Of a stretch of DNA of 39,460 nt, positions 1 through 39,460 are shown piece by piece. The position numbers and the translations under genes were made by a program. Numbering within the stretch: the first letter of the stretch is position 1; the number at the start of each line of letters is the position of its first letter. The notes under the pieces were generated by a model. That model searched no databases and was not told where the DNA came from. It saw only the letters and a program-made list of their open reading frames with translations. The DNA is from Thermodesulfovibrio sp. N1 (GTDB taxonomy: Bacteria > Nitrospirota > Thermodesulfovibrionia > Thermodesulfovibrionales > Thermodesulfovibrionaceae): positions 1 through 39,460 of the forward strand of contig NZ_MAVV01000014.1 of the NCBI RefSeq assembly GCF_001707915.1, given 5' to 3'.

Positions 1-482
1 TTTTTTTGGTGAAAGCTTTTGCAATCTCCTTTTTATCCTGTTCCACCTTAAAAATCCTGATGTTTATGTAAATAATGTCCAACATTTTTTTATTGCTGTA
101 CAGTGAAAAAAATCTTTAAAATGGGAAAATACATATAATTCCTTATAATAAACAGGAAAATACTTCTTAAGTAATTCATAAATATCAGAGGTGATGGAAA
201 ACAAAAATCTGTTGCACCAAACTCCTTTACTGTTATGTTTGTTAATCCTTCTTTTAGTCTTTCATGTTTTGGCTTTATAAGACCCTGCGGAGTTATCTTG
301 CCAAGATATTTCTCTGTTACTTTTCTTGCCCTTCCTTTCTTTCTATCCCATATGGACTTTATTTTGTATAAATAATAATTGCTCCCAATCTGGATAATCT
401 GTGTGCCAGATGTTTTATGCTTTTTTACCCATTCTGGTAATTCTTTTTTGTCAATATAGTAGGAAAATATACAATTTATCAA
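1..482 (-). pseudogene. Decayed DDE transposase fragment (IS4/IS1634-like N-terminal part)
   Basis: Read on the minus strand, the first 85 or so codons give a segment with YYLYKIKSIWDRKKGRARK and YLGKI, which I recognise as the N-terminal domain of IS4/IS1634-type transposases. After the residues EFGATDF near base 215 the similarity moves to a second frame (LFSITSDIYELLKKYFPVYY), and near base 77 it moves to a third frame (MLDIIYINIRIFKVEQDKK), which runs off the window. At least two frameshifts are therefore present. The position where related proteins start with Met-Pro-Glu-Trp has a TTA codon, so the start may also be damaged. The fragment is inactive as it stands. The family is assigned from memory of its motifs; the exact IS name is unknown. 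Confidence 0.6.
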
Positions 483-628
483 TTTGATAATAAATTTTAC
501 TTGTGTCTATTACTTAATTTAGGCGGTGTTAAGGATTAATATACGATGACAGAAAAAGGGAACAGAATGACACATTAATTAATAAATGTTAAAATTATAC
601 AGAACCTTTTCAGAGGGGAAGATAAAAA

Positions 629-1744
629 ATGAAAAAGAAAATTCTTTACATATCAGTTGGTTTAATATTAGTTTTTATAATCCTATGGTTTACACTCTCT
701 CAAAATAAACAACCAATAAAAATTGGACTTTCTGTAACTCTTACAGGAGTATATCCAGACTTAGGAAGGGAAATAAGAGATGGTGCTTTACTTGCCGTTG
801 AACTCATAAATGAAGAAGGAGGAATAAAGGAAAAACCCTTAAAATTGATTATCAAAGATAACAAATATAATATTGAACAGGCAAAGAAAAACTATAGCGA
901 ACTTGTAAATGAAGGAGTAATTGCAGTAATCGGTCCTGCAACAAGTACAACAGCAAAAGCTCTTTTGCCACTCATAAATGAAAAAAAGATTTTAACAATT
1001 GCACCAACCCCTACATCAACTGAACTTGCAGGTTTAGATGATTACATGATTAGATTAAGACCTACAAATAAAGATGATGCTGAAGTATTAGCAAAATATG
1101 TTAAAGAAAAAATAAATCCTAAAAAAATTGTCATAGTATATGATACACTAAATCCAATATATACCATAGATTTTGCACAAAATTTTATGCAAAATTTTGG
1201 CAAAGATGTGAAATTTTTTCTTATCCCATTTAAGGAAGGTTGGACCGATATAAAAGAACTATCAAAGAAAATCTTAAGTTATTCACCAGATACTGTTTTA
1301 TTAATTACAGAGGTTTACAATACTGCATTAATTGCTCAAAACTTAAGAATTTTAAATCCAGATATAATACTTCTTTCTTCGCCTTGGGCAAAATTTCAGA
1401 GACTTATAGATAATGGTGGAAAAAGAATTGAAGGACTTTTAAGCATTGAAACCTTTGATGAAGAATATAAAGGAGAACTCTATCAAAAATTTAAAAAGAG
1501 ATTCATTGAAAGATTTGGATACGAACCAGAGATGGGAGCAGTTGTAGGTTTTGAATCAGTAATGATAATAAAGCAGGCAGTTGAAAGTGGTGCAACAAGG
1601 GAAAAAATGAAAGAGCTAATAATAAAAACTGGTAGGTTCCAAGGTTTACAGGGAGAGATTGTTATTGACAAATTTGGTGACAGAGTTATAAAACCTTTTG
1701 TTGTAAAAGTTGAAAAGGGAAAATGGGTAAGGGTTCAGGAATGA
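629..1744 (+). CDS. Branched-chain amino acid type periplasmic solute-binding protein
   Basis: A 371-residue protein of the Leu/Ile/Val-binding (Peripla_BP_6) family. Residues 1-24 form a signal or anchor helix with no clear lipobox. The mature part begins IKIGLSVTLTGVYPDLGRE and contains VIAVIGPATSTTAKALLPL, both typical of the first lobe of this fold. It should bind a small ligand outside the membrane. A strong ribosome site (AGAGGGGA) lies about 9 bases before the ATG. No permease or ATPase genes follow. Instead the stop overlaps the start of a hybrid histidine kinase (ATGA at 1741-1744), so the two are probably co-translated and the protein may feed a signal to the kinase rather than a transporter. 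The ligand cannot be predicted. The family call is firm; the signalling role is inference. Confidence 0.85.
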   Translation: MKKKILYISVGLILVFIILWFTLSQNKQPIKIGLSVTLTGVYPDLGREIRDGALLAVELINEEGGIKEKPLKLIIKDNKYNIEQAKKNYSELVNEGVIAVIGPATSTTAKALLPLINEKKILTIAPTPTSTELAGLDDYMIRLRPTNKDDAEVLAKYVKEKINPKKIVIVYDTLNPIYTIDFAQNFMQNFGKDVKFFLIPFKEGWTDIKELSKKILSYSPDTVLLITEVYNTALIAQNLRILNPDIILLSSPWAKFQRLIDNGGKRIEGLLSIETFDEEYKGELYQKFKKRFIERFGYEPEMGAVVGFESVMIIKQAVESGATREKMKELIIKTGRFQGLQGEIVIDKFGDRVIKPFVVKVEKGKWVRVQE

Positions 1745-4230
1745 AAAAGACATTTCACTTATATATTCTTGGAGCATTAATTTCCCTCTCTCTCATAATA
1801 GTATTATTAACCAATGCAGGTTTTCATATTTTTTCAAAAAAACATATTGAACAGGAAAAAAAACAAGATTATGAAACCTACATAAATCTTTTTTCCTTTT
1901 ATCTTGAAAGGGCAATTTCAGAAAGATACAGAGATTTAGAAGCAATTGCAGGGTTTTTGTCTGCTGAAAATTATAATCGTGAAAAAGTCGAACTTTTACT
2001 TTCTCAGAGACCATCAATAAAGCATCTTATTGTTGTTGATAAAGAAGGAGTAGTCAAAGATATTTTTCCAAAAAGACAGGAAATGATAGGTATAGATTTA
2101 TCATATTCTCCGATTTTTCAAAATGCTAGTAAATCACAATTTTTTGGTCCCCATGTTTTATTAATTGACAAAGAATCTTATTATGTAATGTCAAAACTTA
2201 CATCAGACAAAATTGTATTAGCCTTTTTAAATGTTCCAGGGATAAATTCTGTTTTAGAAATACTTAAAAATCAAGGAATGTATGCCTTTGTTGTAAATAA
2301 AAAGGGAACAGTACTTTTTCATATTAATGAAAAAGTAGTAAATGAAGGGACAAACTGGTCAGATTTAGATTTTGTAAAAAAGGGAATCTCTGGTGTAGCA
2401 GAATTAATCGAAGGAAAGATTGACGGAGAAAGATATATATTTAAAGCAGAAAAGATTCCCACATTAGATGGAATAATTTTCATAGGAATGCCCTATTATA
2501 GTGCATTCTCTGTAATTTATGGTTTAAGAGAAAATATGATTCTTATTTTATTAGTTTCTTTATTTCTTTCCATTGCAATAAGCTTAATACTATCAAGGGA
2601 ATTATCAAAACCCATAAAGGAAATATTAAAGATGATTAAAAAAATACAAGAGGGACAATTTAATGTTTCTCCCTATAAATCGGGATTAGACGAATTAGAT
2701 ACAGTCTCTTATAATCTTTCTCAGATGGCAAAAAGCATATATGACAGAGAAATGAGACTTCAAAAAATATTTGATTCTTCCATTGATACAATAGTTCTTT
2801 CTACTACAGAAGGTGATATTCTTGATATAAATGAAGCAGGATTAAAAATGTTTGGATACGAAAATAAAGAAGAAATATTAAAAATAAAAGCCTGGCAGAT
2901 TTATCACGATATCGGTCAGCGATTAGAAATTTTAAAGGAATTAGAATTAAAGGGTTATGTTAAAGATTTTGAAGTTACCTTTAAAAGAAAAAATGGTGAA
3001 CCCTTTTATGCTCTTTTATCATCTTCAGTTGTTCGAGATGAAAAAGAAGGAATTCTTTTTATTGTTTCATCAATAAAGGATATAACAGAAAAAAGAAAAC
3101 TTCAGGAACAACTCTTTCAAGCCCAAAAAATGGAAAGTATTGGAAGACTTACAGGCTCTATTGCCCACGACTTTAACAACATTCTGTCAGTAATCTCAGG
3201 AAGCAATCAACTTATTCAGATGATTACAAAGGATAATCCCCAGATACAAAGACATACAGAAAATATATCAAAGGGTGTTGAAAGAGCAAAGGATTTTATA
3301 AGAAAACTCCTTGTTTTTACGAAAAGTCAACCAATGGAATTTAAAGTCTATGACATTAACGAACTTCTTAAGGAGGAAATTAAACTTTTAACGCCCACAT
3401 TAAGGGAGGACATTTCTTTTGAATTTGAACTCTTTGATAAACCCTTATCAGTAAGCCTTGACAGAACCCAATTTACCCAGATTTTACTTAACTTAACAGT
3501 TAATGCAATAGATGCAATGCCTTATGGTGGGATGATAAAAATTGTAGTTGAACACAAGAAATTTGATGCTGATGCAAAAAGAGTATATCCTTTCGCAAAG
3601 ATAGGAGATTATGCATGTATAAGTTTTACTGACACAGGTAAAGGAATACCAAAGGATATTATAGATAAGATTTTTGATCCCTTTTTTACAACAAAAACAG
3701 AAGGCACTGGTTTAGGACTTTCAACTGTATATTCAATAATTCATCAACATAAAGGATTTATAAATGTTTACAGTGAAGAAGGAAAAGGAACGACTTTCAG
3801 AATATATTTACCTCTTATGGAAAGGGAGGAAAAATTATTTGAAGAAAAGGATGAGGATATATCAGTTGAGATAAAAAGTATTCTTCTTGTTGAGGATAAC
3901 AATGAAGTTAGAGCTGTTGTTGAGGAAATGTTAAAGAGCATAGAATTAAATGTTGTTTCTTTCTCAAATGGATTTGAAGCATTAGAAAAGTTTAAAAAAA
4001 TAAAAGACGAAATTGACCTGTGCCTTTTTGATGTTGTAATGCCTTCAATTGGAGGAGCAGAACTTTATAAAAAGTTTAAGAAAATAAAACCTGACGTAAA
4101 AGTCCTATTTATGACAGGTTATGCAAACAATGTTGCCCAGATAAATGCCTTGATTAAAGAAGGTATGAAAATAATAAACAAACCCTTCACAATATCTGAA
4201 TTTAAAAAGAAAATATCTGAGATTAAGTAA
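1741..4230 (+). CDS. Hybrid sensor histidine kinase (Cache-HAMP-PAS-HisKA-HATPase-REC)
   Basis: An 829-residue membrane sensor kinase. Domains in order: transmembrane helix at about 7-28; an extracytoplasmic Cache-like sensor to about 255; a second helix at about 260-282; HAMP to about 335; PAS at about 340-455; the H-box with phospho-acceptor His476 in SIAHDFNN; an ATPase domain with DTGKGIP and GTGLGLSTV boxes; and a C-terminal receiver with acceptor Asp764 in CLFDVVMPS. The IAHDFNN box is typical of PAS-linked hybrid kinases. I chose the ATG at 1741, which overlaps the upstream stop, over an in-frame ATG at 1723 that would add six residues. No separate response-regulator output gene lies beside it, so its downstream partner is unknown. 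The signal may come through the coupled binding protein. Confidence 0.88.
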   Translation: MKKTFHLYILGALISLSLIIVLLTNAGFHIFSKKHIEQEKKQDYETYINLFSFYLERAISERYRDLEAIAGFLSAENYNREKVELLLSQRPSIKHLIVVDKEGVVKDIFPKRQEMIGIDLSYSPIFQNASKSQFFGPHVLLIDKESYYVMSKLTSDKIVLAFLNVPGINSVLEILKNQGMYAFVVNKKGTVLFHINEKVVNEGTNWSDLDFVKKGISGVAELIEGKIDGERYIFKAEKIPTLDGIIFIGMPYYSAFSVIYGLRENMILILLVSLFLSIAISLILSRELSKPIKEILKMIKKIQEGQFNVSPYKSGLDELDTVSYNLSQMAKSIYDREMRLQKIFDSSIDTIVLSTTEGDILDINEAGLKMFGYENKEEILKIKAWQIYHDIGQRLEILKELELKGYVKDFEVTFKRKNGEPFYALLSSSVVRDEKEGILFIVSSIKDITEKRKLQEQLFQAQKMESIGRLTGSIAHDFNNILSVISGSNQLIQMITKDNPQIQRHTENISKGVERAKDFIRKLLVFTKSQPMEFKVYDINELLKEEIKLLTPTLREDISFEFELFDKPLSVSLDRTQFTQILLNLTVNAIDAMPYGGMIKIVVEHKKFDADAKRVYPFAKIGDYACISFTDTGKGIPKDIIDKIFDPFFTTKTEGTGLGLSTVYSIIHQHKGFINVYSEEGKGTTFRIYLPLMEREEKLFEEKDEDISVEIKSILLVEDNNEVRAVVEEMLKSIELNVVSFSNGFEALEKFKKIKDEIDLCLFDVVMPSIGGAELYKKFKKIKPDVKVLFMTGYANNVAQINALIKEGMKIINKPFTISEFKKKISEIK

Positions 4231-4272
4231 ACAAATCAGGCGATACTTTATTTTATGCTTTTAGCATTATGT

Positions 4273-4278
4273 TAAAAT
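4273..4278 (+). promoter_or_regulatory. Candidate -10 element giving a near-leaderless ruvA transcript
   Basis: TAAAAT lies six bases before the ruvA ATG at 4285 and there is no Shine-Dalgarno sequence. Transcription starting the usual distance from this box would begin at or next to the start codon. No good -35 box is seen. The call rests on position and sequence only. Confidence 0.35.
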
Positions 4279-4284
4279 AAACTA

Positions 4285-4857
4285 ATGTTTGATTTCATAG
4301 AAGGTAAGGTTGTTTCTGTTAAGCCTGATAGAGTTGTAATTCAGGTTGGAGGATTAGGATTTTCAGTTAAGGTACCCATTAGAGTTTCTCAGGACATTAA
4401 TAAAGATAAGGATATTCTTCTTTATACTTCTTTAAATTTAAAAGAAGACTCCATTGAACTTTATGGTTTTTTAGAAAGCCATGAAAGAGAGCTTTTTGAA
4501 GAATTAATTAAAATCTCTGGAGTAGGTGTAAGAATGGCAATGAATATTATTTCTACCTATGATAGAAAAACTTTACAGGAAATAATTGATAAGGAAGATA
4601 TTAAATCTTTAAGTAAAGTGCCTGGAATTGGTAAAAAGACAGCTCAAAGAATTCTCCTTGAATTAAAAGGTGTATTACCATCCCTTGTTTATGAAAAGGA
4701 TCAGATTTACGAGGATATTTTGTCTGCTTTAGTAAACTTAGGGTATAAAAAAACTGAGGCAAAGGAGGTTTTAGATAAGATTTACAGTAAAGATAAAAAT
4801 GAAGGAACGATTATAAAAGAATGCTTAGCAGTACTTGCAGGTAAACATGGAGAATAA
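4285..4857 (+). CDS. ruvA: Holliday junction branch migration protein RuvA
   Basis: A 190-residue protein of normal RuvA length. It opens with the OB-fold domain (MFDFIEGKVVSVKPDRVVIQ and GGLGFSV), followed by two helix-hairpin-helix motifs that contact DNA (KISGVGVRMAMNI and KVPGIGKKTAQRI). The small C-terminal domain III that contacts RuvB occupies about residues 145-190. RuvA tetramers bind Holliday junctions and load the RuvB motor during recombinational repair. The gene overlaps the start of ruvB by 11 bases, as expected for an operon. The start has no ribosome site but a -10-like box just upstream. Confidence 0.95.
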   Translation: MFDFIEGKVVSVKPDRVVIQVGGLGFSVKVPIRVSQDINKDKDILLYTSLNLKEDSIELYGFLESHERELFEELIKISGVGVRMAMNIISTYDRKTLQEIIDKEDIKSLSKVPGIGKKTAQRILLELKGVLPSLVYEKDQIYEDILSALVNLGYKKTEAKEVLDKIYSKDKNEGTIIKECLAVLAGKHGE

Positions 4858-5823
4858 CGAACTTTTAGATATTACTCTAAGGCCTAAGACATTAAAAGAA
4901 TTTATAGGGCAAAAAAAATAAAGGAAAATATTGAAGTTTTCATAAAAGCAGCCCTTTTAAGAGGAGAACCCCTTGATCATGTCCTTTTTTGTGGTCCTCC
5001 TGGACTTGGGAAAACCACTCTTGCAACTGTTATAGCCAATGAACTTGGTGTTAATATTAAAAGCACTTCTGGTCCGGTTCTTGAAAGAGCTGGGGATGTT
5101 GCGGCGATTCTTACAAATCTTTCTGACAGAGATATTCTATTTATTGATGAAATTCACAGACTCCCAAGAATGGTTGAAGAGATTTTGTATCCTGCAATGG
5201 AAGATTTTAATCTTGACATTATTGTAGGACAAGGACCTTCTGCTCGCTCAATAAAAATTAATCTTCCAAGATTCACACTAATTGGTGCCACTACAAGAAC
5301 AGGTTTAATCACTTCACCTTTAAGAGATCGTTTCGGAGTTGTCTTTAGACTTGAATTTTATGCTCCTGAGGAGCTTAAAGAAATTGTAAAAAGGTCAGCA
5401 AGAATCTTAGGAATTCCAATAGAAGAAGATGCTGCTTCAGAGATTGCTCGAAGGTCTCGTGGTACTCCAAGAGTGGCAAACAGATTACTTAAAAGAATCA
5501 GGGATTTTGCTCAAGTTAAAAATAAAGAAACCATTGATTTATTTATAGCAAAAGAAGCACTCCATGCAATGGATGTTGATGACTATGGGTTAGATGATAT
5601 GGATAGAAAAATTCTTCTTACAATAATTGAAAAATTCAATGGTGGACCAGCTGGAATAGAATCTATTGCAGCCTCTTTAAGAGAAGATAAAGATACAATT
5701 GAAGATGTCTATGAACCCTATTTAATGCAAGAAGGATTTATTGAAAGAACTGCAAGAGGCAGGGTTGCTACCCGATTAGCCTATGAAGTATTGAAAAAAA
5801 GAATACCAGAAAGGTTATTTTAA
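4847..5823 (+). CDS. ruvB: Holliday junction DNA helicase RuvB, broken by a one-base frameshift
   Basis: The ATG at 4847 begins [19 protein letters not shown] in one frame, which hits TAA right after a run of eight A (4911-4918). The rest of RuvB continues in the next frame from IKENIEVF to the stop at 5823. With one extra A the product would be about 325 residues, normal for RuvB. Walker A (GPPGLGKTT), Walker B (FIDEIH) and the arginine region (TTRTG) are all intact, as is the C-terminal winged helix ([12 protein letters not shown]). RuvB is the AAA+ ring that drives branch migration with RuvA. Because nothing else is decayed and a recombination operon needs it, I think this is a sequencing error or a site of RNA polymerase slippage rather than a dead gene. 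Confidence 0.9.
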
Positions 5824-5825
5824 AC

Positions 5826-6371
5826 ATGGAAATTTTACTTCACTCTTGTTGCAGTAATTGTGCTATTTATCCTCTTGAATCTCTGAAAGATAAAGGATTT
5901 AAAATTACTCTTTATTGGTATAATCCCAATATTCATCCCTATACAGAATATATGATGAGGCTTGATTCTTTAAAAAAACTTGAAAAACTCTGGAATCTCT
6001 CTGTTATTTATGATGAAGATTACAGAGATTTTTATAAGTTTATTCGTATGGTTTCAGGAAGAGAAAAAGAAAGATGTCTAATTTGCTATAAATTGAGACT
6101 TGAAAAAACAGCAAAAAAAGCAAAAGAAACAGGAATTAAAAATTTTACAACAACTCTTTTGGTAAGTCCCTATCAAAAGTTTGATAAAATAATAGAAATT
6201 GGTAAAGAAGTTGGAGAAGCCTTTGGGGTTAATTTCTATGCAGAGGATTTTAGAAAAGGGTTTTCAAAGGCAATGCAATTAAGTAAAGTACTTGAACTAT
6301 ACAAACAGCGATATTGTGGTTGTATTTATTCAGAAGCGGAGAGATATTTAAAGGTGATTAACTATGAATGA
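5826..6371 (+). CDS. queH: Epoxyqueuosine reductase QueH
   Basis: A 181-residue protein of the QueH (formerly DUF208) family, which reduces epoxyqueuosine to queuosine in tRNA and replaces the unrelated cobalamin enzyme QueG. The conserved cysteine pairs are visible: HSCCSNC near the N-terminus, ERCLICYKLRL in the middle and YKQRYCGC near the C-terminus. In the known family these bind a [4Fe-4S] cluster and an additional metal. The start is 2 bases after the ruvB stop and the end overlaps the next gene by 8 bases, so it is part of the same operon as queA at 7558, which makes its substrate. Confidence 0.92.
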   Translation: MEILLHSCCSNCAIYPLESLKDKGFKITLYWYNPNIHPYTEYMMRLDSLKKLEKLWNLSVIYDEDYRDFYKFIRMVSGREKERCLICYKLRLEKTAKKAKETGIKNFTTTLLVSPYQKFDKIIEIGKEVGEAFGVNFYAEDFRKGFSKAMQLSKVLELYKQRYCGCIYSEAERYLKVINYE

Positions 6372-6579
6372 GATTGGTAAATTTTTAATTCTAATTGGAG
6401 CAGTAACAGTATTGCTCGGATTGCTCCTTATGGTTATTGGGAAAATTCCTTTAATTGGAAGGCTTCCTGGTGATATTGTAATTGAAAAGAGAAATTTCGT
6501 ACTTTATCTGCCTATAGGTACTTCAATACTTTTAAGCATTCTATTTAGTTTAATCTTTTACTTTTTGAGCAAGCGATGA
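6364..6579 (+). CDS. Small DUF2905-type membrane protein
   Basis: A 71-residue protein with two predicted transmembrane helices (about residues 7-27 and 46-68) joined by a loop containing GKIPLIGRLPGDIVIEKRN. The GRLPGDI stretch is characteristic of the DUF2905 family, small inner-membrane proteins often found near ruv and que genes in diverse bacteria. No function is known. It overlaps queH at its start and the next gene by the ATGA motif at its end, so it is translated as part of the operon. Confidence 0.8.
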   Translation: MNEIGKFLILIGAVTVLLGLLLMVIGKIPLIGRLPGDIVIEKRNFVLYLPIGTSILLSILFSLIFYFLSKR

Positions 6580-7571
6580 ATTTTTTAAGTCTAATTTTTA
6601 TATTATCATTGATATTGATTTTTTCTAATGGAGCCTATACAGCAGAAAAAAATGATATTTCCTTTATTCGTGTTCTTCTTGGAGAGAGAAGACCTTCCTC
6701 AACAGATTTAGAAAAAGTAAAAAAAGTTTCTGCAAAAGCATTTGTAAAGGGATCAAAATATGAAGGGCAAATTGAACTATGGAAGGACAATGATGGATAC
6801 TATCTTATAAATGTTGTTGAACTTGAAGATTATGTAAAGGGGGTAGTTGCATCAGAAGTAGGAGTGAATTGGCCTAAAGAGGCATTAAAAGCCCAGGCTG
6901 TTTTAGCAAGAACATATGCTTTAGCTCACATAATACGAAACAGAAACAAAAGTTTTTATGATGTAACTTCTTCTGTGTTCCATCAGGTTTATAAAGGAGA
7001 AGAAACAACAGAAGAAGTAGAAAATGCAGTTAATGAAACAAAAGGTCAAATTCTCACTTACAATGGTGAACCAATTATGGCTTTTTATCATGCCTGCAGC
7101 GTAGGACAAACTGAAGATCCAAAGGAGGTTTTCGGAAGAGAATACCCCTACCTTAAGCCTGTTGAAGTACCCTCTACTCCATCACCATATACATTATGGG
7201 AGAAAAAAATACCTTTTGAAATCCTTGCAAAAGCCTTATCAATGAACAATATAAATAATGTTAAAATTCTAAGTTATACATCAACAGGAAGAGTGAAAGA
7301 ATTAGAATTCACAAATGGAAAGAATAAAAAAGTAATAAAAGCAACAGAATTAAGAAGACTTCTTCAATGGACTACTCTTCCAAGTACTAAAATAAATTCT
7401 ATAAAAATCGAAGAAGATGGGATAGTATTCGAAGGATGCGGATTTGGTCATGGAGTTGGAATGTGTCAATGGTGTGCTTTTCAGATGGCACAGGAAGGAA
7501 ACAATTACAAAGAAATACTTCAATATTTTTACCCGAACACAGAAATATCTCAAATCAATGAAAATAATTGA
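6576..7571 (+). CDS. Secreted SpoIID/LytB-domain protein
   Basis: A 331-residue protein with a signal peptide (about residues 1-23) and a SpoIID domain that covers most of the mature chain. Signature stretches are ELEDYVKGVVASEVG, WPKEALKAQAVLARTYAL, a YHACS motif and the C-terminal FGHGVGMCQWCAF. SpoIID of Bacillus is a lytic transglycosylase acting on peptidoglycan during engulfment; relatives in non-sporulating bacteria presumably also act on cell-wall glycan. The GHGVGM(C/S)Q motif is intact. It starts by an ATGA overlap and its 3' end overlaps queA by 14 bases. The role outside sporulation is not established. Confidence 0.87.
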   Translation: MNFLSLIFILSLILIFSNGAYTAEKNDISFIRVLLGERRPSSTDLEKVKKVSAKAFVKGSKYEGQIELWKDNDGYYLINVVELEDYVKGVVASEVGVNWPKEALKAQAVLARTYALAHIIRNRNKSFYDVTSSVFHQVYKGEETTEEVENAVNETKGQILTYNGEPIMAFYHACSVGQTEDPKEVFGREYPYLKPVEVPSTPSPYTLWEKKIPFEILAKALSMNNINNVKILSYTSTGRVKELEFTNGKNKKVIKATELRRLLQWTTLPSTKINSIKIEEDGIVFEGCGFGHGVGMCQWCAFQMAQEGNNYKEILQYFYPNTEISQINENN

Positions 7572-8592
7572 ACTTGATTATCCACTACCAGCAGATTTAA
7601 TTGCTCAGAAACCTCTTGAGCAAAGAGATCAATCAAGACTTCTTGTTCTTCATAAAGATTCTGGGGAAATAGAACATAAAATTTTTTCAGAAATTGTTGA
7701 ATATTTTCATGAGGAAGACATAATTATCATCAATAACACAAAAGTTATTCCCGCTCGACTTATTGCTACAAAACCAACAGGAGGGAAAATAGAGATTCTT
7801 CTTATCAGGCAAAAAGAAGCTTCATCTCACTATGTAGTATGGGAAGTAATAAAAAAGGGAGAATATGAAGGTGAAATTTTTATCGATGAAATTAGCGCTG
7901 AACTAAGAAAATCAGAGGGATGGCAGATTGTTTTCAAAAATATGAATGCTGAAGATGTGCAAAATCTTATAAATGAAAAAGGATTTATGCCTTTACCTCC
8001 CTATATTAAAAGAAAGCCCGATCAATCTGACAAACAACACTATCAGACCGTTTATGCAAAGAAGAGTGGTTCTATTGCAGCACCTACAGCAGGATTACAT
8101 TTTACAAAGGAACTACTCGAAAAAATTGTAAACAAAGGAGTAAAACTGCTTGAGATAACCCTTCATGTTGGAGTCGGAACTTTTAAGCCAATAAAAGTTG
8201 AGAATTTAAAGGAACATAAAATGGATTCTGAATATTTTGAAATAGAAAAAACCGTGATAGAAGAAATTTATTCAGCTAAAAAGAAAGGTAAAAGGATTTT
8301 TTCTGTTGGTACCACCACAACAAGAGCACTGGAAGGTTATGCTTCTCAGATATACGAAGATATGGGTTCGGATAATGAAAAAATAAAAGGTAATACAGAT
8401 ATTTTTATTTATCCTGGATATAAATTTAAAATTATAGATGCATTAATTACAAACTTTCATTTACCAAAATCAACTCCTCTTGCTCTGGTTTCTGCCTTAT
8501 GTGATATTGAAAAAGTTAAAAAAGCTTACATGGAAGCCATAGAAAAAAGGTATAGATTTTTTTCCTATGGTGATGCTATGTTAATCATATGA
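7558..8592 (+). CDS. queA: S-adenosylmethionine:tRNA ribosyltransferase-isomerase QueA
   Basis: A 344-residue protein of normal QueA length. It transfers and isomerises the ribosyl part of SAM onto 7-aminomethyl-7-deazaguanine in tRNA to give epoxyqueuosine. Family signatures are LPADLIAQKPLEQRDQSRLL at the N-terminus, NNTKVIPARL, SIAAPTAGLHFT, LHVGVGTFKPI and LITNFHLPKSTPL. The open frame extends further 5', but the ATG at 7558 gives the family N-terminus MKIIELDYPLP, so I chose it. It overlaps the SpoIID-like gene by 14 bases. Together with queH upstream it supplies the last two steps of queuosine synthesis; earlier steps are not in this window. Confidence 0.94.
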   Translation: MKIIELDYPLPADLIAQKPLEQRDQSRLLVLHKDSGEIEHKIFSEIVEYFHEEDIIIINNTKVIPARLIATKPTGGKIEILLIRQKEASSHYVVWEVIKKGEYEGEIFIDEISAELRKSEGWQIVFKNMNAEDVQNLINEKGFMPLPPYIKRKPDQSDKQHYQTVYAKKSGSIAAPTAGLHFTKELLEKIVNKGVKLLEITLHVGVGTFKPIKVENLKEHKMDSEYFEIEKTVIEEIYSAKKKGKRIFSVGTTTTRALEGYASQIYEDMGSDNEKIKGNTDIFIYPGYKFKIIDALITNFHLPKSTPLALVSALCDIEKVKKAYMEAIEKRYRFFSYGDAMLII

Positions 8593-8618
8593 AACAAAAA
8601 GGTGAGGAACTTTTAGTA

Positions 8619-9251
8619 ATGAACAAAAAAATATTTTTTGCAATTTTATTAGGTATTGCATTAATTGGAATAGCAATTGGTTATACTCTGGGATATATTA
8701 CAGCTCCTATAAAAGAAGTATATATCCAAAAAACTGAAGACTCAGAAAAAACAGTTCTATCAACACCTGTTGGGACAGCCTTCGCAAATAAAAATGAAAC
8801 TTCTCAACCAAAAACTGAAGATAATGTAGAAAAACCTCCTCAAAAGGATGAAAAAAATATACCTACACCAAAGATAGAAGTAGCAGAAAAGCAACAACAG
8901 GAAAAGAAATCAGAAAACATGGAAACTAAAACACAAATACAAGCTTTAGAACAAAGAGAAAAACATGAAGTTTTAAAAAAATCTTTTACAACAGCTAAAT
9001 CTAAAACTATTAAAAAATCAACTTATACAATTCAAGTAGGAGCTTTTTCAGAAATGACAAATGTTTATAATTTAAAAGAAAGATTGAAAAAAGCAGGATA
9101 TGACAGTTTTCTGGTTAAAGAGGATTTATATAAAGTCAGAATAGGGAAATATGAGAGGTTCTCAATGGCAAAGAAAATATCTCAGGAATTGCATGCCAAA
9201 GGATTTGAAAATTTTATAATTAAAAGCTCTACTAAAGGAGGAAAGTCATAG
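8619..9251 (+). CDS. SPOR-domain membrane protein
   Basis: A 210-residue bitopic protein: a transmembrane helix at about residues 5-27, then a long low-complexity Lys/Glu/Gln-rich linker to about residue 135, then a SPOR domain (YTIQVGAFSEMTNVYNLKER and YKVRIGKYERFSMAKKI). SPOR domains bind denuded peptidoglycan strands, usually at the division site. The ATG at 8589 overlaps the queA stop, but the only ribosome site (AGGTGAGG, about 8600-8607) precedes the ATG at 8619, and that start gives a clean helix, so I prefer it. The linker length suggests it spans the periplasm. The specific role is unknown. Confidence 0.82.
   Translation: MNKKIFFAILLGIALIGIAIGYTLGYITAPIKEVYIQKTEDSEKTVLSTPVGTAFANKNETSQPKTEDNVEKPPQKDEKNIPTPKIEVAEKQQQEKKSENMETKTQIQALEQREKHEVLKKSFTTAKSKTIKKSTYTIQVGAFSEMTNVYNLKERLKKAGYDSFLVKEDLYKVRIGKYERFSMAKKISQELHAKGFENFIIKSSTKGGKS
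9234..9250 (+). promoter_or_regulatory. Ideal ribosome binding site followed by an AUA codon (phoH start)
   Basis: AAAGGAGG (9234-9241) is followed after six bases by ATA at 9248-9250 in the phoH frame. That ATA overlaps the TAG stop of the upstream gene (ATAG, 9248-9251), in the same arrangement as the ATGA junctions in this operon. No ATG, GTG or TTG lies at the expected distance in this frame, so this site decides the start. Confidence 0.6.
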
Positions 9252-10210
9252 CCCGCATAATAGAACTTAATGAAGAAAAAGAATATCCCTTCATGCATGG
9301 AGGGTTAGATAAAATATTTAAACTCATTGAGGATGCATTAAATGTAACTTTAAGTGTAAGAGGGAACAAACTTATTATTCAAGGAGAAAGTGAAGAAGAC
9401 ATAGAAAAAGCTGAAAAAATAATTGAAGATATAAGAACAATAAATCGTGAGGGTTATATAATCAAGCCTGAAGATATTATGCATTCACTTCAGGGACTTA
9501 AGGAAGGTAAACCTGTTTCAATCGTTGGACTATTTAAGGGTGGAATACCAATACCTTCTAAGAAAAGAGTAATTATCCCAAAAACAGAAACACAAAAGCA
9601 ATATATGGAGGCAATGCTAAAGTATGATATAGTTTTTGGAATTGGACCAGCAGGTACAGGTAAAACCTATCTTGCCATGGCAATGGCAATTCATTTTTTG
9701 CTTAATAGAGTTGTCTCAAGGATAGTGCTTGTGAGGCCAGCAGTAGAAGCAGGAGAAAAATTAGGATTTCTTCCAGGAGCAATTGAAGAAAAGGTAAGTC
9801 CCTATTTAAGGCCTCTTTATGATGCTTTATATGACATGCTTGACCTTGATAGAGCCTCAAAACTCATTGAGAAGGGAGCAATTGAAATAGCACCGCTTGC
9901 CTTTATGAGGGGTAGAACTCTTAATGACGCTTTTATAATTCTTGATGAAGCCCAGAATACAACAACAGAACAGATGAAGATGTATCTTACAAGACTTGGT
10001 TTTGGCTCAAAAACTGTGATAACTGGAGATATTACCCAAATAGACCTTCCACCTCAGAAAGTATCAGGTTTAGTAGAAGCATTAAAAATTCTTAAAGATA
10101 TTGAAGGAATAAAGATTATATATTTTACTGAAAAGGATGTTGTAAGACATAGACTTGTTCAGGAAATAATAAGAGCCTATGAAAAACATGAAAGATACAC
10201 CTCAACTTAA
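9248..10210 (+). CDS. phoH: PhoH-like P-loop ATPase
   Basis: A PhoH/YbeZ-family ATPase of about 320 residues. The P-loop GIGPAGTGKTYLAMA lies near residue 130, with FIILDEAQNTTTEQMK as Walker B and MFLTRLG-like MYLTRLGFGSKTVITGD after it. An N-terminal RNA-binding-like domain precedes it. The first ATG is at 9293, but the frame is open further 5' and residues ARIIELNEEKEYPF before that Met continue the conserved N-terminal domain, so translation likely begins at ATA 9248. PhoH-like proteins pair with YbeY in rRNA maturation in several bacteria, and ybeY follows two genes downstream. The alternative is that ATA is a miscalled ATG. The family call is firm; the start is inferred. Confidence 0.88.
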   Translation: MARIIELNEEKEYPFMHGGLDKIFKLIEDALNVTLSVRGNKLIIQGESEEDIEKAEKIIEDIRTINREGYIIKPEDIMHSLQGLKEGKPVSIVGLFKGGIPIPSKKRVIIPKTETQKQYMEAMLKYDIVFGIGPAGTGKTYLAMAMAIHFLLNRVVSRIVLVRPAVEAGEKLGFLPGAIEEKVSPYLRPLYDALYDMLDLDRASKLIEKGAIEIAPLAFMRGRTLNDAFIILDEAQNTTTEQMKMYLTRLGFGSKTVITGDITQIDLPPQKVSGLVEALKILKDIEGIKIIYFTEKDVVRHRLVQEIIRAYEKHERYTST

Positions 10211-11693
10211 ACCCCTTAATCCAAACAGGACATATTTAAGAAAATTCATAGAACGTTTCAGAAAAAAACAGAAGACAACTCCTATAGACAAATTTATTGA
10301 AAGGCCAATGCTTTATTCAATTATTGTTTTATCTTTTTTAATCTCTCTATTGCTTCATGATTATAAATCAGGAATTTTTTCATTCTTAGGCATCAATGTT
10401 TTGATTTTCATTCTCTTTGTTTTTTTCTACAGAGATTTAAAAAGATATAAACCTGCCTATTTGAAAAAGAAAAAGATGCTTCTGCTTCTTGGAAGCATGA
10501 TTATTTTTAATTTAATTATTATCAGATTATTCGAACATTTATTTTCTGTTTTTTCTAAAGGATTAGAAATTGACAATCCTCTAATCCATTATTTTGGAAT
10601 TCCCTTTGCAATTGGTGCTGTAATGATCGTCATGATTTTTGACTTTCATACAGCTATCATATTTTCTCTTATTTTAAGCCTTATGATAGGGATATGGATA
10701 GAAATTTCTCTATTTCCTATATATGTTTTTATTACATGTCTTATTGGAGCTTTCAGTTTATTAAAAGTAAAGAAAAGAACAGACATAATAACTGCAGGAG
10801 CCTATATTACTTTATTGACTCTTATTAGCTCCCTTTCAATTTTGTTTATTACAGAAAGTATCTCTTTGAATTCAATTTACTTTTTGATGATTTTTTCTGT
10901 AATTAATGGCTTTTCAGTCTCTGCCTTATGTTTTTTATTTTTGCCTGTCATAGAAAAGTTCTTTAAGATAGCCACTCCACTTAGTCTTATAGAATTATTA
11001 GATATTGACCATCCTCTTATGAAAAAATTATCATTGGAAGCTCCTGGAACCTATCATCACAGCATGATTGTAAGTAGTCTTGCTGAATCTGCTGCAGAAG
11101 TTGTTGGAGTAAATCCTCTGCTTGCAAAAGTAGCATCTTATTATCATGATATAGGTAAAATACGAATGCCAGAGTATTTTGTAGAAAATCAAACAGGATG
11201 CATTAGTAAACATGAAAAACTAAATCCCCATTTAAGCAGTATGATTATTATTTCCCATGTTAAAGACGGAGTTGAACTTGCCAATGAATTTGGACTTCCA
11301 GAGATAATTAAAGATGTTATTCAACAACATCATGGAACAGCATTGATTACATACTTTTATCAGAAAGCTCTAAAAGAATCGGAAACTCCGCCCACTGAAC
11401 AGGATTATCGTTACCCCGGACCTAAACCCCAAACAAAGCTTGCAGCTACAGTGATGCTTGCAGATGCTATAGAGGCTTCAGCACGAACCCTTGATGACCC
11501 AACCCCTGCAAGAATTTCAAATTTAATAGACAAAATAATTAAAAATATCTTTCTTGATGGACAGCTTGATGATTGCGAAATAACATTAAAAGATTTAACA
11601 GAGATAAAAAAGAGATTTGAATATGTACTAACTGGAATCTTCCACAGACGAATTCCCTATCCAGAAATAGAAAGAAAAACCCAAAAAGAATGA
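10179..11693 (+). CDS. PgpH/YqfF-type membrane HD-domain phosphohydrolase lacking the HDED sensor
   Basis: A 504-residue membrane protein. About eight predicted transmembrane helices occupy residues 40-265 and a cytoplasmic HD domain follows: TYHHSMIVSSLAESAA, YYHDIGKIRMP, ISHVKDGVELA and QQHHGTALITYF carry the metal-binding His and Asp. PgpH relatives hydrolyse cyclic di-AMP. Usual members have 700 or more residues with a large extracytoplasmic 7TMR-HDED domain between helix 1 and helix 2; here the first two helices are nearly adjacent and that domain is absent. The start overlaps phoH by 32 bases and the end overlaps ybeY by 4. The phoH-pgpH-ybeY order is common in bacteria. Confidence 0.88.
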   Translation: MKNMKDTPQLKPLNPNRTYLRKFIERFRKKQKTTPIDKFIERPMLYSIIVLSFLISLLLHDYKSGIFSFLGINVLIFILFVFFYRDLKRYKPAYLKKKKMLLLLGSMIIFNLIIIRLFEHLFSVFSKGLEIDNPLIHYFGIPFAIGAVMIVMIFDFHTAIIFSLILSLMIGIWIEISLFPIYVFITCLIGAFSLLKVKKRTDIITAGAYITLLTLISSLSILFITESISLNSIYFLMIFSVINGFSVSALCFLFLPVIEKFFKIATPLSLIELLDIDHPLMKKLSLEAPGTYHHSMIVSSLAESAAEVVGVNPLLAKVASYYHDIGKIRMPEYFVENQTGCISKHEKLNPHLSSMIIISHVKDGVELANEFGLPEIIKDVIQQHHGTALITYFYQKALKESETPPTEQDYRYPGPKPQTKLAATVMLADAIEASARTLDDPTPARISNLIDKIIKNIFLDGQLDDCEITLKDLTEIKKRFEYVLTGIFHRRIPYPEIERKTQKE

Positions 11694-12208
11694 AATTACA
11701 AGTAGAGATAGCGAATAGACAAAGAAAGATAAAAGTTTCATTAAAAAGGTTATCTAAAATTGTCAGAAAAATAATTTTAATCTTAAAGGAAACCGGACAA
11801 TTAAAAAAATGTAATATTGAAAATTTTGATGTTTTAACAATATCTGTTGTTCTGATTGGAAGCAAAAAAATGAAGGAGACAAATTACAAATACAGAGGCA
11901 AAAAAAGTACAACCGATGTTTTATCTTTTCCTTATTTAGAAACAGACAATAATCTCAAAGAAATTTATCTTGGTGAAATACTTATAGATCCATTGCAGGC
12001 AAAAATTCAGGCAAAACATTATAGAGTATCCCTCTGGCAGGAACTTACTCGACTTTTGATTCATGGAATACTTCACCTCATGGGTTATGACCATGAAGTA
12101 ACTGCCTATGAAGCAAAAAAAATGCATAGAATGGAGGAAAAAATTTTAAATCTTTTAAAAAACCTAATTCTTCAGGTGTTCCAATTTTTCCTAAAGTTCC
12201 AGCCATGA
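11690..12208 (+). CDS. ybeY: Endoribonuclease YbeY
   Basis: A 172-residue YbeY. The catalytic zinc motif HGILHLMGYDHE (H-x3-H-x5-H) is intact, and KYRGKKSTTDVLSFPY with LGEILID are family signatures. YbeY acts in 16S rRNA 3'-end processing and ribosome quality control. It starts by an ATGA overlap with the HD-domain gene. The last 16 or so residues (after EEKILNLL) are unusual: they are read from DNA whose opposite strand matches the 3' end of leuC, so the C-terminal tail is an acquired or overprinted extension outside the conserved domain. Confidence 0.93.
   Translation: MKLQVEIANRQRKIKVSLKRLSKIVRKIILILKETGQLKKCNIENFDVLTISVVLIGSKKMKETNYKYRGKKSTTDVLSFPYLETDNNLKEIYLGEILIDPLQAKIQAKHYRVSLWQELTRLLIHGILHLMGYDHEVTAYEAKKMHRMEEKILNLLKNLILQVFQFFLKFQP
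12152..12201 (-). repeat. Second copy of the leuC 3' end (direct repeat, left copy)
   Basis: These 50 bases match 14307-14355, the 3' end of leuC, in the same orientation at about 45 of 50 positions with one single-base gap. Read on the minus strand they encode AGTLGKIGTPEELGF, against [15 protein letters not shown] at the end of leuC. The extra base removes the stop. On the plus strand the repeat supplies the last codons of ybeY. It is either the remnant of a second leuC-like gene or one of two repeats bounding an insertion. Confidence 0.75.
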
Positions 12209-12303
12209 AATAAATATTATTTTTTACTAATCTCCATGATAATTCTTAAAAATTTTTTGAACAAAATTGAGAGTAAACCTTACTTATAAGGAAGAAAATA
12301 AAA

Positions 12304-12428
12304 GAAGGGAGGTGAATATTGGCAATAACAGTTTTATTCCAGCGGGTTTTGATGGACAAGTTCAACATGATATTATTGAATAAGGCTCTACAATAGGTTA
12401 TGAAAATCTTGAAAAAATTTACTGTTAA
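12304..12428 (+). other. Possible small-peptide region with a strong ribosome site; frame uncertain
   Basis: The 267-base gap between ybeY and the next gene holds GGGAGGTGA (12307-12315), a near-perfect ribosome site. Six bases after its GGAGG core, TTG at 12319 opens a 25-residue frame (MAITVLFQRVLMDKFNMILL then NKALQ) ending at 12396. A second frame from GTG at 12312 reads NIGNNSFIPAGFDGQVQHD to a TAA at 12381 and then continues GSTIGYENLEKIYC to 12428. The second reads more like protein but has the poorer start spacing. It could be a microprotein or a decayed gene. No homologue is recognised. Confidence 0.25.
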
Positions 12429-12475
12429 AAGAAGAGAATTTAATTAAAAGTAAAATGAAAAATTAGGAGGATAAG

Positions 12476-13048
12476 ATGAGAAAATCATTTTTATATGTTA
12501 GTTTTTTAAGTTTGACCTTAGCTTTATTTATGTTTTCAATAGCAATAGCAGAAACACAGATTCCTCAACCAAAAGATACCCTTAAATCTCCAGTTGATAC
12601 TGATAAGTTAAAACAAGTTAAACCGTTGCCAAAATGTCCTGATCCTGCGGTAGAGAAAATTGATTTTACCATTATTTCAAAGACAAGTCAGTTCTCAGGA
12701 AAGGTAAGAATTACAGGAGTAGTTAAGAATGCTGGATTAGCACCATACATTTCTGGAGCGAATCAACAGGCAGTCTATCTTTATGAAATTCCAATGGGTG
12801 GGACTGCACGCCTTGTGGCTCAGAAAAAGTTTCAGAATTTAAATCCGGGTCAGCAAGTTATAATTACATACGAACGTAACTGGAATGCTTCATCTCCTGC
12901 AGAAGGAGAATTCCCTCCTTCCTACAAAGTAATAATTGCCTATGACCCTGATATAAGACTTGATGGCAACCCACAGAATGATGATTGCAATGTTAATAAC
13001 AATCAAAAGGAAAGAAGTGGAACTGATATAAATGCCCTTTTTAGATAA
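12476..13048 (+). CDS. Secreted protein with a CARDB-like beta-sandwich domain
   Basis: A 190-residue protein with a good signal peptide (about residues 1-25, cleavage near AIAET) and a strong ribosome site (AGGAGG). After a Pro/Lys-rich linker, the region from about residue 58 (VEKIDFTIIS, VRITGVVKNAGLAPY, LNPGQQVIITYERNW, DNPQNDDCNVNNNQ-like end) resembles CARDB, a bacterial adhesion-type beta-sandwich. Two cysteines, one at each end of the domain, could form a disulfide. It is the first of three consecutive small secreted genes. Function is unknown; the CARDB assignment is by eye. Confidence 0.7.
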   Translation: MRKSFLYVSFLSLTLALFMFSIAIAETQIPQPKDTLKSPVDTDKLKQVKPLPKCPDPAVEKIDFTIISKTSQFSGKVRITGVVKNAGLAPYISGANQQAVYLYEIPMGGTARLVAQKKFQNLNPGQQVIITYERNWNASSPAEGEFPPSYKVIIAYDPDIRLDGNPQNDDCNVNNNQKERSGTDINALFR

Positions 13049-13056
13049 TAAAAAAA

Positions 13057-13089
13057 TTCCTGCTGGAAGACCTATTCTTCCAGTAGGAA
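13057..13089 (+). terminator. 14-bp stem hairpin between two secreted-protein genes
   Basis: TTCCTGCTGGAAGA (13057-13070) pairs with TCTTCCAGTAGGAA (13076-13089) around a five-base loop, with one G-U pair. There is no T-run after it on the plus strand, though an A-run precedes it, so it is more likely an mRNA-stabilising or partial termination hairpin than a full terminator. Confidence 0.55.
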
Positions 13090-13119
13090 GAAAAATTAAA
13101 AACAAGAAAGAGGTTTAAA

Positions 13120-13626
13120 ATGAAAATTTATTTTAAAATTATGTTCATAGTTTTGTTAGTTTTAACATTTTTGGGTTTTGCTCTGGCAGAGGAAAAACTC
13201 ACGATTAAGCCTGGAGAAAATGAAAAACTTACCGTTAAACCAATTAAATGCTGTATTTCAGGTAAGTATGAGGGTATAAGTAAGGATTCACCAAACTGTC
13301 CCTATGGACCAAAAACAGAAAAGTTCACCATGGCAATCAAGCAAACAGATTGTGGTTCAGCGGTTTACGGTGAGGTGATAGAGAGTTCAACAGGATCAGT
13401 TAAGGCAAAATTTGAAGGAACAGTAACACCTATACCAAGAAGTAATTGTTGTAGCCTAATAGGTAAAGCAAAAGGAGTGCCTGGCAGCCCAGATGAAAAT
13501 TGTGTTCATGAAGTAAAAGCAAAAATATGTAGAAGCGCTACAGGCAAGTGGGAAGTAATTGATGGTACCTATACTGCTATTGCAGGCAAGTGTTGCAGTG
13601 GAACATTTTCAATGAAACAAAGATAA
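13120..13626 (+). CDS. Cysteine-rich secreted protein with Cys-Cys modules
   Basis: A 168-residue protein with a signal peptide (about residues 1-24, cleavage after ALAE). The mature part has ten cysteines, including three Cys-Cys pairs. Two related modules are visible: CCISGKYEGISKDSPNC and CCSLIGKAKGVPGSPDENC, each followed by a basic stretch and a further Cys; a third pair sits in KCCSGTFS at the C-terminus. The even count suggests about five disulfides in an exported protein. I do not recognise the family. It lies between the two CARDB-like proteins and is probably made with them. Confidence 0.75.
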   Translation: MKIYFKIMFIVLLVLTFLGFALAEEKLTIKPGENEKLTVKPIKCCISGKYEGISKDSPNCPYGPKTEKFTMAIKQTDCGSAVYGEVIESSTGSVKAKFEGTVTPIPRSNCCSLIGKAKGVPGSPDENCVHEVKAKICRSATGKWEVIDGTYTAIAGKCCSGTFSMKQR

Positions 13627-13640
13627 AAAGGAAGGAATGA

Positions 13641-14198
13641 ATGAAAACAAGATTTTTCATAATCTGTGTATTATTTGTTTCAATCTTATGTTCTGAAGCA
13701 TTTTGTGAGAAAACAAAAGAATTTGCGCCATCTCCTGCAGATCCATCAACTCAGAGTCAACAAAAAATAGGACTTCCTGCCATGCCAGATCTTATAATTG
13801 TTGGGAGAATAAATCTTGATGGAAATCCCCGTATAGGCTTTGCCAGTGCCTGCAGAGGTGAGTGTATCATAGCTCAAATAAAATTGCGTATAGAAAACCG
13901 TGGAAATGCTCCAGCAAGAGAAAGATTTAAAGTGTCAATTATGCAGGAATTAATTTCACCTCCAGGAGCTGAACAGGAAGTTTTAACAGACGGGATCTTT
14001 ATAAATGGATTAAACAGAAGCGGTGTTGGTGAATTCTATTCAAATCTTTTAGTCCCAATATATTTTCCTTTGAGTATGGCTGGACAAAAAGTAAAAGTTA
14101 GAGCAATAGTTGATAGTCTGAATAGTGTAAGAGAAAGTGATGAAACCAGAAATGCGAGCAAATGGCTTGAAATTCAACTACCTCCTGTTAAAAAGTGA
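13641..14198 (+). CDS. Secreted CARDB-domain protein
   Basis: A 185-residue protein with a signal peptide (about residues 1-22, cleavage near AFCE). After a linker, residues from about 50 (MPDLIIVGRINLDG, IIAQIKLRIENRGNAPARE, KVKVRAIVDSLNSVRESDET) match the CARDB beta-sandwich pattern, including the closing V-x-E-S-D-E-x-R-N motif. Two cysteines in SACRGECII may pair. The start is 14 bases after the previous stop with a GGAAGG ribosome site. With 12476 and 13120 it forms a trio of small exported proteins whose function is unknown; surface display or adhesion is plausible. Confidence 0.72.
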   Translation: MKTRFFIICVLFVSILCSEAFCEKTKEFAPSPADPSTQSQQKIGLPAMPDLIIVGRINLDGNPRIGFASACRGECIIAQIKLRIENRGNAPARERFKVSIMQELISPPGAEQEVLTDGIFINGLNRSGVGEFYSNLLVPIYFPLSMAGQKVKVRAIVDSLNSVRESDETRNASKWLEIQLPPVKK

Positions 14199-14255
14199 AA
14201 AATTAAAAAATTTTATCTTGATTAAATAATTATAGATTAAATGCAAGATCAGAGC

Positions 14256-14289
14256 ATGGAGTATCCTCCTATTTAATGGGATACTCCAT
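14256..14289. terminator. Hairpin between convergent transcripts
   Basis: ATGGAGTATCC (14256-14266) pairs perfectly with GGATACTCCAT (14279-14289) around a 12-base loop. It sits between the end of the secreted-protein genes and the end of leuC, which point at each other, so it may end both transcripts. No strong T-run follows on either strand. Confidence 0.5.
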
Positions 14290-14306
14290 CTCATTGAATC
14301 ATATGG

Positions 14307-14355
14307 CTTTTAAAAACCTAATTCTTCAGGTATTCCAATTCTTCCTAAAACTCCA
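14307..14355 (-). repeat. leuC 3'-end direct repeat, right copy
   Basis: This is the partner of 12152-12201, in the same orientation at about 90 percent identity. Here the sequence is the genuine end of leuC with its stop codon. The two copies enclose about 2.1 kb that holds the three secreted-protein genes and the possible small-peptide region. Confidence 0.75.
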
Positions 14356-15575
14356 CTTGCAGCAGCCACTGCTGGAGAACTAAGATATACCTCACTTTCT
14401 GGATGTCCCATTCTTCCTATAAAGTTTCTATTTGTTGTTGCTATTGCTCTTTCTCCCTTAGCAAGAATTCCCATATGTCCACCTAAACAGGGTCCGCATG
14501 TTGGAGGAGATACAACTGCCTGAGCTTCAATAAATATTTCTATTAATCCTTCCTTTAATGCATCCATATAGATTTTTTGTGTTGCAGGAATAATTATCAT
14601 TCTTACTTCAGGATGAATTTTTCTTCCTTTGAGTATCTGCGCTGCCTCTCTTAAATCCTCAAGCCTTCCATTAGTACAAGAACCTATTACAACTTGATCA
14701 ATTTTTATATGAGAAAGCTCACCTGCAGGTTTTACATTTGATGGAAGGTGTGGACATGCTACCATTGGCTGAATTTTTGAGCAATCATATTCCTTTATCT
14801 GAACATATTTAGCATCAGGGTCTGAATTATAAAATTTATATGGTCTTTTTGCTCTTACTTTAACATATTCTTCTGTTATATTGTCAGGTGCAATAATTCC
14901 AGCTTTTGCTCCTGCTTCAATAGCCATATTGCACATTGTAAATCTTCCGCTCATTGGCATTCTGTCAATTACTTCACCTGTAAATTCCATTGCCATATAT
15001 GATGCTCCATCTACACCAATATCTCCGATTGTATAAAGAATTAAATCTTTTCCACTCACCCATGGCTGAAGTTTGCCATAATAAATAAATTTTATTGTTT
15101 CAGGAACTTTGAACCAGCATTCACCTGTTGCCATAGCAACAGCAGCATCTGTTGAGCCAACACCAGTTGCAAAGGCACCAAGAGCTCCGTAGGTGCATGT
15201 GTGACTGTCTGCTCCAATTACAAGGTCTCCAGGTAAAACCAATCCCTGTTCTGGTAAAAGGGCATGCTCAATTCCTACTCTTCCAATTTCAAAGTAATTT
15301 TTGATTTTATATTTGTAAGCAAAATCTTTAAGTATTTTACACTGTTCAGCAGATTTGATGTCCTTTTGGGGTGTAAAATGATCTGGCACTAAAGCTATTT
15401 TTTCTTTATCAAAAACATCTTTTACTCCAAGTTTTTCAAACTCCTTTATGGCAATTGGAGCAGTTATATCATTGGCAAGGACAAGGTCAACCTTTGCATT
15501 TATTATTTCACCAGCAGAAACTTCTTTTTTACCCGCATGCTCTGCAAGGATTTTTTCTGAAATTGTCATCCCCAT
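14310..15575 (-). CDS. leuC: 3-isopropylmalate dehydratase large subunit (aconitase superfamily)
   Basis: A 421-residue member of the short LeuC/homoaconitase group, which isomerises 2-isopropylmalate in leucine synthesis with a LeuD small subunit. [4Fe-4S] ligands are visible in VIGSCTNGR and [12 protein letters not shown], and substrate-site motifs in [24 protein letters not shown] and [13 protein letters not shown]. The start ATG follows AGGAGG at good spacing. No leuD gene lies next to it, so it is expressed alone here. Homoaconitase or a related hydro-lyase activity cannot be excluded from sequence. Its 3' end is duplicated at 12152-12201. Confidence 0.88.
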
Positions 15576-15609
15576 AGTCTTCCTCCTGTTAATTGGGTAT
15601 TAAAATTTA

Positions 15610-15639
15610 ATTATTGCATAAAATTTGTAATTTAATCAA
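15610..15639 (-). promoter_or_regulatory. Candidate promoter of leuC
   Basis: On the minus strand TTGATT (15639-15634) and AATAAT (15615-15610) are 18 bases apart, about 35 bases before the leuC start. They match sigma-70 consensus at 4 of 6 and 5 of 6 positions. Confidence 0.4.
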
Positions 15640-15695
15640 AAATAAAAAATGGACATAAAATTGTTAATTAAAGAAAAGCTGTCTTTCAAGCATAC

Positions 15696-15804
15696 TGTCA
15701 TTCTGAGGGGCTTAATGCTCCTAAGGATTTCTCTTTACAGACTGTGTAATGTGAAAAATAAGGAGGAGATTCTTCACTACGCTAACGCTTCGTTCAGAAT
15801 GACA
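15696..15804. repeat. Palindromic intergenic repeat, copy 1
   Basis: The copy begins TGTCATTCTGAG and ends CAGAATGACA, so its ends are inverted repeats; the middle carries AGATTCTTCACTACGC. It is the first of at least four such units in 15.7-17.1 kb. Their transcript could fold into a long stem. Confidence 0.7.
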
Positions 15805-15847
15805 CCTTACCTGTCAACATTAGAAATTAAGGGAAAGGGTCTCCCTT

Positions 15848-15925
15848 TGTCATTCCGAAGGGGTCAATCCCCCGAGGAATCTCTCAGAAAAAAGAGGAAT
15901 TCTTCGCCTTTGGCTCAGAATGACA
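15848..15925. repeat. Palindromic intergenic repeat, copy 2
   Basis: The ends are TGTCATTCCGA and TCAGAATGACA, with internal GAGGAATCTCTC and GAGGAATTCTTCGC arms. An extra half unit (TCTCAGAATGAC) follows at about 15937-15947. Confidence 0.7.
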
Positions 15926-15981
15926 GGAAAATGGATCTCAGAATGACGGGAAAAGAAGTGCAGAAGGACAACCCTTTTTTT

Positions 15982-16074
15982 TGTCATTCTGAGGGACTCA
16001 ATGTCCCGAAGAATCTCTCATTACTCGCTGGATATGGAAAAAGAGGGGATTCTTCGCTGACGCTCAGAATGACA
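15982..16074. repeat. Palindromic intergenic repeat, copy 3
   Basis: The ends are TGTCATTCTGAGGG and CGCTCAGAATGACA, with internal CGAAGAATCTCTC and GGGGATTCTTCGCTGAC arms. This is the best-conserved copy. A degenerate piece (GTCCTGAGAGAAGCG) follows near 16091. The non-repeat sequence from 15576 to 16157 holds no convincing gene. Confidence 0.7.
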
Positions 16075-16137
16075 GAAAGAATTAGAGGTTGTCCTGAGAG
16101 AAGCGAAAAAAAGACAAAGTCGCTCATGATAGCTCTT

Positions 16138-16143
16138 TATTAT
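16138..16143 (+). promoter_or_regulatory. Candidate -10 element upstream of the TIGR02757-type gene
   Basis: TATTAT lies 14 bases before the ATG at 16158, which has no ribosome site. It would give a very short 5' leader. Confidence 0.3.
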
Positions 16144-16157
16144 AGACAAATTCAAAA

Positions 16158-16940
16158 ATGGAAAATTTGAAAGAAAAACTCGAAGAAATTTATAATTCCT
16201 TTGACTTTGATAAAGCAATACAGCATGACCCAATAAAATTCCCAAAAAGGTACAATAACCCTTTTGATATAGAAGTTTCTGCTTTTATAGCTTCAGCTTT
16301 TGCCTACGGAAGTATTAAATGTTTCTGTAACTTCCTTGAAGAACTATTCAAAATCATGGGGAAAAATCCTGCTGATTTCATAATTAATTTTCAACCTTTG
16401 TGGTTAATTGAAAAATTGAAAATAAAATATAGATTTAGCTCAATTCAAGATATTGTAGGTTTTTTATTTATTCTTCAAAGGATACTCAAAAAAGGTCCAT
16501 CATTGGAAATATACTTTAATCAACCTGAATTAACAAGTAATTCAACTATTTCCAAAATTTCAAACTTTGTAAAAGAAGGATTAAATGTTGATTTAACTCC
16601 TGTTTATGGAAAAGATATAAAAACAAAGGGACTTCTACATTTTTTCCCTAAACCAGAAAAAGGTAGTCCCTGTAAAAGAATTAATCTCTTTTTAAGATGG
16701 ATGGTAAGGTCTCAGGATATTGATTTTGGATTATGGAAGATAATTAAACCTTCAGAACTTATTATCCCCCTTGATGTTCATGTAATGAGGGTTTCAAAAA
16801 GAATAGGGCTTACCAAAAGAAATGTTCAAAATTTAAAAACAGCATTGGAAATTACAGAATCCCTGAAAAAACTCTCTCCTTCCGATCCTTTAAAATACGA
16901 TTTTGTTCTCTGTCATGGTGATATCAATAATTTGATTTGA
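16158..16940 (+). CDS. TIGR02757-family protein of unknown function
   Basis: A 260-residue protein that resembles the TIGR02757 family: DPIKFPKRY near the N-terminus, IEVSAFIASAFAYGSIKCF, KRINLFLRWMVRSQDIDFGLW, PLDVHVMRVSKRIGL, and DPLKYDFVLCH near the C-terminus. The core resembles helical DNA-glycosylase-like folds, but no activity is established. The last few residues (after FVLCH) do not look conserved and might be read in the wrong frame. There is no ribosome site, and the gene lies between repeat copies, transcribed toward scpA. Confidence 0.75.
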   Translation: MENLKEKLEEIYNSFDFDKAIQHDPIKFPKRYNNPFDIEVSAFIASAFAYGSIKCFCNFLEELFKIMGKNPADFIINFQPLWLIEKLKIKYRFSSIQDIVGFLFILQRILKKGPSLEIYFNQPELTSNSTISKISNFVKEGLNVDLTPVYGKDIKTKGLLHFFPKPEKGSPCKRINLFLRWMVRSQDIDFGLWKIIKPSELIIPLDVHVMRVSKRIGLTKRNVQNLKTALEITESLKKLSPSDPLKYDFVLCHGDINNLI

Positions 16941-16942
16941 TT

Positions 16943-17125
16943 TCTAAAATTGCCTATTAAAACCTAAATTCCCCGATAGAAAAAAATTGAATTTTTGAGC
17001 AAGTCGTCATTCCGAGAGGCTCGATGCCTTGAGGAATTTCTGGATCAAATTTTTCTCCTTCGCTTGGGATCAGGGCAGAACGACAAAAATCACCCAGAGT
17101 AGAAATTTCTATCGGCAATTTTAGA
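16943..17125. repeat. 183-bp element with terminal inverted repeats enclosing a palindromic repeat
   Basis: The right end (17106-17125) is the reverse complement of the left end, whose two halves TCTAAAATTGCC (16943-16954) and GATAGAAA (16975-16982) are split by a 20-base insertion. Inside lies a fourth palindromic repeat unit (17004-17085). It resembles a non-autonomous miniature element. Nothing in it codes for protein. Confidence 0.55.
17004..17085. repeat. Palindromic intergenic repeat, copy 4
   Basis: The ends are CGTCATTCCGAGAGG and GCAGAACGACA, with internal CTTGAGGAATTTC and CTCCTTCGCTTG arms. It is the most diverged of the four copies and lies inside the 183-bp inverted-repeat element. 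Confidence 0.65.
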
Positions 17126-17162
17126 TTTAAAAAGGCTAACTCAGAATGAATAATTTATATGA

Positions 17163-17168
17163 TAAAAT
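17163..17168 (+). promoter_or_regulatory. Candidate -10 element giving a leaderless scpA transcript
   Basis: TAAAAT ends five bases before the scpA ATG at 17174, with no ribosome site between. Transcription would begin at the start codon itself. No clear -35 box is seen. Confidence 0.4.
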
Positions 17169-17173
17169 AAAAA

Positions 17174-17893
17174 ATGGCAATTCAAATAGCTCTACCTTTA
17201 TTTGAAGGTCCTTTGGATTTACTTCTCCATCTAATTAAGCAAAATAAAATTGACATTTATGATATACCAATTTCACTTATTACTAAACAATATCTTGAAT
17301 ATCTTGAATTAATGAAAGAATTAGACCTCGAAATAGCTTCAGAATTTTTATTAATGGCTGCCACATTAATTTATATAAAATCACAAATGTTACTGCCAAA
17401 GCCTGAGCAATATAATGAAGATGAAGACCCAAGAGTTGAACTTGTAGAAAAATTAGTAGAATATGAAAAATTTAAAGAAATATCTAATAAACTAAAAGAG
17501 CGTTATATTTTCTGGTCAAAGGCATTTACAAGAAAAACTGCTCAGGAAGAAGAATTTTTAATACAAGAATTAAACATATTTGACCTTATATCTGCCTTAA
17601 AAAAACTTCTTGATAAACCCGAACCTCGGATTTATATTCCAAAAGATACAATAAAAGTGGAAGATAAAATTAAAGAAATTTTGACAATTTTACAAGAAAA
17701 AAAGAATATCACCTTCGAAGAACTTTTTTATACTCAATCTCTTAATAAAATAAGTCGAATTGAAATTATAGTTACCTTTTTAGCATTGTTGGAATTACTA
17801 AGGCTTAAGATAGTAAGAGCCTATCAAGAATTGCCTTTTGGCAAAATTTTAATAAATCTGGAGGAGGAAAATGTTTATAGGAATAATCTCTGA
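17174..17893 (+). CDS. scpA: Segregation and condensation protein ScpA
   Basis: A 239-residue kleisin that bridges SMC heads in the bacterial condensin. The N-terminal signature LPLFEGPLDLLLHLIKQNKIDIYDIPI and LATEFLLMAATL-like IASEFLLMAATLIYIKSQMLLP are unmistakable. The C-terminal winged helix (about residues 170-235) contains ITFEELFYTQ and VTFLALLELLRL. No scpB follows in this window; the next gene is a phosphodiesterase whose start overlaps by 23 bases. There is no Shine-Dalgarno sequence but a -10-like box five bases upstream. Confidence 0.94.
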   Translation: MAIQIALPLFEGPLDLLLHLIKQNKIDIYDIPISLITKQYLEYLELMKELDLEIASEFLLMAATLIYIKSQMLLPKPEQYNEDEDPRVELVEKLVEYEKFKEISNKLKERYIFWSKAFTRKTAQEEEFLIQELNIFDLISALKKLLDKPEPRIYIPKDTIKVEDKIKEILTILQEKKNITFEELFYTQSLNKISRIEIIVTFLALLELLRLKIVRAYQELPFGKILINLEEENVYRNNL

Positions 17894-18350
17894 CACCCAT
17901 GATCATATGGAAAATATTAGAAAAATACTGAAAATTTTAAAAGAAAGAGGAATTAATGTGATTCTTCATGCAGGAGATTTTGTTTCTCCCTTTACATGGA
18001 GAGTTTTTAAAAACTTCGAAGGAGAATTTTATGGTGTTTTCGGAAATAATGATGGTGATAGAGTCCTATTAAAGAAAATGTATGGAGATAGAATACAAAA
18101 ACAAATTAGAAATATTGAAATTGAAGGTAGAAAAATTGCCCTCATGCATGAACCTCAGATGCTTGATGAATTAGCCTTATCTGATAAATTTGATATTATC
18201 GTATACGGACACATGCATGAAATAGATATTCGAACAGTAAATAATACTTTAATTTTAAATCCTGGAGAAGCTTGTGGTTGGCTCTATGGAAAGGCAACAT
18301 TTATGATTCTTGACTTAAAAAATCTAAAACCTGAAATAATCGAACTTTGA
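17871..18350 (+). CDS. YfcE/MJ0936-type metallophosphoesterase
   Basis: A 159-residue calcineurin-like phosphoesterase. The metal-binding motifs are all present: GIISDTHDH (D-x-H), LHAGDF (GD), VFGNNDGD (GN-D), MHEPQ and YGHMHE (GH-x-H). Relatives hydrolyse simple phosphodiesters in the cytoplasm and the natural substrate is unknown. A strong ribosome site (GGAGGAGG) lies just before the ATG, inside the end of scpA. Its last 27 bases overlap the end of the convergent radical SAM gene. Confidence 0.88.
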   Translation: MFIGIISDTHDHMENIRKILKILKERGINVILHAGDFVSPFTWRVFKNFEGEFYGVFGNNDGDRVLLKKMYGDRIQKQIRNIEIEGRKIALMHEPQMLDELALSDKFDIIVYGHMHEIDIRTVNNTLILNPGEACGWLYGKATFMILDLKNLKPEIIEL

Positions 18351-19262
18351 ATAAATTAAACAATCTATTCTTTTAAGCCCGTGTTTTAAAGCAATATTTA
18401 CTGCTTCTTCAAACTCCTCTTTGGTTATTCTTCTATTTAATTCTGGATATTCATTAGCATTATAACAGGGTCTGTATTGATCCATTATGTTTATATATGT
18501 ATTAGTTGAAACTTCTTCTGCAATAAATCTCACTACCTCTTCAGTGCCAGCTATCTTATTTGGTAATACAAGGTGTCTTACAAGTAAACCTCTGAGAGCA
18601 ATACCTTGTTCATTAATAATTAAATCACCAACTTGTCTGTGCATTTCTTTTAAAGCCTCTTTAGCAACCTCTGCATATTTTTTTATTTTTGAATACTTTT
18701 CCGCTTTTTCGGAATCGGAATATTTAAAATCAGGCATATAAATATTAATAACCCCATCTAAAATTTTCAAAGTTTTAATAGATTCATATCCCCCACAATT
18801 ATAGACAACAGGAATCTTTAGTCCCTGATTCATAGCAATCCAAAGAGCTTTCAGTATCTGAGGTACTTGATGGGTTGGAGTGACAAGATTGATGTTATGG
18901 CATCCTAAATTTTGAAGATATATCATTATACCAGCTAAATCCTCACAGGAAATTTCTTCTCCCTCTCCAAGATGACTAATTGTCCAATTCTGACAGTATA
19001 CACATGCTAAATTGCAATAACCAAAAAAAATAGTACCAGATCCATATCTTCCTACAAGAGGTCGTTCTTCACCAAAATGGGGTCCCCAACTTGAAACATA
19101 GGGTTTGTCAAGAACTTTACAAGCTCCTTTTTCTCCAGCGGTTCTGTCAACATTGCAATTTCTTGGACATAGGCTACATTTTTTTATTATTTCAAAAGCA
19201 TGTTCCACTTTTTCTATAAATTCATGTTCAGAAAGCTTTAAATAGGCAGGAGTGAATTTCAT
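18324..19262 (-). CDS. PflX-type radical SAM protein
   Basis: A 312-residue radical SAM protein of the PflX/COG1313 group, related to pyruvate formate-lyase activating enzymes. The SAM cluster motif is in FGYCNLACVYCQN (C-x3-C-x2-C), and a preceding cysteine region CSLCPRNCNVDRTAGEKGAC suggests a further metal site. The substrate is unknown. I chose ATG at 19262 (MKFTPAYLKL), the family N-terminus, over a TTG at 19277. There is no ribosome site, but TAATAT (19273-19268) ends five bases before the ATG, suggesting a leaderless transcript starting just below the qmo terminator. Confidence 0.85.
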   Translation of the reverse strand: MKFTPAYLKLSEHEFIEKVEHAFEIIKKCSLCPRNCNVDRTAGEKGACKVLDKPYVSSWGPHFGEERPLVGRYGSGTIFFGYCNLACVYCQNWTISHLGEGEEISCEDLAGIMIYLQNLGCHNINLVTPTHQVPQILKALWIAMNQGLKIPVVYNCGGYESIKTLKILDGVINIYMPDFKYSDSEKAEKYSKIKKYAEVAKEALKEMHRQVGDLIINEQGIALRGLLVRHLVLPNKIAGTEEVVRFIAEEVSTNTYINIMDQYRPCYNANEYPELNRRITKEEFEEAVNIALKHGLKRIDCLIYSKFDYFRF

Positions 19263-19283
19263 AAGATATATTACCAAAAATTC

Positions 19284-19316
19284 AAAAAAGAGGCGGGTTT
19301 GTTCCCGCCTCTTTTT
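19284..19316 (-). terminator. Intrinsic terminator after qmoC
   Basis: AAAAAGAGGCGGG and CCCGCCTCTTTTT pair around a six-base loop (19298-19303). Read on the minus strand the hairpin is followed by a T-run, eight bases after the qmoC stop. It also has T on the plus strand and could work both ways. Confidence 0.9.
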
Positions 19317-19323
19317 AAATAAA

Positions 19324-20472
19324 TTATGCTGCTTCTTCCTTCTTTATGTTTTCTTCTCTCATTGCAGCCTTTGAAAATACCATAGCTGTTGCTCTGTAAA
19401 CCATATGAGCCATCTTTGAGTGTGGTGCATAGGCAAAAAGAACAAATACAAAAACAAGATGGACAATGTAGGATGCATAACCAAGGGTTTCAACCTCTGC
19501 AAGTCTTAAAATCTGTGCCATAAAACCTGTAATTCCGACTCCAAATATTACAGTTATTAAGAACCAATCAAAATAACTTCCTATACCCTGTTGAGCAGAA
19601 TTCTTTGCTCTGTTAACAATTACTAAAAACATGCCTATGAGTAAAGCGATTCCACTTGTATTACCAATTATTTTGACTATATTTGTCTGAGGATATGGTG
19701 ATGGCCAATGTAATACCCATTCATAAAAAGCAGCAATTCCTGTTGTTATTGCCAAACCAATAAATGCATATAGAACAAGCATATGAGCTGAATATCTTCC
19801 TTTATTACTTGTACAAAACTGGAACTTCTTATGAAGAAGTATATCCTTTATGGTTTCGTATATGCAGTTATAAATATCCTTTCTCTTTAGCTCCACTCCT
19901 GCAGTCAAATCAAGCCAATATTTTTTCACTCCAAGGTAAAAACAAATTACAGCAAAAGCTGCAATTGCCATAAAGGGAACATCAATCCAAGGCACAGCAG
20001 GAAGAAAAGCTGAATAAGCCATTACACCACCCTCTCCTCTTGGAATTTCTGTACCTGAAAAATAGCCGAGAATTGCGAGTTCTCCAAGGAACAATAACAA
20101 GGGAAATAAAAACAGAAGTAAAAGATACTTTGGATCAGCAACCCATTTAGCAAGAAATTTCGGTGGAGAATAATGCTGAATCATAAGTTTTCTGACAGCA
20201 CCCAAAACCTCACCTGGTTTTGCTCCTCTTGGGCAGTAAGCAGTACAATCACCGCAGTGATGGCAAAGCCATATATCGGGATTATTGAAAAGTTTCTCTT
20301 TCATTCCCCACTGAGCATAAAGCATCTCCTTTCTTGGAAAGGGTGCTTTATCAGGTGAAAGTTGGCATACAACAGTGCAAGTTGAGCACTGGTAACATTT
20401 TTTTAGTGATTCTCCACCTGCTTTGATAATCTCTTTTGCAAATTGTAAATCTGGTTTTACTGGTTTGTCCAT
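19324..20472 (-). CDS. qmoC: Quinone-interacting membrane-bound oxidoreductase subunit QmoC
   Basis: A 382-residue fusion of an HdrC-like iron-sulfur part and an HdrE-like cytochrome b part. CYQCSTCTVVCQL and CHHCGDCTAYCPRG bind two [4Fe-4S] clusters. From about residue 105 on there are about six transmembrane helices with His residues suitable for haem b (for example in YSAHMLVLYAF and YIVHLVFVF). QmoC anchors the complex and takes electrons from menaquinol for delivery to APS reductase through QmoA and QmoB. It starts 11 bases after qmoB with a GGAGGGA ribosome site, and a terminator follows directly. Confidence 0.94.
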   Translation of the reverse strand: MDKPVKPDLQFAKEIIKAGGESLKKCYQCSTCTVVCQLSPDKAPFPRKEMLYAQWGMKEKLFNNPDIWLCHHCGDCTAYCPRGAKPGEVLGAVRKLMIQHYSPPKFLAKWVADPKYLLLLFLFPLLLFLGELAILGYFSGTEIPRGEGGVMAYSAFLPAVPWIDVPFMAIAAFAVICFYLGVKKYWLDLTAGVELKRKDIYNCIYETIKDILLHKKFQFCTSNKGRYSAHMLVLYAFIGLAITTGIAAFYEWVLHWPSPYPQTNIVKIIGNTSGIALLIGMFLVIVNRAKNSAQQGIGSYFDWFLITVIFGVGITGFMAQILRLAEVETLGYASYIVHLVFVFVLFAYAPHSKMAHMVYRATAMVFSKAAMREENIKKEEAA

Positions 20473-20483
20473 GTCTTCCCTCC

Positions 20484-22718
20484 TTAGAAGCCCTTAAATG
20501 GATTAGGACCAATTTCTCTAATTTTATCCATAAACTCTGTTATAATCTGAGGCACTCTCCAGTACTCATCAATTGCTAATTCGTACATTTGAACTCTGTC
20601 TGACTCAAGTTGAAGTCTGTCAAGAGTTTCCTGAACTTTACCAAGTCTGTATTTGGCAAGTTCACTACCTTTAGCAAAGTGGCACTGGTAATTTTCGCCA
20701 AATTTACAACCAAGTAGAAGCATTCCATCAACACCTCTTGAGAGAGCATCTGCTATCCAGACAAGGTTCATGGAACCAAGGCATCTAAGTTGAATAAATC
20801 TTACTGCTGGGTCAAGTTTTAATCTGTGAAGAGCTGCAGTTTCTGTTGCAGGGAATGCGTCATTTTCACAGCAGAGGACAATAATACGAGGTCTGTCGTC
20901 TTCACTTGGAACTGAAACATTTTTCATCATTGTTCCAAGCATGTCAACACTGTAATCCTTGAAAGAAACTATTCTTTCAGGGCAGGCTCCCATACAGGTT
21001 CCACATCTACGACATCTGTTTGGTTTATAGAATGGAACTCCCTTTTCATCTTCATCAATAGCACCAAAGGGACATTCCTCAGTACAACGCTTGCAGGCTG
21101 TACATTTTGTAAGATTTGGTTCTGGGAATGAGGTATCCCATGCTCTTGGGTGAACAGCCATTCCTTTTTCAACATGTTCAAGAACCTGTATTGCCTTAAG
21201 TGCAGCACCACGGGCATCTTCCTGTGCCTCAGTCATATTCATTGGTTGTCTTACAGGACCAACTGCATATATTCCAGTTCTGCGGGTTTCATACTGAAAA
21301 CAAATAAAGTTAGAGTCAGCAAAACCAAATCCTCCTTCAAGGAAAGGAAGTTCAGGGCCCTGACGATAACCAAGATTAAGAATAAATTCAGGTTTTTTAG
21401 TTGTTTCAATATATTTTGCTTTTTCTTCGTCACCCTTTGCAGCTGCTTGAGCAAGTCCTATTAAATAATCTTGAGGCTCCTTTGTTGTAGGAACCATACC
21501 GGTAGCTAAGACAACCATCTCTGTTTCAATATCTACCTTTTCACCTAGCAGAGAATCTTCAACAGTAACAATAAGTTTATCCCATTCCTCTCTTATTCCT
21601 GTAACTTCGCCCTTAGCCATCATAACTCCAGGGTTATTTTGAGCTTCTTTATAGTAGTATTCAAGCTTTCCTGGAGTTCTCATATCTTTGTAAATAATCA
21701 TTGCTGATGCATCAAGATTACCATCAGTTACATATCTTGCCTGTTTAAGGGTTGTTGCACAGCACATTCCAGAACAATATGGAATATGTTCAGGATCCCT
21801 CTGTCCAGCACACTGAACAAAAAGGACCGAATTAACTACTCTGTGGTCAGAAGGTCTTTTGATTACTCCATTATTTGCTTTAGCAATCTCTTCAAACTCA
21901 ATATTTGTGACAACGTCTTTAAATTTGCCATACCCATATTTTTTGGCGAGTTTTTTAGCATCATAGGGTTTCCATCCAGTTGCCTGAATTATTGCACCAA
22001 TCTTGATTGTCTCTGTTGAGCCATTCTTTGCTATGGTTACATCGAAATCACCGGGCTGACCATCAATTTTTTCAATTTTTGATGATGTATAAACCTTAAT
22101 TTTTGGATTTGAGCTAACTTCATTTATAAGAGGCTCAATATTGACATCAGCTAAAACACCTTTTGTATAGTCATCAGTTGGAACCTTTTTGTAAAGTTTA
22201 CGAGCAAAACCACCAAGTTCAGCCTCTTTTTCAACTAAAACAACATCATATCCTGACTTCGCAGCTTCTAACGCAGCTGTCATTCCTGAGACTCCGCCAC
22301 CTACCACAAGAATTGTCTTGTTAATCTCAATGATATAAGGCTCTGGGACCTCTCCCTTTTGTGCCTTTATAATCCCCAGTTTAATGTAGTCTTCTGCGGC
22401 AAGCTGTTTTTCAGCATCATCTTCTATTGTCCAAACAGCAAGCTCTCTAACAGGAACTCTTTCAACAAAGCAACCTGGAAAAGTAAACTCATAGGTTTTA
22501 ACTCTTGGTGAACATCCCCCTATTACTATACTGTTTACACCCTGCTCTGCAATATCTTTTTTAATTAACTCAACACCTTCTTTGCTACATAAAACATCAT
22601 GTTCAGCTACTACAGGCACTCTTAATGCATTTTTTGCTATGTTTACAATCTTTTCTGTATTTATTACATCACCTATACCGCAGCCTTTACAGATATAAAG
22701 TCCTATTTTCTTTTCCAT
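20484..22718 (-). CDS. qmoB: Qmo complex subunit QmoB (HdrA-like with MvhD-like tail)
   Basis: A 744-residue flavo-iron-sulfur protein. The FAD-binding HdrA-like part has VVGGGVSGMTAALEAAKSGYD near residue 130. CTACKRCTEECPFGAID and CRRCGTCMGACPERIV give two [4Fe-4S] clusters near residues 555-605. The C-terminus (CCENDAFPATETAALHR, QLRCLGSMNLVWIADALSRG, LLLGCKFGENYQCHF) is an MvhD-like domain with cysteines that could hold a [2Fe-2S] cluster. This layout is that of QmoB, cytoplasmic partner of QmoA. The start follows AAGGAGG and is three bases after the qmoA stop. Confidence 0.94.
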   Translation of the reverse strand: MEKKIGLYICKGCGIGDVINTEKIVNIAKNALRVPVVAEHDVLCSKEGVELIKKDIAEQGVNSIVIGGCSPRVKTYEFTFPGCFVERVPVRELAVWTIEDDAEKQLAAEDYIKLGIIKAQKGEVPEPYIIEINKTILVVGGGVSGMTAALEAAKSGYDVVLVEKEAELGGFARKLYKKVPTDDYTKGVLADVNIEPLINEVSSNPKIKVYTSSKIEKIDGQPGDFDVTIAKNGSTETIKIGAIIQATGWKPYDAKKLAKKYGYGKFKDVVTNIEFEEIAKANNGVIKRPSDHRVVNSVLFVQCAGQRDPEHIPYCSGMCCATTLKQARYVTDGNLDASAMIIYKDMRTPGKLEYYYKEAQNNPGVMMAKGEVTGIREEWDKLIVTVEDSLLGEKVDIETEMVVLATGMVPTTKEPQDYLIGLAQAAAKGDEEKAKYIETTKKPEFILNLGYRQGPELPFLEGGFGFADSNFICFQYETRRTGIYAVGPVRQPMNMTEAQEDARGAALKAIQVLEHVEKGMAVHPRAWDTSFPEPNLTKCTACKRCTEECPFGAIDEDEKGVPFYKPNRCRRCGTCMGACPERIVSFKDYSVDMLGTMMKNVSVPSEDDRPRIIVLCCENDAFPATETAALHRLKLDPAVRFIQLRCLGSMNLVWIADALSRGVDGMLLLGCKFGENYQCHFAKGSELAKYRLGKVQETLDRLQLESDRVQMYELAIDEYWRVPQIITEFMDKIREIGPNPFKGF

Positions 22719-22721
22719 TTC

Positions 22722-23975
22722 TTACCTCCTTACACCAATCTGAATTGCCTTGAGGGCTGCGCCAGTTGAATCTTTACCACAGCCTGCAACATCCATAGGA
22801 TTCTTTGCGCATCCTGCAGAATATATACCCTCTGCATCAATAACAAATCCATCTACAGCATACTTAAGACCTGGAACTTTAAACTCCAAACCCTCAGGCT
22901 GCATTCCTGTGGCAAGAACTACCATATCAACTTTTTGTTTTATTTTTTCTCCATTTAATATATTTTCGGCAACCACAACTACATCATCTGATTCAGCATC
23001 CTGTTCAATAGATGCTACTTTTCCTTTAATTAAGTTAACCCCGCTTTGTTCTTTGACCTGATTGAAGAATTTTTCATATCTTCCAGGGGTTCTGATGTCT
23101 ATATAGAAAATGTAAACTTCCGCATCTGGATTTTGCTCTTTTATATAAAGAGTGTGTTTAAGAGAGGCAAGACAACATATGTATGAACAAAAAGGAAGAT
23201 GATTCTCATCTCTACTGCCTGCACACTGGACAAAGGCAACTTTTTCTACAGGTTTGCCATCTGAAGGTCTAATTATCTGTCCTCCTGTTGGACCATTCTT
23301 TGATGCAATTCTTTCGAACATCATGTTGGTGACTACATTTTTAACTTTACCAAAACCAAGATTATCTATTTTTTGAGCATCATAGGGTTTCCATCCGGTA
23401 GCAACAATTATGGAATTAACATTAAGATTAATGGTTTCAGCTTGCATATTAAGATCAATAGCGTTGTATTTGCAGGCATCTACACAGGGAGCAGGGCAGT
23501 CCTTTGGACATTTGTTTCTGTCAACAACATACCTTAATGGAAATGCCTGTTCAAAAGGAAGATAAATTGCCTTTGTTTTATTTAGACCAAAATTGAAATC
23601 ACTATCTCTTTCAACAGGGCAGGCTTCTGTACAGGCATTACAGGCTGTACAGTTTTCATTTACATATCTTGGATTAAGTTTAATTTTTAACGTATAATCA
23701 CCAGGAGTACCAGAAATAGATTCCACCTCTGCCATCGTATAAAAATTAATTAACGGGTTTACTTTAATACGACGGAAATTAATTTCAAGTCCACATAGGG
23801 GGGGGCAGATTTTTGGAAAATATTTGTTCAACTGGGCTACTCTTCCGCCAAGATAGGGATTTTTTTCTACAATTATTACTTCAGCTCCTGTCTCGGCAGC
23901 CTCTATACCTGCAGTTAAACCACTAAATCCCCCTCCTATAACCAATATTCGATTTGGGCTACCATTATGATGCAT
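22722..23975 (-). CDS. qmoA: Qmo complex subunit QmoA (HdrA-like flavoprotein)
   Basis: A 417-residue HdrA-like flavoprotein. The dinucleotide-binding motif VIGGGFSGLTAGIEAAETGAE is near the N-terminus, and cysteines in CTACNACTEACPVE and CPKDCPAPCVDACKYNA lie near residues 105-165. It carries FAD and, with QmoB, forms the cytoplasmic part that passes electrons to AprAB. The start follows AAAGGAGG. A terminator and a separate hairpin stand between it and aprA, so qmoABC may have its own promoter or be attenuated relative to sat-apr. Confidence 0.94.
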   Translation of the reverse strand: MHHNGSPNRILVIGGGFSGLTAGIEAAETGAEVIIVEKNPYLGGRVAQLNKYFPKICPPLCGLEINFRRIKVNPLINFYTMAEVESISGTPGDYTLKIKLNPRYVNENCTACNACTEACPVERDSDFNFGLNKTKAIYLPFEQAFPLRYVVDRNKCPKDCPAPCVDACKYNAIDLNMQAETINLNVNSIIVATGWKPYDAQKIDNLGFGKVKNVVTNMMFERIASKNGPTGGQIIRPSDGKPVEKVAFVQCAGSRDENHLPFCSYICCLASLKHTLYIKEQNPDAEVYIFYIDIRTPGRYEKFFNQVKEQSGVNLIKGKVASIEQDAESDDVVVVAENILNGEKIKQKVDMVVLATGMQPEGLEFKVPGLKYAVDGFVIDAEGIYSAGCAKNPMDVAGCGKDSTGAALKAIQIGVRR

Positions 23976-24008
23976 TCTCAGCCTCCTTTATTGAGTTATC
24001 ATAAACAT

Positions 24009-24042
24009 AAAAAATCGTAATACAGCTTTGCACTGCATTACG
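24009..24042 (-). promoter_or_regulatory. Terminator-like hairpin in the qmoA leader
   Basis: On the minus strand CGTAATGCAG (24042-24033) pairs with CTGTATTACG (24025-24016) around seven bases and is followed by a six-T run. It lies after the apr terminator and 34 bases before the qmoA start, so it could be a second terminator, an attenuator or a regulator site. Confidence 0.55.
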
Positions 24043-24075
24043 AACTTTTATTTTAAATCAAAAACCAAAATTTTA

Positions 24076-24101
24076 AAGGGAGGGAGATGCCTCCCTCCCT
24101 T
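24076..24101 (-). terminator. Intrinsic terminator after aprA
   Basis: GGGAGGGAG (24078-24086) and CTCCCTCCC (24091-24099) form a very GC-rich stem with a four-base loop, extendable by two A-T pairs. On the minus strand a T-rich stretch follows. It lies 14 bases after the aprA stop. Confidence 0.85.
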
Positions 24102-24114
24102 CTTCAACCTCATA

Positions 24115-26103
24115 TTAGTCTGGAATGATCTGGACGTATGGGACTTTCTTAAGCGTAAATGTATCTGTTGCTGGATCATACACTGAGTTGACAAATGCAC
24201 GCCAGTTGTTGTCATCAACAAAGTCAAAGTCTCCTCTGTAGTAGTAACCAGGATATCTGGATTCTTCTCTGAAGAGGATATGTCTTGCATGGGCTTCAAG
24301 GGAGAGTGTTCTGTGGTAGTTCTCCCAGCAGCGGAGAAGCTCATGGAGATTTGCTGCTGCAAGTCTTGCTGCATCCTCTTTGAGCATTTGAAGTTTTCTT
24401 AATCCTTCTTCAATCATGGTCTTAGATGTCATATACCATGTTCCAATTCCACCAAAGTACTCATCAGCAATCTTCTGAAGTCTTGCCTGATACATTTCTG
24501 GCTTTATGTAGTATGGGTTAACCTTAGGATCAGTAGAATAGGTTTTGTATTTTTCATAAAGTTCAAATGGTAGATAGAGTTCAGCAACAAGGGCATTTAT
24601 ATCCTCAGCAATTGTTGGTGTATAGTTAGGATTGTCAAGGATGAATGCGATTGCTGCTTTTGCTGCTATTCTACCTTCTGCGTGAGAACCTGAGGAGAAT
24701 TTATGTCCAGAGGCTCCAACAATGTCTCCAGCCATAAAGAGTCCATTTACTGTACTCATTCTGTTGTAACCCCAGAACCATTCAGCTGGTGCTCCAGGAA
24801 TGTCTCCAGGTCCACTTACCCAGAAACCTGCGCAACCAGCGTGTGAGCCAAGAAGATAAGGTTCTGTTGGCATAATTTCGGATGGAGACTTATCTGGTTC
24901 TACATTGTTAGCTGCCCAAAGTCCTGCCTGGGAGATACACATGTCAAGGAAGTCTTCCCATGCTTCAGCTTCAAGATGTTTAAGCCTCTTGGCATCCATC
25001 TGCTTTGCAAGCTCTTGCATTGCGGTGTGGGTATTCATAAGGATTGGACCTCTACCCTGCTTCATTGCCTGCATCATAAGATGGTTTCTGATAGCTGTTC
25101 CAAGAGCCTCTGCCCATTTACCATATTTCTTTACAGCATCCTGGAATTCTGGTGTGTCTTTTGCACAGTAATCATTTCCAAGAGCATCGCTTGCTTTTGC
25201 TTTGAAGAATAGGAACCATGCTCCAACAGGTCCGTATCCATCTTTAAATCTTGCAGGAACAAATCTATTTTCCATCATTGTCATTTCTGCGCCAACACTC
25301 ATACCAAGATAATATCCTGAACCTGAGTTCCATACTGGATACCAAGCTCTACCCATACCTTCACGGGTTGATCTTGGTCTGAATACATTAACAGCACCAC
25401 CTGAAGCATTAAGAATTGCTTTTGCTTTGAATAAATATACTTTATTCTCTCTTACGCTAAAACCAATTGCGCCTGCTACTCTATTTGGCTCCTTTGCATC
25501 TTTGAGAAGTTTAACTATGAATACTCTCTCAAAGTGATTCTGAGGGATATTGAGAGCTTTTCTATTGTATTCAAGGGCTGCTTTTCCGGCTTCAGCAACA
25601 ATAACCTTATAGGATTCACCGTTAATCATGATCTGCCATTTTCCTGAACGGCATGGAACTCCACCATCTTTGAGCTTTGGCTTACCCTGATCTCTTGCCT
25701 GGAAGCCATCTAATGACCAACCATCGTCACTCTTTTTCCAAATTGGAAGACCCCATTCCTCAAACATGTGAACGGAGTTGTCAACATGTCTTCCAAGGTC
25801 AAAGACAAGGTCTTCTCTAATAATACCCATAAGGTCTGCACGGACATATCTAACATAGTCCTCAACCTTATTCTCACCAATGTAGGTGTTAATAGCACTC
25901 AAACCCATTGCAACCGCACCAGAACGGTCAGTTGCTGCCTTGTCCACCATTGTTACTTTAAGTCCCTTTGGTGTTGCCCATCTGCATGCTTCAAATGCAG
26001 CACCACAAGCAGCCATTCCACCACCGATTATAAGAAAATCGGTATCAATTTCAATTACTTCTGGTCTCTGACAGTATGAAAATGTGCAAGTCTCTTTTTC
26101 CAT
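24115..26103 (-). CDS. aprA: Adenylylsulfate (APS) reductase subunit alpha
   Basis: A 662-residue FAD-containing subunit of dissimilatory APS reductase, which reduces APS to sulfite and AMP in the cytoplasm. The N-terminal dinucleotide motif is IDTDFLIIGGGMAACGAAFEA. Typical family segments include VDKAATDRSGAVAMGLSAIN, PYLLGSHAGCAGFWVSGP and EESRYPGYYYRGDFDF near the C-terminus. The length is normal for AprA. The start follows GGAGG at 10 bases. It is the last gene of the adk-sat-X-aprB-aprA unit, 28 bases after aprB, and a terminator follows. Confidence 0.96.
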   Translation of the reverse strand: MEKETCTFSYCQRPEVIEIDTDFLIIGGGMAACGAAFEACRWATPKGLKVTMVDKAATDRSGAVAMGLSAINTYIGENKVEDYVRYVRADLMGIIREDLVFDLGRHVDNSVHMFEEWGLPIWKKSDDGWSLDGFQARDQGKPKLKDGGVPCRSGKWQIMINGESYKVIVAEAGKAALEYNRKALNIPQNHFERVFIVKLLKDAKEPNRVAGAIGFSVRENKVYLFKAKAILNASGGAVNVFRPRSTREGMGRAWYPVWNSGSGYYLGMSVGAEMTMMENRFVPARFKDGYGPVGAWFLFFKAKASDALGNDYCAKDTPEFQDAVKKYGKWAEALGTAIRNHLMMQAMKQGRGPILMNTHTAMQELAKQMDAKRLKHLEAEAWEDFLDMCISQAGLWAANNVEPDKSPSEIMPTEPYLLGSHAGCAGFWVSGPGDIPGAPAEWFWGYNRMSTVNGLFMAGDIVGASGHKFSSGSHAEGRIAAKAAIAFILDNPNYTPTIAEDINALVAELYLPFELYEKYKTYSTDPKVNPYYIKPEMYQARLQKIADEYFGGIGTWYMTSKTMIEEGLRKLQMLKEDAARLAAANLHELLRCWENYHRTLSLEAHARHILFREESRYPGYYYRGDFDFVDDNNWRAFVNSVYDPATDTFTLKKVPYVQIIPD

Positions 26104-26131
26104 TTTTATACCTCCTTCTTTAATTTATTTT

Positions 26132-26560
26132 TTACTCTTTTCTGGCTTCATAATTGAAATAGCCAGGACCTTTAATTTTTGAATAATCTGGTTCAGGAAG
26201 ATCTTTATAAATAGTATCAGCTGTCCAGTAACCCTCAGGTGTAAGTCTTATTGGGAATTTGAATCTCTTAATAGAGCCATTTCTGAACTTAATAGTCCAC
26301 ATAATGGCATCCTGACCTCTCATTGGAATAACGCTTGCACCGAGTGGGAAGAAGTCTGCATAACCTCTAATTTCGATTGCCTGCTGTGGGCATATCTTTA
26401 CACAGTTGTAACATTCCCAGCACTGATCTGGCTCCTGGTTAAAGGCTTTCATTTTTTCTCTGTCCAGAGTCATAAGATCATTAGGACAGATGTACTGACA
26501 AGCTGTCTTGTCTTGGGCTTTGCAGCCGTCACATTTTTCAACCATTACAAAACTTGGCAT
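26132..26560 (-). CDS. aprB: APS reductase subunit beta
   Basis: A 142-residue ferredoxin-like subunit. The two [4Fe-4S] clusters are held by CDGCKAQDKTACQYICPND and CWECYNCVKICPQQAI, the spacing typical of AprB. It passes electrons to the AprA flavin and probably receives them from QmoABC. The C-terminal tail wraps AprA in known structures and is present here in normal length. The ribosome site is AAAGGAGG. It lies 27 bases after the unnamed gene. Confidence 0.96.
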   Translation of the reverse strand: MPSFVMVEKCDGCKAQDKTACQYICPNDLMTLDREKMKAFNQEPDQCWECYNCVKICPQQAIEIRGYADFFPLGASVIPMRGQDAIMWTIKFRNGSIKRFKFPIRLTPEGYWTADTIYKDLPEPDYSKIKGPGYFNYEARKE

Positions 26561-26587
26561 AGCTTAACCTCCTTTTTTGTTTTTTTA

Positions 26588-26992
26588 TTATGCTGGTTTT
26601 TGTACTGGATTTTTCTGTAATTCCAGCACATCACTGATATCAATATCAGGAACAGGAAGTTCTTTGTCTTCCTTTGCTGCTTCCTCTTTTACTTTATCGA
26701 GGTCTTCAGCAAGAACCTTTTCTACTACTGCTGCTGATAACTCTTTCATTTCAGCAATTCTTTTGAATATTGCTCTCTTAAATGCTGCAGGAGTTTCCTC
26801 AATAAATCCTCTTGCATCAAATCTTGCCTTTGTAAACTGGTCAATAACTTTCTGCCCAAGGTCATCGGGAACTTCAATAACTAATCTTCTTAATGCTCCA
26901 CCAAAAATGGATTCAACTTTTTCCTCCAGGGGGGTACCCTTTATAGCTGCCATTCTTTTTTCATCAATTATTACGCCTAAATATTTAGCCAT
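26588..26992 (-). CDS. Uncharacterised 134-residue protein encoded between sat and aprB
   Basis: A soluble protein with no signal peptide, no helices that span membranes and no cysteines. It opens MAKYLGVIIDEKRMAAIKGT, has a middle rich in charged and hydrophobic residues (IFGGALRRLVIEVPDDLGQK, FTKARFDARGF) and ends in an acidic, proline-containing tail. It has a strong ribosome site (AGGAGGTGA) and lies 12 bases after sat and 27 before aprB, so it must be co-expressed with them. I recognise no catalytic motif. An assembly, regulatory or scaffold role in sulfate activation is possible but only inferred from position. Confidence 0.85.
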   Translation of the reverse strand: MAKYLGVIIDEKRMAAIKGTPLEEKVESIFGGALRRLVIEVPDDLGQKVIDQFTKARFDARGFIEETPAAFKRAIFKRIAEMKELSAAVVEKVLAEDLDKVKEEAAKEDKELPVPDIDISDVLELQKNPVQKPA

Positions 26993-27004
26993 TATTCACC
27001 TCCT

Positions 27005-28390
27005 TTATTTTTTTAAATGAGCTGGAAGTTCCATATGAGGGAGATCTACCTCTAATCTCTCCTCTCTCTCTTTTAGATACTTCTCATTGTTAAATGGATA
27101 TCCAAATTTCTGCCACCATTTTACAACAACCTTGTAAACTTCTGGTCTGTAAATCTCTGGAGGTGGCATTACACCTTCATTAATAAGTCCTCTGATAAAG
27201 CTTCCAGAGTATCTGGAGTAAATTCCTTTATGTGAGCAGTTTGCTGAATAGGCAAACTCTTTACATTTTGGACAGAACCAGAACTCTTCAATGTTTTGAG
27301 GTCTTATATAGAAACCACCATCAACTGCATATGGTGGAGCATCAAATCCAAAGCTTGGAATACCCTTGGACCAGAGAATCTGGGTTGCAAAGATATCATA
27401 ATACTCACCCAATGCTGCATGGTCTCTTCCAAACATATGGAAGGAAATTCCCATGTTCTGCCTGATTACCGCATGAATCAGAGATTCTATTGGATTTCCA
27501 TATCTCATATCCCAGAGTGTAAAGGTTACAAGATGACGCTCTGGTTTAATGTAACCAGCAAGATGAACCATTTCATGACCTTCAACAATTGCTTCATCTG
27601 GAAAATCACCAATTCTTTTTGCACCAACTATTGCGTTGACAACAATACCATCACAAGGTTTAATATCGCCAATGTATGCAGCATTTTTCATCAAGGCTTC
27701 ATGGCCTGTATGTGGAACATTTCTTGTCTGGTGAGCAATAACTGTTGTCCATCCTCTCTTTTCAAATTCTTCTCTTGCTCTTTTTGGTGGATACCAGAAT
27801 CTATCAAAGGGTGGTCTCAACTTTGGCTCATTAATTATTGTGTATTTTCCAGCAAGAATTATTGGATTTAATGAGCAGTAAATATTGTATCCTGTATGCT
27901 TCTGATCAAAAGGAACTTTTACAACTTCAGGATTTTTCTCAGGTGTTCCGAAGGTTCTTACTGCAACATCACCTGGTACTATTTCATAAACTTCTTCAAT
28001 TTCAAGAATTGCAAAAGGTTCACCCTTAAGTCTGATAAGAAGCCAGTCACCTGGTCCTACACCTAATTTCTTGAAATCTTCCTCAGAAATATCAAAAAGA
28101 ATTGGATAGGGGAATACCCATCCACTTAAGAGTCTTCTTTTTTCAAGAACACTTTCAAGTTCAGCCTTTGTCATAGAACCTTCAACAGGGCTGAAGAATC
28201 CATAACATACTGACATGATTTCTCTGTAAACATTTCTTACTGGATTGCCTTTAAAAAGTGTTGGCTTAATGTCATAAACTGCAGAGCATTTTTCCATCAA
28301 TTTTCTTGCCATCTGTGGGTCACGGACAACCCTGTCAACAAGCTTTCCACCATGAGGCGGTGGTAGAGTTTTAATTCTTACTTCCGGCAT
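27005..28390 (-). CDS. sat: Sulfate adenylyltransferase (ATP sulfurylase)
   Basis: A 461-residue homo-oligomeric type ATP sulfurylase that forms APS and pyrophosphate from sulfate and ATP. Active-site motifs are AHQTRNVPHTGHE (Q-x-R-N and H-x-x-H) and GRDHAALGEYY. A zinc site typical of thermophilic dissimilatory enzymes is visible in CPKCKEFAYSANCSH (C-x2-C-x8-C-x-H). There is no APS kinase domain. The start follows AAGGAGGG, 17 bases after adk. As the first committed step of sulfate respiration it is expected to be strongly expressed. Confidence 0.96.
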   Translation of the reverse strand: MPEVRIKTLPPPHGGKLVDRVVRDPQMARKLMEKCSAVYDIKPTLFKGNPVRNVYREIMSVCYGFFSPVEGSMTKAELESVLEKRRLLSGWVFPYPILFDISEEDFKKLGVGPGDWLLIRLKGEPFAILEIEEVYEIVPGDVAVRTFGTPEKNPEVVKVPFDQKHTGYNIYCSLNPIILAGKYTIINEPKLRPPFDRFWYPPKRAREEFEKRGWTTVIAHQTRNVPHTGHEALMKNAAYIGDIKPCDGIVVNAIVGAKRIGDFPDEAIVEGHEMVHLAGYIKPERHLVTFTLWDMRYGNPIESLIHAVIRQNMGISFHMFGRDHAALGEYYDIFATQILWSKGIPSFGFDAPPYAVDGGFYIRPQNIEEFWFCPKCKEFAYSANCSHKGIYSRYSGSFIRGLINEGVMPPPEIYRPEVYKVVVKWWQKFGYPFNNEKYLKEREERLEVDLPHMELPAHLKK

Positions 28391-28407
28391 ACCTTCCCTC
28401 CTTTAAT

Positions 28408-29055
28408 TTACTTTTTTTCTAAGATTGCACAGATACTATTAAATATCTCATCTATATTACCTGTGCCTGATACACTATTAAGAATTGCTTTTTTAGAATA
28501 ATATTCAATTAGTGGCTCTGTTTGAGCTTTATATACCTCTAATCTTTTTCTTATAGTTTCCTCTTTATCATCATCTCTCTGAAAGAGTTCGCCACCACAT
28601 TTATCACATTTACCCTCTACTTTCGAAGGTGAGTAATAGACATTGTACATTTGACCACAGGACTTACATGTTCTTCTTCCAGTAAGCCTTTTCATCAAAT
28701 CATCAAAAGGAACATCCAAATTTAATGCAAGGTCTAAAGGCATATTCATTTCAACAAGTATCTTATCAAGGGCCTCAGCCTGAGCAACATTTCTTGGAAA
28801 ACCGTCAAGAATAAAACCTTTTTTACAATCATCCTGAGAAAGCCTCTCTTTTACCATTCCAAGAACAACTGAATCTGGAACAAGTTCACCCCTATCCATA
28901 TATGACTTAGCTTCTTTACCAAGGGCTGTTCCTGCAGCAACTGCTGCTCTAAGAAGATCACCTGTGGATATCTGAGGGATACCATATTTTTCTACCAATC
29001 TTTTTGCCTGAGTTCCTTTCCCCGCACCCGGTGCACCTAAGAATACTAGTCTCAT
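28408..29055 (-). CDS. adk: Adenylate kinase with zinc-binding lid
   Basis: A 215-residue long-form adenylate kinase. The P-loop is FLGAPGAGKGTQAKR; the AMP site is ISTGDLLRAAVAAGT and FILDGFPRN; the lid carries a zinc finger, CKSCGQMYN and CDKCGGELF, as in Gram-positive and thermophilic enzymes. It starts after an AAAGGAGG site. Placed first in the sulfate-reduction unit, 17 bases before sat, it can turn the AMP released by APS reductase plus ATP into ADP. That coupling is inferred from the gene order. Confidence 0.95.
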   Translation of the reverse strand: MRLVFLGAPGAGKGTQAKRLVEKYGIPQISTGDLLRAAVAAGTALGKEAKSYMDRGELVPDSVVLGMVKERLSQDDCKKGFILDGFPRNVAQAEALDKILVEMNMPLDLALNLDVPFDDLMKRLTGRRTCKSCGQMYNVYYSPSKVEGKCDKCGGELFQRDDDKEETIRKRLEVYKAQTEPLIEYYSKKAILNSVSGTGNIDEIFNSICAILEKK

Positions 29056-29092
29056 TGAATCCTCCTTTATGCATGCTAATTAAAAATACTTT

Positions 29093-29108
29093 GGTTAATA
29101 ATTTAACC
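29093..29108 (-). promoter_or_regulatory. 16-bp palindrome in the adk-sat-apr promoter region
   Basis: GGTTAA and TTAACC are separated by four bases, 38 bases before the adk start. A weak promoter (TTGCTT, 17 bases, TAAATT on the minus strand) overlaps it. The symmetry and spacing resemble Crp/Fnr-family operators, but the regulator is unknown. Confidence 0.4.
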
Positions 29109-29160
29109 TATTATTGAATAAAAAGCAACTTAAATTTTATAATTTTATAATAAGTTTTCT

Positions 29161-29760
29161 TTATAAACGAGTGCGCAATTTTACCAAAAATCCCTTTAAT
29201 TTGTCAAGAGCCTCTTTTCTATGACTCAATTTATCTTTCTCATTAGGTTCCATCTCGGCAAAAGTTATCTGGTAACCCTCTGGAATGAATACGGGATCAT
29301 ATCCGAATCCATTATTACCTCTTGGTTCAAAAGTAATTTTTCCATTTACATATCCCCAAAATAGATATTCCTGCCCATCAGGAAGTACCAAAGCAATACA
29401 ACATACAAAACGAGCTTTACGTCTTTCATCAGGAATTCCATTCATTTCTTTCAAAAGTTTTATGATGTTTTCTTCATCTGTAGCTTTATCTCCTGCATAT
29501 CTTGCTGACCTTACACCAGGAGACCCATTTAACGCTTCTACCTCTAATCCTGAGTCATCGGAAAGGGCAGGCAAGCCAGTTTGTTGACTTACATATCGAG
29601 CTTTTTTTAAAGCATTTTCATCAAATGTTTGTCCATCTTCTTCAACTTCTTCTAAATGAGGGAAATCATTGGCAGAGAGAAGTTCTATGTCGATACCTTC
29701 AAGAAGTCTTTTTAACTCTTCGATTTTTTTCTTATTTCTGGATGCTAAAACTATCTTCAT
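29161..29760 (-). CDS. rdgB: Non-canonical purine NTP pyrophosphatase (RdgB/HAM1)
   Basis: A 199-residue house-cleaning enzyme that hydrolyses dITP, ITP and XTP. Signatures are [17 protein letters not shown] at the N-terminus, [38 protein letters not shown] and [11 protein letters not shown]. The length is normal. The start codon is 44 bases from the initiator tRNA on the opposite strand, so the two genes share a divergent promoter region. No good ribosome site is seen before the ATG. Confidence 0.93.
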
Positions 29761-29764
29761 ATAT

Positions 29765-29794
29765 TTGACAAAGCATTATTTTTTAAGTTATATT
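29765..29794 (+). promoter_or_regulatory. Promoter of the initiator tRNA gene
   Basis: TTGACA (29765-29770, full consensus) and TATATT (29789-29794, 5 of 6) are 18 bases apart. They end 9 bases before the mature tRNA, so the primary transcript would have almost no leader. Confidence 0.75.
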
Positions 29795-29803
29795 AAAAAT
29801 GAT

Positions 29804-29880
<77 letters not shown>

Positions 29881-29881
29881 A

Positions 29882-30787
29882 TTAATCAAACAATGCATCA
29901 ACAAACTCTTTAGGATTAAATTCTTTTAAGTCGTCAACTCCTTCTCCAATACCAATAAGCTTTATAGGTATACCTATTTCTTTTTTTACTGCAAAAATTA
30001 CACCTCCCTTTGCAGTACCATCAAGCTTTGTCACTACAATACCAGTAAGTCCGAGTGCCTCATTGAAAAGTGCTGCCTGCCTTATTGCGTTTTGACCTGT
30101 TGTGGCATCTAAAATAAGCAAAGTCTCATGGGGTGACTCTGGAATGGACTTTTTCATAACTCTACTGATTTTTTTTAATTCTTCCATAAGAGGAAACTTA
30201 GTATGAAGTCTACCTGCTGTATCTACAATTACAATATCTTTATTTTTTGATTTTGCGTGCTCCAAAGCATCAAAAGCCACTGCAGCAGGATCCGCACCAC
30301 TTTTATGTTTAATAAGATCTGCTCCTACTCTATTTGCCCATATTTCAAGCTGTTCGATTGCAGCAGCTCTGAATGTGTCAGAAGCAGCAAAAACAACACT
30401 TTTACCTTTACTGACAAATTTGTGCCCTAATTTTCCAATAGTTGTTGTTTTCCCTACACCATTTACTCCAACAACAAGAATCACCGATGGTTTATTTGAT
30501 AAATTTAACGATGTATTGTCTTCAAGAATTTTATAAAGTTCATCTCTTAAAAGAAGCTTTAAATCATTATAATCCTTAAGGGCACCCTCTTTAACTCTTT
30601 TTTTCAATAGTTCAGTGATTTGTTCTGTTGCTTTTATACCTACATCAGAGGATATCAAAATCTCCTCAATTTCTTCTATTGTTGTTTCATCAATCTTCTT
30701 TCCAACAGGAACAATAGCTTCAATTTTTTCAATTATTGTCTGTTTAGTTTTTGTTAACTTTTCTTTAAGTTTGTCAAAAAACCCCAT
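29882..30787 (-). CDS. ftsY: Signal recognition particle receptor FtsY
   Basis: A 301-residue SRP GTPase. An N-domain with ETTIEEIEEILISSDVGI is followed by the G-domain: P-loop GVNGVGKTTTIGKLG, ASDTFRAAAIEQL, DTAGRLHTK and VVTKLDGTAKGG, ending in GIGEGVDDLKEF. FtsY docks SRP-ribosome complexes at the membrane. The acidic A-domain of E. coli FtsY is missing, as in many bacteria. The start overlaps the upstream frame's stop (TAATG). Transcription leaving its 3' end enters the initiator tRNA gene in antisense. Confidence 0.95.
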   Translation of the reverse strand: MGFFDKLKEKLTKTKQTIIEKIEAIVPVGKKIDETTIEEIEEILISSDVGIKATEQITELLKKRVKEGALKDYNDLKLLLRDELYKILEDNTSLNLSNKPSVILVVGVNGVGKTTTIGKLGHKFVSKGKSVVFAASDTFRAAAIEQLEIWANRVGADLIKHKSGADPAAVAFDALEHAKSKNKDIVIVDTAGRLHTKFPLMEELKKISRVMKKSIPESPHETLLILDATTGQNAIRQAALFNEALGLTGIVVTKLDGTAKGGVIFAVKKEIGIPIKLIGIGEGVDDLKEFNPKEFVDALFD

Positions 30788-31146
30788 TAAGCTCTCCTAA
30801 ATGTAACAATAAGTTCATCTTTCTGTTTAGTAAGATGATACCTAAGTGGGTTCTTAAGTACAATTTTAACCAAAACTTTTTCCTTTTCTTCCTTTACAAA
30901 AATTTCTTTTATAAATTCTGACTCAAAATTTATAGGTCCTTCAGTTTTGTTTATAGCTGGAGATATTTCAATTAGAACTGTCATAGTTTTTTTGTCTTTA
31001 ATTGTCTTGGGGAAATATCTGCCTGCTTTATCAATATTAGGTATATTTAAAATAACTTTACACTCATTTTTTGACTCAATTTGGGTTATATTCTTTAGCT
31101 CTAAAAGAACAGATCTTCCCTTAGCATCTTTTTTATGGCTTTGTTT
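30787..31146 (-). pseudogene. 120-codon frame without a start codon; probable C-terminal part of the upstream protein
   Basis: This open frame has no ATG, GTG or TTG until residue 55 (ATG at 30984). The part before that (SVLLELKNITQIESKNECKV, NIPNIDKAGRYFPKTIKDKK) flows smoothly into the part after (TVLIEISPAINKTEG, VKIVLKNPLRYHLTKQKDEL). The beta-rich pattern is like AMIN-type domains. If one A were removed from the five-A run at 31144-31148, it would join the C-terminus of the gene at 31133-32488. So it is probably that gene's final domain cut off by a frameshift. A shorter protein from 30984 is the alternative. It ends overlapping the ftsY start. Confidence 0.55.
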
Positions 31147-32488
31147 TTACTTTTTTCTTCTTTTCTTCAACATGAATATATTTAGATGGAATATCTTCTT
31201 GTTCAGTAGTAGCAATAATATCAAATTTTTCTGCTCTGTCATATGTTAAATCTACAATAGCTACTCCCTGATTAAATGCTGAAGGTGGGATAATATTCGG
31301 AGATAGATTCCCTGTACCTGTTGTTTTTAAAATTACATTCTTACCGTATAAATTATAACTTGACATTATTTTATCAAGTTGATTATAGGCTACAATTTTT
31401 ACTTTAAATCTTTGACCTGCTATGATTGTATCTGGAGCAAAAATTTCAAATCTTTTTACCTTTTGAGGTTGAATTTTAACAATGCTACTTTCACCCATTA
31501 TATTGGTATTTCCTGCAAGCTTTACTATAATCTTAATATCTTCTGGTATATTGTAGCGAAGAGTTATATTAGCTTTGCCATCTGAAAAAGCCTGTGATAA
31601 GAGTTCATAAGGGAAAATTTTGCCTTTTCCTTTTGCTTCAACAATAATCTTTTCTTTCTTGGATGCAAAATCTTTTACAAAGTTATTGAATTTATCAAGG
31701 GCTATAATTGTTAAATCAAAGGATTCATCGACTACTGCTTCTTGGGGAGCATTTACTATAAAATAAGCTATGTCACCATTTAAAACTTCAATTGTTCTAC
31801 TTTTACCATAGATATTTTTATTTAATAAAGCTGCTTCCAAATAAAAATTCCCTATTTTCTCTGTATAAAGCTTGATATCTACAGTGCAATTAAAAGGAGA
31901 AAATTGAAATTCTTTAATTTCGGGAGTTAAATCTCCCTTAAAAAATACATTAATCTCTTTAGGGTCATAATCACAAGCTAAATTGCCATATTTATCGACC
32001 CCAAAAAGTTGTACCATAAATTCCTTGCCTGCCTTAACTGAATCAGGATGTTTAATAAATAAAGCATTTAGAGCATCAGCTATAAATTTAATTCTCTTTT
32101 CTAAAACAGGAGAAGGACGATTGTTTTCATAGAGACTTATAACTACCTCCTCTGATTTTTCATTTCTTATATTGATAGATAACCCTGAGGAATTTATTTC
32201 ATCAGATTTCACAATGCTCGGATTTATTTGAGCATTACCTGTTGTTGATAATCTTAATTCTCTAACAAAATCTTTTGGCATATTTACTTTATTGCCAAAA
32301 ATATCTACAGCATAAAGAATTATTTTATGGTCTTTACCTACTAAAAGTTTATCGGGAGCTTCAATTTGAAAATGGTCAAAAGTTCCTGGCTGAGCAATAA
32401 TTTCTCCAAAACTTAAATTAGAAGAGGCTAAAAAGAAGAAAAAAAATAATGCCCAAAAATAAAATTTCCTCAAAAATTTATTATCCAT
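31133..32488 (-). CDS. Secreted protein with four Ig-like repeats
   Basis: A 451-residue exported protein with a signal peptide (about residues 1-28). About four repeats of roughly 100 residues follow, each opening with a pattern such as FQIEAPDKLLVGKDHKIILY, LFIKHPDSVKAGKEFMVQLF, YFIVNAPQEAVVDESFDLTI or FEIFAPDTIIAGQRFKVKIV, with a V-D-x-x-G-N motif in the early copies. This is the layout of bacterial Ig-like (Big/invasin type) domains. It ends in a Lys-rich tail where a frameshift probably separates an AMIN-like domain. The start follows GAGGAGGGAG. A cell-envelope structural role is likely; the partner is unknown. Confidence 0.72.
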   Translation of the reverse strand: MDNKFLRKFYFWALFFFFFLASSNLSFGEIIAQPGTFDHFQIEAPDKLLVGKDHKIILYAVDIFGNKVNMPKDFVRELRLSTTGNAQINPSIVKSDEINSSGLSINIRNEKSEEVVISLYENNRPSPVLEKRIKFIADALNALFIKHPDSVKAGKEFMVQLFGVDKYGNLACDYDPKEINVFFKGDLTPEIKEFQFSPFNCTVDIKLYTEKIGNFYLEAALLNKNIYGKSRTIEVLNGDIAYFIVNAPQEAVVDESFDLTIIALDKFNNFVKDFASKKEKIIVEAKGKGKIFPYELLSQAFSDGKANITLRYNIPEDIKIIVKLAGNTNIMGESSIVKIQPQKVKRFEIFAPDTIIAGQRFKVKIVAYNQLDKIMSSYNLYGKNVILKTTGTGNLSPNIIPPSAFNQGVAIVDLTYDRAEKFDIIATTEQEDIPSKYIHVEEKKKKVKTKP

Positions 32489-32545
32489 CTCTCCCTCCTC
32501 ATTAAAATTTCTATGTTTTCTATTTTTGCTTTATTCATAAAATTT

Positions 32546-32574
32546 ATTGTATCCTATCATAATTGTTTATACAA
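32546..32574 (-). promoter_or_regulatory. Candidate promoter of the Ig-like-repeat gene
   Basis: On the minus strand TTGTAT (32574-32569) and TACAAT (32551-32546) are 17 bases apart, about 58 bases before the start codon at 32488. Confidence 0.45.
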
Positions 32575-32614
32575 AAAAGAGGCAAGTGCTTATTTATAAT
32601 AAAACATAAAATTA

Positions 32615-32620
32615 TATAAT
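32615..32620 (+). promoter_or_regulatory. Candidate -10 element of the RDD gene
   Basis: TATAAT, full consensus, lies 12 bases before the ATG at 32633, which has no ribosome site. The transcript would have a leader of only about five bases. No clear -35 box is seen. Confidence 0.45.
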
Positions 32621-32632
32621 ACGAAAATAAAA

Positions 32633-33037
32633 ATGGCTAATAATCCGAGACATAGTAAAATTTTTTACAGAGTTTTAGCAAAAATTATAGATCTAATTGT
32701 CGTTTACAGCATATGGAAAATTTTTCCTGAATCTGGCTTATTTTTAGGTATTCTTTATATATTACTCAGTGACGGAATTTTTAAAGGAAAGAGTATAGGG
32801 AAATTTTTTTTGAACTTAAGAGTGGTAAAATTAGAACAGAATACTCCTGCTAATTTTAGAGATTCAATTATAAGAAATTTATTCTTTGCTTTTGCCCTTC
32901 TTTTATTTAAAATACCTCTCATTGGATGGGCTTTAGGTATTATAATTTTTATTTTTGAATTTATAATGATTGTAGGAGATTCAGAATCTAAAAGATTAGG
33001 TGACTACTTAGCAAATACTTCTGTAATAGAAGAATAG
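32633..33037 (+). CDS. RDD-family membrane protein
   Basis: A 134-residue protein with three or four hydrophobic segments. RVLAKIIDLIVVYSIW, GKSIGKFFLNLRVVKL and KRLGDYLANTSVI are typical of the RDD family, named for conserved Arg-Asp-Asp residues; here the first motif reads R-x5-D. Members are thought to act in transport across the membrane but few have known substrates. It lies upstream of mreB with 50 bases between and may share its transcript. Confidence 0.8.
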   Translation: MANNPRHSKIFYRVLAKIIDLIVVYSIWKIFPESGLFLGILYILLSDGIFKGKSIGKFFLNLRVVKLEQNTPANFRDSIIRNLFFAFALLLFKIPLIGWALGIIIFIFEFIMIVGDSESKRLGDYLANTSVIEE

Positions 33038-33066
33038 CAAAAAAATATTTTAAAATATTATCATGA

Positions 33067-34118
<1,052 letters not shown>

Positions 34119-34119
<1 letters not shown>

Positions 34120-34880
34120 TGATAAAAAAATTAACTATTTTCCTGTTAATTTTTATTCTTTTTGCTTCATTTTTTCTAATTAGTTATCAGGCAAAGGGAA
34201 AATTAACATTTTCGAAAATTCATTTTTCTCAAATTTTAGCTCCTTTAACTTATTTAAAAGATTTATTAAAGGATTTTTTTTATTTAAAAGAAGAAAATAC
34301 ACAATTAAAAAGGCAACTTTATGAAATTTCTCTAATACAGAAATCATATCAAGAGTTAATTAATGAAAATAAAAGACTTAAATCTTTTCTGGACTTAAAA
34401 GAAACTCGTAAAGATATAGTCACCATTGCAAATGTTATATCTAAAGGATCCAATAAATTTATGAAAACTCTCTGGATTGACAAAGGAAGTAATCAGGGAG
34501 TTCAGAAAGACTTTCCAGTGATTACATTTAATGGTTTAGTAGGCAAAGTGATATCAGTTAGTTCTAATTTTTCTGAAGTATTACTTCTTACTGATCCAAA
34601 TTTTTCAGTAGCTGTAAGGATAGAAAGAACTCGCACAGAAGGAATACTTAGCGGAACAGGCAATGGATGCCTTTTAAAGTATATTCCCCTTGAAGAAGAA
34701 ATTCTTGTAGGAGATAGAATTATAACTTCTGGATTAGATGGTATTTTCCCAGAAGGCATATTAGTAGGTGCTGTAAAATCAACAACAAAAAAGGAAGGAT
34801 TTTTTCAAAAAATAGATGTCATACCAATACAAAGAGAGCATAATATTGAAGAGGTTGCTGTAATAAAAAAGAGCATATGA
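34119..34880 (+). CDS. mreC: Rod shape-determining protein MreC
   Basis: A 253-residue bitopic protein. One transmembrane helix (about residues 5-22) is followed by a coiled coil (about 45-85) and a beta-rich periplasmic domain with VISKGSNKFMKTLWIDKGSN, GLVGKVISVSSNFSEVLLLT and the closing GDRIITSGLDGIFPEGILVG, all MreC signatures. It bridges MreB and PBP2 in the periplasm. I use the ATG at 34119, which overlaps the mreB stop, rather than the TTG three bases earlier. Confidence 0.94.
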
Positions 34881-35365
34881 AAAACTTTTTCAAATGGACA
34901 ATACTCATATTAATAACTTTTTTCTTCCAAGAATTGATAACTATTTCTACAATAAGATTAAACTTTTCTATTTTATTAATTTATAAATTTGTCATTGAAC
35001 ACTTTTTTCCGAAAGAAGAACTACGAAATATTACACCATCTGAAGTATTACCTATGTTATTTTTTGTTTTAATTGGTTTCTTCGATGATTTAACACAGGG
35101 GATAATCGGTCCTGCAATAATATCTAAAACTACTGCTGGAATATCTCTTGTTATTTTAACTAAACAGCTTTTCTTTCACTGGACAGAACAATTTAAGGGT
35201 TTGATAGTTTTTCTTTTAACATTATTAGATGAAGTAATCTATAGCATTATAATTATTTATTTTTTTAACTTACAGTTTGACAATCTTCTATTAATTAAAA
35301 CAATTTTAATAAGAGCTTTATTTAATATTCCAATAGGTTTAATAATAAGCTGGAGAAAGCCGTGA
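34877..35365 (+). CDS. mreD: Rod shape-determining protein MreD
   Basis: A 162-residue polytopic membrane protein with about five helices. MreD is poorly conserved in sequence, but the position between mreC and mrdA, the length and the motif FFDDLTQGIIGP (compare the family pattern G-x-x-x-D-x-x-x-G) identify it. It starts by an ATGA overlap with mreC and ends by a GTGA overlap with mrdA. Confidence 0.88.
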   Translation: MKNFFKWTILILITFFFQELITISTIRLNFSILLIYKFVIEHFFPKEELRNITPSEVLPMLFFVLIGFFDDLTQGIIGPAIISKTTAGISLVILTKQLFFHWTEQFKGLIVFLLTLLDEVIYSIIIIYFFNLQFDNLLLIKTILIRALFNIPIGLIISWRKP

Positions 35366-37116
35366 ACAATTTTAAAAACAAATTTTATATGGGTTTAATA
35401 TTTTTCATATTTTTTATTATCGTCATTAGACTTTTTCATTTACAGATAATTAAAGGCGAAGTATACAACAAACTTTCTGAACAAAACAGAGTAAGAATCA
35501 TAAAAATTCCAGCACCAAGAGGAATTATTTACGACAGAAATGGAATACCTTTAGTTGAAAACATTCCTTCCTTTAGTGTTTCATTGTCGCCAGAATATAC
35601 ACAGAATATAGATATAAAAATTCTTAGTGAAATTTTAAATATCCCTGAAGAAGAGATTGCAAACAAAATTAAAAAAAAACCTGAAAGCATCTATATCCCT
35701 ATAAGAATAAAAGAAAATTTAACATTTAAAGAGGTTGCAATGCTTGAAGCACGAAAATCTGAAATTCCTGGATTAATCATAGAAATTGAAATAAAACGTC
35801 ATTATGTTTATAAAGAGGCAACAGCCCATCTGATTGGTTATCTTGGGAAAATTACTGAGGAACATATAAAAAACAATCCATCCTTTAGAGAACTTCCTTC
35901 CTATTTTAAAGTTGGACAGGCTGGATTAGAGTATATATATGATGATAAATTAAGAGGAATCCCAGGAGAAAAAGTTGTTGAAGTGGACGCTCTTGGTAGA
36001 GAACTTCGTTTGATAAAAGAAATACCTCCTCGAAAAGGTGAAGATTTGTATTTAACCATAGATGCCTTTTTGCAAGAGTCTGCCTATGAAACACTCAAAA
36101 ATTATGATGGCACCTTTATAGCAATTAAACCTGACAGCGGTGAAATTTTAGCATTGGTAAGCACTCCTTCCTTTGATTCAAATCTTTTTGTAGAAGGAAT
36201 TGATCCTAAATACTGGACTGCATTAATAAATAATCCAAAAAAACCTTTATTAAACAAAGCTATTCAGGGATTATATCCACCTGGCTCTACATTTAAGGTT
36301 ATTACAGCCCTTGCAGGACTTGAAGAGGGATTGATAACTCCTGAACAGATTCTTACTACTTGCCATGGAGGATTAAGTTTTGGAAAATGGACTTTTGGAT
36401 GCTGGAGAAAAGATGGACACGGGGCTGTCAACCTCAGAAGAGCTCTTGCAGAATCCTGTGATGTATACTTCTATGAGTTAGGAAGAATTCTTGGAATTAA
36501 TCGAATATCTAAATATGCTAAAACTCTTGGATTAGGAAGTCCAACGGGATTCAGTTCTGACGAAAAAAACGGATTAGTGCCAGATGAAGAATGGAAAAAA
36601 AAAGTTTTAAAAACAAATTGGTTTCTTGGAGATACCTTTAATACTTCAATTGGACAAGGCTTTTTAAAAGTAACACCGCTTCAAATGGCTTTGGTAATGG
36701 CAACAATTGTAAATGGTGGTATAAAATATAAACCTACTATAATAAGAAATATGCAACCTGAATTTGAAAAACTAAATTTAAATCAAAACAATTTAGACAT
36801 CATAAAAGACGCACTAATAGCTGTTGTAAACGAACCTTCAGGAACAGCTGCCCAGGCTCGTTCAAACTTGATTAAATTTGGGGGAAAAACTGGAACTGTT
36901 CAAGTTGTAAGTAAAAAGGTGAAGGAAAAATTTTCTTATAAACATTTTGAACATCACGCATGGTTTATTGGCTTTGCACCTTTAGATACACCTGAAATTG
37001 CCTTCTCTGTCATTATAGAACATGGTGGAAGCGGTGGAGCAGTTGCAGCTCCTGTAGCAAAAAATATACTTGAAGGATACATTTTAAAAAAGAGACAGTT
37101 AAATGTTGAAAATTGA
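35362..37116 (+). CDS. mrdA: Penicillin-binding protein 2 (elongation transpeptidase)
   Basis: A 584-residue class B PBP. An N-terminal helix (about residues 8-27) is followed by the dimerisation domain with RIIKIPAPRGIIYDRNGIPLVEN. The transpeptidase domain has the active-site S-x-x-K in YPPGSTFKVI, S-x-N-like SCDVYFYELG, and K-T-G in KFGGKTGTVQVV. It cross-links peptidoglycan with the glycosyltransferase RodA during elongation. The start is GTG at 35362 overlapping mreD, and the end overlaps rodA by 14 bases. Confidence 0.96.
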   Translation: MNNFKNKFYMGLIFFIFFIIVIRLFHLQIIKGEVYNKLSEQNRVRIIKIPAPRGIIYDRNGIPLVENIPSFSVSLSPEYTQNIDIKILSEILNIPEEEIANKIKKKPESIYIPIRIKENLTFKEVAMLEARKSEIPGLIIEIEIKRHYVYKEATAHLIGYLGKITEEHIKNNPSFRELPSYFKVGQAGLEYIYDDKLRGIPGEKVVEVDALGRELRLIKEIPPRKGEDLYLTIDAFLQESAYETLKNYDGTFIAIKPDSGEILALVSTPSFDSNLFVEGIDPKYWTALINNPKKPLLNKAIQGLYPPGSTFKVITALAGLEEGLITPEQILTTCHGGLSFGKWTFGCWRKDGHGAVNLRRALAESCDVYFYELGRILGINRISKYAKTLGLGSPTGFSSDEKNGLVPDEEWKKKVLKTNWFLGDTFNTSIGQGFLKVTPLQMALVMATIVNGGIKYKPTIIRNMQPEFEKLNLNQNNLDIIKDALIAVVNEPSGTAAQARSNLIKFGGKTGTVQVVSKKVKEKFSYKHFEHHAWFIGFAPLDTPEIAFSVIIEHGGSGGAVAAPVAKNILEGYILKKRQLNVEN

Positions 37117-38231
37117 CAGAAGACTTATTGAAAATTTTGATTGGATAACTTTTATCACTGTAATTGTCATTTGTTTTATAGGAATTCTAACTATTTATTC
37201 TGCCACAAGACCACCATTAGATGAGGGTGAACGTCCTCCCTTTTATATAAAACAAATAATCTGGCTCACGATTGCTATCATATTTCTTTTTATTTTTGTA
37301 AGCTTTGATTATACCAAATTGAAAAATTTCTGGGTTATTTTTTACCTTTTTGGGCTCTTTCTTTTAATCATTGTTTCTTTTTTTCAGGCAAAACAGCCAT
37401 GGGAGCAAAAAGATGGATAAATCTTGGCTTTTTTTCCTTTCAACCATCAGAAATTTTTAAAATAATATTTGTCATCAGTTTATCTGCCTATTTATCCGAT
37501 AAAAAATCACCTCTTACCATTTTTGAGAGTATCAAAATTTTAATTATTTTTGCTTTTTTACCATTTATTTTGATTTTAAAGCAACCTGATTTAGGAACTG
37601 CTCTTATTATTGTTTTTATAACCTTTATAATACTAATTTACAAAGGTATACCTACCCGACTATTAATTTTCTTTGTCTGCCTTGCTCTAATCTCTGTTTT
37701 TTTCTATGGGAAATTTTATGGGAGGGATTAAAAGAATATCAAAGAAATCGATTAATTGCTTTCATTGATCCTACTGTAGATCCCAAAGGAATTGGTTATA
37801 ACATCGTCCAGTCAATGATTACAGTTGGCTCTGGGCAATTTTTTGGCAAAGGTTTTTTAAGTGGAACCCAAGGACCTCTAAAATTTTTACCTGAAAGACA
37901 CACTGATTTTATATTCCCTATATTTGCTGAAGAATGGGGATTTTTTGGTTGTCTTGTATTGCTGTCTTTATATTTAATATTTTTTATAAGAAATTTTAAA
38001 GTCGCAACTATAGCCAAAGACTCTTTTGGCAATTTACTATCAATCGGATTTACTACAATCTTTATCTTTTATTTTTTCATCAATATTGGAATGACTTTAG
38101 GAATTATGCCAGTAGTCGGAATTCCCCTTCCCTTTATGAGTTATGGAGGTACAACCCTGTTGGCAAATTTTATAGGCATTGCATTAATAATAAATGTTAG
38201 AATGAGAAGGTTTGAATTATTTTATCCATAA
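37103..38231 (+). CDS. rodA: Peptidoglycan glycosyltransferase RodA, with two one-base frameshifts
   Basis: The family sequence is spread over three frames. The first frame ([20 protein letters not shown]) leads to a seven-T run at 37378-37384, after which the conserved [17 protein letters not shown] is in the next frame. The second change is at a four-T run (37714-37717), after which [18 protein letters not shown] and the C-terminal [18 protein letters not shown] follow. Adding one base at each run restores one protein of about 376 residues with about ten membrane helices, the normal RodA size. RodA polymerises glycan strands with PBP2. As rodA is usually essential in rods, sequencing error is the simplest explanation. 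Confidence 0.88.
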
Positions 38232-38241
38232 GGAGGCTATG

Positions 38242-38703
38242 ATGAGAATAATTGAAGGAAAACTTCAAGCAAAAGGATTAAAATTTGGAATTGTTGTAAG
38301 CCGATTTAATGAATTCATTACATCAAAACTTCTTGAAGGTGCCCTTGATGCATTAATAAGACATGGAGCTAATGAAGAAGACATAGAAATTGTTCGAGTT
38401 CCTGGTTCTTTTGAAATTCCATTGATAGCTAAAAAATTAGCTCTATCAGGTAAATACAATGCAATTATATGTCTTGGCACTTTAGTAAGAGGAGCTACAC
38501 CACATTTTGACTACATTGCAGCTGAAGTTTCAAAAGGAATTGCTCTTGTTAGTCTTGAAACAGGAATTCCTGTTTCCTTCGGAGTTATAACAACAGAAAA
38601 TATAGAACAAGCCATTGAAAGAGCAGGCTCAAAATCTGGTAATAAAGGGTGGGATGCTGCTATGGCAGCTATTGAAATGGCAAGAGTTATTGAGCAAATA
38701 TAA
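38242..38703 (+). CDS. ribH: 6,7-dimethyl-8-ribityllumazine synthase
   Basis: A 153-residue RibH, which condenses the ribityl-pyrimidine with dihydroxybutanone phosphate in riboflavin synthesis. Signatures are [50 protein letters not shown] and [20 protein letters not shown]; the catalytic His is in GATPHFDY. I chose ATG 38242, five bases after AAGGAGG; ATG 38239 is too close to it. No other rib gene is nearby, but nusB follows after 26 bases, a common pairing. Confidence 0.96.
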
Positions 38704-38729
38704 GAAAATGATTTAAAAATACGATTAAC

Positions 38730-39194
38730 ATGAAAAGAAGGAAAGCAAGAGAATATATTCTTAAATTTTTATATGCCTGGGAAATTAACGATTACTGTAA
38801 AAAAAACTCCTTTTATAATATAATTCACGATGAATTAGAAAAGTTTTGGGATAGTTGCGGAGAAGAAGACAGAGATATAAAATCTTTTACTAATGAGATT
38901 ATTGAAGGAACTTTAGAAAATTTAGAAAACATCGACATTTTAATAAAAAAATATGCTAAAAAATGGGATGTTGAGAGAATTCTAACAATTGATAAAAATA
39001 TTTTAAGATTTGCAATTTATGAAATACTTTACAGACCTGATATACCTTTTCAGGTTTCTATAAATGAAGCATTAGAAATAGCTAAAAAATATTCAACAAA
39101 AGAAAGTGTAGCTTTTATAAATGGAATTTTAGATAAAATAGCTAAAGAAGAAACAAAACTACGCACAGCTGAAACTAATGGTTTGGAAAATTAA
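38730..39194 (+). CDS. nusB: Transcription antitermination factor NusB
   Basis: A 154-residue all-helical protein. The N-terminus RRKAREYILKFLYAWEIN and the C-terminal VSINEALEIAKKYSTKESVAFINGILDKIAKE are NusB signatures, and ERILTIDKNILRFAIYEIL lies between. NusB with NusE binds boxA RNA to keep rRNA transcription going. It follows ribH closely with no obvious ribosome site of its own. Confidence 0.95.
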   Translation: MKRRKAREYILKFLYAWEINDYCKKNSFYNIIHDELEKFWDSCGEEDRDIKSFTNEIIEGTLENLENIDILIKKYAKKWDVERILTIDKNILRFAIYEILYRPDIPFQVSINEALEIAKKYSTKESVAFINGILDKIAKEETKLRTAETNGLEN

Positions 39195-39460
39195 TTAAAA
39201 ATTAAATATTTGAATTTATTATTACATCTGTACATAAAAATTTTTTACAAACATTTTTTTCAAATTCTTATAACGCAGACTTAACTAAAGGAATCGGCAC
39301 TTTCCATTTATTCTTCTCTATCCTGCTTACTGTTACATATATGCTACATCCGTTGTCTTTATTAATTGAAAATATCCCATGTATTTGCTCTTATTAGCTA
39401 TATTCTGCTATTTTATTGACCTCTTCAGAGAGCTAAAGCCTTCAATTTCGCAAAATTCTC
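39195..39460 (-). other. End of window: no intact gene; possible degraded coding remnant
   Basis: No open frame of useful size lies here. On the minus strand a frame from about 39430 to 39270 reads EVNKIAEYS, two stops, then EQIHGIFSINKDNGCSIYVTV and SRIEKNKWKVPIPLVKSAL. This is protein-like in composition and may be the end of a decayed gene, perhaps a transposase, but I recognise no family. No terminator for nusB is visible. Confidence 0.2.

Follow-up and report, generated by a model that had tools for sequence, protein, structure and literature searches.

DUF6955, encoded between sat and aprB in Thermodesulfovibrio sp. N1, is probably an accessory protein of one clade of ATP sulfurylase

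In Thermodesulfovibrio sp. N1, sat and aprB are separated by a small gene for a DUF6955 protein, which we consider likely, with some room for doubt, to be a dedicated accessory protein of one clade of ATP sulfurylase (Sat), probably acting on the mobile C-terminal domain of the enzyme. Because DUF6955 tracks one Sat branch, a role as helper of Sat is more likely than one linking Sat to APS reductase. The window denotes the whole 39,460-nucleotide stretch of DNA that was analysed.

The frame at 26588-26992 of the window lies on the minus strand; the same coordinates read on the plus strand contain many stops. The called ORF encodes a type I DUF6955 protein (P0001) of 134 aa, 15.0 kDa and a pI of about 5.1. 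The distance from the sat stop codon to its ATG was 12 nt and that from its own stop codon to the aprB ATG was 27 nt, exactly the gaps given in an earlier note on this DNA; the excellent ribosome site that the note described was also found, as the strong sequence AGGAGGTGA directly 3' of the sat stop codon (27004-26996, minus strand). Against six close relatives, dN/dS of the ORF was 0.007-0.14, and the substitutions fell mostly at third positions. The gene was present in every same-genus genome of at least 90% completeness among those searched. Within the genus its dN/dS reached up to 0.14 versus 0.04 for Sat and 0.055 for AprB, showing faster evolution than both. By the ORF call, the Pfam match, genus-wide presence and dN/dS, this is a real gene under strong purifying selection.

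On the minus strand the gene order was adk (adenylate kinase, 28408-29055), sat (27005-28390, 461 aa), the DUF6955 ORF, aprB (26132-26560), aprA (24115-26103) and two qmo-type oxidoreductases, and the neighbours called as ORFs were confirmed by Pfam. A terminator-like hairpin, identified by consensus match only, follows the 3' end of aprA (24015-24043, minus strand), and the same type of consensus scan found no such site in the gaps among sat, the DUF6955 ORF, aprB and aprA; sat, DUF6955 and aprBA are therefore probably carried on one transcript. The adk gene directly before sat was also observed in other Thermodesulfovibrio genomes and several other Nitrospirota, and an adenylate kinase at this place would recycle the AMP produced by APS reductase.

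The earlier note had stated that the protein lacks any known motif. This was incorrect, as the protein matched Pfam PF22271 (DUF6955) over its full length with an E-value of 1.4e-27 (96.2 bits, cut-off 27), and 22 of 22 rows of alignment A4 matched it as well. The Pfam entry gives no function, and no paper in the literature searched uses the name DUF6955. A single-protein structure model of fair quality (pLDDT 83.9, pTM 0.78) predicted a strand-helix-strand core followed by three C-terminal helices. No PDB sequence matched the protein, a Foldseek search of the model against PDB and viral models returned nothing below an E-value of 0.5, and viral contigs contained no relative. Charged residues, among them D59 and K83, are conserved from one DUF6955 type to another.

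The distribution of DUF6955 was determined in about 200 Nitrospirota genomes, 250 genomes of the archaeal phylum holding Archaeoglobaceae and 300 Thermodesulfobacteriota genomes, of which 19, 24 and 58, respectively, carried it above the cut-off. Among the Thermodesulfobacteriota carriers, AprB was present in 56/58 (Fisher p = 2e-24) and Sat likewise in 56/58, and 63 genomes of this phylum had AprB without DUF6955. A broader profile built with all three subtypes recovered these 58 genomes and no more; no relatives had thus escaped the Pfam model. The Sulfolobus acidocaldarius control genome matched DUF6955 and ATP-sulfurylase, but not AprB. Judged by the AprB counts, DUF6955 homologues are nearly restricted to sulfate respiration.

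A total of 110 distinct relatives were found, 94 of the sat-linked kinds (types I and II) and 16 of type III. Type I proteins, including that of the window, have about 115-135 aa and end in an AKE..PxP tail; those of type II have about 100 aa and carry DSATTKSIELLP. Both types lie behind sat: 92 of the 94 genes were found directly behind it on the same strand, and the remaining two were cut by contig ends. An aprB gene lay within 1.2 kb in 63 of these 92 loci and was absent from that range in 29. The earlier note had rightly placed the gene with the sulfate genes, and the alternative it allowed for, homologues mostly away from such genes, is contradicted by these counts and by AprB in 56/58 carriers (p = 2e-24). 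None of the 16 type III genes (about 107 aa) adjoined sat. Seven type III loci of Thermodesulfobacteriota (L162, L165-L168, L171 and L173) placed the gene upstream of dsrAB-like genes, recognised from protein sequence without a profile search; outside these seven loci it lay among unrelated genes. The stretch between the type III gene and the dsrAB-like genes often encoded two further proteins, one of 113 aa and a TPR-like one of 207 aa. Where sampled, genomes with only type III had Sats of the other (non-DUF6955) clade, and in G644 and G738 type III was present alongside a sat-linked copy. Two sat-DUF6955 pairs each were observed in G536, G569 and G598, one of each type in G536 and G569. An apparent Sat-DUF6955 fusion in L091 (a 558-aa open frame) was discarded, its extra part being a wrong-frame GC-rich ORF.

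In a maximum-likelihood tree of 109 Sats, computed by a quick method and with L091 counted as a carrier, all 44 DUF6955-linked Sats fell in one clade, including that of the window, and the gene accompanied none of the 65 others. The branch separating this group, called the D clade, had an SH-aLRT value of 100. Since D-clade Sats had come mostly through DUF6955, the reverse relation was checked by unbiased Sat searches. Among the matches listed, seven doubtful DUF6955-free Sats all belonged to the other clade, and no D-clade Sat lacked DUF6955 where its flanking sequence was visible; a G062 Sat without a visible DUF6955 gene fell in the D clade, but on a contig that stops within sat. Thus, among the matches listed and with contig-edge cases unseen, DUF6955 was present with every testable D-clade Sat and absent with others. 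Among the other-clade Sats lacking DUF6955, some stood directly before aprB, and a sat-aprBA cluster can thus function in its absence. The Nitrospirota genome G021 (L197) has two Sats, a D-clade Sat that forms a pair with DUF6955 at a distance of about 10 kb from aprBA, and one of the other clade, without DUF6955, beside aprB.

In a mirror-tree analysis of 60 loci, DUF6955 distances correlated with those of Sat at 0.95 and with those of AprB at 0.45, the partial correlations being 0.94 and 0.19; neighbouring genes may score high through linkage by itself, but aprB is a neighbour too. The partial correlations within type I were 0.77 with Sat and 0.20 with AprB, and those within type II were 0.69 and 0.24. 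Compared with the window, the Thermodesulfobacteria loci L021, L023 and L188 showed 88-92% for Sat, 72-74% for DUF6955 and 65-66% for AprB, and L014 showed 83% for AprB, 44% for Sat and 25% for DUF6955. The sat-DUF6955 pair has therefore moved without aprB in both directions, and DUF6955 is inherited and transferred with sat.

The D-clade Sats are themselves distinctive. The window Sat has PUA_2 and ATP-sulfurylase domains with the QxRN, HxxH and GRDH motifs. Its active-site loop HQTRNVPHTG (codons 220-229; 27704-27733, minus strand) is a clade-specific variant of QxRNP in the Sat alignment: all D-clade Sats have V for P, reading QTRNV. They also have R for K in the GxxKxxD loop and I for an otherwise invariant R at window Sat position 268. 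The tail after RPE comprised 36-47 residues in D-clade Sats versus a median of 15 in others, and a PF-x3/4-Y motif was present in it in 41/44 D-clade Sats versus 0/53 others. In the window this tail (codons 432-461; 27008-27097, minus strand) is a candidate docking site. The QTRNV reading is contrary to the published view of a strictly conserved QxRNP loop, and a sequence search of PDB made no D-clade Sat structure evident.

In other Sats, a fused fourth domain touches domain III at helix 12 and has an influence on the reaction; domain III and a mobile loop lie at the APS/PPi site, and domain III moves when the site closes (PMC3779200). From these published data and the D-clade tail, we infer that DUF6955 binds Sat, most likely at the C-terminal tail and mobile domain III. 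It would then be a separately encoded counterpart of the APS-kinase-like fourth domain of fungal and Aquifex Sat, which follows Sat at its C-terminal end and exerts its effect on domain III (PMC3779200). In this role DUF6955 may keep the Sat oligomer stable and modulate how the APS/pyrophosphate site opens and closes, in favour of sulfate activation. The likeness is one of analogy only: DUF6955 is a separate, smaller gene, and Pfam, PDB-sequence and Foldseek searches gave no APS-kinase homology or fold match. Sat with DUF6955 would also resemble the heterodimeric ATP sulfurylase CysD/CysN in having a second subunit. CysD has no relationship to Sat and CysN is a GTPase, whereas Pfam found no GTPase motif in DUF6955. 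A read-through Sat-DUF6955 AlphaFold model, built on a shallow alignment, gave pLDDT 45 and pTM 0.33, with Sat itself unfolded. Against the Sat-accessory model, adjacent genes can be co-inherited without contact, DUF6955 evolves faster within the genus, and type III is never beside sat. A homo-oligomer of A. fulgidus Sat is reported to be active, and basic activity may thus not require the partner.

DUF6955 might instead dock Sat to AprAB, with APS passed directly between them, a channel that the earlier note had proposed and that we regard as quite improbable. Such a bridge would fit the position between sat and aprB in 63/92 loci and AprB in 56/58 carrier genomes of one phylum, but 29/92 pairs have no aprB nearby, residual co-evolution with AprB is nearly nil (partial r 0.19), and S. 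acidocaldarius has Sat and DUF6955 without AprB. Moreover, 63 AprB genomes manage without DUF6955, the G021 pair is remote from an aprBA that adjoins another Sat, and other-clade Sats directly precede aprB with no DUF6955. Pfam also found no FeS or FAD domain, looked for as a test of an AprA/AprB relation. The note's further suggestion was help in assembling Sat or AprAB; a link to Sat is strong (44/44 in the clade, r 0.95), but a role in AprAB assembly is not supported (partial r 0.19, 29/92 without aprB).

It is unlikely, though less so than the bridge, that DUF6955 is a sensor or regulator that takes a small molecule (APS, PPi, AMP or sulfite) as its ligand and modulates the flux of sulfate respiration, types I and II acting on Sat and type III on the Dsr branch. 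The seven type III genes upstream of dsrAB, the genomes holding sat-linked and type III copies together (G644, G738) and the charged positions D59 and K83 conserved across types are consistent with this reading, but no known ligand-binding family or fold was detectable in DUF6955. Least probable of all is a non-essential small gene hitch-hiking in the sat operon: linkage does move the genes of one operon together, and DUF6955 evolves faster than its neighbours, but it is under strong purifying selection, is kept in every D-clade Sat locus with visible sequence in archaea and bacteria among the matches listed, and has a matching Sat-specific tail.

According to locus numbers in published descriptions, exactly one gene lies between sat and aprB in strain N1 (THER_0839-0836), T. 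yellowstonii (A1835-A1832) and A. fulgidus (AF1667-AF1670) (PMC5165239, PMC5812927, PMC8359953). The passages concerned name sat and aprAB and pass over the intervening gene, and A. fulgidus sat and aprAB are described as highly expressed. From the numbering and the Archaeoglobaceae and Thermodesulfovibrio loci analysed here, we infer that the intervening gene in all three clusters is DUF6955. The same arrangement was considered for Desulfotomaculum and rejected, as D. reducens sat and aprB are numbered consecutively, with no gene between them (PMC4759654). Sat is usually taken as a homo-oligomer without partners and without separable classes (PMC3779200). The papers searched contained no description of the Sat-clade linkage, the Sat-specific tail or the three DUF6955 subtypes.

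Beyond the accessory role, we tentatively propose, at somewhat less than even chances, that the D-clade Sat is a two-component enzyme belonging to a deep branch of dissimilatory ATP sulfurylase that has gone unrecognised. It would consist of a tailed Sat with modified active-site loops and an obligate DUF6955 gating subunit of a fold not seen in PDB; the pair would move as a unit between archaea and bacteria, separately from aprBA, and the sulfite-reductase branch would be served by a paralogue of DUF6955. Sat catalyses the energy-costly entry step of sulfate respiration. If the proposal is true, at least two kinds of Sat are in use among sulfate reducers, a gene of the operon that genome papers leave unmentioned would be accounted for, and DUF6955 would provide a simple marker to trace the transfer of sulfate activation apart from APS reduction.
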